Shown piece after piece: positions 1 through 64,000 of a stretch of DNA of 64,000 nucleotides. The notes under the pieces are model-generated. The model was given only the letters and a program-made list of their open reading frames with translations. It made no database searches and was not told the DNA's origin. The stretch lies in contig NC_019974.1 of assembly GCF_000328685.1 (NCBI RefSeq), positions 2,595,001 to 2,659,000 on the forward strand, given 5' to 3'. Position 1 is the stretch's first letter; every line of letters starts with the position of its first letter. This stretch comes from Natronococcus occultus SP4 (lineage in GTDB: Archaea > Halobacteriota > Halobacteria > Halobacteriales > Natrialbaceae). The position numbers were made by a program, and so were the translations under genes.

Positions 1-968
1 TTCCACTGTTCCTGCTCGAACAGCCGGCGGAAGTCCTCGAGACACATCTCCTTGCTCATCCCCGGCTGGCCCGGCATCATGTGGAAACCGACCTTGAACC
101 CCGCGTTCCGGAGCCGGCGGTTGGCGTCGATCGACGCCTGGGCGCCGTGGCCGCGGTGCATCTCGCGGTTGATCCGCTCGTAGGTCGTCTGGACGCCGAC
201 CTCGACTTTCGTCCCGCCCAGCTCGAGCATCCGATCGATCTGCTCGGGGTCACACCAGTCGGGCTTGGTCTCGAAGGTCGTCCCGATGTTCCTGATCTCG
301 TTCGTCTCGTTTTCCGCGATGACGTCCTCGAGGTACTTGAACTCGTACTCCTCGGGATCCTCCGCGAAGCTGACGCCCTCGGCAGGTTCGGGCTCCTTGT
401 CGACGTCGTAGTCGTTCATCGCCTCCAGGGCGCGTTTGACGAACCACTCCTGGTAGTCGTGACTGCGGGCGGTCATCGTCCCGCCCATCAGGATCAGCTC
501 GACCTTGTCGACCGGGTGACCGATCTCCCGGAGCTGTTCGAGCCGCAGGGTCACCTGGCCGTAGGGGTCGTAGTCGTTCTGGACGCCCCGCGCCGCCGCG
601 GGCTCCTCGCCCGTGTAGCTCTGGGAGCTCGAGAACTCCGAGTCGGGGCCGCCGGGACAGTAGAGACACTTCCCGTGGGGACACCGCTCGGGCGAGGTCA
701 TGATCGCGACCGGGGAGACGCCCGAGGCGGTCCGGACCGGTTTGCGCTGGAGCACCGCCTCCAGATCCTCGCGGTACTCCTGGGGCGCGTGATCAAGCAG
801 CTCGGAGTTTTTCGGCACCTTCGGCGCCGAGTGTTCCGAACACGCCTCGAGTTTGGCCTTTTCGACCTCGTCGCGGTCGATCTCGCCGTCGAGGATCCGC
901 TCGACGAGCGTCTCGCAAACCTTCTCGAACGCGTCGGTTTCGGTCGGTTCGGGCGTCTCGGTACTCAC
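1..968 (-). CDS. elp3: Elp3: tRNA U34 carboxymethyltransferase, 3' end cut by window edge
   Basis: This is the N-terminal ~322 residues of archaeal Elp3, a radical SAM/acetyltransferase enzyme that makes the cm5 modification on wobble uridine of tRNA. The radical SAM cysteine cluster CPHGKCLYC is at about residues 96-104, with a C-x4-C-x2-C spacing typical of Elp3. It is followed by PGGP and the MGGTMTAR and GVQTTYERI segments of the family. The C-terminal GNAT domain lies outside the window. The start is a GTG at 968 giving VSTETPEP. A divergent SRPBCC gene begins 103 bases away. The family call is firm; only the 3' end is missing. Confidence 0.95.
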   Translation of the reverse strand, partial: MSTETPEPTETDAFEKVCETLVERILDGEIDRDEVEKAKLEACSEHSAPKVPKNSELLDHAPQEYREDLEAVLQRKPVRTASGVSPVAIMTSPERCPHGKCLYCPGGPDSEFSSSQSYTGEEPAAARGVQNDYDPYGQVTLRLEQLREIGHPVDKVELILMGGTMTARSHDYQEWFVKRALEAMNDYDVDKEPEPAEGVSFAEDPEEYEFKYLEDVIAENETNEIRNIGTTFETKPDWCDPEQIDRMLELGGTKVEVGVQTTYERINREMHRGHGAQASIDANRRLRNAGFKVGFHMMPGQPGMSKEMCLEDFRRLFEQEQW

Positions 969-1070
969 TATACGGAGTTGGTCCCGGAGCGTGAATAAGC
1001 GTGTCGGACTCGCTACTCTTCCGCTCGGGAGCAGTACGGCTTTGACCGCTCGCCCGCAACGGTAGCCTGA

Positions 1071-1508
1071 ATGCGCGAGATCGAGCTCTCGTACACCGTC
1101 GAGCCGCCGGCCGAGCAACTCCGTGAGCGACTGACGCCGCGTTCGATCCTCGAGTACGCGGACGTCTACGAGGTTCGAGCCTGCGAGCCGACCGACGACG
1201 GGGCCGAAGCCACGGTCGCGATCGACGGATCCGAGATGACGGTGCAGTTTTCGGCGCTCGAGGACGGGTACGAGTACCGCTTCGTCGACGGCGAGATGTT
1301 CGCGGAACGCTACTCGCGGCTCACCGTCGAGGACGGCGAGGAGACACGCGTCACGGCGACGGCCCGGTACACGTTCGACTCGATCTGGTCGTTCGTCCTC
1401 GATCGACTCGGCGCGAAAACGGTGCGCCGGGAGCTCGAACTGACGATCACGAACCTGCTCGAGGACGTCAAGCGGGCCGAAGCGAACGACCCACCCCGGG
1501 AGGAGTGA
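1071..1508 (+). CDS. SRPBCC (START/polyketide-cyclase-like) family protein, function unknown
   Basis: 145 residues with the alternating strand pattern of the SRPBCC fold: an N-terminal strand (IELSYTVEPP), a central run of strands and a long C-terminal helix ending RRELELTITNLLEDV. Proteins of this fold bind hydrophobic ligands or act as cyclases. No ligand or catalytic residues can be named here. It has no signal peptide or membrane segment, so it is probably cytoplasmic. It is divergent from elp3 and followed by a convergent gene, so it is probably monocistronic. The assignment rests on the fold-like pattern and small size only. Confidence 0.6.
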   Translation: MREIELSYTVEPPAEQLRERLTPRSILEYADVYEVRACEPTDDGAEATVAIDGSEMTVQFSALEDGYEYRFVDGEMFAERYSRLTVEDGEETRVTATARYTFDSIWSFVLDRLGAKTVRRELELTITNLLEDVKRAEANDPPREE

Positions 1509-1594
1509 GCGGCTCAGACGGCCGCCGTCCCCGCGTCCCGGCGGGTCCGCGTTCGGGGTGTAGCCGTGTCGGAACTGACGAACGGCGACCCGCC

Positions 1595-2107
1595 TCAGAC
1601 CTCGACGTACTCGAAGACGGCTCCCGATTTCTCGAACGCGGCGATCGACAGCGGTCCGTCGCCGGGCGGCCCCATCCCCGGAGAGTGCTGGGGCATCCCC
1701 GGCGCCGCGATGCCGAGAACGTCCGGTTCGTCCGCGAACAGTTCCTCGACGGCCTCGAGGGGGACGTGTCCCTCCACGAGGTAGTCGCCGAACTCGATCG
1801 TGTGGCAGCTCCAGGCGTCCTCGGGAACCGACAGCTCGCGTTTGACACCCTCGAGGTCGTCGGTCTCGTTGACCTCGACGTCGAACCCGTGGTCGTCGAG
1901 GTAGTCGACGTACGCCTCGCAGCAGCCACAGTCGGGGTCGTGGTGCTGGACGACGTGCTCGACCGGGAGCGAGCCCGACCACGTCCACTCGTCGCTCCCG
2001 TCGGCCGACTCCCCACCGTCCACCTCTGAGTCGCCGAAACAGCCGGCGAGCCCGCCGACCGCGAGCGCCGCACCCGTCGAACACAGCCACCGTCGTGAGA
2101 TACCCAT
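1595..2107 (-). CDS. DUF411 family metal-binding lipoprotein
   Basis: 170 residues. The N-terminus has a twin-arginine lipoprotein signal (SRRWLC... then GGLAGC, lipobox Cys near residue 22), so the protein is probably exported by Tat and lipid-anchored outside. The mature domain has HHDPDCGCCEAYVDYL, the C-x-C-C signature of DUF411, a family often found near copper and heavy-metal resistance genes and thought to bind metal. The segment DVLGIAAPGMPQHSPGM is also typical. The start at 2107 is chosen for the signal peptide; an in-frame start eight codons upstream is possible. It is convergent with the SRPBCC gene, and no metal pump or sensor is adjacent. Confidence 0.8.
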   Translation of the reverse strand: MGISRRWLCSTGAALAVGGLAGCFGDSEVDGGESADGSDEWTWSGSLPVEHVVQHHDPDCGCCEAYVDYLDDHGFDVEVNETDDLEGVKRELSVPEDAWSCHTIEFGDYLVEGHVPLEAVEELFADEPDVLGIAAPGMPQHSPGMGPPGDGPLSIAAFEKSGAVFEYVEV

Positions 2108-2145
2108 GTGCGCCGCTAGCGAGCGCGCTCTCATATATCGTCCGC

Positions 2146-2577
2146 TCAGTCCCGCGTCTCGAACTCGAGGTCCTCGGATCGCTCGTTTTGCCGTTCGCGT
2201 CGCCAGCGGTCGGCGTCCTCGAGGGTCTCGGTTTCGAGCAGGCGATCGAGCTTGCGCTCGAACTGCTCGTCGGTCAGCTCGCCCGCGGCGTAGCGATCGC
2301 GAAGCCGTTCGAGGGCGTCGGTGGCCGACGGCTCCTCGTCGTCCGGCTCCTCGAGGGTCTCGGGGTCGATCTCGTCTTCCGTCCACCACTCCCGGACGTC
2401 GTCCTCGTCGCCAAACAGCAACGCGACCATCGGCACGACGACGATATACCCGAAGAGCAGCGCCGCGAGCCACCACCCCTGGCCGGTGAACATCGCGGCG
2501 AGCCAGATCCCGGTCACGAGTGTCGCCGTCACCTCCGTGGCGTTCTCGCGGAGCCGCGTCCTCGGGTCGGTGCCCAT
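2146..2577 (-). CDS. SHOCT-domain membrane protein
   Basis: 143 residues with two closely spaced hydrophobic segments (about residues 15-55, rich in W, A, L and V). An acidic linker follows, then a short helical C-terminal motif (ALERLRDRYAAGELTDEQFERKLDRLLET) of the SHOCT type. SHOCT domains occur at the ends of many prokaryotic membrane proteins and probably mediate oligomerisation. Haloarchaeal genomes carry many paralogues with this architecture. It lies 38 bases upstream of the DUF411 gene on the same strand, but no functional link is evident. Confidence 0.75.
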   Translation of the reverse strand: MGTDPRTRLRENATEVTATLVTGIWLAAMFTGQGWWLAALLFGYIVVVPMVALLFGDEDDVREWWTEDEIDPETLEEPDDEEPSATDALERLRDRYAAGELTDEQFERKLDRLLETETLEDADRWRRERQNERSEDLEFETRD

Positions 2578-2661
2578 ACGCTACGTGTGATAGCGACTGC
2601 CAAATGCGTTTCTGACCGGCGGCGCCGCTGATCGAGTCGCGGACAGCGGAGAAGGACGCGA

Positions 2662-4785
2662 TTAGGCGAGCGTCTCGGCGAGGGCCTCGAGCGCGGCCTC
2701 GTGAACGGCGTCGCGTTCGCCGGGCAGGAACTCGATGTGGCCGTCCCGGCCACCGACGACCGTGACGCCGCCGTTCGGAACGCGCTCGGCGACCGCGTGT
2801 CCGAGGTCGCGGACGTCGATCCGCTCGGTCGTGCGGACGTGGAGTTCGTCCTCGCCGATACCGAGCGTCGCGGCGGACTCCTCGCGCTCGCGGCGGTGGA
2901 GCGCGTCAAGCAGCAGGATCGTCGTCGGGAAGTCGTAGCGGTGGGTGAACGCGTCGGTGTCGAGCACCGTCACGGTCAGCCCGTCGACCTCCCGAGTCGT
3001 ACGGTTCTCGCGGGCGGTCTCGAGTTCCGTCTCGAGCTTGTCGCGGAACTGCTCGGAGACGTGGGCCGCGAGATCGGCGTTGCCGTCGAACAGCAGGTCG
3101 GCGATGAGCTCTCGTTTGTCCTTGTAGCTCTGGTAGAACGCTTCCAGCGCGACGGCCTCGCGTCGCTCGGAGACGTCGGTTTCGTCGTATCCGGCCTCGG
3201 TCGCGAGTTCGAGGTAGGTCTCTGGAGCCCCCTCCCAGTAGCTGACCGCCGGCAGGTGCTCGAGGTCGTCGCGGACGTCGTCGTTGACGTGGGCGGCGAC
3301 GTTCGCGGCGAGGGCGGTCGAGGTCAGGTCGGCGACGTCGGCGCCGGCGAGCGAGGGCGCGACGGCGGCGGTCACCGCGTCGACGATCTCCTCGTCAGCG
3401 CGGCTGTCGTCGACGACCAGCGCCTCGGCGCCGTACAGTGAGAGCAGCTCGTAGCCGTCGGCGGACTCGACGGTCGAGCCGGCACCGACCAGCACGACCA
3501 GCGGCAGCTGCTCGTCGTGTCGGTCGCGGGCCTCGAGCATCGAGGTGACGTCGTCGGTCGCGGCGTCCATGTCGTACACCCGACCCTCGAGCGGTCGGCG
3601 CTCGAAGTAGTGGTACTCGGCGTCCTCGCGGGTGTGTTTCTCGCGGATCAGCGGCAACGCGGCGCGCTCGATGGCGGCGCCGGCGACGTAGCCGTCGGCG
3701 GTCGCGGCGTGGCGAACGACGACGGGACGGGCCTCCATGATCGCACGCCGGATCGCCGTCGCGGCGTCGCCGATCTCGTCCTCGACGACCGCGACCGCGT
3801 CGTGGTCGGCGAGCGGAGCGACGTCGGCGGGACGGGCCTCGCGCTCGATCGCGCTCTCGAGGCGGTCGACGACGGTCTCGCGGGCCTCGTCCTCGAGGAC
3901 GTCGAGCGTCTCGGTCTCGACCTGCAGATCGCCGTGGTGGCGCTCGATCTCGCCCTCGAGGGCGACGACGTCCTCGACCTCGACGTCGGGGTAGGCCCGG
4001 ACGCCGGCCTCCTCGAAGGCCGCACATTCGACGGTGCCGGTCTCGTCGCGCAGCTCGAAGACCGTCGGTCCGGAGGTCTGGCGGACGCCGGTGATCTCGC
4101 CCTCGAGACGGACGACGCTTCCGACCTGGTTGCCGATCGCGTCGACCGTCGTTCGCTTGAGCGCGGGCTCGGACTCGGGCTCGGCGTCGGCGGCGTCGTC
4201 GGTCGCCGGCGTCGAGACCGTCGATGACTCGGCCGCGACGGAACCGCTCTCGGCGGCGACCGTCTCGGCGCCGCCCGTCGACGGGCTCGCCTCGTCGCTC
4301 GGACCGGTGTCGTCGGCGCTCGCGCTGGGCTGGGAGTCGTGTTCGGGTTCGGGTTCCGGTTCGGACTCGGGCTCGGACGCTGCGTCGGCCTCGTCAGCCT
4401 CGTCGTCCTCGGGGAGGAACTCGTCGTCGGCCGTCTCGATCAGGTGGCCGCGGAACTCGCGTTCGCGCTGGCGGATCGACCAGCCCAGATCGACGTTCCC
4501 GTTGTCCCGAACGTCGAGCACCTGGACGAACACCCCGTCCCCGGGCTCCCAGTCGAGACTCTCGAGTCGCTTGTCCAGTTCGCTTCTGTGCAACAGACCG
4601 GTGACGTGGTCGCCGATGTCGACGAACACGCCGAAATCGGCGTAGCCGTCGACGGTTCCCCGGTAGTAGCGACCGGGTGTGAGCTGCGAGGGTTCGGTGC
4701 CGCGGAACTCGAAGACCGCGTCCTCCTGATGACTCTCGCAGATCTCGCCGTCGACAGACGTACCGCAGATGATACAGTTACCCAT
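2662..4785 (-). CDS. RecJ/DHH-like nucleic-acid-binding protein with S1 and OB domains, degenerate catalytic motifs
   Basis: 707 residues. Order: a small Cys motif (CIICG...C, residues 4-18), an S1-type RNA/DNA-binding domain (about 35-110), an acidic low-complexity linker (about 120-200), an OB-fold domain (about 210-290), and a DHH/DHHA1-like phosphoesterase region (about 320-707). Family members include archaeal RecJ-like exonucleases and GINS-associated nucleases. The metal-binding motifs look eroded: the usual DGD-type motif I reads ADGYVAG near residue 363, and the DHH position reads VVDDSR near residue 458. It may therefore bind nucleic acid without cleaving it. No neighbours suggest an operon. 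Confidence 0.75.
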   Translation of the reverse strand: MGNCIICGTSVDGEICESHQEDAVFEFRGTEPSQLTPGRYYRGTVDGYADFGVFVDIGDHVTGLLHRSELDKRLESLDWEPGDGVFVQVLDVRDNGNVDLGWSIRQREREFRGHLIETADDEFLPEDDEADEADAASEPESEPEPEPEHDSQPSASADDTGPSDEASPSTGGAETVAAESGSVAAESSTVSTPATDDAADAEPESEPALKRTTVDAIGNQVGSVVRLEGEITGVRQTSGPTVFELRDETGTVECAAFEEAGVRAYPDVEVEDVVALEGEIERHHGDLQVETETLDVLEDEARETVVDRLESAIEREARPADVAPLADHDAVAVVEDEIGDAATAIRRAIMEARPVVVRHAATADGYVAGAAIERAALPLIREKHTREDAEYHYFERRPLEGRVYDMDAATDDVTSMLEARDRHDEQLPLVVLVGAGSTVESADGYELLSLYGAEALVVDDSRADEEIVDAVTAAVAPSLAGADVADLTSTALAANVAAHVNDDVRDDLEHLPAVSYWEGAPETYLELATEAGYDETDVSERREAVALEAFYQSYKDKRELIADLLFDGNADLAAHVSEQFRDKLETELETARENRTTREVDGLTVTVLDTDAFTHRYDFPTTILLLDALHRREREESAATLGIGEDELHVRTTERIDVRDLGHAVAERVPNGGVTVVGGRDGHIEFLPGERDAVHEAALEALAETLA

Positions 4786-4886
4786 CTACACGAACCAAGC
4801 AGTTTCGCCCTAAAACGGTTGTCGGAATGCGTTCGCGGCGGTACCGTGCAATCCGCGCCCGGAACTACCCTGTGATCGACCGTCGT

Positions 4887-5150
4887 TTACTCGAAGACGG
4901 GGGAATCATCCTCAAGGGCCTCGACATCCTCGACGATCTTGCGGACGTCCTCGGGGAACAGCGACACCTGGACCTCGTTGCCGTCGTCGTCCTCGAAGAC
5001 GAGTTTGACTCGTTTGTCGCCGAACTCGCGGGCCTTGGCGTCCTCGACGTCGAACAGCTTGACGGTCGCGGACTTGTTCTTCGGACCGACGTTTTTGATC
5101 GATCCCTCGTTCAGTTCGACCATGAACTCCTCGAGCGAAAGCGAGAGCAT
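4887..5150 (-). CDS. Conserved haloarchaeal 87-aa protein, function unknown
   Basis: An acidic protein without signal peptide or membrane segment. It is rich in short strands (SATVKLFDVEDAKAREF, VKLVFEDDDGNEVQVSLF), suggesting a compact beta fold, and ends in an acidic helix. The start at 5150 is preferred because AT-rich bases that could be a TATA element lie about 25 bases upstream, while longer in-frame extensions lose haloarchaeal composition. No function can be assigned. Confidence 0.6.
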   Translation of the reverse strand: MLSLSLEEFMVELNEGSIKNVGPKNKSATVKLFDVEDAKAREFGDKRVKLVFEDDDGNEVQVSLFPEDVRKIVEDVEALEDDSPVFE

Positions 5151-5337
5151 ACCCGTCGTATGAGGTCCGGACAAAAAACGCCACGGCATCGGCTCGCGGG
5201 TTGCCGGCTCGTCGGCTCGGACGGATTGCTGTACGTCAGTCCCGGCTCCCACCAAAACCGCTCGTCGCGCCGGGAGCGTCCCGAGAGAGTTCATGCGGTC
5301 ACTTTTAAGACGATCTCCGACCAACCGTTGGCCTGCT

Positions 5338-6066
5338 ATGGAACTCACCTGGCACGGTCACTCGACGTGGCACGTCACCGTCGGCGACACCGACCTGCTG
5401 ATCGACCCGTTCTTCGACAACCCGAAGACGGAGCTCGAGCCGTCGGACGTCGACGAACCGGACTACGTACTGCTCACGCACGGCCACGCCGACCACATCG
5501 CCGACGCGGGCGAGTTCAGCGACGCGACGCTGGTCGCGACTCCCGAGCTCGTCTCCTACTGCGAGGAGGAGTTCGGGTTCGAGGACGCCGTCGGCGGGAT
5601 GGGGATGAACCTCGGTGGGACCGTCGAGTGTGACGACGCGTTCGTCACGATGGTCCGGGCCGACCACACCAACGGGATCATGACCGAGTACGACGTCGAC
5701 GCGGGGATGCCCGCCGGCTTCGTGATCTCGGATACGAAACCGACCCAGGTCAGCGACGAGGAGTCGACGACGTTCTACCACGCGGGCGACACCTCGCTGA
5801 TGACCGAGATGCGCGAGGTCGTCGGTCCCTACCTCGAGCCCGACGCCGCCGCGGTGCCGATGGGCGACCACTTCACGATGGGGCCCTGGCAGGCCGCCGT
5901 CGCCGTCGACTGGCTCGACGTCGACCACGCGTTCCCCCAGCACTACGACACGTTCCCGCCGATCGAGCAGGATCCCGAGCAGTTCGAGAGCGAGGTCGCG
6001 GGGACCGGCAGCGACGCCGAGGTCCACGTCCTCGAGGCCGACGAGCCGTTCGAGCTCGAGGCCTGA
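5338..6066 (+). CDS. UPF0173/UlaG-like metal-dependent hydrolase
   Basis: 242 residues of the metallo-beta-lactamase fold. The metal-binding motif is HGHADH (about residue 51), with further ligands in [15 protein letters not shown] and a late His in HAFPQHYDT. This matches the UPF0173 family of predicted Zn or Mn hydrolases, whose physiological substrates are mostly unknown. The ATG at 5338 starts [15 protein letters not shown] is the family's N-terminal signature. A TTTTAAG element about 38 bases upstream may be the TATA box. It is followed by a separate OsmC gene. Confidence 0.85.
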
Positions 6067-6190
6067 TCCGAGCCGGAATCGCGACGTTCTGAGCCGTCCG
6101 AGCGCGCGCTCCGCGTTCCGGTTCTCGAACCGGACGATGTTGACCGCGAGAACAACGTTTACGGCTCCCGCTGTGGTTGTCCCGACTGCG

Positions 6191-6586
6191 ATGTCGAAAC
6201 AAGTTACCACCGTCTCCGAGGAGGGGTTCAGCGCGACGAACGAGATCGGCGAGTTCGAGACGACGATCGACGCCGAGGGCGAGGACGCGCCGGACACCCT
6301 CGAGAGCCTGCTGGCGGCGTATGCTTCCTGTTACGTGCCAGCGCTTCGCGTCGGGGGCCAGCAGCGCGACGCCGGCGACCTCGGTCGGATCGAGATCGAG
6401 TCGACGGGCGAGCTCAACGACGACGACAAGCTCGAGTCGGTCTACTTCGACATCCGCGTCGAGGCCGACGTCGACGACGACACCGGCCAGGAGGTCATCG
6501 ACCGGGCGTTCGAGCTCTGTAAGGTTCACGACGCGCTGAAATCGGAGCTCCACGCCGACACCGACTTCGAGGGCGGCGCCTTCTAG
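6191..6586 (+). CDS. OsmC family peroxide-reducing protein
   Basis: 131 residues. OsmC/Ohr proteins reduce organic or hydrogen peroxide through a cysteine pair. Both cysteines are visible: one in LAAYASCYVPAL (about residue 47) and one in AFELCKVHDAL (about residue 112), at the spacing expected for the family. The N-terminal sheet and ESLLAAYASC helix are typical. Start ATG at 6191. It is probably cytoplasmic and monocistronic, between two MBL-fold genes. Confidence 0.85.
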   Translation: MSKQVTTVSEEGFSATNEIGEFETTIDAEGEDAPDTLESLLAAYASCYVPALRVGGQQRDAGDLGRIEIESTGELNDDDKLESVYFDIRVEADVDDDTGQEVIDRAFELCKVHDALKSELHADTDFEGGAF

Positions 6587-6628
6587 AACCGAGAACTACT
6601 TTTTCACTGACCGCTGGGAACGTATATA

Positions 6629-7678
6629 GTGACGGGCCGGTTCGATTCTCGCGCGCGACAGACGTTGCTCGTCGTCGCCGTGGTCGCCGTCCTCCTGCTG
6701 GGGGGCTGTATCGGCGACGACGGTGCGGACGGGGAAGAGGAAGCGACCGAGCCCGACGCGCCGACCGGGGAGCTCGAGATCCACCATCTCGACGTCGGCC
6801 AGGCCGACGCGACTCTCCTCGTGGCGCCGTCGGGTGAGACGATCCTGATCGACACCGGCGACTGGCGTGACGACAGCGAGGACGTCATCGACTACCTCGA
6901 GGAGCGGGGCGTCGATCGGATCGACCACCTCGTGGCGACCCACGCCCACGCCGATCACATCGGCGGTCACGCCGCGGTCATCGACCACTTCGAGACACAC
7001 CGGGACGGCGTCGGCGCGGCCTACGACTCGGGGGTCGTCCACACGAGCGCGACCTACGAACGCTACCTCGAAGCCGTCGAGAGCCACGAGGTCACGCTGT
7101 TTCAGGTCGCCGAGGGCGACGAGCTCCCGCTCGAGGACGACGCCGTCGGCGCGACGGTGCTGAACCCGCCCGCCGGCGAGTCGGGCGACGACCTCCACTA
7201 CAACAGTGTCACCCTCTCGGTGGAGTTCGGCGAGTTCACGTATCTGACGACCGGCGACGCCGAACGGGACGCCGAGCGGCGGCTGGTCGAGGACCGGGGC
7301 GAGGAGCTCGGAGCCGACGTCTATCAGGCCGGCCACCACGGCTCGTCGACGTCCTCGACCGAGCCGTTTCTCGATGCCGTCGAGCCGCGGGTCGCGGTGA
7401 TCTCGAGCGCCGAGGACTCCCAGTACGGCCATCCCCACGACGACGTCCTCGAGTCGTTCGCCGACCGCGGCGTCGAAACCTACTGGACGGGCGTTCACGG
7501 CCACGTCGTCGTAACGACCGACGGGGAGGAGGCGAGTGTCGAGGCCGAGCGCGAGGCGACGACGGATCCGGCGGAGCTGCGCGAGCACGAACCCGACGCC
7601 GAGGCGGCCGCGGTGGGCCCGTCGGTCGGGAGCGTCACGGACCGGGCGCTCGTCGGCGTTCCCGCGAGCGCGCCGTGA
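6629..7678 (+). CDS. Secreted ComEC-like metallo-beta-lactamase-fold lipoprotein
   Basis: 349 residues. An N-terminal hydrophobic helix ends in a lipobox (LLLGGCIGDD, Cys near residue 27), followed by an acidic linker, so the protein is probably anchored on the outer membrane face. The mature part matches the MBL domain of ComEC/Rec2 proteins: HLDVGQADATLL, DTGDW, ATHAHADHIGGH, TTGDAE and QAGHHGSSTSST. Unlike true ComEC it has no competence-type transmembrane channel domain, so a stand-alone extracellular phosphodiesterase or nuclease-like role is more likely. The start is GTG at 6629. The C-terminal ~40 residues are low-complexity. Confidence 0.85.
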   Translation: MTGRFDSRARQTLLVVAVVAVLLLGGCIGDDGADGEEEATEPDAPTGELEIHHLDVGQADATLLVAPSGETILIDTGDWRDDSEDVIDYLEERGVDRIDHLVATHAHADHIGGHAAVIDHFETHRDGVGAAYDSGVVHTSATYERYLEAVESHEVTLFQVAEGDELPLEDDAVGATVLNPPAGESGDDLHYNSVTLSVEFGEFTYLTTGDAERDAERRLVEDRGEELGADVYQAGHHGSSTSSTEPFLDAVEPRVAVISSAEDSQYGHPHDDVLESFADRGVETYWTGVHGHVVVTTDGEEASVEAEREATTDPAELREHEPDAEAAAVGPSVGSVTDRALVGVPASAP

Positions 7679-8056
7679 GTTACGGTGATCGACGCTCGCG
7701 TCGCTGTTCGAAGCGAGCGGAAAGGGAAGGAAGCCGCAGAACGGAAGCGGGGTCTGACCCCCCCTGATCACGGTGACTGTCTTGGGGTGAACGGAAGCGG
7801 GGTCGAACCCTCCACGTCGAAGGTGGGGTCTTCGGGGAACGGAAGCGGGGTAGACTTCCTGACTCGAAGATGGGGCCTTCGATGCACGGCAGCGGGCTAC
7901 GGATACATTGGGGTATGTCCGTCCACTGCCTACTTCTGGATAGGAGGGTTACTGCATTAGTGCTACTGCCAACACACGTTGGTATTTATACGACAGCGGT
8001 GTCGAACGGACCGAGCGGACGGTAGATTCAAGCGTCGATCACGAGAGGTAGCCGCC
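7679..8056. other. 378-base gene-free region with repeat array and promoter
   Basis: No convincing gene. The left part holds the degenerate repeat array described separately (7739-7898). The right end holds GGTATTTATA near 7981-7990, a candidate TATA box, but it lies about 70 bases upstream of the carbonic anhydrase start. A 91-codon open frame over the array has non-haloarchaeal composition (many G, S, W and C, few acidic residues) and is not called. Confidence 0.6.
7739..7898. repeat. Degenerate tandem repeat, ~48-base period, with hairpin sub-units
   Basis: The 15-base core GAACGGAAGCGGGGT occurs identically at 7739, 7789 and 7837, and in degenerate form (GCACGGCAGCGGGCT) at 7884, so the period is 47-50 bases. 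Between cores, copies 2 and 3 each carry a hairpin with the same CGAAG/CTTCG stem and a different seven-base loop (GTGGGGT, ATGGGGC). Copy 1 lacks a clear stem. Stem conservation with loop drift suggests selection on RNA or DNA structure, or a decaying array. Function unknown. Confidence 0.75.
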
Positions 8057-8557
8057 ATGCTTCGCTCGTTCGAAGGGACGGAACCGCAGGTCGCCGACTC
8101 GGCCCGTGTCGACGAAAGCGCGGTCGTCATCGGTGACGTCGTCGTCGAGGACGACGCCAGCGTCTGGCCGAACGTCACCCTCCGTGGCGATCACGGACGG
8201 ATCGTCGTCGGCGAGGGCGCGAACGTCCAGGACAACGCCGTCCTCCACGAGGACGCCGAGCTCGAACCTTACGCCACCGTCGGCCACAGCGCGATCGTCC
8301 ACGACGCAACCGTCGGGGAGCGCGCGCTGGTCGGGATGAACGCCGTCGTCCTCGACGGCGCCCGGATCGGCGAGGGCAGTGTCGTCGCAGCCGGCAGCGT
8401 CGTCACGGAGGGAACGGTAGTCGAACCCGCGACGCTGGTCGCGGGCGCGCCCGCCGAACCGAAAGCCGAGGTCGACGACCCACAGCTCGAGGCGACGGCC
8501 GATCGGTACGTCGAGCTCGCTCGTCGCCACGCCGAGGGGTCGGAACGGCTCGACTAA
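8057..8557 (+). CDS. Gamma-class carbonic anhydrase-like hexapeptide-repeat protein
   Basis: 166 residues, mostly left-handed beta-helix hexapeptide repeats (for example IGDVVVEDDASVWPNVTL). The zinc-site histidines of gamma-carbonic anhydrases are visible in VLHEDA, VGHSAIVHDA, with the preceding RGDHG and QDN segments of the active site. Such proteins form trimers and may hydrate CO2; some relatives (YrdA, PaaY) act as thioesterases. The ATG at 8057 gives MLRSFEG. Confidence 0.85.
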   Translation: MLRSFEGTEPQVADSARVDESAVVIGDVVVEDDASVWPNVTLRGDHGRIVVGEGANVQDNAVLHEDAELEPYATVGHSAIVHDATVGERALVGMNAVVLDGARIGEGSVVAAGSVVTEGTVVEPATLVAGAPAEPKAEVDDPQLEATADRYVELARRHAEGSERLD

Positions 8558-8626
8558 CTCGATACCGCGAGAACCGACGGGTCGCCGAGGGAAACGCTGA
8601 TACGCGCACCCGCGCAATCGACGGCC

Positions 8627-9088
8627 ATGAGTGACACCTCGTGGACGGATCGGATCGTCGGCGAACGGATGACCGTCGATCAGGAGTTCTCACAGCGCGT
8701 CCAGGACTCGCGGTTCTCGAGCCAGCAGTGGAGCCTGATCATGACGGCTACGGAGTTCGAGATCGAGGACGCCGACGATCCCGAGCAGGCCCGGATCGTC
8801 GCCAACACCGAGAAGGTCGACCAGATCATCCCCGAACTCGAGAACGTCGACCAGCAGATGGGCGCGATGGGCGGCCAGGGTGGGGGCGGTGGCGCCTCGA
8901 GCTCCTCGGGCGGCGTCCTCGATTCGATCCTCGGAGCACTCGGGCTCGGGGAGGACGGCGGCGACGACCGAGCGGAGAAGCTCCGGGCGGCCGAACAGCT
9001 CACCCAGGAGTACGCCGAACAGCTCCAGACCCAACTCGAGTCGAAGGGACGCTGGGAGTCGGTCCGACAGGCCGCAGCCGACGGCTGA
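8627..9088 (+). CDS. Conserved haloarchaeal protein (DUF5799-like), function unknown
   Basis: 153 residues, no signal or transmembrane segment. The N-terminal WTDRIVGERMTVDQEF and QQWSLIMTATEFEI blocks look like the haloarchaeal DUF5799 family (recalled, not searched). A Gly/Ser-rich linker near residues 84-95 separates a short hydrophobic stretch and a Gln-rich C-terminal helix (LTQEYAEQLQTQLE) that may be coiled coil. No function can be assigned. Confidence 0.65.
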   Translation: MSDTSWTDRIVGERMTVDQEFSQRVQDSRFSSQQWSLIMTATEFEIEDADDPEQARIVANTEKVDQIIPELENVDQQMGAMGGQGGGGGASSSSGGVLDSILGALGLGEDGGDDRAEKLRAAEQLTQEYAEQLQTQLESKGRWESVRQAAADG

Positions 9089-9093
9089 GGTCC

Positions 9094-9234
9094 TCAGCCC
9101 GCGTAAAAGAGCGTGTACTCGCTTGCCTCGTCGATGCTGATCCGCTCCGTGACGAGCTCGTCGTAGGACGCGTCCTCGATGCGCAATCCGTCCAGCCGTT
9201 CGATCGTCACCTCCTCGAGTTCGACGGTAGGCAT
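9094..9234 (-). CDS. 46-aa VapB/DUF7557-like antitoxin-type protein
   Basis: A short acidic protein with an N-terminal strand (PTVELEEVTIERLDGL) followed by helices and the phrase ASYDELVTERI, resembling small haloarchaeal antitoxin-like proteins that bind DNA as dimers. The ATG at 9234 is preceded by gene-free sequence. No toxin gene is adjacent, so if it is an antitoxin it is an orphan. It is convergent with the DUF5799-like gene, ending 5 bases from it. Confidence 0.6.
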   Translation of the reverse strand: MPTVELEEVTIERLDGLRIEDASYDELVTERISIDEASEYTLFYAG

Positions 9235-9341
9235 ACTCCCAGGTTCGTCGCCGAGGAGCAAAAGCGCCGCGGGAGTCGATACCACACTACATATCTCGAC
9301 GAGCCACAGCACCTTTAGGTGCGCCCCCCTTCCGTCGGGGT

Positions 9342-9632
9342 ATGACCGACGACGTCGACACGACCACGATCACGATTTCGACCGACGACGACGCGACTGA
9401 CGAGATCACGCTGCCGTCCGGACTCGTCGACCTGCTCGCCGAGGGCGGACAGGACTCCGCCGAGACCATCGGCGACATCACCCTCCTCTCGTTTGCCAGC
9501 CGGGCCCACCACATCGTCCACCACGGCGAGGGGACGGATCCGGAGCTCGAGGCCCAGGAGGAGCGGATCATGGAACTGTTCGAGGAGCGGTTCGGACAGA
9601 CCTTCGCCGAAGCGACCGGCCACCAGCACTAA
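9342..9632 (+). CDS. Small acidic haloarchaeal protein, function unknown
   Basis: 96 residues, strongly acidic N-terminus with a Thr/Ile-rich strand (TTTITISTDDDAT), then PSGLVDLLAEGG and a His-rich C-terminal half (RAHHIVHHGEG, GHQH). The histidines could bind metal, but no motif is recognisable. It begins 107 bases after the divergent 46-aa gene and has composition typical of the genome. Confidence 0.6.
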   Translation: MTDDVDTTTITISTDDDATDEITLPSGLVDLLAEGGQDSAETIGDITLLSFASRAHHIVHHGEGTDPELEAQEERIMELFEERFGQTFAEATGHQH

Positions 9633-9760
9633 CGGCCAGCACCGCTCCTTCTCGCGGCTCCGACGCGCTTCGACGCTCGAGAACGGCACAGTCCCGACCG
9701 ACGCGCTCCGCCGCTCGCGTCCGCGACGATTCGACCCGTAGCGTCCCGCCCGTCGACGCC

Positions 9761-9792
9761 CCGTAAACCGAAGTTTTAATCACGGTTTACGG
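9761..9792 (+). promoter_or_regulatory. BirA-type biotin operator overlapping the bioY TATA box
   Basis: A perfect 10-base inverted repeat, CCGTAAACCG ... CGGTTTACGG, with a 12-base spacer. Its core GTAAACC-N14-GGTTTAC matches the known biotin-repressor (BirA) operator found in bacteria and reported in archaea. The spacer contains TTTTAA, well placed as the TATA box for bioY (centre about 30 bases before the ATG), so a bound repressor would block TBP. The likely effector is the biotin-ligase/BirA protein, encoded elsewhere. Confidence 0.85.
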
Positions 9793-9805
9793 AGAGTCGC
9801 GACGT

Positions 9806-10393
9806 ATGGCAACCAAACGAAGCGACGTCGACCTCGTCGACGCCGACGTCGTCGGCGCGTTCGCCCGTGCGGCGCTGCTGGCGACGCTACTGGGGGCGGT
9901 GGCACCGATCGCGATCCCGATCCCGTTCTCACCGGCACCGATCACGCTGCAGGTCCTGTTCGTCTTCCTGGCGGGGCTGTTGCTCGGCCCCGTCTGGGGC
10001 CCAGCCTCGATACTGCTGTACCTCGTCGCCGGCGGGATCGGACTTCCGGTGTTCGCCGGGATGAACGGCGGACTCGGCGTCCTCGTCGGGGACTCGGCCG
10101 GCTACCTCTGGTCGTACCCCCTGGCCGCGGCCCTGATCGGGCTAATCGTCCACCGCGGTACCGACCTGCGCGATCCCGCTGCGGTCTCGACGCCCGTCGT
10201 CGTCGCCGCGCTCGTCGCCGCGACGGCCCTGATCTACGCGATGGGCGTCGGCTACATGGCGTGGCTGCTCGAACTCGAGCTCTGGGAGGCGGTTACCGTC
10301 GGCGCCCTGCCGTTTATTCCCGGCGAGGTGCTGAAGATCGTCGCCGCGGTCGCGATCGTCGAGAGCGGACGGATCGACACGCTCGACGCCTGA
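9806..10393 (+). CDS. bioY: BioY: biotin-binding S component of ECF transporter
   Basis: 195 residues with about six hydrophobic segments. BioY binds biotin in the membrane for import by an energy-coupling-factor transporter. Typical features are the FSPAPITLQVLFVFLAGLLLG segment and the GGIGLPVFAGMNGG and GYLWSYPLAA blocks. It is the first gene of a bioY-bioM-bioN operon, 4 bases before bioM. The BirA-like inverted repeat at its promoter supports biotin as substrate rather than another vitamin. Confidence 0.93.
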   Translation: MATKRSDVDLVDADVVGAFARAALLATLLGAVAPIAIPIPFSPAPITLQVLFVFLAGLLLGPVWGPASILLYLVAGGIGLPVFAGMNGGLGVLVGDSAGYLWSYPLAAALIGLIVHRGTDLRDPAAVSTPVVVAALVAATALIYAMGVGYMAWLLELELWEAVTVGALPFIPGEVLKIVAAVAIVESGRIDTLDA

Positions 10394-10397
10394 TCAC

Positions 10398-11132
10398 ATG
10401 ATCGAGTTCCAGTCCGTCTCCTTTGGCTTCGAGGACGTCCCGATCCTCGAGGACGTCTCCCGCTCGATCCCCGATGGACAGTTCGTCGTCCTCGCGGGCG
10501 CCAACGGGAGCGGGAAGACGACACTGCTGCGACACTGCAACGGTCTCCTGACCCCCGACGAGGGGTCGGTGACGGTCGACGGCGTCGACGTCGCCACGGA
10601 TCCGATCGCCGCGCGCACGAGCGTCGGGATGGTGTTTCAACACCCTCGCGACCAGTTCGTCGCCGCGACCGTCGGCGACGACGTCGCGTTCGGCCCGGAG
10701 AACCTCGGCCTCGAGCGTGGCGAGATCGACCGTCGCGTCGAGAACGCGCTCGAGGCGGTGAACCTGCGCGGACGTGCCGACGACCGCATCGAGACGCTCT
10801 CGGGGGGCGAGCAGTCCCGCGTCGCCATCGCGGGTGCGCTCGCGATGGAACCCACTCACCTGGTGCTCGACGAACCCTTTACCGGACTGGACGAGCCCGC
10901 GCGCCGATCCGTCCTCGATCGGCTCGAGGCGCTGGCCGCCGACGGAACCGGCGTATTGCTCGCGACTCACGACCTCCGGGACGTGCTGGGGCTTGCCGAC
11001 CGCGTCCTCGCGATGGCCGACGGCCGGATCGTCGTCGACGATCCGCCCGAACGCGCCGTCGACTCCCTCGAGGGGTATCCGGTTCGAGTGCCCCGAACAC
11101 GAACCCGGGAACGGGCCGATAGCCGATGCTGA
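10398..11132 (+). CDS. bioM: BioM/EcfA: ATPase of biotin ECF transporter
   Basis: 244 residues, a single ABC ATPase domain. Walker A is GANGSGKTT (residues ~35-43), Q-loop FQHPRDQF, signature LSGGEQ, Walker B HLVLDEPF, and switch His in ATHD. The HPRDQ Q-loop form is typical of ECF ATPases. It powers BioY-dependent biotin uptake on the cytoplasmic side. It follows bioY by 4 bases and overlaps bioN by 7. Confidence 0.93.
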   Translation: MIEFQSVSFGFEDVPILEDVSRSIPDGQFVVLAGANGSGKTTLLRHCNGLLTPDEGSVTVDGVDVATDPIAARTSVGMVFQHPRDQFVAATVGDDVAFGPENLGLERGEIDRRVENALEAVNLRGRADDRIETLSGGEQSRVAIAGALAMEPTHLVLDEPFTGLDEPARRSVLDRLEALAADGTGVLLATHDLRDVLGLADRVLAMADGRIVVDDPPERAVDSLEGYPVRVPRTRTRERADSRC

Positions 11133-11830
11133 CCTACGAACCCGGTGACACGGTCCTCCACGTCCTCGATCCCAGGGCCAAGCTCGCGATCCAGATCGGG
11201 TTCGCGGCGACCGCCCTCGCACACACGACGCCGCGGGCGCTGGCCGGACTCACCGCGTTCACGCTCGCCACCCTCGTCCTCGGGCGGGTGCGACCGCTTC
11301 GAACGCTGTACGCCTACCGGTTCGCGCTGGTGATCCTCGCGGTCGGCCCCCTCGTCGCGGCTGCGACGCTCGGTCCACCGTGGATCGACCTCGAGGCAGG
11401 GCTGGTCACCGCGCTGGCGAGCTACCGGGTGTTGCTCATCCTGCTCGTCAGTGCCGTCTACGTCCGGACCACGCCGGTCCGGGACTCGCGGGCGGCGATC
11501 CAGCGGACGGTTCCGGGAAAGCCCGGCCAGCTGCTCGGCGTCGGCGTTGCGCTCGTGTTCCGCTTCCTGCCCGTCGTGCGATCGGATCTGCGGACGATCC
11601 GGGAGGCGATGGCCGCGCGGCTCGGTACCGAACGGAGCGCCCGCGAGCGTGCGACGACGATCGGGATGAACGGGCTCTCACGGACGTTTCGCCGAGCTGA
11701 CCGGCTCGCGCTCGCACTGCGGGCCAGATGTTTCTCGTGGAATCCGACGCTACCCGAGCTCGCGTTCTCGCGGCGAGACGTTCCCGCGCTGGGGATCGCC
11801 CTCGTGCTGGCGCTGACGGCGTTTCTGTGA
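11126..11830 (+). CDS. bioN: BioN/EcfT: transmembrane coupling subunit of biotin ECF transporter
   Basis: 234 residues with about four to five hydrophobic segments and the cytoplasmic coupling helices of EcfT. It starts YEPGDTVLHVLDPRAKLAIQ, matching the family N-terminus, and has two Ala-Arg-Gly-like coupling regions (AMAARLGTE, LALRARCFSWNP). Together with BioM and BioY it forms a dedicated biotin importer. The ATG lies inside the end of bioM, implying translational coupling. Confidence 0.9.
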   Translation: MLTYEPGDTVLHVLDPRAKLAIQIGFAATALAHTTPRALAGLTAFTLATLVLGRVRPLRTLYAYRFALVILAVGPLVAAATLGPPWIDLEAGLVTALASYRVLLILLVSAVYVRTTPVRDSRAAIQRTVPGKPGQLLGVGVALVFRFLPVVRSDLRTIREAMAARLGTERSARERATTIGMNGLSRTFRRADRLALALRARCFSWNPTLPELAFSRRDVPALGIALVLALTAFL

Positions 11831-11906
11831 ACCGATCGAACGCCACCTGACGGAGTATTGGGTGGGCCGGAATCATTAACCCGTCTCGGAGCGATGGAGT
11901 AGGTGA

Positions 11907-12182
11907 ATGGAGCTGCGCCCCGGTGACATGGTTCGCGTCCGTTCCGAACAGCTTCCCGACGCAATTAGACGAGAGCTCGACCCCGACTCCGGAAGCGCCG
12001 TCGGGCGAGTCCTCGAGACCAGCGACGTCTCACTGGTCGACCTCGAGTGGTCCGTCGACTACGCGAGCGGGGCCGTGATGGACGGCGTGCTCCCGAAGCG
12101 CCGCAGCGACCTGTGCTGTCTCCCGTCCGACGCCCTCGAGAAGATTACCCAGGAGGAGTACGCGGCGCAGCGAACCCGCTGA
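11907..12182 (+). CDS. Conserved haloarchaeal 91-aa protein, function unknown
   Basis: 91 residues, no membrane segment. The N-terminus GDMVRVRS resembles a small SH3-like or KOW-like barrel, and CC occurs in DLCCLPSD. The start is supported by a strong Shine-Dalgarno-like GGAGTAGGTGA just before the ATG, unusual in a genome where most starts are leaderless. It lies 76 bases after bioN and may be a distal member of that transcript, but nothing links it to biotin. Confidence 0.6.
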   Translation: MELRPGDMVRVRSEQLPDAIRRELDPDSGSAVGRVLETSDVSLVDLEWSVDYASGAVMDGVLPKRRSDLCCLPSDALEKITQEEYAAQRTR

Positions 12183-12281
12183 GCGACGCAGCGTTCGAGC
12201 GGTCCATCCGGATCTCGTCGCGCTATCGGTCCCGTTTTCGCGACCGTTGCCTCCGTCCGACTGCCGAGAGCGTTCGGCAGC

Positions 12282-13256
12282 TCATCCGATCCGGGGGCCG
12301 AGAGCCTCCAGCGCCTCCTCGATCGTGACGATCGCGAGATCGCGTTCAAGCGCCGCCTCGATGGTGTACCGGATGCGGTCCTCGGTGAGGGTATCGTACT
12401 GGGAGTGGCCGCCGACGATCGCGAGGACGTCTTCCGCCGCCGCGGTTTGCATGAACGCGTCGATCTCGTCCTCGTCCGCCCTGTCGGTCTCGATGTATCG
12501 CCGTCGCATCGCCGTCGGATCCTGGCCGGGGAGCTCGTTGTGACCGCCACCGTAACGGTGGTTCGCGACCGCCCCGTAGTGCTCCCGAACGATCTCCTCG
12601 GCGACGCCGTGGTACCGACCGTACGGGTAGACGAACCCCGTCACGTCGAACCCCCACGACTCGAGTCGCTCGTCGGTCTTCTCGAGGCGATCCCGGATGA
12701 ACGCCGCGGGGTGTCGGACGACTCCGGACGAGTCGACCGTTCCGTCGAGGGGTTCTTCGAGTTCGATGTAGTCGCCACCCGAATCGGTGCCCTGTCCGGC
12801 GACGGTCGCCGAAACCCGGTTTTCCTCGTCGAAGATCGCGAGCGGATCCTCCGCGATATCGCCGTGGCGGTGGACGTCCACGTAGACCCGCTCGTCGCCC
12901 TCCGCGGCCGTCTGGTTGAGATTGACGTAGCCGAGTGCACGGTGGCGGTACGTATGCGAGAGGACGCCCCAGCCGTCCTCGTCCATCTCGGCGAGCTGAT
13001 CGGGATCGAGGAAGTCCGTGTCGTCCTCCATCCAGCCGGGACAGGCCGCGACGCAGCCGGGCACGTCGTACTCCTGGTGAACCTGGTACGTGAGCGTGTA
13101 GTCTTCGATCGGGCTGTCGTCGTACGTGAAGACGACCAGTCCCTCACTGCCCAGGATTGCGTTGTGATCGTCCGTTCGTCGGACACCGCCGTACGACGTG
13201 GCGATCCCCCCGACAGCGCCAGTGGCCGCCATCGCCAGAACGTTTCGTCGGTGCAT
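12282..13256 (-). CDS. Exported polysaccharide deacetylase family protein
   Basis: 324 residues. The N-terminus (RRNVLAMAATGAVGG) is a Tat-type signal without a clear lipobox Cys. The mature domain has the NodB-homology features FTYDDSPIEDY (metal/catalytic Asp region), VLSHTYRHRALG and VYPYGRYH, with a C-terminal HSQYD. Such enzymes deacetylate N-acetylated glycans at the cell surface. The TYDDSP motif replaces the usual TFDDG, so activity is probable but not certain. It is one of three deacetylase-like genes in this window. Confidence 0.75.
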   Translation of the reverse strand: MHRRNVLAMAATGAVGGIATSYGGVRRTDDHNAILGSEGLVVFTYDDSPIEDYTLTYQVHQEYDVPGCVAACPGWMEDDTDFLDPDQLAEMDEDGWGVLSHTYRHRALGYVNLNQTAAEGDERVYVDVHRHGDIAEDPLAIFDEENRVSATVAGQGTDSGGDYIELEEPLDGTVDSSGVVRHPAAFIRDRLEKTDERLESWGFDVTGFVYPYGRYHGVAEEIVREHYGAVANHRYGGGHNELPGQDPTAMRRRYIETDRADEDEIDAFMQTAAAEDVLAIVGGHSQYDTLTEDRIRYTIEAALERDLAIVTIEEALEALGPRIG

Positions 13257-13478
13257 GCAGTCCCTCTCGTCGGTTACGTTTGAGGGACTGTCACTTCAGT
13301 GGTTCTTTCCGGCTCTCGTCTCCGTTCGTCCTCCGGTCACGTCGACGTTCGTTCTCGGGTTCACGTCCTCGGAAAAACGGTCGCGGTGAGCACGGGAACG
13401 CTGCGCGCTTCGCTTCCCGTCGTCCCGTCCGGAACGTCCTCTCGGCCCGTCCTCGCGTACCGTTCGTCGCAGAAAGTA

Positions 13479-13552
13479 AGCCGGTGGAGGGATTTGAACC
13501 CTCGACCTAATCCTTACGAAGGATTCGCTCTGCCAGTCTGAGCTACACCGGC
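13479..13552 (-). tRNA. tRNA-Thr (anticodon CGT)
   Basis: On the minus strand this is a 74-nt cloverleaf: acceptor stem GCCGGTG/CACCGGC with discriminator U, D-arm with AGCTCAGACTGGCAGAGC, anticodon stem AATCC/GGATT with loop TTCGTAA, anticodon CGT (decodes ACG), and T-arm GAGGG-TTCAAAT-CCCTC. No intron and no encoded CCA are seen. An AT-rich element (AATAAA) lies about 25 bases upstream of the 5' end and could be its TATA box. Confidence 0.97.
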
Positions 13553-13660
13553 ACTGGCACGTTCTCGAGTGCGTTTATTCGTAGGGGCGATAGCCGGCAT
13601 AAGGATTGCGAATCGTCGCGGTCGTGGCACTACGTCACGGACCGAGGACGTCGGTCTAGC

Positions 13661-14689
13661 TCAGCGCTCGAGTCGCACGTCCAGACAGACGTTCAGCTCG
13701 TGGGGGGCGTACGAGCGGACCGTGTGTCGGGTCTCGACGGTCACCTCGTACTCGGGTTCGGCCGCCTCGCGGATCGCGCGCTCGCCGGGACCGAACGGGT
13801 CGTCCTCGTGCTGGATATCGTAGTAGTGAAGCGTACAGTCCTCGCCCGCGATCGTCACCGCCGACGCGAGGAATTCGTCGGCGCTATGGGGAAGGTTCAT
13901 CACCAGGCGGTCGGCCCAGTCCTCGTACTCGGACGCGACCTCGCGGACGTCGTCGCGGATCGCGGTCACCCGGTCGGCGACGTCGTTTCGTCGCGCGTTC
14001 TCGCGGAGATACTCGACCGCGGTCTCGTTGACGTCGACGCCGACGCAGTCGGCACCGCGTTTCGCGAAGGGAATCACGAACGGGCCGACGCCCGCGAACA
14101 TGTCGAACGCCCGCTCCGCCGACGCTCCCGGACCCTGTCTCGCGCGTTCCGAGGAGCGTGACTCCTCGCTTCTGACCTGCTCGGCGACCCGGTGGCGCTC
14201 GGTCGCGAGCCGCGGTGAGAAGTACACCTCGGCGAGGTCCAGCGCGAACTCGCAGCCGTACTCGCGGTGGACGACCTCAGTGCCCGCCCCCGCCAGCAGC
14301 TCCCAGTCCCGAACCCGCGTCTCGCCTTTGACCTTCGAGGCCTTGTTCAGCACCGTCTCGACCGGGAGATCCGACTCGAGGATCGCTTCCGCGATCGCTC
14401 GCGCGCGGTCGGGGTCGTCCTCGTCGAGCAGGGCGGCCCGACCGAGGCGCTCGTAGGACGGCTCGAACTCGAGCAGCTCGGCGGGGGTCGTCTGGGTCCG
14501 GCGCTCGTCGACGGCCCGCTCGACGAGGACGTACTCGTCGGGCACCCCGTCGGGATCGGTCACTGGAACGTAGAGCCAGCCGTCCGCGACGGTGATCTCG
14601 TAGTCATCGTCGATGAGGTCCGCCTCGGCGAGGGTCGCTCGCGTTCGCTCTCCGTCCTCGCGCTCGACGCGGACACACGGCACCTCCAT
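13661..14689 (-). CDS. Trm5-like tRNA (m1G37) methyltransferase with a palindromic insertion
   Basis: 342 residues, class I SAM methyltransferase of the Trm5 family, which methylates G37 of tRNA. Key motifs: FDMFAGVGPFVIPFAKRG (SAM binding, about residues 190-207), GVDVN, and NLPHSADEFL, the Trm5 catalytic NPPY-like position. An N-terminal D1-type domain precedes it. Directly before the SAM motif lies a stretch of about 20 residues rich in R, S and E (SSERARQGPG), encoded by a DNA hairpin element also seen in leuD and in the phosphotransferase gene; Trm5 does not normally have it. The ATG at 14689 starts MEVPCVRV; GTG three codons earlier is possible. Confidence 0.88.
   Translation of the reverse strand: MEVPCVRVEREDGERTRATLAEADLIDDDYEITVADGWLYVPVTDPDGVPDEYVLVERAVDERRTQTTPAELLEFEPSYERLGRAALLDEDDPDRARAIAEAILESDLPVETVLNKASKVKGETRVRDWELLAGAGTEVVHREYGCEFALDLAEVYFSPRLATERHRVAEQVRSEESRSSERARQGPGASAERAFDMFAGVGPFVIPFAKRGADCVGVDVNETAVEYLRENARRNDVADRVTAIRDDVREVASEYEDWADRLVMNLPHSADEFLASAVTIAGEDCTLHYYDIQHEDDPFGPGERAIREAAEPEYEVTVETRHTVRSYAPHELNVCLDVRLER
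14139..14168 (-). repeat. Palindromic insertion element copy 1 (inside trm5)
   Basis: Read on the coding strand: a hairpin CGAGGAG-TCACG-CTCCTCG (7-bp stem), followed immediately by GAACGCGCGAG. It is translated in frame as the SSERAR region of Trm5. Two other copies in this window share the design of a stem ending in CG and then GAACG(A/C)GCGAG. Confidence 0.7.
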
Positions 14690-14780
14690 GCCGTCCACTC
14701 GCCGCCCGCGGCTCCTAACGCTGACGCTTCCCGCCGCCGGACTCGAAAGGTTATAACGGCCGCTCGCGCTACCGGCGGCT

Positions 14781-15554
14781 ATGCTCACCTTCATCGGGCT
14801 CGGACTCTACGACGAGCGCTCGATCACCGTCGAGGGCCGCGAGGCGCTGCGGGCGGCCGACCGCGCCTACGCCGAGTTCTACACCAGCAAGCTGCTCGGA
14901 ACGACCGTCGAGGAGCTCGAGGACGCACATGACGTCTCGATCGAGGTCCGGGATCGGGCGGGCGTCGAACAGGAGCCCGACGACGTGCTCACGGCCGCAG
15001 AGAGTGAAGACGTCGCCTTCCTGACCGCGGGCGACACGATGATCTCGACGACCCACGTTGACCTCCGGCTGCGGGCCCACGACCGTGGGATCGAGACGCG
15101 GGTGATCCACGGCATCACCGCCCAGACGGCCGCCAGTTCGCTGACGGGGCTGCAGAACTACCGGTTCGGGAAGGCGACGACGCTGCCGTTTCCCTACGCC
15201 CACGGCGCCGACGGCCTGCCTGCGAGCGTCACGAAGACGATCGACGCGAACCGGGCAGACGGGCTCCACACCGTGGTTTATCTGGATATTAAGGCTGAAC
15301 GAGACGAGTACATGAGCGCCGACGTCGGCGCCGAACTCCTCGCCGAGGTCTATCCCGACCTCGTCGGCGTCGTCGTCGCGCGCGCTGGAAGTCCGGACCC
15401 CCTCGTCGCCGCGGGGACGATGTCCGAGCTCGCCGAGCGGTCGTTCGGCGATCCGTTACACCTGCTGGTCGTCCCCGGCGAGTGTCACCTCCTTGAGGCC
15501 GACGCGCTCGTCGAGCTGGCCGACGCCGACAGGGACGTCCTCGATATCGTCTAG
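14781..15554 (+). CDS. dphB: DphB: diphthine synthase
   Basis: 257 residues, a tetrapyrrole-methylase-fold enzyme that uses S-adenosylmethionine to methylate the modified His of elongation factor 2 (diphthamide pathway). Diagnostic segments are MLTFIGLGLYDERSIT at the N-terminus, FLTAGDTMISTTH, VIHGITAQTAASSLTGLQNYRFG and LLVVPGECHLLEADAL. Start ATG at 14781. It is divergent from trm5 with a 91-base shared promoter region; both genes act in the translation apparatus. Confidence 0.95.
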   Translation: MLTFIGLGLYDERSITVEGREALRAADRAYAEFYTSKLLGTTVEELEDAHDVSIEVRDRAGVEQEPDDVLTAAESEDVAFLTAGDTMISTTHVDLRLRAHDRGIETRVIHGITAQTAASSLTGLQNYRFGKATTLPFPYAHGADGLPASVTKTIDANRADGLHTVVYLDIKAERDEYMSADVGAELLAEVYPDLVGVVVARAGSPDPLVAAGTMSELAERSFGDPLHLLVVPGECHLLEADALVELADADRDVLDIV

Positions 15555-15679
15555 CGTCGGTCGGTATTAGCGACCGGATAAACGACTCCGGAGCGGTCGG
15601 TCTCGGGGACGGTCTCCGCTGGAGGAACCTTTAGTACCTCTATTAACAAGTATGTCTATGCGGAAAATCACGATCACAC

Positions 15680-17569
15680 ATGGATAACGGTAGCAACACC
15701 GGATACGGGTCGTCCAGGCGGCGGCTGCTGGCCGCCGTCGGTGCAACGTCGGCGACGCTCGCCGGCTGTACGGACGTCCTTTCCGACGAGGAAAACGGCG
15801 ACGATGGGAACGGCGACGGCTCCGAGAACGGTGGGAACGGAGACGAAAACGGCGACGACGGTGGGGACGGCGGAGGCGAGACGCTATGGCCCGCGATCGA
15901 CGACGGGGAGCTGCTGGCGGACTTCGAGGAGGAGCCGAGTCGACGCTCCGGCGAACTCTCGATGTCGTCCGAGGACCCGCGGCGCGGATCGCAGGCCGCC
16001 GTCGTCGAGGACGAGGACGGCGAGGAGGCCGGCCTCACCGTCTACTTCTCGGAGGCGATCGATCTCACCGAGAGCGACGTTTCGTTCGCCGCGAAGCCGG
16101 AGTCGGCCAACCGGATCGTCGTCGAGTTCGTCGCCCCGGGACGGGAGAGCCGACTCACGACTGTCCGCACAGTTCCAGACGAGTTTACCGGCTGGTTCCG
16201 GCTCGACTGCGGCTACGAGCACAAACCGTCCGACGAGCCCGACCTGACGAACGTCACCGCGATCAACATCCTCGCGACCAACGACGGGCGGCCGATCAAG
16301 ATGGCCGTCGACGACCTGCGCAAGGTCGACTCCGTCGACAACGGGAAGGCGATCCTCCTGTTCCACGGCGGCTACGAGTCCCAGTACGAGATCGCCGCGG
16401 AGATGCTCGAGGAGCGTGGCTGGTCGGCCGCGGTCCCGCTCGCGCCCGAGGCGATCGGCGAGAGCGGTCGGATGGACGCCACGCAGCTCCAGGAGCTGCA
16501 GGACCGAGGCTGGGACATCTGTTCGAACCCGACGACGACGACGGCGCTCTCGGACTCGCCACAGGACCGACAGCGGACCGTCCTCGAGAACGCGAAAGAC
16601 ATGCTCGAACAACAGGGGTTCGAGGACGGCGCGCGCCACCTGCTCGTCCCCGGCGATCGGATGAGCGAGGAGACCTACGAGGTCGTCAGAGAGCTCCACG
16701 AGACGGCGTTCCTGTTCGGCTCCTGCCCGAGCACGATGCCGCCGACGGAGCGACACATGATCCCCCACGTCTGGGGGCCCTCGCTTCATGAGGGCGTGCG
16801 CCGGCACATCAACCTCGCCGACCAGTACAACCAGCTCACCGTGTTGCGCATGCAACGGATCGTCGACACGGACGAGCCGGAGGGAGGCGAGATGAGCCTC
16901 GACGAGTTCGAACACCTCCTCAACCACATCGAACACCGCGGTCTCGACGTGATCACGCCCTCCGACCTCGTCGACGACGAGTACGAGCGCGAAACCGACG
17001 ACGACGTGAGCGACGACCGCCCCGAAGGGACGATCCTCGAGGCGGGTCACTCCTACGAGTTCGAGGGTGACGACTCGACGACGGAGACAGTCCAACTCGA
17101 CGAAGGGGTCGCCGTCGCGAGCTTCTCTCACGATGGCGACGACGAGTTCGTCGTCGAACTCGACGGGGAAGAGCTTACGACGACTGCAGGCCAGACCGCC
17201 GGCGAATCGATCCTCCCAGTCGACGGCGGCAGCTACCAGCTGGAGATCGGAGCCGACGGCGACTGGCTCGTCGACCTCTCCCAGCCGGAGATCCACGGCG
17301 AGGACCTCGAGGAGCTTCCGATCGAGCGCTCCGGTAACGGCTCTTCGTTCGTCGGTCCGCTCTGGGCACCCGACGACGTCTCGCTCTCGCCGACTCACGA
17401 CGGGGACGGCGAGTTCGTCGTCACCGGTTACGACGCCGACGGGGGGTACGAACAGCTCGTCGACCAGACGGGGTCGTTCGACAGCTCGCGATCCTATGCG
17501 GCGGGCGGAACGGTCTGGATCGACATCGAAGCCGACGGCGAGTGGACGCTCAGCGCCGACTCGGCCTGA
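15680..17569 (+). CDS. Large exported lipoprotein with deacetylase-like domain and C-terminal beta domains
   Basis: 629 residues. N-terminal Tat lipoprotein signal (RRRLLAAVGA...LAGC), then a long Gly/Asp/Asn linker (residues ~38-70). A beta-rich domain (~75-215) precedes a polysaccharide-deacetylase-like domain (~220-430, starting AILLFHGGYESQYEIA). The C-terminus (~440-629) carries two similar beta domains (EFVVELDGE, EFVVTGYDA; GDWLVDL, GEWTLSAD). The catalytic TFDDG motif is replaced by LFHGG, so the enzyme may be inactive or use another mechanism. It shares its architecture with the gene at 55256. Confidence 0.7.
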   Translation: MDNGSNTGYGSSRRRLLAAVGATSATLAGCTDVLSDEENGDDGNGDGSENGGNGDENGDDGGDGGGETLWPAIDDGELLADFEEEPSRRSGELSMSSEDPRRGSQAAVVEDEDGEEAGLTVYFSEAIDLTESDVSFAAKPESANRIVVEFVAPGRESRLTTVRTVPDEFTGWFRLDCGYEHKPSDEPDLTNVTAINILATNDGRPIKMAVDDLRKVDSVDNGKAILLFHGGYESQYEIAAEMLEERGWSAAVPLAPEAIGESGRMDATQLQELQDRGWDICSNPTTTTALSDSPQDRQRTVLENAKDMLEQQGFEDGARHLLVPGDRMSEETYEVVRELHETAFLFGSCPSTMPPTERHMIPHVWGPSLHEGVRRHINLADQYNQLTVLRMQRIVDTDEPEGGEMSLDEFEHLLNHIEHRGLDVITPSDLVDDEYERETDDDVSDDRPEGTILEAGHSYEFEGDDSTTETVQLDEGVAVASFSHDGDDEFVVELDGEELTTTAGQTAGESILPVDGGSYQLEIGADGDWLVDLSQPEIHGEDLEELPIERSGNGSSFVGPLWAPDDVSLSPTHDGDGEFVVTGYDADGGYEQLVDQTGSFDSSRSYAAGGTVWIDIEADGEWTLSADSA

Positions 17570-17620
17570 CCCGTTTCGTCGGCTCGGAGCGTAGACGTCT
17601 TTTCGGAAAAGCGACGACGG

Positions 17621-18601
17621 TTACAGCCGTTCGATGATCGCGTTCGTCACGTCCGCCGTCTCTGCGTCGCCACCGAGGTCGCCCGTTCGCGGGCCGTCTT
17701 CGAGGGTCGTCTCGACGGCGGTACGGACCGACGCCGCCTCGTCGTCGTACTCGAGATACTCGAGCAACATCGCGGCCGAGAGGATCGCCGCGGCCGGGTT
17801 CGCGACGCCGTCGCCGGCGATGTCGGGGGCGGTGCCGTGGACGGGTTCGAACAGCGCCCGATCGGGGCCGACGTTCGCGGAGGGGAGCAGCCCGAGCCCG
17901 CCGACCAGCCCCGCGGCGAGATCCGAGAGGACGTCCCCGGCGAGGTTCGGACAGACGACGACGTCGAACTGCGTCGGGTCGAGACAGACCCGGGTCGCGA
18001 ACGCGTCCATCAACACCTCGTCGGTCGCGACGCCGTTCTCGTCGGCGACCTCGGCGACAGTCTCGCGGAAGAGCCCGTCGGTCTCGCGCATCACGTTGGC
18101 CTTGTGAGCGATCGTGAACCCGTCGTGGTCGCCGTCCTGGACGTACTCGCAGGCGAACTCCGCGAGCCGCCGGGAGGCCGTCTCCGTCGTCACGCGGGTG
18201 AGAGTCGCGACGTCATCGGTGAGCCGGTCCTCGTGGCCTGCGTAGACGCCCTCGGTGTTCTCCCGGAGGAAGACCAGGTCCGTCTCGGGGCGGACGGCGT
18301 CGACGCCCGGATACGCGGTTGCGGGACGGACGTTGACGAACGAGTCGACCGCCTCCCGAAGCGGCAGGATGACGTCTGCGGCCGTCTCGCCGGCCGCGCC
18401 GAACAGCGTCGCGTCGGCCGACGCGGCGAGGTCGTAGGTGTCCTCGGGAAGCGGCTCGCCGGTCTCCTCGGCGACCGCGTCGCCGGCTTCGGCCTCGGTG
18501 AACTCGAAGTCGATGTCGAGGGCGTCCAGTACGTCGACCGCTGCGGGTGTGACCTCCTGCCCGATTCCGTCACCGGGCACGACGGCGATCTCGTGAGTCA
18601 T
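17621..18601 (-). CDS. leuB: LeuB: 3-isopropylmalate dehydrogenase
   Basis: 326 residues, beta-decarboxylating dehydrogenase family. Visible motifs: [11 protein letters not shown] (N-terminus), [12 protein letters not shown] (substrate-specificity helix, typical of isopropylmalate/isocitrate enzymes), IAHKANVM (catalytic Lys), [11 protein letters not shown] (metal-binding Asp) and [13 protein letters not shown] (NAD site). It oxidises 3-isopropylmalate in leucine synthesis. It is downstream of leuCD on the same strand, but a protease gene lies between them. Context favours LeuB over isocitrate dehydrogenase. The ATG at 18601 gives MTHEIAVV. Confidence 0.9.
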
Positions 18602-18683
18602 GAGGAACTCTCGCTGGCCGGGGAAAAAGAGGGTATCGAATACCACGAGAACTGCCCGTCTGCGGAGCGAACTCGCGGGCGGT

Positions 18684-20936
18684 TCAGGAGCGGACGAGCC
18701 GAGCTGCGCCGACCGCGACGAGGACGCCGATCGCGGCGAGAACGAGGGGGTTCGGTGCCCCCGGACCGCGCTCGGCGGGCGCGACGGTCACGGACGCGGT
18801 GGCTCCATCCCCGATCGAGCCCGTCTCGGCAGTCGTTCGCTCGAGCCCCGCCCCCGAGGCCGCGACCGCGTACGACTCGCCTGCGCCTGGAACTGTGACC
18901 GCAAGTGTGCCGTCCGCGGCCGTTCGCTCTGACGGTTCGAACGTCGCGCCGGCCCGCTCGATCTCGACGGTGGCGTCCTCGACGGGCGTCCCGTCCGCGT
19001 TCTCGACGGCGATCTCGAGGGTCGCGTCGCCCTCCAGCGCGATCGGTTCGGCGATCGTCGAGTCCGAGACGTCGATCGTCCGCTCGCGGTCGTCGTACCC
19101 GGGCGCGTTCGCCTCGAGGACGTACTCCTCGTCCACGGGAACGCCGTCGATCCGGTAGTCGCCGTCGTCGGTTCGCTCGGCCGGGTACGTCCCGGTCGCT
19201 CCCGTCACAGCCACCGTCCCGTCCTCGATCGCCGTGTCGAACCGCTCGTTCGTGAGTGTGACGTCGATGGTTCCGCTGCCGGCGAGCGAGAGATCGGCCG
19301 TAACCGAATCGTCCGCGCGTACCGACGCCGTCGCGGACGTCCGCTCGTAGCCGGCGCGCTCGGCGACGAGCTCGTACTCCCGGTCGGCTTCGAGCCCCCC
19401 GAGTTCGAACTCGCCGTCGGCGTCGGTCGTCGTCTCGCGGCTGTCGCCGTCGGCGGTAGCGGTGACGGTCGCGTCCGCGATCGGTTCGCCAGTGACCTCG
19501 TCGACGGCGGTTCCCTCGACCGTCGCGTACTCCCCGGCCCGTTCGATCGCCGCCGCGACGTCGACGACCCCGTGTCCGCCGCGGTCGCCGTCGGCGTCGA
19601 CCGCGGTCTCGACCAGTACGTCCTCGAGCTCCGCGGCATCGAGGGTCCGGTCGGTCGCCGACTGGACGAGCGCGGCTGCGCCGGCTGCGGCGGGGGCGGC
19701 CATGCTGGTGCCACTCTTGACCTCGTAACCGCCACCGGGGGCCGTGCTCGTGACGTCGACGCCGGGCGCGGCGAGGGTCGGAACTGTGTACGATCCGGGC
19801 CAGCGCTCGGGCGCCGCTTCCCCCCAGGTTTCGCTCGTGTCGATCGTCTCGCTGCTCGAGAACTCGGGGACGGTATTCGATCGATCGACCGCACCGACGC
19901 TGGTCGTCTCGGGGAGGTTCCCCGGCGAGGTCGACGTTTCCGCGCCCTGGTTGCCGATCGAGCTGACGACGGGGGTTCCGGCGTCGTTGGCGTTCTCGAT
20001 CGCGTCGAGCAGCCCGGTGTCGTAGCCGTCGACGCCAAGGCTCAACACGACGACGTCGGCGCCGCTCTCGACGGCCCACTCGAGTCCCGCGATGATGTCG
20101 CGCTCGTAGCCGACGCAGTTCTCGCCGCTGTTGCAGTCGGTCATGACGGCGCCGTGGTAGAGGTCGACGTCGGGCGCGACGCCGATCCGGGTACCGCTCT
20201 CGTTGCCTCCGGCGACGAGCCCGGAGACGTGCGTGCCGTGATCGTCGTACGCGATCGGTTCGGGCGAAGGGGCGTCGCCGAAGTCGTTCCACTCGTCGAC
20301 CTCGAGATCCGGGTGGTCGCCGTCGACGCCCGAATCGAGAACGGCGACGGACGTCCCCTCGCCTCTCGTCCCGTAGGTCTCCCAGGCGTCGGGGGCGTTC
20401 ATCTGCTCGAGCCCGGTCGCGGGACCGTCGGATTCGTCGGCCTGTCCGTCGACGTCCGCGTCGGCGTCGTCGACGACCCGATCGCTCGCTCCCGAGACCG
20501 GCCGATCGGCGTCGATCGCGGTTACCCCGTCAGTGCGGGCGATCGTCTCGAGATCGATTCGGTCCGTATCGACCGTCACGAGGACGGCGGCCGTGAGCCA
20601 GAACTCCCGCTCGACGGTGACGGCGTTGCCGTCGCCGAGCGATCGGGCGAACCGCTCGTGGCTCGCCTCGGCAGCGGCCTTCCGGGCCGTGAGGTCCTCG
20701 CCAGCGTCGACGGCCGGCGAGTCGAGATGGACGAGGACGGAGACCTCCCCGTCAGCGTCCTCGAGCGCGGGGTCGATCGGCGCAGCCGCCGTTTCGGCGT
20801 CCTCGAGACCTGTCTCGGCGGTGACACCGGGCGCGCCGACCGCGACGCCCGAGAACAGCCCGAGGACCAGCACGACCGCGAGCGCCGCAGCTCCGACGCG
20901 GCCCGCGAGACGGTCGGCTACCGGACCCCGGAACAT
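18684..20936 (-). CDS. Exported subtilisin-like (S8) serine protease with C-terminal membrane anchor
   Basis: 750 residues. Order: an N-terminal secretion signal (~5-35), an inhibitor I9-like propeptide (~55-140), the S8 catalytic domain (~160-460), two or more beta-sandwich (carboxypeptidase-regulatory-like) repeats (~465-715), and a C-terminal hydrophobic helix ([18 protein letters not shown]) that may anchor it. The triad is visible: Asp in [14 protein letters not shown], His in [10 protein letters not shown], Ser in SGTSMAAP; the oxyanion Asn is in [12 protein letters not shown] element sits ~30 bases upstream of the ATG at 20936. It separates leuD from leuB, an unusual position. Confidence 0.9.
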
Positions 20937-20962
20937 TACTGCACCATATACGTTCAATATAC

Positions 20963-20971
20963 TAAATATGA
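20963..20971 (-). promoter_or_regulatory. TATA box of the S8 protease gene
   Basis: On the minus strand the sequence reads TTTAGTATA, centred about 30 bases upstream of the ATG at 20936. This predicts a nearly leaderless transcript and supports that start over the one seven codons upstream. It also indicates the protease can be transcribed independently of the ilv-leu operon. Confidence 0.55.
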
Positions 20972-21053
20972 TCGGACGAAAGATATGGGGTGGCGGAAGC
21001 TATCGGTACTCGCGGCGGGAACGAACCGGGTGGTTCGCTCGAAAAGGGAGCGG

Positions 21054-21836
21054 CTACTCCGCTTCGGGGATCGCTTCGGATTCGACGTACGGCAGCTCGC
21101 GGGCGGTGTCCCGAACCGCGCCAGCGTTCGACTTCATCAGCGCCGTCGTGTCCCAGACGCCCTCGACTAAGGCCTTGCGCTGGGCGTCGTCGACGGTGAC
21201 GTCGATCGTCTCCTCCCCGTAGGTGACCGTTTCGGCCGCGACGTCGATCTCGACGTCGCCGTCGGGGTTCTCGTCGACCCAGTCCTGGAGCGCCTCGATC
21301 GTCTCGCCATCGGCCGTGACGGTCGGAATGCCGAGCGCGAGGCAGTTGCCCGCGAAGATTTCGGCGAAGCTCTCGCCGATGATCGCGTCGATCCCCCAGC
21401 GCATCAGCGCCTGCGGGGCGTGCTCGCGCGAGGAGCCACAGCCGAAGTTCGAGTTGACCACCATCACCGACGAATCCTGGAACCGCTCCTCGTTGAACGG
21501 GTGGTCCTTCTGGTCGTCGTCCTCGTCGAACCGCTGGTCGAAGAAGGCGAACTCGCCCAGCCCGTCGAAGGTGACGACCTTCATAAATCGCGCGGGGATG
21601 ATCTGGTCGGTGTCGATGTCGTTACCCCGGATCGGAAGTCCGGAGCCCGACACGTGGTTGACCTCGGGGATCTCTACGTCGTCGCCGCCGTCGGTTCGGA
21701 TCTCCCGATCCTCGGCGGTGCTCGCGGGCGTTCGCCCGTCTTCTTGCGGGCTTTGCCCGCTCGAATGGTCCGCGGAGCGTTGCTCCGCGCTACTCGCTCG
21801 TTCCGAGGACTCGCTTCGCTCGTCCTCGCGGCTCAT
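21054..21836 (-). CDS. leuD: LeuD: 3-isopropylmalate dehydratase small subunit with N-terminal insertion
   Basis: 260 residues; the usual length is about 200. The conserved core starts near residue 60 ([18 protein letters not shown]) and includes [19 protein letters not shown], the swivel-domain signature of LeuD, which pairs with LeuC to isomerise isopropylmalate. The first ~50 residues are a low-complexity S/E/R/Q/D stretch encoded by four consecutive DNA hairpins (21724-21828). The ATG overlaps the leuC stop as ATGA, so the insertion is probably translated. It is the last gene of the tightly packed ilvB-leuD cluster. Confidence 0.92.
21724..21828 (-). repeat. Palindromic insertion element copy 2 (four hairpins in leuD)
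   Basis: Four perfect or near-perfect hairpins in 105 bases: stems at 21804-21828 (7 bp, GAGGAC core), 21771-21789 (8 bp, loop AAC on the coding strand), 21746-21760 (6 bp, GCGGGC) and 21724-21739 (6 bp, CGGGCG). On the coding strand the first hairpin ends in CG and is followed directly by GAACGAGCGAG, as in copies 1 and 3. The whole block is an in-frame insertion near the N-terminus of leuD. Confidence 0.8.
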
Positions 21837-23260
21837 CGTGCGGTCACCTCCGCTTCCGGCAGCTCACGAACGTCGGTCACTTCGCCCGTGATCGCCGCCG
21901 CGGCGACCATCCGCGGGTTCATCAGGACGGTCCGACCGTCCTTCGACCCCTGGCGACCGACGAAGTTCCGGTTCGAGGACGAGGCGCAGGCCTCGTCGCC
22001 CTCGAGCTGGTCCTCGTTCATGCCCAGACACATCGAGCAGCCGGCGTTGCGCCACTCGAAGCCGGCCTCCTCGAAGACGTCTTTGAGCCCTTCCTCCTCG
22101 GCGGCCTCCTGGACGCGCTGGCTGCCGGGAACGACGAGCGCGCGGACGTGGGGGTGAACGTCACGACCTTCGACAATGCGGGCCGCGCGACGCAGGTCGG
22201 GCAGACGGGCGTTGGTACACGAGCCAAGGAAGGCGACGTCGATGTCGTACCCCTCCATCGTCTCGCCGGGCTCGACGCGCATGTGTTCCTGGGCGCGTCG
22301 CGCGGTGTCTTGCTTGTCCGCGGGCAGCGCCTCGGGCTCGGGAATCGAATCGGTGATACCGATCCCCTGGCCCGGGGTCGTCCCCCAGGTGACGACCGGC
22401 TCGAGCTCGTCGGCGTCGATGTGGACGACGTCGTCGTACTCGGCGTCCTCGTCGCTGCTGATCGACTCCCAGTACGGTTTGAGCTCCTCGAAGCGCTCGG
22501 GATTCTCCTGGAAGTAGTCGGTCCCCTCGAGCCACTCGTAGGTGGTCTCGTCGGGGTTGACATAGCCCGCACGGGCGCCGCCCTCGATCGACATGTTACA
22601 GATCGACATCCGACCCTCCATCCCCAGCTCCTCGATCGCGGAGCCGGCGTACTCGTAGACGTAGCCGACGCCGCCCTCGGTACCCAGTCGGCGGATGATC
22701 TCGAGGATGACGTCCTTCGCCTCGACGCCGTCGCCGAGTTCACCCTCGACTTCGATCTTTCGCACCTTCTGCTTCTCGAAGGCCAGGGTGCCCGTCGCGA
22801 GGACGTCCCGAATCTGGCTGGTGCCGATGCCGAAGGCGAGCGCGCCGAAGGCGCCGTGAGTCGAGGTGTGGGAGTCGCCACAGACGATCGTCTTCCCGGG
22901 CTGGGTCAGCCCCTGCTCCGGGCCGACGACGTGGACGATCCCCTGGTCCCCGCTGTTGGGGTCCGAGAACTCGATGCCCGCCTCGCGGACGTTCTCCTCG
23001 AGCTCGCTCATCATCTCCTCGGCGGCGTCCTCGTCATAGGGACGGGACTGATCCGCCGTCGGGATGATGTGATCGACCGTCGCGTGGGTTAGCTCGGGGT
23101 AGGCGACCTCCAGATCCCGCTCGCGGAGCATCCCGAAAGCCTGCGGACTTGTGACCTCGTGGATCAGGTGGAGACCGACGAACAGCTGGTCCTGTCCGGT
23201 CGGCAGCGTCGTCACCTTGTGGCGGTCCCAGACCTTGTCGTACAGCGTTCCCTCGCTCAT
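21833..23260 (-). CDS. leuC: LeuC: 3-isopropylmalate dehydratase large subunit
   Basis: 475 residues, aconitase superfamily. It isomerises 2- to 3-isopropylmalate with LeuD. Iron-sulfur cysteines are visible in [14 protein letters not shown] and [12 protein letters not shown]; other family markers are [37 protein letters not shown] and [11 protein letters not shown]. The protein has a normal length. Its ATG overlaps the stop of the upstream 96-aa ORF and its stop overlaps the leuD start, so translation of the three is coupled. Confidence 0.96.
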
Positions 23261-23547
23261 ACGTCCGTTGCTCCCGAATCGCGGCCGTGTTCGTTGCCAC
23301 GTTCGAAGACGTCGTTCGCGTCGTCGGCGCCCTCCGGCGGCGTGTGATCGACTTGCTTCATCGTGTCGTCGTCCGACGGATCCGTCGCGGCGGGGTTCTC
23401 GTCGGTGCCGTTCCGCCGGCCGCCGTCGGCCACGACCGTTGGGCCGCGGCTGAACAGCCGGCCGACCGTCTCGCCGGTGTAGGGGTTGGTGTGGCTGACC
23501 GCGCGCATCGAGTCGTCGTCCGCTTCGGTGTCGTTCGTTCGTTTCAT
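23257..23547 (-). CDS. Conserved 96-aa protein of the ilv-leu operon, function unknown
   Basis: A short hydrophilic protein with [19 protein letters not shown] near residue 20, followed by a disordered acidic tail ([22 protein letters not shown]). It sits one base after ilvC and overlaps leuC by 4 bases, so it is co-translated with the operon. As I recall, haloarchaeal ilv-leu operons often carry a small gene here. The embedding suggests a structural or regulatory role in branched-chain synthesis, but no motif identifies it. A downstream in-frame ATG (MRAVSHTN) is an alternative start. Confidence 0.7.
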
Positions 23548-23548
23548 T

Positions 23549-24593
<1,045 letters not shown>

Positions 24594-24601
<8 letters not shown>

Positions 24602-25262
24602 CGTCTGCGTGGGTGTACTGCTGGGTCTGGTTCGCCTTGTCGGCGGACGATTCTGGCGGCGTCGGTGCCGCGGTGTCGGCGGTGCCACGGGCAAGCGCGG
24701 TCGTCCCGGTTCGGGCGATCTCGCGGATGCCGAACTGGGAGAACGTCTCGATCGCGGCCTCGATCTTCTGGCGGGCGCCCGTGATCTCGAAGGTCGCCGT
24801 CTCGGGGCTCGAGTCGACGGTCTTGGCGTCGTACATGTCCGCGACCGCCGCGACCTGGTCGGGTCGCTCGGCGTTGACCTTCACCAGGGCGAGCTCGCGA
24901 CGCATCGCGTCGGGATCGAGCTCCCGAACTGCGATCGCCGGCAGCAGCTTCCGCAGCTGCTTTTTGATCTGGTCGATCCCCGGGTCGGGCTCTTCGACGA
25001 CCAGCGTGATCCGCGCGCGGCCGTCCTCGTCCGTCGGGCCCACCGTCAGGCTCTCGATGTTGAACTGCCGTCTCGAGAACAGTCCCGAGACTTCGGCCAG
25101 CACGCCGGGCTCGTGTTCGACCAGCGCCGAGATGACGGTCCGTCGGGGCTCGCGTCGCGCCTCGACCTCGGGGTCGATGCGGATCCCCTGCTTGGTCCGT
25201 CGGCCGGCAGGCGTCGGGCGCTCCTCGGGAGCGGGTCCGTCGAGGCCCTGGTCCCGTGTCAT
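24594..25262 (-). CDS. ilvN: IlvN: acetolactate synthase regulatory subunit
   Basis: 222 residues, longer than the ~160-180 of many IlvN proteins. An N-terminal extension (~40 residues) precedes an ACT domain ([32 protein letters not shown]), which binds valine in the family and confers feedback inhibition on IlvB. A second conserved C-terminal domain follows ([27 protein letters not shown]), then an Ala/Thr/Gln tail. It overlaps ilvB by 4 bases. Confidence 0.94.
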
Positions 25263-27082
25263 AGTTGGTCCTCCGCCAGCGCGAACTGACCGTTGTCGCC
25301 GCCGCTTGGCACCATCGGATAGACGTTCGCCTGCGGATCGATGTGGACGTCGATCACGGAGGGACCGTCGTAGGCCAGCGCGGCGTCAATGGTGTCTGCG
25401 ACCTCGTCGTAGTCGTCGATCCGGTAACCGGACGCGCCGAAGGCCTCGGCGAGCGTGTCGAACTCGGGCATCCAGCCGTAGTCCGACGCCGAATGACGGC
25501 CGTCGAAGAAGGCGTCCTGCCACTGCCGGACCATCCCGATGTACTCGTTGTTGAGCACGGCGACCGTGATATCCAGGTTCTCGCGGACGGCGACCGACAG
25601 GCCCTGCAGCGTCATCAGGAACGAGCCGTCGCCGTCGATACAGACGACCTCCTGGTCGTCGTCGGCCGCGAAGCGAGCGCCGATCGCCGCCGGCAGGCCG
25701 TACCCCATCGCACCCAGTCCGTGACTCGAGACCCAGGTTCGGGGCTCGGTGTAGGTCCAGTACTGGCAGGCCCACATCTGGTGTTGGCCGACGCCGGTGG
25801 TGACGACCGCGCGGTCGCTCGTAGCCTCGTCGAGGGCTTCGACGACGAACTGCGGTTTGATCGGTTCGTCCTCGGGGGCCTCGTAGGCCATCGAGTAGTC
25901 GGACTTCCACTGCTGGCACTGGGCACGCCACTTCGTCGCCTGTGGCGACTCGTCGACGGCCTCGGCGAGCTGTTCGACGACGGTACCGGCGTCGCCGATC
26001 AGCGGGTAGTCCGCGTGGATGTTCTTGCTGATCTCGGCGGGATCGATGTCGACGTGGATGATCTCCGCGTCGGGCGCGAACGTCTCGATGCCGCCGGTGA
26101 GCCGGTCGTCGAACCGGGTGCCGACGGCGATCATCGTATCGCAGTGGGTGATCGCCATGTTGGCGTAGCCGGTGCCGTGCATGCCGGCCATCTCCATCGA
26201 GAGCTCGTGGTCCTCGGGGAACGCGCCGATGCCCGGCATCGTCGTGACGACCGGAATCTCGTGTTCGATCGCGAACTCGCGACAGACCTCGCTAGCTTCG
26301 CCCTTGATGACGCCGCCGCCGAGTAGCATGATCGGTCGCTTGGCGTTTTCGACGCGTTCGGCTGCGGCGTCGACGAACTCGGGATCCGCTCGCTGCTGGA
26401 CCTCGTAGGTGTCGGGCGTTTGCGGCTCGTCGGGTTCGCGGTCGGTCTCGGCTTTCGTGACGTCTTTGGGCAGATCGACCAGCGTCGGCCCGGGACGGCC
26501 CTCGCTGGCGAGCGCGAACGCCTCGCTGACGTCGGTGCCGACGCGATCGGGCTCGCTCGAGAAGGTGTTGGTCTTCGTGACCGGCATCGTGACGCCCGTG
26601 GTGTCGGTTTCCTGGAAGGCGTCGTTGCCGACGAACTCGGTCGGCACCTGTCCGGTCAGCGCGACGACGGGATCCGAGTCCATGTCGGCGTCGGCCAGAC
26701 CGGTGACGAGGTTCGTCGCCCCCGGCCCCGAGGTCGCCAGGCAGATCCCCGGCTCCCCGGAGACGATGCCGTAGGCGTCGGCCGCGTGGGACGCCCCTTG
26801 CTCGTGGGCCATCGTCACGTGGTGGATCTCGGAGTCGTACAGCGCGTCGTAGACGGGCATGATCGCGCCGCCCTGCACGCCGAACGCGTGTTCGACTCCT
26901 GCGTTCTCGAGCGCGCGGACGACCGACTCGGCACCCGTCGTGACCGGGGTCGGTTCGGCGCCTGTCGCCGACTCGGCGTCGGCGTCCACGGTCCCGGTCG
27001 ACTCCGGTGGCTCGTCCCGTGGTGTCTCTTGGTCGTCGTGCTGTTCCTCGGTTGCGGTAACCGGTGGTGCGCGTTCGCTCAT
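25259..27082 (-). CDS. ilvB: IlvB: acetolactate synthase catalytic subunit
   Basis: 607 residues, thiamine-diphosphate enzyme catalysing the first common step of valine, leucine and isoleucine synthesis. Catalytic Glu lies in MAHEQGASHAADAYG; the ThDP motif is GDGSFLMTLQGL with a metal site at LNNEYIGMV. An acidic N-terminal ~50-residue extension is typical of haloarchaea. A strong Shine-Dalgarno AGGAGG sits six bases before the ATG, unusual for a first gene here and consistent with a leadered mRNA that carries the upstream leader ORF. It is the first enzyme gene of the ilvBNC-leuCD cluster. Confidence 0.96.
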   Translation of the reverse strand: MSERAPPVTATEEQHDDQETPRDEPPESTGTVDADAESATGAEPTPVTTGAESVVRALENAGVEHAFGVQGGAIMPVYDALYDSEIHHVTMAHEQGASHAADAYGIVSGEPGICLATSGPGATNLVTGLADADMDSDPVVALTGQVPTEFVGNDAFQETDTTGVTMPVTKTNTFSSEPDRVGTDVSEAFALASEGRPGPTLVDLPKDVTKAETDREPDEPQTPDTYEVQQRADPEFVDAAAERVENAKRPIMLLGGGVIKGEASEVCREFAIEHEIPVVTTMPGIGAFPEDHELSMEMAGMHGTGYANMAITHCDTMIAVGTRFDDRLTGGIETFAPDAEIIHVDIDPAEISKNIHADYPLIGDAGTVVEQLAEAVDESPQATKWRAQCQQWKSDYSMAYEAPEDEPIKPQFVVEALDEATSDRAVVTTGVGQHQMWACQYWTYTEPRTWVSSHGLGAMGYGLPAAIGARFAADDDQEVVCIDGDGSFLMTLQGLSVAVRENLDITVAVLNNEYIGMVRQWQDAFFDGRHSASDYGWMPEFDTLAEAFGASGYRIDDYDEVADTIDAALAYDGPSVIDVHIDPQANVYPMVPSGGDNGQFALAEDQL

Positions 27083-27201
27083 CGATATCCTCCTGCCGGA
27101 TTCGGGCGATACGTGCTGTTGGCTGATGTCATCTGGTGGATTGCGGGTCGCTCGGCGGTCGGTGCGACGGATACGGGCCGGGATCGAGGAAGGAGTTGGT
27201 G

Positions 27202-27219
27202 AGGGGCTAGTGGGCCCCT
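27202..27219 (-). promoter_or_regulatory. Hairpin at the end of the ilvB leader ORF
   Basis: On the minus strand AGGGGC-CCACTA-GCCCCT forms a perfect 6-bp stem whose loop contains the leader ORF stop TAG. A ribosome stalled on the preceding Ile/Val codons would cover this stem. Downstream GGCCC (~27170) could pair with GGGCC here as a competing structure. No U-tract follows, so a classic intrinsic terminator is not evident. Confidence 0.5.
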
Positions 27220-27293
27220 ACAATACGAATGCGAGCGAGCGCGTCGCTGTCGGCGTCGCGGGTGCGAACCGATCTGCGAGCGCGATCCGTCAT
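27207..27293 (-). CDS. Putative 28-aa leader peptide of the ilv operon
   Basis: A short ORF (MTDRARRS...ALARIRIVGAH) whose ATG lies where a leaderless mRNA would begin relative to an upstream TATA element (~30 bases). Its last codons include ATT, ATT and GTA: two isoleucines and a valine, each using codons rare in this GC-rich genome. The stop sits in the hairpin at 27202-27219. It resembles the actinobacterial ilvB leader MRTRILVLG by eye only. If translated, it could sense charged Ile/Val tRNAs and tune ilvBNC-leuCD. No translation evidence is available; it could be chance. Confidence 0.45.
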   Translation of the reverse strand: MTDRARRSVRTRDADSDALARIRIVGAH

Positions 27294-27317
27294 CACTCCA
27301 CTCGTAGGGTCGGGGAC

Positions 27318-27328
27318 TATCATAATAG
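27318..27328 (-). promoter_or_regulatory. Putative TATA element of the ilvB-leuD operon
   Basis: The minus strand reads TATTATGATA, an AT-rich island in GC-rich sequence, centred about 30 bases before the leader ATG at 27293 and about 240 bases before ilvB. This spacing predicts transcription starting at or a few bases before the leader ATG, with ilvB translated from its own Shine-Dalgarno. Confidence 0.5.
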
Positions 27329-27408
27329 TTTCGTCCCGGGCAACGCTGGCGGGAACACCATCGCGATAGCCGGGGCTCCCGGCCAGTAGCAAACGAGGGT
27401 GTCATCCC

Positions 27409-28636
27409 TCAGATCTGCACCTCCTCTCGCCGGCGCTCGACGCCGGCCTCCTCGGCGAACCGCTCCAGGTCATCGACCGTGATACGACGTTTCTCCGCGC
27501 CGTAGTCCTTGACGCGGCGGGTAACCGTTCGCACCTCGTCGTCGGTGGGCTCGTACCCGCGCTCCTCCAAGCGTTCGCGGACCGAGTGAGTCCCGGTGTG
27601 TTTCCCCATGACCAGTCGGCGCGTCGCGCCGACCATCTCCGGGGTCATCACGCCGGGTTCGAAGGTGTCGGAGTTCTCGATGACGCCCGCGGCGTGGATC
27701 CCGCTCTCGTGGGAGAAGGCGTTGTCGCCGACGACGGGTTTGTTCCCCGGCGTCTCGATCGAACTCTTCTCCTCGACGAGTTCCGAGAGCTCCACGATGC
27801 GGGTCGTATCGATCCCCGTATCACACTGGTAGACCGACTCGACGGCCATCACGAACTCCTCGTAGGCGGCGTTACCGGCCCGCTCGCCGATCGAGTTGAC
27901 CGAGACCTGCGCCTGATCGGCGCCCGCCTCGATGCCCGACAGGGCGTTTGCGGTCGCCAGCCCGAAGTCGTCGTGAGTGTGGACGTCGACCCGTGCGTCG
28001 GTGTGTGCACAGACCTTCTCGATCATCGCCCGGAACCGGTTCGGCGTGGCGACGCCGCAGGTGTCCGGGATGTTGATCCAGTCGGTCCCTGCCTCGGAGA
28101 CCGCCTCGATCACGTCGATCAGGAACCCCTCGTCCGTTCGGGTCGCGTCCATCGGCGAGAACATACAGGTCGCCCCCGCCTCCGTGATCCGTTCGACCGA
28201 CTCGACGGCGCGCTGTACTACGTCCTCCCGGGTCGCGTGCATCGAGTCCTCGATCTGGACGTCGCTGGTGCTGACGAACGTATGCACCATCTCGACACCG
28301 GAATCCAGTGCGGCTTCGATGTCGTCGTCGACGACGCGGGCCAACCCGCAGGTGGTCGTCGACGTCGAGGACGCGATATCCCTGACCGCCTCGAACTCGG
28401 CCTCGGAGTTGACGGGGAAGCCGGCCTCGATGACGTGGGTCCCCATCTCGTCCAGGACGGAGGCGATCTCGCGTTTGTCGTCGTAGGAAAACGACGTGCC
28501 GGGCGACTGTTCGCCGTCCCGCAGCGTCGTATCGAAGACACGTGCTGACTCGATTTCGTCAGTGGAATCTAACGTGCCCTGGAAGAACTCGACCCCCCTG
28601 ACTGGTGTCAGAGGTCGGGTTGCCTTGTGAAGACAT
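27409..28636 (-). CDS. leuA: LeuA-type 2-isopropylmalate synthase, apparent frameshift near N-terminus
   Basis: The LeuA/homocitrate-synthase TIM barrel is clear: RVFDTTLRDGEQSPG (metal and catalytic residues), GTHVIEAGFPVNSE, DVHTHDDFGLATANA, NSIGERAGNA and GIHAAG. The frame with these motifs has no start codon before the internal Met at 28446, which would remove RDGEQSP. The properly placed ATG (28636, 30 bases below a TATA box) is in another frame, joined at a run of six G (28593-28598). Removing one G gives MSSQGNPTSDTSQG then VEFFQGTL and 408 residues. A sequence error, slippage or a true mutation are all possible. The C-terminal leucine-binding regulatory domain of long LeuA proteins is absent. 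Confidence 0.85.
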
Positions 28637-28663
28637 TGTATCTGAATCCGAGGATCGACGTCG

Positions 28664-28671
28664 TATATAAA
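28664..28671 (-). promoter_or_regulatory. TATA box of leuA
   Basis: The minus strand reads TTTATATA, a near-consensus haloarchaeal TATA box, centred about 31 bases upstream of the ATG at 28636. It predicts a transcript with a leader of only a few bases and supports that ATG, which is out of frame with the rest of leuA unless the G-run is corrected. Confidence 0.7.
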
Positions 28672-29044
28672 GCTGACGCTGCCCGCGGGACGGGAGACCG
28701 TGCCAGTCGTCCCGCCGTTCGAGACACGGGCGAAAACCGCAAGACATCAACGACCTATTACTGAACACAGATCCTATTATCATACCGCTCCCGACCCGAG
28801 CTTCCGCCGTCGTCCGCCCGACTCGACGACAAAATTCACGACTACTGGGCGGAAATTAAACTTGGATCGCTGGCGCGCGCCCCATGGTGGACAGTCGGTC
28901 AGTAACGGCGGGCAGTGACGTGCCATAATGGACGAACGAATAATAATTTCCATTCTCCTTCTGGAACGTACGTTAGTCGATCCGATACCGGAACGAAGCT
29001 ACTACTCGATCGCACAGAGTACAACGTCTTGCAACCGCCCGCAC
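28672..29044. other. Gene-free region between leuA promoter and the AsnC gene
   Basis: No gene is seen on either strand. It contains AT-rich patches (around 28751-28785 and 28936-28950) and the 10-base palindrome AACGTACGTT at 28965-28974. On the minus strand ATTATTATTCG near 28940 could terminate the AsnC transcript. An AsnC-family regulator commonly acts on neighbouring amino-acid genes, so part of the region could be a leuA operator, but no specific site is evident. Confidence 0.5.
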
Positions 29045-29638
29045 TCACTCGAGGGCGTCCCGGTGGGATTCGTACCGGTTCACGTACCGCTCCTCGCAGG
29101 AGGGACAACAGAACGTCTTGATCTCGCCGTCGATCGTCGCGGTCACGCCGTCGCCCGTAACCTGTTTCCCGCAAACGACACACTCGTGGGCGAACCCGGT
29201 CGCCGCCAGCGCGGAGACCCGCGCGGACCGGTTGAGCAGCGTCACGTCGTATCCCGACAGCGAGCCGAGATCGATCTCGTCGGCGAGCCACGAGCGGACG
29301 TCGGTTCCCGAGATCGTAGCGTGAACGAGGACGCGCCCGTCGCCCCCCTCGAAAACGTGTTCGACGCCCTCGAGCTCGCCCGCAGCGGCGTAGACATCCG
29401 CGACCGCCTCGGGAGCCGGCTCGAGCTCGACGAGCATCGAGACGTCGCCGTGGAGCCGCTCGCGGTCGATGTCGATCGTGAACTCCCGGATGATCCCCTG
29501 GCTCTCGAGTCGGGAGATCCGATCGGACACCGCCGGCGGCGTCAGATCGACCCGGTCGGCGATCTCCTTGTACGGTCGCCGGGCGTCGGTCGCCAACAGC
29601 TCGAGGATCTCCAGATCCGTCTCGTCGAGCTCGCGCAT
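29045..29638 (-). CDS. Lrp/AsnC-type regulator with C-terminal TRASH metal-binding domain
   Basis: 197 residues. An N-terminal winged helix (LDETDLEILELLATDARRPYKEIADRVDLTPPAVSDRIS, ~1-50) matches Lrp/AsnC. A central ligand/dimer domain follows (~60-130). The C-terminus (~150-190) has CVVCGKQV...FCCPSCEERY, a treble-clef TRASH domain thought to sense metals such as copper. This combination occurs in archaeal metal-responsive regulators. It is divergent from a ferritin-like gene, which it may control. The ATG at 29638 removes a long non-coding-like extension. Confidence 0.85.
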   Translation of the reverse strand: MRELDETDLEILELLATDARRPYKEIADRVDLTPPAVSDRISRLESQGIIREFTIDIDRERLHGDVSMLVELEPAPEAVADVYAAAGELEGVEHVFEGGDGRVLVHATISGTDVRSWLADEIDLGSLSGYDVTLLNRSARVSALAATGFAHECVVCGKQVTGDGVTATIDGEIKTFCCPSCEERYVNRYESHRDALE

Positions 29639-29764
29639 GGGTGTCGGTTGGGGTGCGGGCGTCAAGAGTGTACCGCGAGCGCGGATTCGGACGGCGACGG
29701 TTCGCACTGTGTCGCGAACGCGGGGTGTGAGAACTAAACCCCAGGTGGTGGTAGGGGCGCAGCG

Positions 29765-30220
29765 ATGTCCGAAGACGACGTTACGGACCTCCTGACGGAG
29801 GCCTACATCGACGAACTCGAGACAGTGATGAACTATCTGACCAACGCCATCGTGCTCGACGGGGTCCACGCCGAGGAGGTCAAATCGAGCCTCGCAGCCG
29901 ACGTCGACGAGGAGCTCGAGCACGCGCGGCTGCTTGGCAATCGACTCAAGCAGCTCGATCGGTCCCCGCCCGGCTCGGAGGCGTTCGAGGCCGGCCAGTC
30001 GAGTCTGCAGCCCCCCGAGGACACCACCGACGTCGAGTCGGTGATCGACGGCGTCCTCGAGGCCGAGGAGGACGCCCTGGAGACGTACCGGTCGCTGCTC
30101 GAGGCCGCCGAGGACGCGAACGATCCGATCACCGAGGACGTCGCGGTGACGATCCTCGCCGACGAAGAGGCCCACCGCACCGAGTTCCGCGGGTTCAAGA
30201 AGGAGTTTCCCCGGGACTGA
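29765..30220 (+). CDS. Ferritin-like domain protein
   Basis: 151 residues, predicted four-helix bundle. Carboxylate/His pairs at family positions include EELEHARLL (~58), EAEEDALETY and DEEAHRTEF (~138), as in ferritin-like diiron proteins. The likely role is iron storage, detoxification or oxidation; the exact class cannot be told. It starts 126 bases from the divergent AsnC-TRASH gene, with AACTAAACC as a TATA-like element ~30 bases upstream, inside a GGGGT...ACCCC inverted repeat (29722-29742) that could bind the regulator. Confidence 0.75.
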   Translation: MSEDDVTDLLTEAYIDELETVMNYLTNAIVLDGVHAEEVKSSLAADVDEELEHARLLGNRLKQLDRSPPGSEAFEAGQSSLQPPEDTTDVESVIDGVLEAEEDALETYRSLLEAAEDANDPITEDVAVTILADEEAHRTEFRGFKKEFPRD

Positions 30221-30330
30221 GTCCAACGCGGTACTGCGTTGCCGCCGACGGATCGTGGGCGGAACCAATCGACAGCGGACCGAGAGCTGTGAAGCGAACG
30301 TTTTTCTCGGCGCGCTTCGAGGCGTACCGT

Positions 30331-30621
30331 ATGAGCGATTTCGATCTCGACCTGCGAACCGTCGAGGAACATATCGACGAGGAGTTCGAGCTCGACGGCG
30401 AAATCGTCCTCGGCGTCCTCGACGGGACGACGCCCGCCGACGACTGGCTCGAGGCGGTTTCGACGGGGAACGTCCTCGTCCTCTGTGTCGAGGGCGAGGT
30501 CAACGAGCTGGCCTCCGGCTTCGCTCGCGACGTCAAGGAGTCGGGCGGCAACCTCATTCACTTCCGCGGCTTTCTGGTCGTCACCCCGCCGGGGATCGAC
30601 GTCAACACCGATCGGCTGTAG
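30331..30621 (+). CDS. Conserved haloarchaeal protein (DUF5779-like), function unknown
   Basis: 96 residues, acidic, with no signal or membrane segment. It has an alternating strand-helix pattern (GEIVLGVLDGTTPADDWLE, NVLVLCVEGEVNELASGFA, LIHFRGFLVVTPPGIDV) that suggests a small alpha/beta fold; the DUF5779 name is recalled, not searched. The ATG at 30331 follows GC-rich sequence without an obvious TATA box. No neighbour suggests a role. Confidence 0.6.
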   Translation: MSDFDLDLRTVEEHIDEEFELDGEIVLGVLDGTTPADDWLEAVSTGNVLVLCVEGEVNELASGFARDVKESGGNLIHFRGFLVVTPPGIDVNTDRL

Positions 30622-30771
30622 TCTGGTCTCTCGATCGGCGTCGAATCGCGTGCCTCGAGCGTCGGGGCTCGCCTTCGTCCTCGCGTGTCGTCACCGCGAA
30701 CCGTCACGGTGCCCAACGGATAGCCGCGTCGCTACGAGCGAGAACGCGAAAAGCGTCAGCGCAGAGAGAAC

Positions 30772-30948
30772 TTAGTTGTCGCCGGTCTTGGACTGCCACT
30801 CGTAGTCGCGGCGCTTGGCGGACTTGCCGAAGCCGCACGACGAGCAGACCTTCTTTTTCGTGTGGTAGGACTTCTCTCCGCAGCGACGACACTTCGTGTG
30901 GGTCGTCTTGTTCTTCTTTCCTTGGCTCGGGGTTCCTGCGCCAGTCAT
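30772..30948 (-). CDS. rpl37e: Large ribosomal subunit protein L37e
   Basis: 58 residues, rich in Lys, Arg and Ser. Zinc-binding [22 protein letters not shown]-type C4 cluster (two C-x2-C pairs, about residues 20-38) and the N-terminal [13 protein letters not shown] block match L37e. It binds 23S rRNA in the large subunit. Its ATG overlaps the end of the LSm gene by 4 bases (ATGA), the conserved archaeal LSm-L37e pair. Confidence 0.96.
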
Positions 30949-31172
30949 GGAGTGATCGAAACGACGTTATCGCCGCGTATAATCGTTGTGTCTTCGACCG
31001 GGTCCTCGTCGTCCACCTCGCGGTCGGCGGCTCTCGAGACGTCTTCGAGCACCAGGTTCATGTGCTGATCGTAGCCGGTGAGGTCGCCGACGTACTCGTC
31101 GCCGCTCTTGAGCCGCACGGTGACGCGTTCGCCGAGCGACGCCTCGAGGACGTCAAGCGGTCGTCCACTCAT
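30945..31172 (-). CDS. LSm: archaeal Sm-like RNA-binding protein
   Basis: 75 residues containing the Sm1 motif ([29 protein letters not shown]) and the Sm2 motif ([10 protein letters not shown]). Archaeal Lsm forms a heptameric ring that binds small RNAs and U-rich RNA. The acidic insert between the two motifs is typical of haloarchaea. It precedes and is translationally coupled to L37e. The ATG at 31172 gives [10 protein letters not shown]. Confidence 0.95.
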
Positions 31173-31296
31173 ACAAGACACCGCCAGTGATGGACACTTA
31201 ATCGTACCGGTCGCGACGCCCGTAGCCGCCCGCTCGTGGGTCTCCCTGCCACCCTCCAAGCCAAACGGCTAAGTGATCGCTCGTCGACTCCAGGAT

Positions 31297-31602
31297 ATGG
31301 GAGAGAAGAAGTTTACCCTCATCGAGCTCAATCTCCAGGGCGACCACCAGTTCGGGCCGCGAGCGATCGACGACGCGTTGCCCTTCGGGGAGAAGTACGG
31401 CGACGAGGATCTCGAGGAGGAACTCGCCGACGAGGACCTCGAGGACGCCGAGGACTCCGGCGGGAAAGGCGGTGCGATCGGCGCACTGCTCGCGCTGGCC
31501 GTCCTCGTCGCGCTTGGCGTCGCGGCCAGGAAGTACGCCGGCGACGACGAGGACGACGCGGAGTTCCCCGAGGACGAACAGCCCGACGTCGTTGTCAACT
31601 AA
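31297..31602 (+). CDS. Small single-pass membrane protein, function unknown
   Basis: 101 residues. The N-terminal half is soluble and beta-like (KKFTLIELNLQGDHQFG), followed by an acidic linker (EDLEEELADEDLED), one hydrophobic helix (IGALLALAVLVALGVAARKY, ~68-87) and a short acidic tail. It has no signal peptide, so the N-terminus is probably cytoplasmic. The ATG at 31297 lies 43 bases before the next gene's transcript region on the same strand. No function can be assigned. Confidence 0.6.
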   Translation: MGEKKFTLIELNLQGDHQFGPRAIDDALPFGEKYGDEDLEEELADEDLEDAEDSGGKGGAIGALLALAVLVALGVAARKYAGDDEDDAEFPEDEQPDVVVN

Positions 31603-31645
31603 CGCGAGCCGAACCCTTTTGCGTTCGCTGCCCGTAGATTTGGGC

Positions 31646-32602
31646 GTGAACCTTTATCGTAGTGCCCGCGCGGTCGCCGGTGCCTCCGGCGACAGCGTGA
31701 TCGACTGGCAGTCGGCCGCCGAGGGGGCGAAGGCGGCGACCGACCCCGGCTCGCTCGACCTCGAGCCCGGCGAGCGCGAGGCCTACGCCCGCGACGTGCG
31801 CGAGGCCCGCGCCGCGGTGCGGTCGGTTTCCGGTGCCGAGTTCGACGTTCCCGACACGGTCGAGATCCAGAACCGCCACCACTGGATCGACGCCAACGTC
31901 GAGACGTTCCAGCGGGTCATGGGTGCCCTCGAAACCCCCACCGGGACCTTCCCCGGCGTCGCGCGCACGATCAACACGGGGACGATGACCGTGCTGTTGG
32001 CGTTTCTGGGACGGAACGTGCTGGGGCAGTACGATCCGCTTTTGCTCGCGGACACTCCTGACGAGGACCACGCGCTCTACTTCGTCCGACCCAACATCCA
32101 CAAGGCTGCCGACACGCTCGAGGTCGACGTCGACCGGTTCCGCCGCTGGATCGCGTTCCACGAGGTGACTCACGCCGCCGAGTTCGGCGCGGCGCCGTGG
32201 CTCTCGGACCACCTCGAGGAGCGGATGCGAGATGGGGTCGCCGACCTCTCGACGGGTTCGTTCAACAAGGCGGCGTTCAAGGACCTCGACGCGGCGATGA
32301 CTGTCGTCGAGGGGTACGCCGAGCTGTTGATGGACCACGCCTTCGACGGCGAGTACGAGGACCTCCGGCGCAAGCTCGACGCCCGTCGGCAGGGTCGGGG
32401 ACCGCTCCAGAAGCTGTTCCGGCAGCTGCTCGGGCTCGGCCTCAAGGAACGCCAGTACGAGCGCGGGAAGAACTTCTTCGAGCACGTCGTCGCGGTGCGA
32501 GACGTCGAGACCGCTGCCCTGGTCTGGGAGCGTCCCGAGAACCTCCCGACCCACGACGAACTCGACTCGCCGGGGCTGTGGATCCGACGAATGGAGCGCT
32601 GA
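31646..32602 (+). CDS. DUF2342-type zinc metalloprotease-like protein
   Basis: 318 residues with the HExxH zinc motif HEVTHAAEFGAAPWL (~residue 173) in a pattern of the DUF2342/F420-associated hydrolase family. These proteins are mostly known from actinobacteria and haloarchaea and their substrates are unknown. A later Glu-rich helix (VVEGYAELLMDHAF) may supply a third ligand. GTG at 31646 starts VNLYRSAR. It has no signal peptide. Confidence 0.8.
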   Translation: MNLYRSARAVAGASGDSVIDWQSAAEGAKAATDPGSLDLEPGEREAYARDVREARAAVRSVSGAEFDVPDTVEIQNRHHWIDANVETFQRVMGALETPTGTFPGVARTINTGTMTVLLAFLGRNVLGQYDPLLLADTPDEDHALYFVRPNIHKAADTLEVDVDRFRRWIAFHEVTHAAEFGAAPWLSDHLEERMRDGVADLSTGSFNKAAFKDLDAAMTVVEGYAELLMDHAFDGEYEDLRRKLDARRQGRGPLQKLFRQLLGLGLKERQYERGKNFFEHVVAVRDVETAALVWERPENLPTHDELDSPGLWIRRMER

Positions 32603-32652
32603 GGCCGCTCGCAACCGACAGTTTTCGACCTCGCCGTTCAGTTTCGGGGACG

Positions 32653-32874
32653 CTACTCCAGGATCCAGTGGAGATACCAGAGCAGCCCGCCTCCCGCCAC
32701 CAGCCCGACGCCCATCGCCAGCCCGATCTGCGGTAGCGCGGCGCCCCCCTGGAGCGCGATCAGCCCGCAGGAGACCGCGACCAGCAGGACGAACGCGATC
32801 CCGAGGCGGGTCGAGGGAGCCGTCAGGACGCTCGTCTTCGGCGAGCGTCGGTCGGGGCCCCGGCCCCGGCTCAT
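32653..32874 (-). CDS. Small two-helix membrane protein, function unknown
   Basis: 73 residues: a basic N-terminus (RGRGPDRRSPKTS) and two hydrophobic helices (about residues 20-40 and 46-70). Its ATG overlaps the end of the upstream SnoaL-like gene by 4 bases, so the two are co-translated. It may be a membrane partner of that protein, but nothing identifies a function. Confidence 0.6.
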   Translation of the reverse strand: MSRGRGPDRRSPKTSVLTAPSTRLGIAFVLLVAVSCGLIALQGGAALPQIGLAMGVGLVAGGGLLWYLHWILE

Positions 32875-33296
32875 ATTTCGTCGGCCGTGCTGACGTGCAT
32901 CGTCCGGAACAGCCACGCGGGAGCGTCGTCGCTCGTATCGCCCGTTTTCGATCCCGACTCGACGGCCTCGGGACGAACCAGTGTCCCGCTCCAGCGCGTG
33001 TCGAACCGACGATCCGCCCCGGCTTCCGTGTCGGTCCAGGCCATCGTTACCTCGTCGGCGAACGTGGCGTACGCCCCGTCCTCGGCGATCGAGAGCCGAT
33101 GGCTCTCGACGGACCAGTCGGTCGTCGTCTCGGTCTGGCTCTCGAGAGCGTCGGCGACGGCCTCGTAGCCGAAGGCCGCCTCGCTGATTCCGAACTTCGT
33201 CGTCGAGGCGCTCTCGAGAAAGTACGGCGGCAGGGGCTTGCCCCGCCGGAGCGCCTCGTAGTACTCGCGGACGACGGCCGCGGCTTTGTCGCTCAT
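32871..33296 (-). CDS. SnoaL/NTF2-like domain protein
   Basis: 141 residues with the NTF2-like cone pattern: an N-terminal helix (AAAVVREYYEALRRG), strands with SAST and DWSVESHRLSI, and a C-terminal set of strands (TRWSGTLVR, WLFRTMHVSTAD). The fold serves diverse ligand-binding and enzymatic roles. No catalytic residues are obvious. It overlaps the downstream 73-aa membrane gene by 4 bases. Start ATG at 33296. Confidence 0.65.
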   Translation of the reverse strand: MSDKAAAVVREYYEALRRGKPLPPYFLESASTTKFGISEAAFGYEAVADALESQTETTTDWSVESHRLSIAEDGAYATFADEVTMAWTDTEAGADRRFDTRWSGTLVRPEAVESGSKTGDTSDDAPAWLFRTMHVSTADEI

Positions 33297-33370
33297 ACCG
33301 TACGCTGTCGGCGTCAGTCGCCAAAGGCTCACCGGACGCAGTCGCAGGCGTCGCCGTCGAGCACGGCTCC

Positions 33371-33922
33371 TCACATAAAACCGCGATCGACCGCGTCGGT
33401 CTCGATGAGATCGTCGAGTTCGGCGTTCAACAGCTCGTCGGCCTCCTCGAACCGGTCTGCGAGGTCCTCGAGCTCGTCGGGACGGTCGTACTGGTCGTAC
33501 TCCATCGGCCCGAAGGCGGGGCTCTCGATCGCCTCCATAACGTCGTCGAACAGGTCCTGGGGCCGGGTCGGCGCGTCGGAGTGGGTCTCGAGGACGGTCT
33601 CCAGTCGCTTCGAGACCGTTTCGACGTGGTCCTCGTCCTCCGGCGGGGACTGGACCGCGAAGCGCCCGCCCGAGTCGCGTTCGGGGAGAAAGGCACCGAT
33701 CTCGTCGTCGAGGCTGCGGGCCACTTTCGTCCCGACGCCCCGCACCTCGAAGGGGTTTTTCGCGTACGTCTTGAGGAAGAACACTCCCGCCCGGGGATGC
33801 GCGAGGTACATGTCCTCGCCGACGCCGCCGGCCCGGTCGCCGGCGACCGCCCGCCAGTCCTCGGGGTCGACGCTGCGCTCGGTGACGTCCTCGAGCACGT
33901 CCTGCCACTCACGAATCCGCAT
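33371..33922 (-). CDS. Conserved haloarchaeal protein, function unknown
   Basis: 183 residues, highly acidic. The first half (VLEDVTERSVDPEDWRAVAGDRAGGVGEDMYLAHP) looks compact and structured, with VFFLKTYAKNPFEVRGVGTKVARSL in the middle. The C-terminal third is helical and acidic and may be disordered. It has no signal peptide or membrane segment. I do not recognise the family. Confidence 0.6.
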   Translation of the reverse strand: MRIREWQDVLEDVTERSVDPEDWRAVAGDRAGGVGEDMYLAHPRAGVFFLKTYAKNPFEVRGVGTKVARSLDDEIGAFLPERDSGGRFAVQSPPEDEDHVETVSKRLETVLETHSDAPTRPQDLFDDVMEAIESPAFGPMEYDQYDRPDELEDLADRFEEADELLNAELDDLIETDAVDRGFM

Positions 33923-34034
33923 ACTGCACGCTTGTCGCGGGGACAGAATGAACGTATCGGTTGCCCCGACTTCGGCGCGGAACCGAAAGGAATACGATCG
34001 CGCTCCCGACAGCACACGCAACCGCCGAGTTCAG

Positions 34035-34280
34035 ATGGCCACACCTCGACGCCCGTCGTTTCACGACCTGTTTCGAACCGAACCCGTCCGGAGTACGCTG
34101 CTCGCGGTCGGCCCGATCGCGCTGGCGGTCGGCCAGCTGGTAAACGGCTACGTCAACGGTCTCTCACCGATCGTGACCCTCGCCTTCGCACTCGTCATGA
34201 TCGCGTTCGCCGCCGTGGCCACTGGCCACCACGCGGCGCAGTACCGTCGTCGCCGGCTCGAGGCCGACCTCGAGCGCTGA
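34035..34280 (+). CDS. Small two-helix membrane protein, function unknown
   Basis: 81 residues with two hydrophobic helices (~20-40 and ~43-62) and a basic C-terminal tail (HHAAQYRRRRLEADLER). The positive residues suggest both ends face the cytoplasm. It is divergent from the 183-aa gene by 112 bases and followed by an unrelated small gene. No function can be assigned. Confidence 0.6.
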   Translation: MATPRRPSFHDLFRTEPVRSTLLAVGPIALAVGQLVNGYVNGLSPIVTLAFALVMIAFAAVATGHHAAQYRRRRLEADLER

Positions 34281-34337
34281 ACGACGTCCTCGCCGACCGA
34301 TAGTTATTCCTCGTGAGCGACGGGACCACCGAGCCGA

Positions 34338-34643
34338 ATGATCGGGACGGGACCGACTCGAGAGATCGTCGACTGGGAACGAACCACCGAGGACGGGACG
34401 ACGGTGTATGTCATCGAGTACGACGAGCCCGTTCCCGAACCCTCCCTTCGCTCGGGAACTCTGTTCGGCGCCAGCAGCGGCGGCACGGTTCCGGAAGCCG
34501 ACCGTCGGATCACCCTCCCCGACGGGGAGCAGCTGCCCGCCGACGAGGTCGTCTTCGACGCGGACGGGGCCGTCCTCGAGGTCCGCCACGAGGGGTCGTC
34601 GCTGCTTCGTCGGATCCGTCGGACGCTGTTCCCCTGGTGGTAG
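34338..34643 (+). CDS. Small haloarchaeal protein, function unknown
   Basis: 101 residues with beta-rich composition (TTVYVIEYDEPVPEP, ADEVVFDADGAVLEVRH) and a basic, aromatic C-terminus (LLRRIRRTLFPWW) that could touch the membrane surface. It has no transmembrane helix. The ATG at 34338 starts MIGTGPTRE. I do not recognise the family; composition and position between real genes support coding. Confidence 0.55.
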   Translation: MIGTGPTREIVDWERTTEDGTTVYVIEYDEPVPEPSLRSGTLFGASSGGTVPEADRRITLPDGEQLPADEVVFDADGAVLEVRHEGSSLLRRIRRTLFPWW

Positions 34644-34690
34644 GCGTCGTGACAGCTGCGCGCTCGGTCAGACCGACACGAGTTGGACCG

Positions 34691-35206
34691 CTACGGTGTC
34701 TCGGCGTCGGGTTCGGTCATGATCGACCGCGCCTCTCGGGCTTCGTAGGCGTTGTAGCCGGCCAACCCCGCGATAAGCAGGCCCGAAGCCAGTGTGCTCC
34801 AGAACCCGTTCGTCATCCCGAGTAGCGCCGGTGCGACGATCAACCAGATCCCAAGGATCGCGACCAAGGAGCCAACGCCGATCGAAAGGGGAACGTCGTT
34901 GGCGAGCCGGTAGTAGTTGTAGGTTCCCGCGACGAAGACGACCGCGCCGACGAGGACGTTGTTCCACAGTTCGGCCGCGGCGAAGTCGTACAGCAGGACC
35001 GAGAGCGCGACCCAGGCGCCGAGCGCGGCGACGATCGCGCTGATAAAGGGCGTGTGGCGCCGTCGCTCCTCGTTGGAGATCTGGGTGGACTCGTCCCGGG
35101 GGTCCCGGCCGCGGTCGTCGCGGTCGCCGGCGCCGGTGCCCGACTCGACCTCGGTTGGGGTTCGGTCCTCGGGGTCGTCACTGTTGGAGTTACTCATGGT
35201 GCTCAT
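34691..35206 (-). CDS. SPW-repeat membrane protein
   Basis: 171 residues. The first ~50 residues are charged and disordered (DRDDRGRDPRDE), then four hydrophobic helices follow (HTPFISAIVAALGAWVALSVLL; NNVLVGAVVFVAGTYNYY; GVGSLVAILGIWLIVAPALLG; LASGLLIAGLAGYNAYEA). The paired helix repeats resemble SPW-repeat proteins of unknown function. The ATG at 35206 (MSTMSN) is chosen; a second ATG lies 3 codons later. Confidence 0.7.
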   Translation of the reverse strand: MSTMSNSNSDDPEDRTPTEVESGTGAGDRDDRGRDPRDESTQISNEERRRHTPFISAIVAALGAWVALSVLLYDFAAAELWNNVLVGAVVFVAGTYNYYRLANDVPLSIGVGSLVAILGIWLIVAPALLGMTNGFWSTLASGLLIAGLAGYNAYEAREARSIMTEPDAETP

Positions 35207-35361
35207 GGGTTCGCCTCGAGGTTCCAAAAGGGCCGCGACCGTTACAGTGAGCGAACGGGGAAGACCGGGGGTAATACGGCGTTACGTCCGGGATGGCGAC
35301 GGTGATTGCGTCCGCAACCGTGACCGATACCGTTTTTGACGCCTCGGTCCTGACCATAGGC

Positions 35362-38091
35362 GTGGACGTACGCGGAACGGTCGCCGACGAGGTCGAGGTG
35401 CGCTCGGTGTCGACCAGCCACGGCGAGAGCGAGCTCGCCGAGGTGCCGCTGGTGCGAACTGAGGACGACGCCGCCGACCGCCCGAGCGACGACTACGAGC
35501 CGACGACGGTGACGCTGTGGAACAAGTGGACCGAGTCGGCCGAGCTGCTCGAGCCGGGGATGGAACTGCTCGTTACCGACGCGGAAATCGACGACTATGG
35601 GGCGGAGACGGGGTTCAAGACGACGGGCGACTCCTACGTCGTCGTCGAGCCGAGCTTCCTCGTCGACGTGACGTCGATCCGGAATTGGACGGAGTGTCCG
35701 CGGCTGTACTACCTGAACAAGCTCTCGGGGGTGCCGCTGAACTACCCCGTCGTGAAAGGGACCCTGGTCCACGAGGTGTTCGGCGATCTCCTCCGGGGCC
35801 GGGACCTCGAGGACGCGATCGACGCCCGGGTCGAGGAGCGAGGACTCCAGCTCGGCTTGCTCGGTGAGGATCCGGAGTCGGTCGCCGAGGACGTCCGTGA
35901 GAACGCGCAGGCGATCGAGGGGTGGCTCGAACAGGGTCGTCTCACGGAGGAAGACTCCTGGCGCTCCGAACAGCTGCTGATCAGCGAGACGTTCGGGATC
36001 CGCGGGCGGGCCGACGCGATCCGTCGGGGCGCGCCCGTCGAGCTCAAGACGGGGAAGAACCTGAAGAAAGAACCGCGCTTCAAGGACAAGGTCCAGGCCG
36101 CCTGCTACGCCCTGTTGCTCGAGGAACACGGCGGGGACGTCGACACCGGTACGCTGCTGTACACCAAGAACTCGGCGCTGGATCGCAACGAGGAGACCGG
36201 CGACCTCACCCCCGCCAAGGAGTTTTCGATGGGTAACGGGCTGTTGAAGTACGTTGTGCGGCTGCGCAACGAGATCGCCGCGGCCGAGGTCGCGGGCGAC
36301 GTGCCGACGGGGTACGAGGGCAACGCCAAGTGCGAGTACTGCTTCGAGCAGGACACCTGCATGGTTGTCTCGGGGCGACTCGACCAGGAGTCGAAGGCGG
36401 GCCAGATCGGCCAGCCCCTGCCCGCCGAGGAGCGGGAGTACTTCGAGCGGTTCTCACGGGCCATCGAGGCCGAGCGCCGGGCGGTCCACCGCGAGTACGC
36501 CAAGCTCTGGGAGCAAGACGCCCGGGAGCGGGCCGACGACGACCGCGCGCTGATCGACCTCGAGTTCGTCGAGAAACGCGAGCTCGAGGCGGGTCGCTGG
36601 GAGCTTCGCGCCCGTCGAACGGGTGGCGCGACCTCCAAGCTCCGGGAGGGAGATCTCGTCCTCGCGAGCGACGGCCATCCGGTTCGGGGCCAGTCGGAGC
36701 TGGCGCGGATCGAGCGACTGGACGAGGACGAAGTCGTCCTCACCGCCGACGAGCCCGTCGCGGTCAGTCGGCTGGACGTCTACCCCTCCGAGCTGACGAC
36801 CGACCGACTGCTCGTCGCGTTGCACGATCTGCTGTTGAAGGGCGACGAACGGCGCAAGGACGTGCTGTTCGACCGGGCGAACCCCGAGTTCGAAACGATC
36901 GACGAGACGTTCATCGATAACAACGACGCGCAGAACGACGCCGTCGAGATGGCCGTGGGCGCGCGCGACTGCGCGCTGATCCACGGCCCGCCCGGCACCG
37001 GAAAGACCTACACGATCGCCCGCGCCGTCCGCGCGATGGTCGACCGGGGCGAGCGGGTCCTGCTGTCGGCGTTTACCAACCGGGCGGTCGACAACGTCCT
37101 CGAGGCCGTCCTCGAGCAGCTCGACAGCGCGGGTGCGGACGACCGGATCGTCCGCGTGGGATCGGAAAGCGGCGTCCGCGAGGACATGCAGCCGTACCGC
37201 CTCGAGCGGGCCGGCGACCCCGAGACGCGACTGGCCGAACTCGAGGACGCCCAGGTCGTCGCCGCGACGACCGCGACCTGTGGCTCGCGGATCATGAAAG
37301 AGCAGTCGTTCGACGCCGCCCTGGTCGACGAGGCCGCCCAACTGACGGAGCCGGGCACGTTCGCGGCGACGAACCTCGCCGACCGGTTCGTCCTCGTGGG
37401 CGATCACGAGCAGCTCCCGCCCGTCGTCCAGGCGGAGGGTGGGACGGGAAGCGACGAGCCGCGAGCAGCCGACCTCACCGAGTCGCTGTTCGAACGGCTC
37501 GTCGACTGTCACCCCGACGCGGGCGTGATGCTCGACCGCCAGTACCGGATGAACCAGCGCATCCAGGCGTTCGCCTCGCGGGAGTTCTACGACGGGCAAC
37601 TGCGCCCCGCCGAGCCCGAGGTCGCCGGACGTACCGTAGACGACCTCGAGGGCGTCTCCAGGGACGCCCTCCCCGCGACCCTGCGCGATCCCGTCGCGTT
37701 CGTCGACGTCGAGGGCGAGAGCTCCCAGTACACCGACGAGGCGGAGGCGGCCCGCGTCGCCGAGCTGATCGAGGCCTACGAGGACGCCGGCCTCGACCGG
37801 GCCGACATCGGGGTTATCGCCCCCTTCCGGGCCCAGGTGTCGACGATCTCGAGTCACGTCCCCGCGGACGTCGCCGTCGACACCGTCGACCGCTTCCAGG
37901 GCTCGAGCAAGGAGCTCATCATCGTCTCCTTTACCGCGACGGGGAGCCTCGAGGGGCCGATCTTCGAGGACTACCGCCGGATCAACGTCGCGCTCACTCG
38001 GCCGAAGCGAGCCCTGGTGCTCGTCGGCGACTCGAGGGCGCTGTCGTCCGATCCGGTGTACGGACGGATGCTCGAGTGGGCACAGACCTGA
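35362..38091 (+). CDS. Dna2-like nuclease-helicase (Cas4-type nuclease plus SF1 helicase)
   Basis: 909 residues. The N-terminal half has a RecB/Cas4-type nuclease: NWTECPRLYYLNKLSG, the GTLVHEVFGD segment, VELKTGKN (catalytic Lys) and C-terminal cysteines CEYCFEQDTC of an iron-sulfur cluster. The C-terminal half is an SF1B helicase: Walker A GPPGTGKTYT, LVDEAAQLTEP, DHEQLPPV, RQYRMNQ, and VDRFQGSSKELIIVS with RINVALTRPKRAL. Likely role: end processing in DNA repair/replication. GTG at 35362 gives VDVRGTV; ATG at 35293 is an alternative. No cas genes are nearby, so it is not a CRISPR component. Confidence 0.88.
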   Translation: MDVRGTVADEVEVRSVSTSHGESELAEVPLVRTEDDAADRPSDDYEPTTVTLWNKWTESAELLEPGMELLVTDAEIDDYGAETGFKTTGDSYVVVEPSFLVDVTSIRNWTECPRLYYLNKLSGVPLNYPVVKGTLVHEVFGDLLRGRDLEDAIDARVEERGLQLGLLGEDPESVAEDVRENAQAIEGWLEQGRLTEEDSWRSEQLLISETFGIRGRADAIRRGAPVELKTGKNLKKEPRFKDKVQAACYALLLEEHGGDVDTGTLLYTKNSALDRNEETGDLTPAKEFSMGNGLLKYVVRLRNEIAAAEVAGDVPTGYEGNAKCEYCFEQDTCMVVSGRLDQESKAGQIGQPLPAEEREYFERFSRAIEAERRAVHREYAKLWEQDARERADDDRALIDLEFVEKRELEAGRWELRARRTGGATSKLREGDLVLASDGHPVRGQSELARIERLDEDEVVLTADEPVAVSRLDVYPSELTTDRLLVALHDLLLKGDERRKDVLFDRANPEFETIDETFIDNNDAQNDAVEMAVGARDCALIHGPPGTGKTYTIARAVRAMVDRGERVLLSAFTNRAVDNVLEAVLEQLDSAGADDRIVRVGSESGVREDMQPYRLERAGDPETRLAELEDAQVVAATTATCGSRIMKEQSFDAALVDEAAQLTEPGTFAATNLADRFVLVGDHEQLPPVVQAEGGTGSDEPRAADLTESLFERLVDCHPDAGVMLDRQYRMNQRIQAFASREFYDGQLRPAEPEVAGRTVDDLEGVSRDALPATLRDPVAFVDVEGESSQYTDEAEAARVAELIEAYEDAGLDRADIGVIAPFRAQVSTISSHVPADVAVDTVDRFQGSSKELIIVSFTATGSLEGPIFEDYRRINVALTRPKRALVLVGDSRALSSDPVYGRMLEWAQT

Positions 38092-38155
38092 CGGCCGTTG
38101 GCGACGCCGTTCCAACGGAATCCTTACTGTTCGAGGCTCGAGACGCTCACTGTGT

Positions 38156-38995
38156 ATGCGACTCGAGGACGAAAGCGCCGCGATCCGCGAGCTGTTTCCG
38201 ACGGCGTACACCGACATCGCGATCGCCGTGACCGAACTCGGCGGACAGAGCACGCTCATGCTCCTGCTCGCGACGCTGTTTTGGCTCTCGAGTCAGCGGC
38301 GAACCGCCCTCGTGATCGCGTACGCTCTCGCCGGCGTCTCTCTGCTGCTCGCGATCAAGACCGTGCTCGGGCTGCCCCGTCCGCCCGCGGAGCTCTTCCT
38401 CAAGCCGCTCGAGTCGGACACTTACGGCTTCCCGAGCGGCCACGCCTTCGCCGCCACCGTCGTCTACGGCGGGCTCGTCTCCGCGTACGACCGCACCCGC
38501 GACTTCCGGGCCGTCGCCGCAGCCGGCACGCTGATCCTGACGGTCTCGCTCTCCAGGGTCGTCCTCGGCGTCCACTACATCGGCGACGTGATCATCGGCG
38601 TCGCCATCGGGTTCGTCTTCCTCGGCGCGATGAACCGAGCGACGCGCGGCGAGCCCCAGCGCGCGTTCGCGATCGCGCTCGGCCTCTCCGTTCTGGCGAT
38701 GCTCGCCGTCGGTTCGTCGAGCGAACTGCTGCTCGGCCTCGGCAGCTCGATCGGCGGTCTGTTCGCCTCGCGTCGACTCGACCGGTTACCGCCGTCTCGC
38801 TCGGCGCTCGAGGACGGCGTCCTCGTCGTCGTCGGCATCGGCTACGTGGTCGCGATCACGACCCTCGAGTCCGTCGTCTCGACGGTCGAACCGCTGCTCG
38901 TCCCGCTCTACGCCGCACTTCTTGCGGGGATCGTCCTTGCACCCGCCGCAGTCGGGCGCCTCGGGTTCGGCGCGCTCGAGCCCGGACGGCGGTAA
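38156..38995 (+). CDS. PAP2-family membrane phosphatase
   Basis: 279 residues, six to eight hydrophobic helices. The acid phosphatase motifs are intact: KTVLGLPRPP (C1, ~residue 70), FPSGHAFAAT (C2, ~95) and SRVVLGVHYIGDV (C3, ~135). PAP2 enzymes remove phosphate from lipid or isoprenoid phosphates, active site on the outer membrane face. Starts ATG at 38156, 64 bases after the Dna2-like gene. Confidence 0.88.
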   Translation: MRLEDESAAIRELFPTAYTDIAIAVTELGGQSTLMLLLATLFWLSSQRRTALVIAYALAGVSLLLAIKTVLGLPRPPAELFLKPLESDTYGFPSGHAFAATVVYGGLVSAYDRTRDFRAVAAAGTLILTVSLSRVVLGVHYIGDVIIGVAIGFVFLGAMNRATRGEPQRAFAIALGLSVLAMLAVGSSSELLLGLGSSIGGLFASRRLDRLPPSRSALEDGVLVVVGIGYVVAITTLESVVSTVEPLLVPLYAALLAGIVLAPAAVGRLGFGALEPGRR

Positions 38996-39043
38996 GGGAT
39001 CGGAATCGCGTAGGGTTATGTATCGCCGATCGCAAGGTCCGGT

Positions 39044-39268
39044 ATGTCGCAGGACGTTCCGGTTCACGCTATCGACATCGTCGTCCTCATCGTGGTCTCG
39101 GTACTCGGCGGATTCCTGCTCGCAGCCTGGACGCTGCCGCCGTCGCTGGCGTTTGACTTTGCGGTTTCGGTCCTGGCTGGAACAGTCTTCATGGCGTTCT
39201 TCCTGTTTATCCCCATAATGGGTGTGCGTCTGTTCATCGAGGACGCCCGAGAGGAGAAAGCGGAGTAG
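39044..39268 (+). CDS. Small two-helix membrane protein, function unknown
   Basis: 74 residues with two hydrophobic helices (IDIVVLIVVSVLGGFLLAAW; FAVSVLAGTVFMAFFLFIPIMG) and a short acidic C-terminus. It starts 48 bases after the PAP2 gene on the same strand and may be co-transcribed, but its role is unknown. Confidence 0.6.
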   Translation: MSQDVPVHAIDIVVLIVVSVLGGFLLAAWTLPPSLAFDFAVSVLAGTVFMAFFLFIPIMGVRLFIEDAREEKAE

Positions 39269-39337
39269 CTGCGAGCCGACAGCGACTGACGACACCACGA
39301 CCGTTTTTCACGCCAGCTGCCGAACCGACTGTCACAC

Positions 39338-40609
39338 GTGAACGTTCCACTGGGATCCGGGACGATCGAGCTGCGACTCCCCGGGTGTGACGTGACGATC
39401 GCCGAGCCGTCAGGCGGCGAGCCCGTCGACGTCCGCGCGGCCGCAGAACGGGCGCTCGAGGACCCGCTCGGGCCGCCGCTGGCCGACCGTGTCGAGCCCA
39501 ACGACGACGTGGCGATCGTTGTGACGGATCTCACGCGGACGGTACCCGACGACGTGTTGCTCGACGTGCTGCTCGCACGGCTCGAGCGCCTCGACGTCGC
39601 GCGCGAGCGGATCACGGTCGTCGTCGGCCTCGGCCTCCACCGACCGATGACCGACGCGGAGCTCGAGACGATGCTCGGTCGCCACGCCGACCTGGCGGTG
39701 AACCACGATCCGGCGTCGGTCGTCGAGGTCGGAACGATCGGGGCGACGGGAGCCGATCCGGACCGACCCGACGGACCCGCGAGCGACGGCGTCCCGGTCG
39801 AGATCGGCGTCCCGGTTGCCGAGGCCGATACGGTCCTCTCGACGGGCGTCGTCGAACCCCACCAGTACGCCGGGTTCAGCGGCGGCGCGAAGACTGTCGC
39901 CATCGGCGCGGGAAGCGAGTCGCTGATCCGGTACACGCACGGCCCGGCGCTGCTCGCCCGCGAGGACGTCCGTCTCGGACGCGTCGCCGGCAACCCCTTC
40001 AGGGAGGCGATCGACGCGGCGGGCGAGCGCGTCGGGATCGATTTCTCGCTCAACCTGACCCACGGTCCGGCGGGCGTCCTCGGGGTACGGGCCGGCGAGG
40101 GACGGCGAGTCGTCCGCGAGCTCGCGGCGGTGGCCCGAGACGCACTCTCAGTCCCAGTCGCCCGCGAGTACGATGCCGTCGTCTGCGGCGTCGGCGCGCC
40201 GAAGGACGCGAACCTCTATCAGGCGACCCGCGGGGCGACCTACGTGGCGCTCGGCGATCGGAACCCGCTGCGTGAGGGGGGTCGACTCGTCGTCCCCGCG
40301 GCCCTGCCAGAGGGTGCGGGCAAGGGAACCGGCGAGCGACGGTTCTATCGACGGCTTCGGGACGCCGACGATCCCGAATCGCTGTACGACGAGCTACGAA
40401 CGGGGTACGAGCCCGGCGCCCAGCGGGCGTTCGTCGTCGCCCGCGTTCTCCGGGACCACGAGCTCGTCGTGACCAACAGCGAGGTCCCGGCGCTCGTCGA
40501 GGAGTGTCTGCTGGGCGCTGCGGACGACGTCGCCGACGCCGTCGATCCCGGCAGCGACGTGTTGGTCGTTCCGGACGCGCTGAACACCCTCCTGGTCGAG
40601 AGACAGTAG
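39338..40609 (+). CDS. LarA-like nickel-pincer racemase family protein (DUF2088)
   Basis: 423 residues. Conserved LarA residues appear: GLHRPM (His), NHDP and EPHQYAGFSGGAKTV, including the Lys that anchors the pyridinium-nickel cofactor. Lactate racemase LarA and paralogues interconvert 2-hydroxy acids. The substrate here is unknown; haloarchaea carry several LarA homologues. No larBCE cofactor genes are close. The start is GTG at 39338 (VNVPLGSGTIEL). Confidence 0.82.
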   Translation: MNVPLGSGTIELRLPGCDVTIAEPSGGEPVDVRAAAERALEDPLGPPLADRVEPNDDVAIVVTDLTRTVPDDVLLDVLLARLERLDVARERITVVVGLGLHRPMTDAELETMLGRHADLAVNHDPASVVEVGTIGATGADPDRPDGPASDGVPVEIGVPVAEADTVLSTGVVEPHQYAGFSGGAKTVAIGAGSESLIRYTHGPALLAREDVRLGRVAGNPFREAIDAAGERVGIDFSLNLTHGPAGVLGVRAGEGRRVVRELAAVARDALSVPVAREYDAVVCGVGAPKDANLYQATRGATYVALGDRNPLREGGRLVVPAALPEGAGKGTGERRFYRRLRDADDPESLYDELRTGYEPGAQRAFVVARVLRDHELVVTNSEVPALVEECLLGAADDVADAVDPGSDVLVVPDALNTLLVERQ

Positions 40610-40688
40610 TCTGCGAGCGTCGTCGATTCGGCCACCCCGTCCGATCGCTCCGCGGTACGTTCACCTCCGCCGCCGTCGTACCACGCTC

Positions 40689-41831
40689 ATGCTCGCGCGT
40701 CTCCGCAGTTACCGCCCCGGCGGTCGCGTCGCCGTTCGACTCGTCGTCGTCGTTGCCCTCGTCTCGATCGCTACCGGCGTCGTCGCCATCCTCACCGATC
40801 CCGTCTCCGAAGCGGCCGGAGCGCTCGGCGACGTTCAGGCCGCGGCCGAGTTCAGCGGCACCGTCGTCGGCTTCGCCTTGCTCGTCGCCGCCTGGGGGAT
40901 GCGCCGCGGCTACCGGATCGCGTCCGTCGCCGCGGCGGCGCTCGTGTGCCTCGCGGCCGTCCACGGCGTCGTTCAGTTTCGGCTCGCCTCGATCCCGCTG
41001 GTCGTGCTCTCGCTCGGCGGACTCGCCGTCCTCGTACTCACCAGCGACCGGTTCACGCGATCGAGCGCGCTCGGACCGACCCAGCTCGGTGCGCTCGTGG
41101 CTATCGTCGGCGTCTGCTGTTACGGCACCGCCGGCGCGTACACGCTGCGCGCGCAGTTCGACGAGCTCCACACCGTCGCCGACGCGGTCTACTTCACGCT
41201 CGTCACCGCGAGCACGGTCGGCTACGGCGACATCCACCCGACGACCGCGACGGCGCGCCTGTTCGCCGTCTCGCTCGTGGTGCTCGGGCCGACGACCGTC
41301 GGCGTGGCCGTCGGGAGCCTGTTCGGGCCGGCGATCGAGACCCGGCTCTCGCGGACCGGCCGTCGGGCGACGGCGTACCGCTCGCGGGATCGGTCGCGGG
41401 ACGGCGCTCGCGTCGTCGTCCTCGGCGTCGACGAGCGAACCGCTCGGTTCGTCGACAGGCTCGCCGAGCGGGCCCGCGTCACCGTCGTCACGAGCGACGA
41501 GCGCGGGGCGAAACGGCTCCTCGAGGGCGTCGAGACCGTCGAGACCGTCGACGGCGACCCGACCGAGACGCGCGTCCTCGAGCGCGCACGGCTCGAGGCG
41601 TGCGACGCGGTGCTCGTTACGGCCACCGGGGACATCGACCCCGCCGCCGCGTCCTCGGCCGCGCGGGCGGTCACGGACGCTCGGCTGGTGCTACTCGGGG
41701 GTCCGGACGCGGCCGCCGATCTCGGGGCCGACGCGATCGTCGATCCCGAGGCGGTCGTCGTCGACGCGATCGTCCGGGCGACGCGGGGGGAGGCGGATCA
41801 GTCCTCGTCGGCGGCCTCCCACAGCGGGTAG
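40689..41831 (+). CDS. Potassium channel with C-terminal RCK/TrkA-N domain
   Basis: 380 residues. Five or so N-terminal hydrophobic helices (~10-135) are followed by the pore: the selectivity filter is STVGYGDIHP (~residue 178), with an outer helix ending LGPTTVGVAVGSL. The cytoplasmic part (~240-365) is a Rossmann RCK domain (RVVVLGVDERTARFVDRLAE, AVLVTATGDIDPAAASS) that gates by ligand or NAD. It ends in an acidic tail overlapping the convergent AIR-synthase gene by 34 bases. Confidence 0.9.
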   Translation: MLARLRSYRPGGRVAVRLVVVVALVSIATGVVAILTDPVSEAAGALGDVQAAAEFSGTVVGFALLVAAWGMRRGYRIASVAAAALVCLAAVHGVVQFRLASIPLVVLSLGGLAVLVLTSDRFTRSSALGPTQLGALVAIVGVCCYGTAGAYTLRAQFDELHTVADAVYFTLVTASTVGYGDIHPTTATARLFAVSLVVLGPTTVGVAVGSLFGPAIETRLSRTGRRATAYRSRDRSRDGARVVVLGVDERTARFVDRLAERARVTVVTSDERGAKRLLEGVETVETVDGDPTETRVLERARLEACDAVLVTATGDIDPAAASSAARAVTDARLVLLGGPDAAADLGADAIVDPEAVVVDAIVRATRGEADQSSSAASHSG

Positions 41832-42796
41832 AGATCGTCCTGGACGGGTTCCGTGATCGTCTCCGAACCGAGTTCGAGCGCGAACCCGTCATCGGATTCC
41901 GTCGCCTCCTCGACGGTTCCGATCTCGGCAGCCTCGAGTCCGGCGTCCTCGAGGTCCACGAGCGCGTCCCCGACGGCGTCCTCGGGGACAGTCGCGAGCA
42001 AAGCGCCGGAGCCGAAGATTCGAAGCGGGTCGACCTCGGCCGCCCCGCACAGCGTCTCGGTCTCGGGACGGATCGGCACCGCGTCCCGATCCACCGCGAG
42101 CCGAACGTCGGCGGCGCGGGCGAGCTCCAGCAGGCCGGCCGCGACGCCCCCCTCGGTGGGATCGTGCATCGCGGTCGCGTACTTCCGAAGCACGCGCCCG
42201 TCGGGGACGACGCTGATCTCCTCGAGGAAGTCGGCCGCCCGCTCGCGGACGTCGGGGTCGACATCGAGCTCGTCGCCGAAGTCGGCCGCGAGGATGGCCG
42301 TCCCCTCGATCCCTGCGGCCTTCGTGAGGACGACGCGGTCGCCGGGTTCGGCCCCTCCCGTCGGGACGAAGGAGTCGGTCGCCCCCATCGCGGTCAGGGA
42401 GACGAGCGGGCGATCGAGCTGGTCGACGTACTCCGAGTGGCCGCCGACGATCGAGGCGCCGACCTCGCGGGCCGCCGCGTCGATATCCTCGGTGATCGCC
42501 TCCAGCGGCGATTCCGGGTCGGGCAGCAGGATGACGGTCGTCAGCCAGCGCGGGTCGGCGCCGGAGACCGCGACGTCGTTGCAGGCGACGTGGACGCCGA
42601 GGCGGCCGACCTGAGAGGCCGCAAGCGAGATCGGATCGGAGCTGACGACGAGGGTCCTATCGCCTTCCGGCCAGGCGATCGCCGCGGCGTCCTCGCCGTC
42701 GGCGGGCCCCTGGATCACCGACGGGTCGTCGGTCGCGGTCCCCGTGCGGCCGAACACGTGCTCGAGCAACTCCTCCGGCGGTACCTTTCCGGGCAT
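41798..42796 (-). CDS. AIR-synthase/HypE-like ATP-binding protein
   Basis: 332 residues of the PurM/HypE/ThiL superfamily: an N-terminal PurM fold with DGEDAAAIAW and VACNDVAVSGADPRWL, GGHSEYVD, and a C-terminal half with MHDPTEGGVAAGLLEL. HypE and ThiL use ATP to activate a substrate. No hyp or thi genes are adjacent, so the precise role is uncertain. It overlaps the convergent potassium channel gene. Confidence 0.8.
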   Translation of the reverse strand: MPGKVPPEELLEHVFGRTGTATDDPSVIQGPADGEDAAAIAWPEGDRTLVVSSDPISLAASQVGRLGVHVACNDVAVSGADPRWLTTVILLPDPESPLEAITEDIDAAAREVGASIVGGHSEYVDQLDRPLVSLTAMGATDSFVPTGGAEPGDRVVLTKAAGIEGTAILAADFGDELDVDPDVRERAADFLEEISVVPDGRVLRKYATAMHDPTEGGVAAGLLELARAADVRLAVDRDAVPIRPETETLCGAAEVDPLRIFGSGALLATVPEDAVGDALVDLEDAGLEAAEIGTVEEATESDDGFALELGSETITEPVQDDLYPLWEAADED

Positions 42797-42882
42797 ACAA
42801 CGAACTGGGCGGATCGGCGGTTTGTAGCTGTCGGCAGCAGTCGGTCCGCCCTCCGGAAGCCGATCTCGGGGCGCGGACCGCG

Positions 42883-43278
42883 TCAGGCCGTTCGCTCGAG
42901 GTCGTCGAACAGCGCCGCCACGCGGCGCTCGATCTCGTCGCGCTGCTCGCGCGTCTCGTCCGACTCGAGTGACCAGATCCGAACCTCTCCGTTCCAGTCC
43001 TCTGGCACGAACTCCGAGGCCGAACAGCCCATCGTCACGACGAATTCAGCGCCGGCCACGTCGTCCGTCGTGATCCGTCGTGGCGTTCGGCCGCTGACGT
43101 CGAGTCCCTCCTCTTCGAGGACGTCGCGGGCGTCCTCGCTGATCGACTCCTTCGGATCGGTGCCACCGGTGACGAGCTCGACGTCGAGTCCGCGTCGATC
43201 CCGCTCCCGTTCGGCGAAGGCGGTTGCCATCTGGCTGCGGCCCGCGTTTCCGACGCAGGCGAACACGATTTTCGTCAT
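42883..43278 (-). CDS. Arsenate reductase/low-molecular-weight tyrosine phosphatase
   Basis: 131 residues. The active-site loop CVGNAGRSQMA (C-x5-R, Cys 8) is typical of LMW-PTP-type arsenate reductases. A second Cys is at VTMGCSASEF (residue 85), matching one redox Cys of thioredoxin-linked ArsC. The third Cys of that type is absent: the matching stretch is SEFVPEDW. The enzyme may therefore use another thiol system or act as a phosphatase. It is divergent from the ACR3-like exporter, 97 bases apart, which favours arsenic detoxification. Confidence 0.82.
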   Translation of the reverse strand: MTKIVFACVGNAGRSQMATAFAERERDRRGLDVELVTGGTDPKESISEDARDVLEEEGLDVSGRTPRRITTDDVAGAEFVVTMGCSASEFVPEDWNGEVRIWSLESDETREQRDEIERRVAALFDDLERTA

Positions 43279-43375
43279 CGATCTACCTACGCTCGCGACC
43301 CCTACCAGTATTTCCCCGGCGAGCCCGTGCCGGAATCCCAACCCATACACCCTCGTTCCCCTAGGCGGACTCACT

Positions 43376-44371
43376 GTGGACGTCCTCGAGAAGTACCAGA
43401 CTGGCTTCGTCCTCGCTGCGATCGGCGGCGGGCTCGCGCTCGGCCAGCTCGCGGGCGTTCCCGCCGTCGCCGACGCGCTCATTCTACCCTTCCTGATGGT
43501 AATGCTGTTCGGCGCGTTCGCCGGGATCCCCCTCTCGAAGCTTCGATCGGCCTTCGGCAACCGTCGGGTCGCCGGCTCGAGCCTGCTCGTAAACTTCGTC
43601 TGGAACCCGCTGTTGGCCGTCGGTCTCGGCGCGATCTTCCTCCGCGACCACCCCGCGCTGTGGGTCGGGCTGCTCATGCTCATGGTGACGCCGTGTACCG
43701 ACTGGTACCTGATCTTCACCGATCTCGCCGACGGCGACGTGCCGCTGGCGACGTCGATCCTGCCGTACAACCTCGTGTTGCAGCTCGTCTTGCTTCCCGC
43801 CTACCTGTACGTCTTCGCGGGCGAACTCGTCGAGCTGCCGCTCGCGCTGTTGCTCGAAAGCGTCGCGCTCGTACTGGTCGTTCCACTCGTCCTCGCGGGG
43901 ATCGCCCGCCGAGGACTCACCCGCTGGCGAGGACGGCGGTGGTTCGAGCGATCGTTCGTTCCGAAGCTCGGCCCGGTCCAGATCGTCTTCCTGACGCTCG
44001 CCATCGGCGCGATGTTTGCCTCGCAGGGCCAGGCGGTCGTCGAGAACCCCGAACTGCTCGCCCTGCTGGCCGTTCCCGTGATCGCCTTCTACGCGCTGAA
44101 CCTCGCGATCGGGTTCGGGATCGGCCGCGTCCTCTCCTTTTCCTACGGCGAGCTGGTCTGTTTCAACAACACCATTCTCTCGAGGAACTCGCCGACGGCG
44201 CTCGCGATCGCGGTCGTCGCGTTCCCCCACGAGCCTCTGATACCGCTGGCGCTTGTCATCGGACCGCTGCTCGAGCTGCCGCTGCTGGGGCTGATCGCAC
44301 AGATTCACACGGGAATCGCCGACCGGGACTGGTGGTCGGTGAGTGGAGACGAGCACTCCGAAGCCGGGTAG
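43376..44371 (+). CDS. ACR3/bile-acid-symporter-type exporter (probable arsenite exporter)
   Basis: 331 residues with about ten hydrophobic helices. The motif MLMVTPCTDWYLIFT, followed by the long ATSILPYNLVLQLVLLPAYLYVF helix pair, is typical of arsenite exporters of the ACR3/BASS superfamily; the Cys of TPCTDW is the known metalloid-binding residue. It would expel arsenite produced by the divergent reductase. GTG at 43376 gives VDVLEKYQTGF. No ArsR-type regulator is next to the pair. Confidence 0.8.
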   Translation: MDVLEKYQTGFVLAAIGGGLALGQLAGVPAVADALILPFLMVMLFGAFAGIPLSKLRSAFGNRRVAGSSLLVNFVWNPLLAVGLGAIFLRDHPALWVGLLMLMVTPCTDWYLIFTDLADGDVPLATSILPYNLVLQLVLLPAYLYVFAGELVELPLALLLESVALVLVVPLVLAGIARRGLTRWRGRRWFERSFVPKLGPVQIVFLTLAIGAMFASQGQAVVENPELLALLAVPVIAFYALNLAIGFGIGRVLSFSYGELVCFNNTILSRNSPTALAIAVVAFPHEPLIPLALVIGPLLELPLLGLIAQIHTGIADRDWWSVSGDEHSEAG

Positions 44372-44419
44372 CGGCCGCTCTCGCTGGAGTCCGGTGCGTA
44401 GCGATCGACGGCAAATAGT

Positions 44420-44431
44420 TTGTGTACACAA
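44420..44431 (+). promoter_or_regulatory. Palindromic VapB operator
   Basis: TTGTGTACACAA is a perfect 12-base palindrome, 16 bases before the vapB ATG at 44447 and next to an AT-rich AAATAGTT that can serve as TATA box. VapBC operons are autoregulated by VapB dimers binding such inverted repeats at their promoters. It is placed to block transcription initiation. Confidence 0.65.
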
Positions 44432-44446
44432 GCACAAACACAACAC

Positions 44447-44728
44447 ATGGGAACGAAGACGATCGGCGTCAGAGAGGAGGTGTACGAGCGACTGAAGGCC
44501 CGGAAGCGCGAGGACGAGAGCTTTACCGATCTCGTGAACCGACTGCTGGACGAAACGACGACCGACTGGCGCGAAGAGTTCGGGACGCTCGACGAAACGG
44601 ATGCGGACGAACTCGAGCAGCTGGTCGCTGACTCCCGAAAACGAGCAAGTAGCGGACTCTCGACCCGACAGGAGGAGGCGCTCGAAGCGCTATCCAACGG
44701 CGACGAGGACGACGATGAAACTGCTTGA
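44447..44728 (+). CDS. vapB: VapB-type antitoxin
   Basis: 93 residues. The N-terminus (GTKTIGVREEVYERLKARKREDESFTDL) is a ribbon-helix/AbrB-like DNA-binding and dimerisation region; the C-terminal half is acidic and disordered, as expected for the toxin-binding tail. It overlaps the vapC gene by 14 bases. A start nine codons upstream is possible but lies within the operator. Together with the PIN toxin it forms a classic VapBC module. Confidence 0.85.
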   Translation: MGTKTIGVREEVYERLKARKREDESFTDLVNRLLDETTTDWREEFGTLDETDADELEQLVADSRKRASSGLSTRQEEALEALSNGDEDDDETA

Positions 44729-45116
44729 TACGACCTTTCTCATCCACTACTGGGGCGGTGTCGATGCGGTAGCGGACTACCTCGAGTCGAACGACGAGTC
44801 GGAGTTCGTGACGACCGCGCTCAACATCAAGGAGATCGCCGTTGGACGGGAACTGCAGGGCGAACTGGATCCTCACGAGATTCGCTCGACGTTCGACTGG
44901 GTGACGATACTCCCGTTCACCGCCGAACACGCGTTCGTCGCCGGGGAGCTCGAAGCCGCACTTCGTCGGGACGATGCGTTCGATCAAGACAAGATCAACT
45001 CGCTCGCGGGAGACCTCCTCATCGCCAGCGTCGCGACGGAGCGAAACGCAACCGTCGTGACACGAAATCGAGCCGACTTCGAACTGTTCGATGGCGTTTC
45101 CGTCGAGACGTACTGA
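44715..45116 (+). CDS. vapC: VapC-type PIN-domain toxin
   Basis: 133 residues, PIN-domain endoribonuclease. Acidic active-site residues: Asp in LLDTTFLIHY (~5), Glu in NIKEIAVG (~42), Asp in AGDLLIASVA (~99) and Asp in RADFELF. Toxins of this type cleave tRNA or rRNA and are neutralised by the upstream VapB. The ATG lies within the end of vapB. Confidence 0.88.
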   Translation: MKLLDTTFLIHYWGGVDAVADYLESNDESEFVTTALNIKEIAVGRELQGELDPHEIRSTFDWVTILPFTAEHAFVAGELEAALRRDDAFDQDKINSLAGDLLIASVATERNATVVTRNRADFELFDGVSVETY

Positions 45117-45167
45117 TCGGTGCGCTGCCGAGACTCGAACGAGCCGCTTGCGAGGACGCCGCCTCAC

Positions 45168-46172
45168 TCACACCGGCTTCGGTGCCAGTGCGTCCATCGT
45201 CGCCTCGATCTCGCTCTCCTCGGCGCCCCGCGGGAAGCTGACCGCGACGGCGTCGATCCCGTCGACGTCCTCGAACCGCGCGAGTCGTTCGCGGGCAGTT
45301 TCGGGATCGCCGACGGCACAGAGGTCGTCGAGCAACTCGTCGGAAACGTCCTCGAGCGCGCGTTCCCGGTCGCCGTCCTGCCAGGCGTCGTGGATCGTCC
45401 CGGCCGCGTCGTACCCCTGCCGTTCGAGGGCATCCCGGTAGAAGGTGCCCATCCCGCCGACGTAGAACGCGACGTGCTGGCGGGCGAGCTCGCGGGCGCG
45501 CTCGGCGTCCGGGAGCGCACAGCAGGTGACACCGACGGTGACCGCGACGTCCTCGTGGTCGCGCTCGCCCAGTTCGGCGCCCCGCTCGAGGTCCGCGAGC
45601 CGATCCCGAACGCCGTCGGGGGTGAGCATGATCGCGTGCCAGCCGTCGGCGAACCGCCCCGCGAGCTCGACGGCCTTCGGCCCCATCCCGGTTACCTCGA
45701 CGGGCGGGGCGGGGTCGGGCGCCTCGCAGCGGAGCCGAAACCCCGACAGCGAGAACTCGTCGCCGTCGTAGTCGACGGACTCGCCCGACAGCACTTGCCG
45801 GACGATATCGACGGTCTCGCGGGTGCGCCGGAGCGGGTTCCCGTACTCGAGGCCGTGCCAGTTCTCGATCACGACGGGACCGCTCGGGCCGATCCCGAGT
45901 CGAAACCGACCGTCGCTGGCCTCCTGGAGGGTCGCCGCGGTCTGGCCCAGCAGGGCGGGCGACCGGGAGTAGGCGTTGACGATGCTAGTGCCGAGATCGA
46001 CCGCCTCTGTTCGCTCGGCGATCGTCGAAAGCACCGTCACCGCGTCCCGACCCCACGTCTCGGGCAGCCAGACGCAGTCGTACCCGCCGTCCTCGGCCCG
46101 TCGGGCGTAGTCGGCCAGCGAGTCGACGCTCGGCTGGGCCGCGACGGGCAGGTGGACGTCTCGGTCGGTCAT
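45168..46172 (-). CDS. LLM-class F420-dependent oxidoreductase
   Basis: 334 residues, luciferase-like monooxygenase fold: the N-terminus YARRAEDGGYDCVWLPETW, GRFRLGIGPSGPVV, and ADGWHAIM near the middle. Family members use coenzyme F420 or FMN; haloarchaea make F420. The substrate is unknown, but it overlaps the SDR gene by 4 bases (ATGA) and lies in an acyl-CoA gene region, suggesting a role in lipid or aromatic catabolism. Start ATG at 46172. Confidence 0.85.
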   Translation of the reverse strand: MTDRDVHLPVAAQPSVDSLADYARRAEDGGYDCVWLPETWGRDAVTVLSTIAERTEAVDLGTSIVNAYSRSPALLGQTAATLQEASDGRFRLGIGPSGPVVIENWHGLEYGNPLRRTRETVDIVRQVLSGESVDYDGDEFSLSGFRLRCEAPDPAPPVEVTGMGPKAVELAGRFADGWHAIMLTPDGVRDRLADLERGAELGERDHEDVAVTVGVTCCALPDAERARELARQHVAFYVGGMGTFYRDALERQGYDAAGTIHDAWQDGDRERALEDVSDELLDDLCAVGDPETARERLARFEDVDGIDAVAVSFPRGAEESEIEATMDALAPKPV

Positions 46173-46945
46173 ATGTCGGGCGACTCCTCGATGCGCGGAA
46201 CTCCCTGTGCGGTGATCGTCTCGCCGACGATGTACGAGGAGGCGGGGCTCGCGAGGAACTGCGCGAGGTCGGCGATCTCGTCGACGGTCCCCATCCGGCG
46301 CTCGACCTCGGTGCGGTCGACCTCGTCGGCCGAGATTCCCATCTGATTCTCGACGCCTTTCGTCGCGACGAAGCCGGGCGCGATGCAGTTGACCCGCACC
46401 CCTTCCGAGGCCCACTCGTAGGACAGCGTCGTCGTCAGGTTCACGACCGCGGCCTTCGCGGCGCCGTAGTGGCTCATATACGGCGAGCCCGTCTCGCCCG
46501 CGACGCTTGCCAGGTTGATCACGATCCCGCCGCCCGCTTTGAGGTGGTCGGCGGCGGCCTGCGTGCAGTGGTAGGTGCCGTGGACGTTGATGTCGACGAT
46601 CGTCTTCCAGCCGTTCTCCGAGATGTCGTCGAAGTTCGCCATGAACGAGGCGCCCGCGTTGTTGACGAGGACGTCGAGCCCGCCGAACTCCTCGACGGTC
46701 GCCTCGACCAGCGCGTCGACGGCCTCGCGGTCGGTGACGTCACACTCGACGGGCAGGGCCGATCCGGGGCGGTCGCTCGCCGCGATCTCCTCGGCGACGG
46801 GATCGACGTTCTCCTGCTCACGCGAACAGATCACCACGTCGACTCCGTCGTCGGCGAACCCCTTCGCGATCGCCGCGCCGATCCCGCTCGAGGCGCCCGT
46901 AACGATCGCGACGTCCCCGTCGACGCCGAACTGGTCCGTGCTCAT
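46169..46945 (-). CDS. Short-chain dehydrogenase/reductase
   Basis: 258 residues, classical SDR. Cofactor motif VTGASSGIGAAIAKG, NNAG in VLVNNAGASF, and catalytic YxxxK in MSHYGAAKAAVVN with the Ser in NLASVAG. A ketoacyl or hydroxyacyl reductase role is plausible but unproven. Its stop overlaps the LLM gene start. Upstream AT-rich sequence (TTATTAACAG, minus strand, ~47010) is shared with the divergent HAD gene. Confidence 0.88.
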   Translation of the reverse strand: MSTDQFGVDGDVAIVTGASSGIGAAIAKGFADDGVDVVICSREQENVDPVAEEIAASDRPGSALPVECDVTDREAVDALVEATVEEFGGLDVLVNNAGASFMANFDDISENGWKTIVDINVHGTYHCTQAAADHLKAGGGIVINLASVAGETGSPYMSHYGAAKAAVVNLTTTLSYEWASEGVRVNCIAPGFVATKGVENQMGISADEVDRTEVERRMGTVDEIADLAQFLASPASSYIVGETITAQGVPRIEESPDI

Positions 46946-47107
46946 CGACGACCACCCGCCGCAGAATCTATTACCATTGTTAGCTACAGTACTGGATATG
47001 CAGACACTGTTAATAAATATGGGTGCGGAACGCGGCGCGGGACGGCCGAACGTCAGGACCGACGACCCCGAACCACGAGGACGACCGCCCCGTCCTCGGG
47101 AGAACCG

Positions 47108-47812
47108 ATGACGGGGAGAGACCCCGGGAGCGATCGGGAGTGGGAGGCGGTGTTCTGGGACATCGGCGGGGTCATCCTCGATCTCGAGTCGGTTCGAACC
47201 GCCCACGCCGCCTTTATCGAGGAGTTGCTCGAGCGCCACGACGTCGACGCGATCCCCGAGGACGCCCTCGAGACCTGGCGCGCGACTGTCGGCGCCCACT
47301 TCCGCGAGCGAGAGGGGACGGAGTTCCGGGCGGCCCGCGAGGGGTACCACCGGGGCGTTGCGGCGGTCGTCGGCGAACCCGTCCCGCGCGAGGAGTGGCA
47401 GCCGCCGTTCCGGCGGGTCGCTCGGAAGACGATCGAGCCCGTTCCGGGGGCCGTCGAGGCGATCGAGGAGCTCGCCGACCGGGCGCTCCATGTCGGCGTG
47501 ATCAGCGACGTCGACGACGAGGAGGGGAAGTGGATGCTCGAGCGCTTCGGCGTCCGCGCGGCGTTCGACTCGATCACGACCTCCGAGGCGGTCGGGCGAA
47601 CGAAACCCGATCCCGCGATGTTCGAGACCGCCCTCGAGAAGGCGGGCGTCCCGGCCGAGCGGTCGCTGATGATCGGCGACCGCTACGACCACGACGTGAA
47701 AGGCGCCGACGATGCGGGACTTCATGGCGTCGCCTTCGGCGCCGAGGACGGCCCCGCGGTTGCCTACCGAATCGAATCGCCCCTCGAGGTCCTCGAGATC
47801 GTCGACGACTGA
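47108..47812 (+). CDS. HAD-family hydrolase
   Basis: 234 residues, HAD superfamily subfamily IA: the nucleophile motif is FWDIGGVILD (~residue 18), motif II GVISDVDD, motif III TKPDPAMFE and motif IV GDRYDHDVKGA. The second Asp of motif I is Gly, common in this subgroup. Substrate unknown. It is divergent from the SDR gene. Start ATG at 47108, 5' of which lies no clear TATA box. Confidence 0.85.
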   Translation: MTGRDPGSDREWEAVFWDIGGVILDLESVRTAHAAFIEELLERHDVDAIPEDALETWRATVGAHFREREGTEFRAAREGYHRGVAAVVGEPVPREEWQPPFRRVARKTIEPVPGAVEAIEELADRALHVGVISDVDDEEGKWMLERFGVRAAFDSITTSEAVGRTKPDPAMFETALEKAGVPAERSLMIGDRYDHDVKGADDAGLHGVAFGAEDGPAVAYRIESPLEVLEIVDD

Positions 47813-47923
47813 TCGAATCGGTCACCTCGCGACAGCGGATCCGCCCGTCGTCTGTGAACTCGTAGCGTCCGAAGACGTAAACGGGACGGAGAACGTCTGT
47901 AGGGCGTATATTCTGGCGTATTC

Positions 47924-47936
47924 AGGGCGAAGCCCT
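47924..47936. repeat. Short GC hairpin (AGGGC-GAA-GCCCT)
   Basis: A perfect 5-bp stem with GAA loop, in the 192-base gap between the HAD and GNAT genes. The preceding GCGTATATTC could be a TATA element, though it is about 95 bases from the GNAT start. The loop and stem style resembles the third hairpin of the leuD insertion, but the GAACG(A/C)GCGAG tail is not present. Confidence 0.4.
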
Positions 47937-48004
47937 ATCCGGGCGCCGAGCGGAGTACGATCCGTCTGTCGAACGGCCCGAGCGGTCGTCGACGAGCGAA
48001 CTGG

Positions 48005-49120
48005 ATGACCATGAAAACGACCGGACGCGGAACGTCCCGGGTGACGATTCGGCGGTTCGAGCGCGGCGACCGCGACGCGTTCCTCTCGCTGTACGAGACC
48101 GTCTTCGATCGGGATCGATCGACCGACTGGTTTCGCTGGAAGTACCGGGACAATCCCTACGCCGACCACGTCCCCATCGTCGTCGCCGAGGACGACGGCG
48201 ACCTCGTCGGCTGTCGGTCGCTGTTCGCCCAGGAGCTGCGCGGCGACGGCGCCGTGCGAACGGCGTTCCAGCCCTGCGATACGATGGTCCACCCCGACTA
48301 CCGCAGGCGCGGCCTCTTCGACCGGATGAACGAACGAACCGTCGAGCGGTACACCGACGGCGACCCCGCGTTTTTCTTCAACTTCCCGAACGAGGCCTCG
48401 ATCCGGGGCAACCGGAACCACGGCTGGCGCGAGATCGGGACGGTTCCGCTCTACTACCGGATTCAGGATCCCGTCGGCGTCCTCGGGCAGTGGCTCGACG
48501 GGACCGACGGGAACGCGACGGAGCGCCACGACGGGACGGGAGCGACGTCGCTGGCGCGTGCGGTCGCCGACGGCGTTCACCGGTCCGGCGACCGACTGCT
48601 CGCGCCTGACGTCGACCTCGAGATCGGACGGTACGAGTCGCCGCCCGCCGACGTCCTCGAGACGGTCTACCGACGGTCGATCCCCGAAGCGTTACACACG
48701 AACCGGACGGCGTCGTTCTACCGCTGGCGGCTCGCGAACCCGGACCACGAGTACGTCACCTACGTCGCGAAACGGGCCGGCGAGCCGGTCGCCGCGCTCG
48801 TCACCGCCGCGGTCGAGGACCGGCTGCGGATCGTCGAGACGCTCCCGCGAGCGATCGACTCCGAGCGGACGGCGCTCGAGCGCCTGCTCGCGGCGGTGCT
48901 CGTCGACGCAGGCGACCACCGCCTCGTCACCGCCTTCGGCGAGACGCTGCCGAGGCCGGCCCGGTACCGCTTTTACCCCGACACGCGACCACCCCTCTCG
49001 ACGGCGCTGCAGCCGTCGTCGCGGACGCTGCTCGCGCGCGATCTCGACGCCGGCGCCGCGGTCGAACACAGCTCGATCGCCGACTGGACGTTCTCGCGAC
49101 TCGACCTCGACACGACCTGA
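48005..49120 (+). CDS. GNAT-family N-acetyltransferase
   Basis: 371 residues. The N-terminal GNAT domain (~15-140) has the acetyl-CoA loop signature FQPCDTMVHPDYRRRGLFDRM (Q/RxxGxG-like RRRG). A long C-terminal domain (~180-371) follows, with a repeat of the GNAT-like pattern (FYRWRLANPDHEYV). Substrate unknown. Start ATG at 48005; the second ATG two codons later is possible. It is convergent with the acyl-CoA dehydrogenase, 3 bases apart. Confidence 0.8.
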   Translation: MTMKTTGRGTSRVTIRRFERGDRDAFLSLYETVFDRDRSTDWFRWKYRDNPYADHVPIVVAEDDGDLVGCRSLFAQELRGDGAVRTAFQPCDTMVHPDYRRRGLFDRMNERTVERYTDGDPAFFFNFPNEASIRGNRNHGWREIGTVPLYYRIQDPVGVLGQWLDGTDGNATERHDGTGATSLARAVADGVHRSGDRLLAPDVDLEIGRYESPPADVLETVYRRSIPEALHTNRTASFYRWRLANPDHEYVTYVAKRAGEPVAALVTAAVEDRLRIVETLPRAIDSERTALERLLAAVLVDAGDHRLVTAFGETLPRPARYRFYPDTRPPLSTALQPSSRTLLARDLDAGAAVEHSSIADWTFSRLDLDTT

Positions 49121-49123
49121 CGA

Positions 49124-50338
49124 TCAGCTCCGGAACCGGGTCACGGGATCGAGCTCGCTCTCGTCGACGTCCTCGAAGGCGTCGCGGGCGATCACCCGCT
49201 TGTGGACCTCGTCGGCGCCGTCGACGAGACGGAAGGCGCGGACGTTCTCGTAGAAGTCCGCCAGCGGCAGGTCCTTGCCGATCCCGTTGGCGCCACAGCA
49301 CTGGATCGAGCGGTCGACGGCGTCCTGCACGACGTCAGCCGTGAATACCTTCGCCATCGAGACCGGGACGCGGGCCTCCCGCCCCGCACTGATCTCGCGG
49401 GCCGCGTGCCGAACCATCGTCCTGGCGGCGTGGAGCCGCGTCTCGGCGTCGGCGATCCCGTAACGCAGGCTCTGTTTCTCCGACAGACTGGTGCCAAACC
49501 CCTTGCGCTCGCTCGTGTACGCCTTCGCGACCTCGAGGGAGCGCTGGGCCATCCCCGAGAAGCGCATGCAGTGGGTGAGCCGCGCGGGGCCGAGCCGTTT
49601 CTGGGCGATGGCGAAGCCGGCGTTTTCCTCGCCCAGCAGGTTCTCCTCGGGAACCCGCACGCCGTCGTAGACGATCTCGGCGTGACTCGTCCCCGTCACC
49701 TCGCCGCCGACGTGGGGGATGTCCCGCTGGTATTCGACGCCGTCGGCGTCGCTTGGCACGAGGAAGATCGAACACCCCTCGTAGGGGTGAGCGTCCTGAT
49801 CGGTGCGGGCCATCACCAGCAGGACGTCGGCCTCGCTACCCTGGGTGGTCCACCACTTGTGGCCGTCGATCACCCACTCGTCGCCCTCCTTCCGGGCCGT
49901 GGTCTCGATCATTTTCGGATCCGACCCGCCACCCTGCATCGGCTCGGTCATCGAGAACCCGGAGTGGATCTCGGCCTCGACCAGCGGCTCGAGCCACCGA
50001 TCTTTCTGCTCGTCGGTGCCCGCCATCTCTAAGGTGTGCATGTTCCCCTCGTCGGGCGCGTCGACCCGCAGCGCCAGCGGGCCGAGCAGGCTGCGGCCTG
50101 CCTCCTCGAACGCGGGCAACACGTCCCGGAACTCGAGCCCGAGCCCGCCGTACTCCTCGCTGACCTGCGGGGCGTACAGGTCACGCTCGCGTGCCGTCTC
50201 GCGCAGTTGCTCGACCGTCTCCTCCGAGACGGGACCCTCGCCGAGGACCTCCCGCTCGGCGGGGATCACGTCCTCGTCGACGAACTCCCGAACGTCCGCG
50301 GCCAGCTCGCGCGCCCGATCGCTGTCGTGATACTCCAT
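49124..50338 (-). CDS. Acyl-CoA dehydrogenase
   Basis: 404 residues. It has the FAD-binding and catalytic segments: FSMTEPMQGGGSDPKMIETTA, GHKWWTTQGSEADVLLVMAR, and the C-terminal IQCCGANGIGKDLPLADFYENVRAFRLVDG block. Acyl-CoA dehydrogenases introduce the alpha-beta double bond in beta-oxidation. Its start is divergent from the acyl-CoA phosphotransferase-like gene by 160 bases. It belongs to an acyl-CoA catabolic cluster. Confidence 0.93.
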   Translation of the reverse strand: MEYHDSDRARELAADVREFVDEDVIPAEREVLGEGPVSEETVEQLRETARERDLYAPQVSEEYGGLGLEFRDVLPAFEEAGRSLLGPLALRVDAPDEGNMHTLEMAGTDEQKDRWLEPLVEAEIHSGFSMTEPMQGGGSDPKMIETTARKEGDEWVIDGHKWWTTQGSEADVLLVMARTDQDAHPYEGCSIFLVPSDADGVEYQRDIPHVGGEVTGTSHAEIVYDGVRVPEENLLGEENAGFAIAQKRLGPARLTHCMRFSGMAQRSLEVAKAYTSERKGFGTSLSEKQSLRYGIADAETRLHAARTMVRHAAREISAGREARVPVSMAKVFTADVVQDAVDRSIQCCGANGIGKDLPLADFYENVRAFRLVDGADEVHKRVIARDAFEDVDESELDPVTRFRS

Positions 50339-50498
50339 ACCAGTATATAAACGAACATTGTAAGATAAACGTTCCGTCGTAACTGTTTTCGTTAATCAGA
50401 ACGGGAGTAGTACCGTACGCGACCATGCTTCAGGCAGCCGTCCCCTCGACGCAGTCGACGAACCGAAGCGCCCCGATCGAACGACAGGGTGGCGACCC

Positions 50499-51611
50499 AT
50501 GACCGACTCCTACTCCGACCGACTGGTCGACGAGGACGCCCTGGCGACCTACCTCGAGGACCGGCTGGGCCCGGTCGAGCGCTACGCGGTCGAGCGCCAC
50601 ACGGAGGGCCACTCCAACGAGACGCTGTTTCTCACCTGGGGCGACCGCGAGCTGGTGATCAGGCGACCGCCGCCCGGTGAGACGGCCGACACGGCCCACG
50701 ACGTGCTCCGGGAGCACCGCGTGACGAAGGCGCTGGTCGACACCGACGTCCCGGTTCCCGAGCCCGTGCTCGCCTGCGAGGACCACGACGTCCTCGGCAG
50801 CGACTTCTACGTGATGGAGCGACTCGCGGGCGACGTCCTCCGGGACGAGGAACCCGACCGCTTCGCCGACCCCGGCTCGCGAGAGCGGATCGGTGAGGAG
50901 CTCGTGGACACGTTGGCGGCGATCCACGAGGTCGACTACGAGGCGGTCGGCCTCGGGGAGTTCGGTTACCCGCCGGGGTACACCGAGCGCCAGGTCGATC
51001 GCTGGGGCCAGCAGCTGATGTGGGCGTTCGAGACCACGGTCGAGGAACGGGAGGTGCCGGACCTCTACGAGGTCGGCGCGTGGCTCCAGGAGAACGTCCC
51101 GGAGGAACACCCCCACGCGCTCGTTCACGGCGACTACAAGCTCGATAACGTAATATACGGGCCAGCGGGACGCAACGCGTCCCGGAACGAGCGAGCGGAC
51201 GACGCCCGCGAGCCCGAATCACTCCCGGAGCTCGTCGGCGTCTTCGACTGGGAGATGGCCACGCTGGGCGACCCCCGGGCCGACCTGGGCTGGATGCTGT
51301 CCTACTGGCGCGACCCCAAGGACCCCGACCCGGCCGTCCCGGAGCTGACGGCGACGTTCATGGAGCGCGAGGGGTATCCGAGCCGGCTCGAGCTAGTCGA
51401 GCGCTGGGAGAAACGGACCGGACTCGAGTTCGAGCACGAGCGGTTCTACCGCACGCTCGCGGTGTACAAGCTCGCCGCGCTCGGCGAGATGTTCTTCCGG
51501 CGCTACCTCGAGGGTAACAGCGACGACCCGATGTACCCGAAGATGGAGGAACGGGTGCCCGCGCTGGCCGCGCGTGCGGTGCGGATCATCGATGGGGAGG
51601 AACCGCTCTGA
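50499..51611 (+). CDS. ACAD10/11-like phosphotransferase with a palindromic insertion
   Basis: 370 residues, aminoglycoside-phosphotransferase fold: nucleotide-binding GHSNETLFLTWGDRELVIRRPP, catalytic VHGDYKLDNVIY (~residue 210) and metal site VFDWEMATLGDP (~250). Homologues fused or adjacent to acyl-CoA dehydrogenases (ACAD10/11) phosphorylate 4-hydroxyacyl-CoA. Between the two active-site loops is a stretch (GRNASRNERADDAREPE) encoded by a DNA hairpin element also seen in trm5 and leuD. Its stop overlaps the start of the MaoC gene (TGATG). Confidence 0.85.
   Translation: MTDSYSDRLVDEDALATYLEDRLGPVERYAVERHTEGHSNETLFLTWGDRELVIRRPPPGETADTAHDVLREHRVTKALVDTDVPVPEPVLACEDHDVLGSDFYVMERLAGDVLRDEEPDRFADPGSRERIGEELVDTLAAIHEVDYEAVGLGEFGYPPGYTERQVDRWGQQLMWAFETTVEEREVPDLYEVGAWLQENVPEEHPHALVHGDYKLDNVIYGPAGRNASRNERADDAREPESLPELVGVFDWEMATLGDPRADLGWMLSYWRDPKDPDPAVPELTATFMEREGYPSRLELVERWEKRTGLEFEHERFYRTLAVYKLAALGEMFFRRYLEGNSDDPMYPKMEERVPALAARAVRIIDGEEPL
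51166..51195 (+). repeat. Palindromic insertion element copy 3 (inside the phosphotransferase gene)
   Basis: Coding-strand hairpin CGGGACGC-AAC-GCGTCCCG (8-bp stem, loop AAC), followed immediately by GAACGAGCGAG. The loop AAC and 8-bp stem match the second hairpin in leuD; the tail matches copies 1 and 2. It is translated in a different frame from those copies. Confidence 0.75.
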
Positions 51612-52063
51612 TGCGATACTTCGAGGACGTCGAGGTCGGCGAGATCCGCGAGTTCGGCGAGTACGAGGTGACCGAGGACGAGATCGTCGAGTTCGCCGAG
51701 CAGTACGATCCCCAGCCGTTCCACGTCGACCCCGAGGCCGCGGCCGGCAGCATGTTCGGCGAGCTGGTCGCCTCGGGCTGGCACACCGCCGCGATGTCGA
51801 TGCGGCTGCTCGTCGAGGGGCCCGACGGCGAGGACGATCGGGCCGCGATGGGATCGCCCGGCGTCGAGGAGCTGCGCTGGCACCAGCCAGTCACGCCCGG
51901 CGACACGCTCTCCGTACGGACGGAAGTTCTGGAGAAGCGGGCCTCGGAGAGCCGTTCGGATCGCGGCTACGTGACGAGTCGCCTCGAGACCCACAACGGG
52001 GACGGCGAGCTCGTCATGAGCTGGGTCGCGGACACGATCTACCGGCGGCGCGACGGCGAGTAG
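51611..52063 (+). CDS. MaoC-like (R)-hydratase
   Basis: 150 residues, hot-dog fold. The MaoC/R-hydratase motif is DPQPFHVDPEAAAGSMFGELVASGWHTAAM, with the Asp-His catalytic pair. It hydrates enoyl-CoA. Its ATG overlaps the preceding gene's stop (TGATG), so the two are coupled. A second MaoC gene follows at 54144. Confidence 0.9.
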   Translation: MRYFEDVEVGEIREFGEYEVTEDEIVEFAEQYDPQPFHVDPEAAAGSMFGELVASGWHTAAMSMRLLVEGPDGEDDRAAMGSPGVEELRWHQPVTPGDTLSVRTEVLEKRASESRSDRGYVTSRLETHNGDGELVMSWVADTIYRRRDGE

Positions 52064-52180
52064 TTAGCGCCGTACGCGACCGAAACATTTCAGCGTAGTT
52101 CGTACACTACTACCTTTCCTCAGTTAACAGTGGTAACTTCGTTCGGTGGAGTTAAGACCGCCCCGGCCGACCACACGTTC

Positions 52181-54142
52181 ATGCCAGACGATACCATCGA
52201 CCGCGTCGCCGTCCTCGGCGCGGGAAACATGGGTCACGGAATCGCCGAAGTAGCCGCGATGGCGGGGTACAACGTCGTGCTCCGGGATATCGAGCCCGAG
52301 TACGTCGCGGACGGCTACGAGTCGATTCGCTGGAGCCTCGAGAAGCTCGCGGAGAGAGATCGCCTCGACGAGCCCGCCGACGCGGTCCTCGAGCGGATCG
52401 AGACGACGACGGATCTCGCCGACGCCGTCGCCGACGCGGAGCTCGTGATCGAGGCCGCCCCGGAGAACCTCGAGCTGAAACGCGAGCTCTTCGCCGACCT
52501 CGAGCGGTTCGCCGACGAGGACGCCCTGCTGGCGACGAACACCTCGAGCCTGCCGATCACCGACGTCGCCGCGGCCGTCGACTCGCCCGAACGCGTGCTG
52601 GGGCTGCACTTCTTCAACCCGCCGGTGAAGATGGATCTCGTCGAGGTGATCTACGGGGCGGAGACGAGCGACGAGGTCGCCGAGGCCGGCCACGACTGGG
52701 TCGAATCGATCGGCAAGACGCCGATCTACGTTCGCAAGGACGTCCGCGGCTTCGTCGTCAACACCATCGTCGGTCCGTTCGTCGGCGAACCCGCGTGGAT
52801 GGTCTCCGAGGGCGACGCCGAGATCCGACAGGCCGACGCGGCGATGGTCCACGAGCGGGGGTATCCGATGGGGCCGTTCGAGCTCGCCGACCTGACGGGG
52901 ATCGATGTCGGCTACCACGTCCGCAAGGAGGCCGGCGACGACGTTCCGCCGGTGATGGCCGAGAAGGTCGAAGCCGAGGAGCTCGGCAAGAAAACCGGGA
53001 CGGGGTTCTACGACTACGAGGACGGTGCCGGTCCCGACTACGAACCCGACCAGGGGGAGGGGTTCGACACGCTGCAGGTCGAAGCCCGCATGATCAACCG
53101 CGCGGCCTCCCTGGTCGGCGAGGACGTCGCGACCCCCGAGGCGATCGACACCGGGGTCCGCCTCGGGCTTGGGTTCCCCGAGGGGATCTGCCGTCGCGGC
53201 GATCGGCTCGGCCTCGATCGCGTCCTCCAGAAGCTCGAGACCGAACTCGAGGCGACCGGCGACGACCGGTTCGAACCCCACCCCTACCTGCGCGAACTCG
53301 TCACCGAGAGGAAGACGGGCGAGGACGCCGGCGCGGGCTTTCACGAGTACGGCGACGGCGGGGACGACGGCCTCGACTCCTACCGCTACCTGAACGCCGC
53401 GATCGAGGACGGCGTCCTCGAGGTCGAGCTCGATCGGCCCGAGCGGATGAACGCCCTCTCGACGGCGCTGCTGGACGAGATCGACGACCTGTTCTCGACG
53501 GTCGGGACCGACGAGCTCCGGTGTGTGACGATCGAGGGAGCTGGCGATCGTGCCTTCAGCGCCGGGGCGGATATCGGCGGCTTCGACTCGCTCGAGCCGA
53601 CCGACGCGATGGACGTCACGCCCGCCTTCGAGACGGTCAACGAGTTCCCGCGACCCGTGATCGCGACGGTCGACGGCTACTGTCTCGGCGCGGGCCTCGA
53701 ACTCGCGCTGGCCTGTGACCTGCGGATCGCGACGAAGCGGTCCTCGTTCGGCGCCCCCGAGATCGGCCTCGGGCTGATTCCGGGCGGGGGCGGCACGCAG
53801 CGGCTCCTCCGCGTCCTCGGCGAGACGCGCGCGAAGGAGCTGGTCTTCCGGGGCAACCACATCGACGCCGAGCGGGCCGAAGCGTGGGGACTGGTCAACC
53901 GGGCCGTCGATCGCGAGGCGTTCGACGACCTCGTCGCGGCGTTCGTCGACGACCTGCGCGAGGGACCGCCGCTGGGCCTCGAGGTTGCCAAGAAGGTGCT
54001 GAACCGGGGCGAGGACGCGAGCCTCGAGGCGGCGCTGACCATGGAGAGCCAGGGTTTCGGCCTGCTGCTTGGCACCGAGGACGTCCGGGAGGGAACCGCG
54101 GCCTTCGCCGCGGACCGCGAGCCGGAGTTCGAGGGGCGGTGA
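52181..54142 (+). CDS. 3-hydroxyacyl-CoA dehydrogenase/enoyl-CoA hydratase fusion
   Basis: 653 residues. The N-terminal HADH (~1-390): NAD motif VLGAGNMGHGIAEVAAMAG, LLATNTSSLPIT, HFFNPPVKMDLVEVI. The C-terminal enoyl-CoA hydratase (~400-653): DRPERMNALSTAL, AFSAGADIGGF, ATVDGYCLGAGLELALACDLRIA and EIGLGLIPGGGGTQRL. The order is the reverse of bacterial FadB and is known from other archaea. It performs the hydration and second oxidation of beta-oxidation. ATG at 52181 gives MPDDTIDRV. Confidence 0.94.
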   Translation: MPDDTIDRVAVLGAGNMGHGIAEVAAMAGYNVVLRDIEPEYVADGYESIRWSLEKLAERDRLDEPADAVLERIETTTDLADAVADAELVIEAAPENLELKRELFADLERFADEDALLATNTSSLPITDVAAAVDSPERVLGLHFFNPPVKMDLVEVIYGAETSDEVAEAGHDWVESIGKTPIYVRKDVRGFVVNTIVGPFVGEPAWMVSEGDAEIRQADAAMVHERGYPMGPFELADLTGIDVGYHVRKEAGDDVPPVMAEKVEAEELGKKTGTGFYDYEDGAGPDYEPDQGEGFDTLQVEARMINRAASLVGEDVATPEAIDTGVRLGLGFPEGICRRGDRLGLDRVLQKLETELEATGDDRFEPHPYLRELVTERKTGEDAGAGFHEYGDGGDDGLDSYRYLNAAIEDGVLEVELDRPERMNALSTALLDEIDDLFSTVGTDELRCVTIEGAGDRAFSAGADIGGFDSLEPTDAMDVTPAFETVNEFPRPVIATVDGYCLGAGLELALACDLRIATKRSSFGAPEIGLGLIPGGGGTQRLLRVLGETRAKELVFRGNHIDAERAEAWGLVNRAVDREAFDDLVAAFVDDLREGPPLGLEVAKKVLNRGEDASLEAALTMESQGFGLLLGTEDVREGTAAFAADREPEFEGR

Positions 54143-54143
54143 G

Positions 54144-54596
54144 ATGGCCGACGCGACCGATCGGATTCGGTTCGCGGACCTTGAGATCGGCCACGAGGTC
54201 GTCACCCACTCGCGGACGATCACCGAGGCCGACGTACGGGAGTTCGCGGGCGTCAGCGGCGACTTCAATCCGCTCCATCTGAGTGAGAGCTACACGGCCG
54301 ACCTGCCGTTTGGCGAGCCGATCGCTCACGGCGCCCTGTTGTTCGCCGTGACGACGGGGCTGCTCTGGCAGTACCGCCACGAACGACCCGAGACCGTCGC
54401 GTTCTACGGCGTCGACTCGCTGCGGTTCACCGAGCCCGTCACGATGGGGACGACGGTCCACGCCGAGTCCGAACTGATCGAGAAAGAGCCTCGCGATCAC
54501 CCCGTCGGTGACGGCGTCGCCCGCTACGAGACCCGCCTCGTGACGGACGGCGGGACGGTCGCGATCTCCTGTGAACTGCTGACGCTCGTGCGGTGA
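54144..54596 (+). CDS. MaoC-like (R)-hydratase, second copy
   Basis: 150 residues, hot-dog fold with SGDFNPLHLSESYTADLPFGEPIAHGALLFAV, the MaoC hydratase motif with Asp and His. It starts 1 base after the HADH-ECH fusion stop and is surely co-transcribed. It belongs to the same acyl-CoA utilisation cluster. Substrate chain length cannot be told. Confidence 0.9.
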   Translation: MADATDRIRFADLEIGHEVVTHSRTITEADVREFAGVSGDFNPLHLSESYTADLPFGEPIAHGALLFAVTTGLLWQYRHERPETVAFYGVDSLRFTEPVTMGTTVHAESELIEKEPRDHPVGDGVARYETRLVTDGGTVAISCELLTLVR

Positions 54597-54645
54597 TCGC
54601 TCCCTTCGACGCCTCGTCGGTGGACGGTCCCTCCGAGCGCGTTGC

Positions 54646-55077
54646 CTATTCGTCGCCCGTCTCGGAGTCGTCTCCCTCGTCGATGTCGCCGATGTCGTCT
54701 CCCTCGTCGATGTCGTCGATGTCGTCTCCCTCGTCGATGTCGTCGATCTCGTTCTCGGCCGCGTCCGCCTCGCCCTCGACCGAGGACTCGAGGTCGTCCA
54801 TCTCGACGTCCGAGTCGAGTTCGTCCCGGTCGATCGCGTCGTCGAGGACGTCCGGGTCGGCGACCGCGCCCACGCCGTCGTTCGCGACCGCGTCCTCGAT
54901 CGTGCCGGCGTCGATCGCCGCGTCGACGTCCTCGGATTCCGAGACGCTCCGGAGGGCCCGGCGGACGGCGACGTAGCCCGCCAGGGCGACGCCGCCGGAG
55001 GCGACGGCTCCCGGGATGCCAAAGCGTTTGTAGCCGAACGTAACGGCCTTCTTCCCGACGGTAAGTGCGCCGATCAT
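54646..55077 (-). CDS. Small membrane protein with tandem acidic C-terminal repeats
   Basis: 143 residues. The N-terminus (GYKRFGIPGAVASGGVALAGYVAVRR) has one hydrophobic helix; the rest is acidic and disordered. The tail has three repeats of about nine residues based on DIDEGDD, encoded by 27-base units that are nearly identical in DNA (54664-54750), so this tail has expanded recently. It has no recognised function. It is convergent with the MaoC gene, 49 bases apart. Confidence 0.6.
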   Translation of the reverse strand: MIGALTVGKKAVTFGYKRFGIPGAVASGGVALAGYVAVRRALRSVSESEDVDAAIDAGTIEDAVANDGVGAVADPDVLDDAIDRDELDSDVEMDDLESSVEGEADAAENEIDDIDEGDDIDDIDEGDDIGDIDEGDDSETGDE

Positions 55078-55255
55078 AGCGCTTGTCGTAGCGGCGGCGG
55101 CGGGAAGAGGGCGAGGCTTTCGTGTGGAGGGACGCCGGGCCACCGATTCGAGTCGGACACGCGACGCCGACTCCCGCCTGTCGCCGCTGGAGGCCGACTC
55201 GTCAGCGAATCGGACAAAAGTATAATGATTACTGAATTTCAACCACTATTAGAAT

Positions 55256-56629
55256 ATGACGGACCGATCGAACACTCGTCGACGATTCCTCGCGCTCTCC
55301 GGAGCAACGATGGCGACCGGCCTGGCCGGCTGTTCGGACTCCGATGGGTCGGAGACCGACGATGACGGGACGAACGAGACGGACGACGAGGCCGATGACC
55401 CGCCGGCGGACGACACCGAAGACGAGGACGACGACGAACCAGACGAGGAGGAGGCCGACGCCGACGAGTACGGCCCGCCGGAGCTCGCGCTCGAGACCGA
55501 GTACGACAGCCGCGAGGAGTTCGGCCAGCCCGGGGAAGGGTTCGACGACTTCGAGGACGCCGACGAGTGGGCGGTCGTGCAAGGGTCCGCGGAGCCCGAC
55601 GAGGAGTTCGCGTTCGAGGGATCACAGAGCCTTCGACTCGCCGCCGAAGACGGCGAGGACGTCATCGTCGAACGGGAGATCGAGCCGACGGACCTGTCCG
55701 ATCGCGAGCTCTCGCTTGCGGTGCGGACGACTACGCCCGGCAACGTGGCGATCGATATCCGCCTCGAGGACGCCTACGGGGGTGCGACCCACCACCAGCT
55801 CCGGGCGGTCTCCTACGGCAGCGACGACGTCGGCTGGTTCCGGACGAACCCGGGCGCGTTCGAGGAGGGGACGACGCCGCTCGAGCGCGACGCAGTCGAA
55901 CGGATCCAGCTGCTCGTCTACAACACCGACGACGCCGAGGTGTGGGTCGACGACCTCCGGATCCACGACAAACCCGAGAGCGGGTACGTCGTCCTCTGCT
56001 GGGACGACGGGACGCCGGACTTCTACGAGCGGGCCAGCCCGCTCCACGACGAGTACGACGTCAACGCCGTCCAGTCCGCCGTTCGGCAGTGGACCCAGGG
56101 CTCACGGGACGACGTTCTGACCCTCGACCAGCTGCAGGAACGCCAGGAGGCTGGCGACCAGATCATCGCTCACGGGAGCCACGTCTTCCTCGAGGACCTC
56201 GAGGAGGACCAGCTCAGGGAGTCCCTCGAACGCGACAAGCAGTGGGCCGTCGACAACGAGCTCCAGGGCGGCCACTACATCACCTACCCGCACAACAGCT
56301 TCGATCAAACTGTACTGGACGTCGTCTCGGACTACTACTACGCGGGCGGGTTCAACCAGGCCGGCGACGTGAACCTCACCGGCGTCTACGGCTTCGACCC
56401 GCTCGTCTTGCCCCGGACGATCGGCCACGACCTCGACATCGCGAAGCGGTGTGTCGACCTCGCCGCGGCCCACCGCCAGTGTACGATTCTCAACTTCCAC
56501 GCCTTCGATCTAGAGAACACGATGGCCGAAGACGAGTACGAAGAACTCCTGCAGTACATCGATAGCGAGGACGGAGTCGAGGTCATCGACTTCGACGATC
56601 TCTGGACGATGCGTCGCGAGGGCCACTAG
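55256..56629 (+). CDS. Polysaccharide-deacetylase-like exported lipoprotein
   Basis: 457 residues. The Tat lipoprotein signal RRRFLALSG...GLAGC (Cys ~24) is followed by an acidic linker (~30-75), a beta domain (~80-230) and a deacetylase-like region (~240-457) starting YVVLCWDDGTPDFYERA, with GSHVFL, YITYPHNSFDQ and FHAFDLENT. WDDG is closer to the catalytic TFDDG motif than in the homologue at 15680. A TATA-like AAAGTATA lies ~37 bases before the ATG. Likely role: surface glycan modification. Confidence 0.75.
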   Translation: MTDRSNTRRRFLALSGATMATGLAGCSDSDGSETDDDGTNETDDEADDPPADDTEDEDDDEPDEEEADADEYGPPELALETEYDSREEFGQPGEGFDDFEDADEWAVVQGSAEPDEEFAFEGSQSLRLAAEDGEDVIVEREIEPTDLSDRELSLAVRTTTPGNVAIDIRLEDAYGGATHHQLRAVSYGSDDVGWFRTNPGAFEEGTTPLERDAVERIQLLVYNTDDAEVWVDDLRIHDKPESGYVVLCWDDGTPDFYERASPLHDEYDVNAVQSAVRQWTQGSRDDVLTLDQLQERQEAGDQIIAHGSHVFLEDLEEDQLRESLERDKQWAVDNELQGGHYITYPHNSFDQTVLDVVSDYYYAGGFNQAGDVNLTGVYGFDPLVLPRTIGHDLDIAKRCVDLAAAHRQCTILNFHAFDLENTMAEDEYEELLQYIDSEDGVEVIDFDDLWTMRREGH

Positions 56630-56645
56630 CGCGAGTGTCGCGTGG

Positions 56646-57416
56646 CTACGGCTCCGTCGCTTCGGACTCGGGCGCCGCCGTGCTCGCCTCGATAAGCTGA
56701 ATGAGAACGGAGGCAAACAGCGAGCCCGCGCTCCAGATCGCCGTCTCGCTGCCGTCGTCGCCGACGACACTCAGCAGGATGTTGTCGTCGTCGGCGATCA
56801 TAATCCGTCCCGAGCGCTGGTCGTCGTCGCGGTGGGCCGGAGGGATAGCTGTCGTAATACCCTCGAGCGCGCCGAGCCGGTCCCGAACCGTCTCGTTTCT
56901 GCTGATCACGGTGACCGGGACCCCGTCGGCCGCGCGATCCTCGAGGGTCCGTTCGATTTCGGACGTGACCAGCTCCGGGAGCCTGGTGCCGAAGACGATC
57001 TCCTCGTCGGCCTGCGAGAGGAGATCGACGACGCGGTCGTCGACCCGATCGCGGCTCCGTACCGTCCAGATGTCCTCCTGGGTCTCCTCGGTCGTCGACT
57101 CCTCTTTGACCGAGTCGACGAACTCGAAGGCCCGCTCGCGTTCGCGCTCGAAGCGGTTCCGGAGGGTGTCCTCGGCTTCGTCGATACTGACGGGTCGGTA
57201 CCGGATCGGGCTGGATTGCTGTACCTCGAGCAGTCCGCGATCCTCGAGACTTTCGGCGACGCTGTACACCTGCGATCGCGGGACGTCGGTGACGCTTGCG
57301 ACGTCACGGGCGGTTCCCGAGCCCAGTCGGTGGAGCGCGATGAACACCTTGGCCTCGTAGCTCGTGAGGCCGAGTCGCTCGAACGCGTCGATGGCCTCGC
57401 TTTCGTCGTCGGTCAC
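56646..57416 (-). CDS. TrmB-family transcriptional regulator
   Basis: 256 residues. The N-terminal winged helix (FERLGLTSYEAKVFIALHRLGSGTARDVASVTDVPRSQVYSV, ~10-55) is the TrmB type; the C-terminal domain (~100-240) is the sugar- or effector-binding region. TrmB proteins control sugar and other metabolic genes. The GTG start at 57416 overlaps the RND exporter stop by 4 bases (GTGA), so the two form an operon and the regulator probably controls the exporter. Confidence 0.85.
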   Translation of the reverse strand: MTDDESEAIDAFERLGLTSYEAKVFIALHRLGSGTARDVASVTDVPRSQVYSVAESLEDRGLLEVQQSSPIRYRPVSIDEAEDTLRNRFERERERAFEFVDSVKEESTTEETQEDIWTVRSRDRVDDRVVDLLSQADEEIVFGTRLPELVTSEIERTLEDRAADGVPVTVISRNETVRDRLGALEGITTAIPPAHRDDDQRSGRIMIADDDNILLSVVGDDGSETAIWSAGSLFASVLIQLIEASTAAPESEATEP

Positions 57417-60400
57417 GGTTCGTCCTCCGATCGATCCTCGGAGACCGTGTCGGTTTCCATTTCGGTTCCGCCGTCGCTCGCGGCCGGCGTCGGCGCATCC
57501 GTTCGCGATCGGTCGAAGGAGACGTCCGGCCCGAAGTACCGCGTCCACAACACCAGCAGCGTCGGCAGGACGATCACGCTCGCGAGGAACGAGTAGATGA
57601 TCGTCATCCCGGTGATGATCCCGAACTGGCGCAACGCCGGCAGGATCGCAAAGGCGAGGGTCCCGAACCCACCGACGGTCGTCGCAGCGCTGCCGAGCAG
57701 TGCACCGCCGGTGCCAGTCACGGTCGTGTGCATCGCCGACCAGACGTTGCCCTGGCGCTCGAGTTCGAGTGTGTACCGGGCGCTGATGTGGATGCTGTAG
57801 GCGACTCCGAGCCCGATCGTGAGGCTGGTGATCATCCCGGTCAACACGTTAAAGGGCATCCCCAGGAGGTACATCGTCCCGAGGATCCAGCTGACCGCGA
57901 ACGCGACCGGAAGCAGCGTCACCGTCCCCAGCGTCGCGCTGTTCCCCGTCAGCTTGTACGCGGCCGACAGGAACACGAAGACCGCCACCAGCGTGATCAG
58001 CAGGCTCTGGAGCACCGTCTCGAGCAGGTCCTGCTCGACGATGTGGTTGACGATCGGATCGCCGGTTGCGAAGGCGTTCAGTTCGCCGTCGCCGGCGTCG
58101 ACGTTGCGCTCGTCGCCCGTTCCGGCCACGTCGAGATCACCGGCGATCGACCGCAGCTCCGTGGTGACCTCGTCGAAACCGGCACCGCCGTCAGTCGCAA
58201 CGATCAGCCGAACCGACTCGTACTCGCCGTCGTCGGTCCGGTGGATGACCGTGCTCGCTTCGTCCTCGTTGACCTCGAACAGTTCGTCGTACAGCGCCTC
58301 GACGTTCTGGTCGGGAACGCCGTCGCCGCTCGTGTCCGCGTCCTGGAACGACTCGTTGAACGACTCGTTCTCGGCCGCCGTATCCTCCATTACCGACAGC
58401 GGCCCCTGGACGTCCGCGTCGCCGTTGGGTAGCGTGTAGACGACGTCGCTCTGTGCCGCCCCCTCCTGGCTCTCATTGAGCTGCTGTAAGGCCGTGTCGT
58501 CGGTTATATCACCGTCCACGAGCAGCTGTGCCTGCGTGTCCTCGCGCTGGAAGTTATCGTTGATGTAGTCGAGATCGTCAGCCGCCTGGTACTCGCCCGG
58601 CGCCATCGATCCGGGCAGGTTTTCCGTCCAGCCGGGCGGACTCTCAGCGAGGAAGTCCTCTTCCTCGAAGCTGGTGTCGACCTGGGTCGCGCCGTAGACG
58701 CCGCCAGCCGTAAGCAAGAGCGCGGCGATCAGGATGATTACCGGGATCTTCCGGGCCGCCTCCGAACCGAGCGTCAGCGCGCTCGTGAACCCGCCCTCGC
58801 CGGTTCCGAACGCCCGCTTGCGGCGATCCCAGCCGCGGGATTCGAGCAGCGAGTCGATCTCGACTTTCAGTGCCGGGATCAGGCCGCCGAAGATGATCAG
58901 CGCGGCGATGATCCCGAACGCGCTGACGACTCCGAACTCCTGGATCGGAGCGATCGGGCTCACGAGATTCGCGAGGAAGCCGATCGCCGTCGTCGCCGTC
59001 ACCCACACGAGCGCGACGCCGACGCCGGCCAGCGCGATCGTCATCGAGCCACGGACGGTGCTGGTCTTCCCCTCGGCCTCGCGCTGTTCGCGGTGGCGCA
59101 TGAAGACGTGGATCGCGTAGTCGATCGAGAGCCCGATCAGCAACACGGGAACGGCGATCATCATCTGGTTGAACGCGATCCCTGTCCACCCCATGAAGCC
59201 GAACGTCCAGATCAACACGCCGCCGATCCCGACGACCCCCATAGCAATGTCGAGCGGATCGCGGTAGGCGATCGCCAGCGCGACGACGACGAACAGCAGA
59301 GCCAGCGGACCGACGATCGCGAGGCTGTCACCCATCGAGTTCTCGATCTCGTCGGTGATGATCCCGGCGCCGAAGACGACGTACTCCTGTTCGTCCTGGT
59401 TCGCGAGCTCGCGCAGATCGAGCTGGCTTTCGAGGGTCTCGTCCATCTCGCCGCCCATCTCCATGTCGTCGCCGCCGGCGGTCTCCTGGGAGACCATCGT
59501 CATCCGGGCGTCGGCCTCGGTCGAACCGGGCTCGTAGTCCGAGGGCATGAATCCGAGCGCCGCGCCCTCGTCGCCGTCGTCGTCTTCGTCGAGGACGTCC
59601 TGGAGGAGGTCCTCGAACTCCTCGTCGTCCAGGTCCTCGAGGGCCTCGACCTGCTCGTCGAGCGACGGCGTCTCGTCGTCTTCCTCGAGCTCCTCCCAGC
59701 CTTCTTCGAGCGCCTCGGCGTCGTCCTCGAGCTGCTCGTACTCCTCTTCGAGTACACCCAGCGTCGCGCCGGTGTAGATCCCCTCGAGCGCCTCGTTGAG
59801 CTCCTGATACTCGGGGCTCTCCTCGGGATCGTCCGGCATCTGTTCGATCGCGAAGCGGTTGGACTCGATCTCGCGGGCCTGCTCGGCGAGCTCCTCGTAC
59901 TGGTCGGTCTGATCCTCGTCGAGCTCCGCGTCGGCCGCGGCCTCGGCGATTGTCGTCTCGATCTCGGCCTCGATCGCCTCGGCCTCCGCGTCGTCACCGG
60001 CCTCGGACGCCGCCTCGTACTCCTGCTGGAGCTCGAGGACGTCGTCGAGCCCGTCCTCGAGGACTCCGCTTCGCTCCTCGAGCTCTGCTTCCTGCTGCTC
60101 GAGGCTCTCGGCGTCGTCCTCGAGGGCTTGTCCGTCGGCCTCGAGCGCTTCGGCTTCGGCCTCGAGCTCGGCGAACTCATCCTCGAGGACGCCCGCGGTT
60201 GCGGCGGTGAAGACCTCCTCGAGCTCCTCTTCGTCCGGTCCGATTCCCGCGTCGGCGGGATCGAACTCGTCAGGGTCGGCGTCAGCCGCGTCCTCGAGTT
60301 CGGCGGCCTCCGCTTCGAGAGCTTCCTGCTGTTCCTCGAGCGCTTCGGCTTCGGCCTCGAGTTCGGCGAACTCATCCTCGAGGACGCCCGCGGTTGCGGC

Positions 60401-62428
60401 GGTGAAGACCTCCTCGAGCTCGCCCTCGTCGGGTTCGAGTCCCGCGTCGGCGGGATCGGGCTGTGCCTCGTCGCCGTCGCCCTCGAGTTCGGCGGCCTGG
60501 GCCTCGAGCTCTTCGCGGTCCGCGTCGAGCTCGGCCGCGTCGTCCTCGAGCTGTTCGTACTCCGAACCGAGGATGCCCGTGGCTACGGTGGTGAGCGCGT
60601 CGGAGTCGCCGTCCGCGGCGGCTGCGAGCGCTCCGAGCCCGTCGGCCGGATCGAGGTCGTCCTCGTCGGCCGCGACGTCCTCGGGATCGGACTCGGCGAG
60701 CGCCTCGAGCTCGGCGGCCTGCTGGCCGTTGAGGTCGGCTTCCTCGATCGTCTCCTGGATCGTCGTCTCGATCTCGTCCTCGAGTTCGGCAGCGGTCGCC
60801 TCGTCGTCCGTCGCCGCTAGCTCCGCGCGGAGCTCGGCGGCTTCGAGAAGTCCGTCCTCGAGAGTCTCGGTTTGCTCCTCGAAGTCGGCCTCGCGGTCCG
60901 CGAGGTCGTCGGCGCGCTCCTCGAGTTCTGCCTGCTGGGCCTCGAGTTCGTCGGCGCCGTTCGTCGGGAGCTCGTCGACGTCGTCGGTGTCGATCTCCTC
61001 GCGGGCCGTCTCGACGGCGGCCTCGTACTCGGCGGCTTGCTCGTCGTCGAGGTCGGCCTCGGCGATCGTCTCTTCGACCGTCGCCTCGATCTCTTCTTCA
61101 GCCTCGGCGGCAGCCGCGTCGTCGCCGGCCGCGCTCGCCAGCTCGTACTCGTACTCGAGTTCGATTACGTCCTCGAGTCCCGACTGAAGCGTCTCGGTTC
61201 GCTCCTCGAGTTCGGCCTCCTGCTGTTCGAGCGCTGCGGCCTGGCTCTCGAGTTCCGCCTGCTGGGCCTCGAGCTCCGCGGCGTCGCCGCCGGCGAGTTC
61301 GGCGAGCTCCTCCTCGGAGACGGTGATCTCCTCGCGAGCCGTCTCGACGGCAGCCTCATACTCGGCGGCCTGCTGGTCGTCGAGCTCGGCCTCGGCGATC
61401 GTCTCCTCGACCGTTGCTTCGATCTCCGCTTCGGCCTCGTTAGCGGCGGCCTCGTCGCCGGCCGCGCTCGCCAGCTCGTACTCGTACTCGAGTTCGATTA
61501 CGTCCTCGAGTCCCGACTGAAGCGTCTCGGTTCGCTCCTCAAGTTCGGCCTCCTGCTGTTCGATCGCTGCGGCCTGGTTCTCGAGCTCCGCCTGCTGGGT
61601 CTCGAGGGCCTCGGCGTCGGCCTCGAGCTGTTCGTACTCCTCCTGGAGCACGCCCATGGTCGCGCCGGTGTAGATCTCCTCGAGCGCCTCGTCGAGCTCC
61701 TGGTACTCGGGGAGCTCCTCGGGCGGAAGCTCGGCCTGTCGCTCGAGCATCCAGCGGTTGGACTCGACCTCCCGGGCGTCCTCGGCGAACTCCTCGTACT
61801 CGTCGGCCTGGTCCGCGTCGAGTTCGGCTTCGTCGACGGTTTCGTCGATCGTCGCCTCGATCTCGGCGTCGATTTCGTCGGCCGCGGCCTCGTCGCCGTC
61901 GGCCGACGCCTCCTCGTACTCTCGCTGGAGTTCGGTAACCTCGTCGATACCCTCCTCGAGGACGTCGCTACGGTTCTCGAGTTCGGCCTCGCGATCCTCG
62001 AGCTCGTCGGCGCGAGCCTCGAGCTCGTCGATCTCCTCGTTCGTGATCGCGGTCATCGCGAGGATGTTCTCGACGCCGGTGATCGGGTCTTCGTCGGCCA
62101 GCGTTTCGTTGAGCGACTCGTTGTCGTGAATCTCCTGCTGGAACTCGAGCGAGCTGATCAGCGACTCCTGTGAGAGGACGTTCCCCTCGTCGTCCCTGTG
62201 TATCAGCTGGACGGAAGTCGTGTTCTCGTCACCCTCCGCGGCGAACTGGTCGTCCATCTCCTCGAGGGCCTGGGCCTCCTCGGACTCGCCTTCGAACTGG
62301 TCGAGCGAGGAGTCGTCGTCGACCATCGGGACCCCGGCGCCGACGAGCGCCGTGGTCAACAGTAACACGACGATGACGATCTTGGAGTAGGACGTGAGTA
62401 GCTCCGAAAAGCGATACGGAAGGCTCAT
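57413..62428 (-). CDS. Giant RND/MMPL-family exporter with a coiled-coil insertion
   Basis: 1671 residues. An N-terminal transmembrane helix (~12-34) is followed by a large loop domain, which here contains about 850 residues (~115-985) of Glu/Ala/Leu/Gln heptad-like repeats, predicted coiled coil. Two sterol-sensing-like transmembrane clusters follow (~1035-1210, with GIAFNQMMIAVPVLLIGLSIDYAIH, and ~1455-1630, with TIGLGVAYSIHISARYTLELE), separated by a second loop. RND/MMPL proteins export lipids or toxins. The repeats are near-identical at DNA level. It overlaps the downstream TrmB gene by 4 bases. Substrate unknown. Confidence 0.85.
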   Translation of the reverse strand: MSLPYRFSELLTSYSKIVIVVLLLTTALVGAGVPMVDDDSSLDQFEGESEEAQALEEMDDQFAAEGDENTTSVQLIHRDDEGNVLSQESLISSLEFQQEIHDNESLNETLADEDPITGVENILAMTAITNEEIDELEARADELEDREAELENRSDVLEEGIDEVTELQREYEEASADGDEAAADEIDAEIEATIDETVDEAELDADQADEYEEFAEDAREVESNRWMLERQAELPPEELPEYQELDEALEEIYTGATMGVLQEEYEQLEADAEALETQQAELENQAAAIEQQEAELEERTETLQSGLEDVIELEYEYELASAAGDEAAANEAEAEIEATVEETIAEAELDDQQAAEYEAAVETAREEITVSEEELAELAGGDAAELEAQQAELESQAAALEQQEAELEERTETLQSGLEDVIELEYEYELASAAGDDAAAAEAEEEIEATVEETIAEADLDDEQAAEYEAAVETAREEIDTDDVDELPTNGADELEAQQAELEERADDLADREADFEEQTETLEDGLLEAAELRAELAATDDEATAAELEDEIETTIQETIEEADLNGQQAAELEALAESDPEDVAADEDDLDPADGLGALAAAADGDSDALTTVATGILGSEYEQLEDDAAELDADREELEAQAAELEGDGDEAQPDPADAGLEPDEGELEEVFTAATAGVLEDEFAELEAEAEALEEQQEALEAEAAELEDAADADPDEFDPADAGIGPDEEELEEVFTAATAGVLEDEFAELEAEAEALEADGQALEDDAESLEQQEAELEERSGVLEDGLDDVLELQQEYEAASEAGDDAEAEAIEAEIETTIAEAAADAELDEDQTDQYEELAEQAREIESNRFAIEQMPDDPEESPEYQELNEALEGIYTGATLGVLEEEYEQLEDDAEALEEGWEELEEDDETPSLDEQVEALEDLDDEEFEDLLQDVLDEDDDGDEGAALGFMPSDYEPGSTEADARMTMVSQETAGGDDMEMGGEMDETLESQLDLRELANQDEQEYVVFGAGIITDEIENSMGDSLAIVGPLALLFVVVALAIAYRDPLDIAMGVVGIGGVLIWTFGFMGWTGIAFNQMMIAVPVLLIGLSIDYAIHVFMRHREQREAEGKTSTVRGSMTIALAGVGVALVWVTATTAIGFLANLVSPIAPIQEFGVVSAFGIIAALIIFGGLIPALKVEIDSLLESRGWDRRKRAFGTGEGGFTSALTLGSEAARKIPVIILIAALLLTAGGVYGATQVDTSFEEEDFLAESPPGWTENLPGSMAPGEYQAADDLDYINDNFQREDTQAQLLVDGDITDDTALQQLNESQEGAAQSDVVYTLPNGDADVQGPLSVMEDTAAENESFNESFQDADTSGDGVPDQNVEALYDELFEVNEDEASTVIHRTDDGEYESVRLIVATDGGAGFDEVTTELRSIAGDLDVAGTGDERNVDAGDGELNAFATGDPIVNHIVEQDLLETVLQSLLITLVAVFVFLSAAYKLTGNSATLGTVTLLPVAFAVSWILGTMYLLGMPFNVLTGMITSLTIGLGVAYSIHISARYTLELERQGNVWSAMHTTVTGTGGALLGSAATTVGGFGTLAFAILPALRQFGIITGMTIIYSFLASVIVLPTLLVLWTRYFGPDVSFDRSRTDAPTPAASDGGTEMETDTVSEDRSEDEP
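60140..60460. repeat. 195-base direct repeat within the RND coiled-coil region
   Basis: The block encoding DPADAG...FTAATAGVLEDEFAELE occurs twice with a 195-base (65-codon) period and long identical stretches (for example around 60170-60220 and 60365-60415). It extends the repeat architecture of the exporter's coiled coil. Confidence 0.7.
61121..61583. repeat. 333-base direct repeat within the RND coiled-coil region
   Basis: A block of about 130 bases (61121-61250) recurs almost identically at 61454-61583, 333 bases or 111 codons apart. It encodes the VIELEYEYELASAAGDEAA segment. A second pair with period 195 bases (65 codons) lies near 60140-60460. These are recent internal duplications. 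Confidence 0.75.
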
Positions 62429-62604
62429 CCGCTCACCTCGGGAATACGGGCGGATCTGGAACGAGGGGACATTCTGTTGTTATCATCCTACAAACTCTCC
62501 GCTTATACGTTTTCGGATCTCCCATCTCCGGGACGACGTCGGTATCACTGTCGCTTGCGGCGGTCGGATATCGAAAAAGCGGCACCCGCGTCGCGACCGT
62601 TGAG

Positions 62605-63339
62605 CTACTCGATCGAGATCGTCTGTAAGTCCTCGGCGAACCGGACGTCGCCGTCGTAGTGGTTCCCGATCGACTCGAGCATCTCCTCGTGGCGGCCGTC
62701 GGTGTGTGGGTAGAGGTGCGTGAGGTAGACCCGGCCGAGCTCCCGGTCGGCCAGTTCGCGACCGAGCGTTTCGGGGGTCGGGTGGTTCGAGACGTCGACG
62801 TCATCCGGGAACGAACAGTCGTGGGCGAGAATCGCCGACCCCTCCGCGAAGTTCGCCAGCCCGGCAAAAGCCTCGCTGTCGCCGCTGAACGTGAACAGAT
62901 CGCCGAACCGGTAGGCCAGACACGGCAGCGAGTGGCGGGTCTCGTAGGCCGCGACGTCGAAGCCAGCGACCGAGAACTCGCCGGGATGGACCTCCCGGAG
63001 CTGCAGGTCGAGCCGGTCTTGCATATAGTCGTGGACGTCGAGTAGGTCGTCGACCAGCGACTTCGTTCCCTGCGGTCCGACGATCTCGAGGTGGTCCTCG
63101 CCGGCGAGCCAGCGCGCTTTCATCAGCGGCAGCAGGTCCGCGACATGGTCGAGGTGGTGGTGAGTCAACAGAACCGTCGAGACGCTCTCGTAGCCGACGC
63201 CGGACTGCTGGAGCCGGTGGAGGACTCCGGAGCCGCAGTCGATCAGCAGGGTTCGGCCCTCGTCCTGGACGAGGACGCCGGTCTGGAAGCGTTCGCCCGT
63301 GGGCATCGCACTGCCCGTGCCGAGAAAGGTGACGCGCAT
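62605..63339 (-). CDS. MBL-fold hydrolase, ribonuclease-Z-like
   Basis: 244 residues. Metallo-beta-lactamase motifs: FLGTGSAMPTG (N-terminus), LLTHHHLDHVADL (~59-71), ETRHSLPCLAYRF, FSGDSEAF, AHDCSFP and THLYPHT. This fits the RNase Z/ElaC-like branch, but the tRNA-binding exosite arm is absent, so it may be a different phosphodiesterase. Start ATG at 63339. It lies upstream of the RND exporter on the same strand, 176 bases away, with its own promoter region (TATA-like GTATAAG ~62500 for the exporter). Confidence 0.8.
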   Translation of the reverse strand: MRVTFLGTGSAMPTGERFQTGVLVQDEGRTLLIDCGSGVLHRLQQSGVGYESVSTVLLTHHHLDHVADLLPLMKARWLAGEDHLEIVGPQGTKSLVDDLLDVHDYMQDRLDLQLREVHPGEFSVAGFDVAAYETRHSLPCLAYRFGDLFTFSGDSEAFAGLANFAEGSAILAHDCSFPDDVDVSNHPTPETLGRELADRELGRVYLTHLYPHTDGRHEEMLESIGNHYDGDVRFAEDLQTISIE

Positions 63340-63428
63340 ACCCGCCTCTGGGATCGCACACCCGATAAGGTTGGCTCTCGACCGCCGTATCCGTCACTGA
63401 TTACTCGCCTGCCCGCGGAGTCGAAGGC

Positions 63429-64000
63429 ATGCGCGCTGCAGTACTCGAGGAGTACGGCGAACCGCTCGCGATCGAGTCGGTCGACCCCCCGGATCCCGCT
63501 CCTCACGGCGTCGTCGTCGACGTCGAGGCCTGCGGGATCTGTCGGAGTGACTGGCACGCCTGGCGGGGCCACGGCGAATGGGCCGACGATCAGGTGCCGA
63601 TCGGGCAGATCCTGGGGCACGAGCCCGCGGGGACGGTCGCCCGCGTCGGGGAGAGGGTAGATCGGTTCGAGCCCGGAGACCGGGTCGCCGTTCCGTTCAA
63701 CCTCGGCGAGGGTACCTGTCCGCAGTGTCGAAACGGCCACGGAAACGTCTGTGAGGACGGCTACGCCCTGGGATTCGAGGAGACGGTCCCCGGCGCGTTC
63801 GCCGAGCAGGTGTCCGTTCCCCACGCCGACTTCAACGTCGTCGCGCTCCCCGACGCGGTCTCGACGGTCGAGGCGGCCGCGCTGGGCTGTCGGTACGTCA
63901 CGGCCTTTCACGCGCTTGCCCACCGGGCCGATCTCGCGGCCGGCGACTGGGTCGCGGTCCACGGCTGCGGCGGGCTCGGCCTCGCGGCGGTTCAGATCGC
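63429..64000 (+). CDS. Zinc-dependent alcohol dehydrogenase, 3' end cut by window
   Basis: The first ~190 residues of a medium-chain zinc dehydrogenase: catalytic zinc Cys in ACGICRSDWHAW (~36), ILGHEPAGTVARVGERV (His ~63) and the structural C4 cluster CPQCRNGHGNVC (~98-109, with a further Cys pattern). The NAD-binding GCGGLGLAAV begins at the edge. Start ATG at 63429. The substrate is not determinable from this fragment; formaldehyde- and glucose-type relatives share the pattern. Confidence 0.88.
   Translation, partial: MRAAVLEEYGEPLAIESVDPPDPAPHGVVVDVEACGICRSDWHAWRGHGEWADDQVPIGQILGHEPAGTVARVGERVDRFEPGDRVAVPFNLGEGTCPQCRNGHGNVCEDGYALGFEETVPGAFAEQVSVPHADFNVVALPDAVSTVEAAALGCRYVTAFHALAHRADLAAGDWVAVHGCGGLGLAAVQI

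Follow-up and report, generated by a model that had tools for sequence, protein, structure and literature searches.

The window, by which we mean the whole stretch of 64,000 nucleotides that was analysed, carries a set of branched-chain genes on its minus strand. These are ilvB, which encodes the acetolactate synthase large subunit (25259..27082; Pfam TPP_enzyme_N/M/C), ilvN, which encodes the small subunit (24594..25262; ACT_AHAS_ss, ALS_ss_C), ilvC, for ketol-acid reductoisomerase (23549..24601; KARI_N/KARI_C), leuC (21833..23260; Aconitase) and leuD (21054..21836; Aconitase_C). In the product of the neighbouring leuA gene Pfam detected the HMGL-like and HCS_D2 domains only and the LeuA regulatory domain is absent, which agrees with an earlier note on this DNA, where LeuA had been described as lacking its leucine-binding regulatory domain.

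A TATA-like promoter element, TATTATGA (27320..27327, minus strand), recognised from its sequence, sits between leuA and ilvB. Its TTAT lies 32 nt 5' of the ATG of a 28-codon mini-ORF, uORF1 (27207..27293, minus strand; ATG at 27293, stop TAG at 27209-27207), which is predicted to encode the leader peptide MTDRARRSVRTRDADSDALARIRIVGAH from a leaderless transcript. In the window uORF1 ends ATT CGT ATT GTA GGG GCC CAC TAG, and the first four of these codons (27219..27230) supply the putative regulatory codons for Ile, Ile and Val. They run into hairpin 1 (27202..27219), a 6-bp stem of AGGGGC (27219-27214) and GCCCCT (27207-27202) around the loop CCACTA; the loop ends with the first two letters of the stop codon, and the third, a G, closes the stem. 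A C-rich spacer (27133..27201), delimited by base composition, weak folding and scarcity of ATG, leads to a second mini-ORF, uORF2 (27079..27132), encoding MTSANSTYRPNPAGGYR, whose TGA overlaps the ilvB ATG (as ATGA). The Shine-Dalgarno sequence GGAGG (27089..27093) is inside uORF2, 6 nt 5' of the ilvB ATG.

Reading frame, terminal codons and hairpin of the ilvB leader

A covariance model of the leader end was built from 54 ilvB loci. It matched 283 of 292 haloarchaeal genomes, from 72 of 77 genera, and the leader element was present at 78 of the 80 named ilvB loci in the genome collection. The ORF, its terminal codons and the hairpin, for which the earlier note had looked to relatives, are therefore conserved throughout the class. 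In a phylum-wide sample of 295 genomes, 57 matched the model; only 8 of these lie outside the class, all weak (best E 0.018), and no convincing match outside the haloarchaea was found in this sample. Several of the inspected non-matching genomes (L294, L295, L297 and L298) carry a leader of diverged sequence upstream of ilvB, and L293 and L296 are weak matches to the model; in the other non-matching genomes inspected no leader was seen ahead of ilvB. The diverged leaders end, for example, in IAIVGA, SPIVGPA or SIRVRAAMAH directly before the stop, and their stem is altered yet intact. Comparison with the Rfam curated models (T-box and other riboregulators) gave no credible match.

For the frame test, the first ATG encountered 3' of the TATA element was taken blind to frame. 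In 69 of the 71 loci scored, which are from related species and not independent, this ATG shares its frame with the ATT-GTA-GGGG element, at 13 different distances ranging from 36 to 153 nt, and the two exceptions have an in-frame ATG 4-7 nt further 3'. The uORF1 frame contained 0 stops in 1669 codons, compared to 68 in one alternative frame. Chance is a very unlikely explanation because so many distinct lengths are represented. These results support uORF1 as a real, conserved leaderless leader ORF that is presumably translated. The spacing from TTAT to ATG is 29-32 nt in most of the scored loci, which suggests that the transcript begins at the uORF1 ATG, as had been proposed when the 28-codon ORF was placed at a leaderless start position below a TATA element.

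The codon preceding GTA-GGGG encodes Ile in 77/77 ilvB leaders. Ile accounts for 19.5% of the last eight codons of these leaders and 2.0% of the earlier ones, and Val for 18.5% and 8.5%, respectively. Synonymous choice is skewed as well: within the last eight leader codons GTA was used in 119/155 cases (77%) and ATT in 106/121 (88%), compared to 11 of 262 Val codons (4%) and 7 of 119 Ile codons (6%) in six neighbouring genes of the window, and the terminal ATT, ATT and GTA are indeed rare codons here, as first claimed. The regulatory codons are few, with only 2-4 Ile, Val or Leu codons per leader, which is fewer than in the enteric ilv leaders.

Hairpin 1 can form in all 105 ilvB and valS leaders (the latter are described below), and in each of them the 5' arm is directly 3' of the regulatory codons. 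Its loop measures 3, 4, 6 or 9 nt. The mean predicted energy is about -12 kcal/mol. In 93 of the 105 leaders the stop codon, which had been noticed in the loop of the window's 6-bp hairpin, falls within the loop or the closing pair; in the remaining 12 it is beyond the hairpin. Certain genera of the Natrialbaceae have their stop 9-12 nt further downstream, with the freed positions paired instead (GGGGCG/CGCCCC). The four core pairs are invariant in the main alignment; covariation is weak in this set because the core stem is nearly invariant, and support for the hairpin comes instead from divergent lineages that keep it with a changed stem sequence (GGGCC/GGCCC, GGGGCC/GGCCCC or GGGGT/ACCCC).

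A second, mutually exclusive conserved structure was not found, and the alignment consensus consists of hairpin 1 only. The GGCCC that had been put forward as a downstream competitor does exist (27179-27175, minus strand), but inspection by eye showed it just in the window and the closest relatives and not in the wider alignment, and it was rejected as a competing stem. There is no T-run after the hairpin, and TTTT occurs in only 28 of 78 spacers.

The stretch TGTAGGGG and the CCCC are invariant in the 54 aligned loci, and the palindrome TGTAGGGG...CCCCTACA is near-perfect in the Haloferacaceae and some others, as might be expected if it were a DNA or RNA site for a regulatory protein and the ORF were incidental. 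We consider this improbable, as the palindrome is always 3' of the inferred start and in one frame with the first ATG, its outer half is missing in the Natrialbaceae, and some lineages replace the sequence and keep the stem and the codons. Two further points against a protein site come from the leaders of other genes.

Sister leaders ahead of valS and pheS

Whole-genome searches with the model revealed a second copy of the element preceding valS in the window's genome and about 20 others. The valS leader of the window's genome (L189:746-783, G000:C1, plus strand) reads MADSVELTARLDAARDAVFVGAP. In valS leaders GTA-GGGG-C and the hairpin are kept (GTAGGGGC...GCCCC) and the Ile is gone; its position is taken by TTC, CGT or GTA, which encode Phe, Arg or Val. 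Among 14 hairpin-type valS leaders that were scored, none has Ile before GTA. Val makes up 30% of the last eight codons, compared to 10% elsewhere, and Ile 0.7%. This replacement of Ile next to an otherwise retained sequence also speaks against recognition by a regulatory protein. The valS genes of Natrialbaceae have a second mini-ORF too, which overlaps the valS start. Three genomes (L206, L207 and L208) carry a different valS leader of 10-11 aa, MSA..SVVR.L followed by the stop, with the codons GTA GTA. Second matches to the covariance model in L188, L191 and L192 were judged to be due to chance.

A leaderless leader ending GFGFFF, with 3-5 Phe codons and a sequence unrelated to that of the ilvB leader, was present at 28 of 39 pheS loci; most are 25-28 aa long. 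In the window's genome (L224, G000:C1:2401064-2404897, reverse) it reads MASEPGDRCVVRQSATAQGFGFFFAR and its stop is exactly in a hairpin loop (GCCCGG-TAA-CCGGGC), and the stop is often in a hairpin loop in the other pheS leaders. That pheS shares the layout with a different sequence is the second point against a protein site. The upstream regions of ileS and leuS contain no comparable leader ORF. Leaders for Trp and Tyr were sought in 28 loci, and W-rich uORFs were found only at two trpS2 loci; these mini-ORFs (..CWRWHT.. and ..PWRWWSP.. in L277 and L285) are ahead of a second trpS-type gene and are possibly Trp leaders. The earlier note had overlooked the valS and pheS sister leaders, and also uORF2 and its coupling to ilvB.

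Codon identity tracks the regulated gene, with Ile and Val for ilvB, Val only for valS and Phe for pheS. Ribosome stalling predicts such a match, and no other evidence speaks as strongly for amino-acid sensing through translation; on these sequence comparisons we hold it to be quite likely that uORF1 translation serves this purpose. The peptide rather than the codons might be responsible, if uORF1 encoded an arrest peptide (..IVGA/V) that stalled the ribosome near the stop, perhaps by binding a branched-chain amino acid; there is hardly any variation in the C-terminal IVG(A/V), and the stop is located at the hairpin. However, the constraint is on the nucleotides, including the wobble positions, the preceding residues are free to change in valS leaders, divergent lineages end IRVRAAMAH or PIVGPA before the stop, and pheS leaders end GFGFFF with differing tails, which makes an arrest peptide very improbable.

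The spacer, uORF2 and a proposed mechanism

The spacers have a mean C content of 39% and G content of 19% and are weakly folded. They contain 2 ATGs in 6123 nt compared to 7 expected from dinucleotide shuffles, a depletion that is much milder by this control than by a mononucleotide control, and a spacer nearly free of ATG fits with the passage of ribosomes. About 75 nt separate uORF1 from uORF2. By the same frame-blind procedure as for uORF1, the first ATG after uORF1 shares a frame with the overlapping TGA at 70 of the 72 loci having an ATG, over 24 lengths, and a GGAGG-like site is found within uORF2 in many loci. The uORF2-ilvB pair, with its stop/start overlap and internal Shine-Dalgarno sequence, has the termination-reinitiation layout; in Haloferax, 4-nt overlaps with an internal Shine-Dalgarno sequence have been proposed as reinitiation sites (PMC3986360) and translational coupling of overlapping genes has been measured (PMC12548453). 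The strong Shine-Dalgarno sequence which the earlier note assigned to ilvB as a second cistron is present (GGAGG, 27093-27089), but it is inside the conserved uORF2 and does not simply serve a cistron that follows uORF1.

In the Haloferacaceae ilvB has neither uORF2 nor a Shine-Dalgarno sequence. The coupling step therefore differs between families and is not universal, and sequestration of the ilvB Shine-Dalgarno sequence is impossible as a common mechanism. A hairpin 2 adjoining this sequence was also set aside, as it occurs mainly in Natrialbaceae. A small hairpin inside uORF2, directly 5' of the Shine-Dalgarno sequence (about 27110-27095, minus strand), has several compensatory stem variants in Natrialbaceae and is weak in the window. 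In many Natrialbaceae the segment near the end of uORF1 that precedes the Ile codons (27251-27225, minus strand) is complementary to the ilvB start (27086-27065), with energies of up to -29 kcal/mol. This complementarity is weak in the window (rank 30 of 195 control windows) and absent in families other than Natrialbaceae, and is therefore only a lead.

It could be argued that both mini-ORFs merely bring ribosomes to ilvB by reinitiation, without sensing amino acids, since uORF2 overlaps ilvB and holds its Shine-Dalgarno sequence and the spacer is nearly devoid of ATG. We think there is very little chance of this, as it leaves unexplained the rare Ile and Val codons, the switch from Ile to Val at valS, the Phe runs at pheS and the hairpin at the stop.

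The model that we favour is that uORF1 senses charged tRNA-Ile and tRNA-Val by ribosome stalling, and with the control exerted by the hairpin included it still appears likely from the sequence comparisons. The transcript would begin at the uORF1 ATG and a ribosome would translate the leader. When Ile or Val is scarce, the ribosome would wait at a rare ATT or GTA with this codon in the A site, and its footprint would hold the 5' arm AGGGGC in the mRNA channel. Hairpin 1 would be prevented from forming and ilvBNC-leuCD would be expressed, so that starvation raises expression. When Ile and Val are plentiful, the ribosome would reach the stop in the loop and leave, the hairpin would form and expression would drop.

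The OFF step is the least certain part. We think it somewhat probable that the hairpin is the OFF element and, if it is, there is about an even chance that it acts by termination, as a leaky archaeal terminator or pause site, which is our first choice. A precedent comes from Haloferax, where 59% of transcripts were terminated in vivo by a hairpin lacking a T stretch (PMC7237163). The termination factor FttA prefers U-rich RNA (PMC11616081) and the spacer is C-rich, so a terminator of the U-run/FttA kind is weakly supported. The second choice, which we regard as possible but doubtful, is a block of translation, whereby the hairpin would prevent hand-over of the ribosome to uORF2, itself translationally coupled to ilvB. 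Coupling in Haloferax fades past 30-40 nt (PMC12548453), a distance exceeded by the gap of about 75 nt between uORF1 and uORF2, and this counts against hand-over. In the favoured model, the stalling of the ribosome, the occlusion of the hairpin and the direction of regulation are all what we infer from this arrangement.

Comparison with known systems and the leuA start

Ribosome-mediated attenuation is a textbook bacterial mechanism. We know of no archaeal case, and a literature search, the coverage of which was incomplete, found no report of leader-peptide attenuation in any archaeon. The E. coli ilvGMEDA, ilvBN and pheM-pheST attenuators have leader peptides with cognate codons, including a Phe-rich leader at pheS(T). 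The haloarchaeal leaders are alike in their cognate codons and in the Phe-rich leader before pheS(T), but no conserved terminator/antiterminator pair or intrinsic terminator was found in the haloarchaea. In yeast, reinitiation of the GCN4 type provides amino-acid control by means of several uORFs and a start-poor spacer. Both of these features are shared by the haloarchaeal leaders, although here the conserved parts are the cognate codons and the hairpin, and no kinase/eIF2 logic was evident.

Together with these enteric attenuators, the actinobacterial ilvB leaders of Corynebacterium, Mycobacterium and Streptomyces, which have candidate attenuators (PMC1262725, PMC11857589), come closest in design; they are similar in having a short ORF with Ile, Val or Leu codons that overlaps a hairpin. 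There the hairpin is followed by poly-U, whereas the haloarchaeal one has no U-run, and the leaderless start, the stop in the loop, the second coupling ORF and the archaeal host set the haloarchaeal system apart. In Streptomyces, no effect was seen when the candidate codons of the ilvB leader were altered (PMC1262725), which counts against the codon-sensing model. Start-site-supported uORFs in long 5'-UTRs of Haloferax volcanii have been listed, one of 26 aa for pheS and one of 23 aa for a tryptophan-tRNA ligase gene (PMC4983044, Table 2); that list gives neither sequence nor regulatory interpretation, and ilvB and valS are absent from it.

The arrangement had been read in the earlier note as the layout of ribosome-mediated attenuation, and of this reading the conserved leader, the cognate codons and the hairpin stand, but the competing antiterminator and the U-run terminator do not. 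Judged from its sequence features, the haloarchaeal leader would work like an attenuator; as it lacks these two structural features of the family, it is better described as a variant of bacterial attenuation than as a classical member. We tentatively suggest that these leaders form a haloarchaeal leader-peptide class of their own, a proposal to which we give somewhat less than an even chance. It would comprise the ilvB leaders for Ile/Val, the valS leaders for Val, the pheS leaders for Phe and perhaps trpS2 leaders for Trp, all leaderless, with rare cognate codons, one stop-in-loop hairpin and no U-run, in which the hairpin gates the passage of the ribosome or RNA polymerase to a second coupling ORF, and a leucine-dependent +1 slip at the start of leuA would act as a related sensor within this operon. 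If this is true, archaea couple translation to gene control in a like manner without bacterial terminators, and the leaders would allow transcription-translation coupling and termination by hairpins to be tested directly in vivo, in an archaeon that is experimentally tractable. The tuning of branched-chain synthesis where LeuA has no feedback domain would be explained as well.

The leuA gene (28636-27409, minus strand) has a leaderless ATG that is out of the enzyme frame in 75 of 79 loci (L002-L081). The frame-0 peptide in the window is MSSQGNPTSDTSQGGRVLPGHVRFH, an invariant CGAGTTCTTC is present at the leuA start region, and in 65 of the 79 loci there is no enzyme-frame ATG, GTG or TTG within 45 codons. 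Curators have noted a start problem in leuA (HVO_1510) and suspected slippage under leucine shortage (PMC8305020). From these sequences leuA is a candidate for class-wide +1 frameshifting, possibly leucine-dependent, in which a +1 slip may occur at a hungry Leu codon, CTT, so that TTC is read.

A small ORF (..VDHTPP..VFERG..) lies between ilvC and leuC in the window (about 23385-23257, minus strand). In genome G216 (L174) its homologue is located behind an ilvB-type leader of its own (..GARLIVGV, then the stop), which suggests that this small ORF is a member of the branched-chain regulon.
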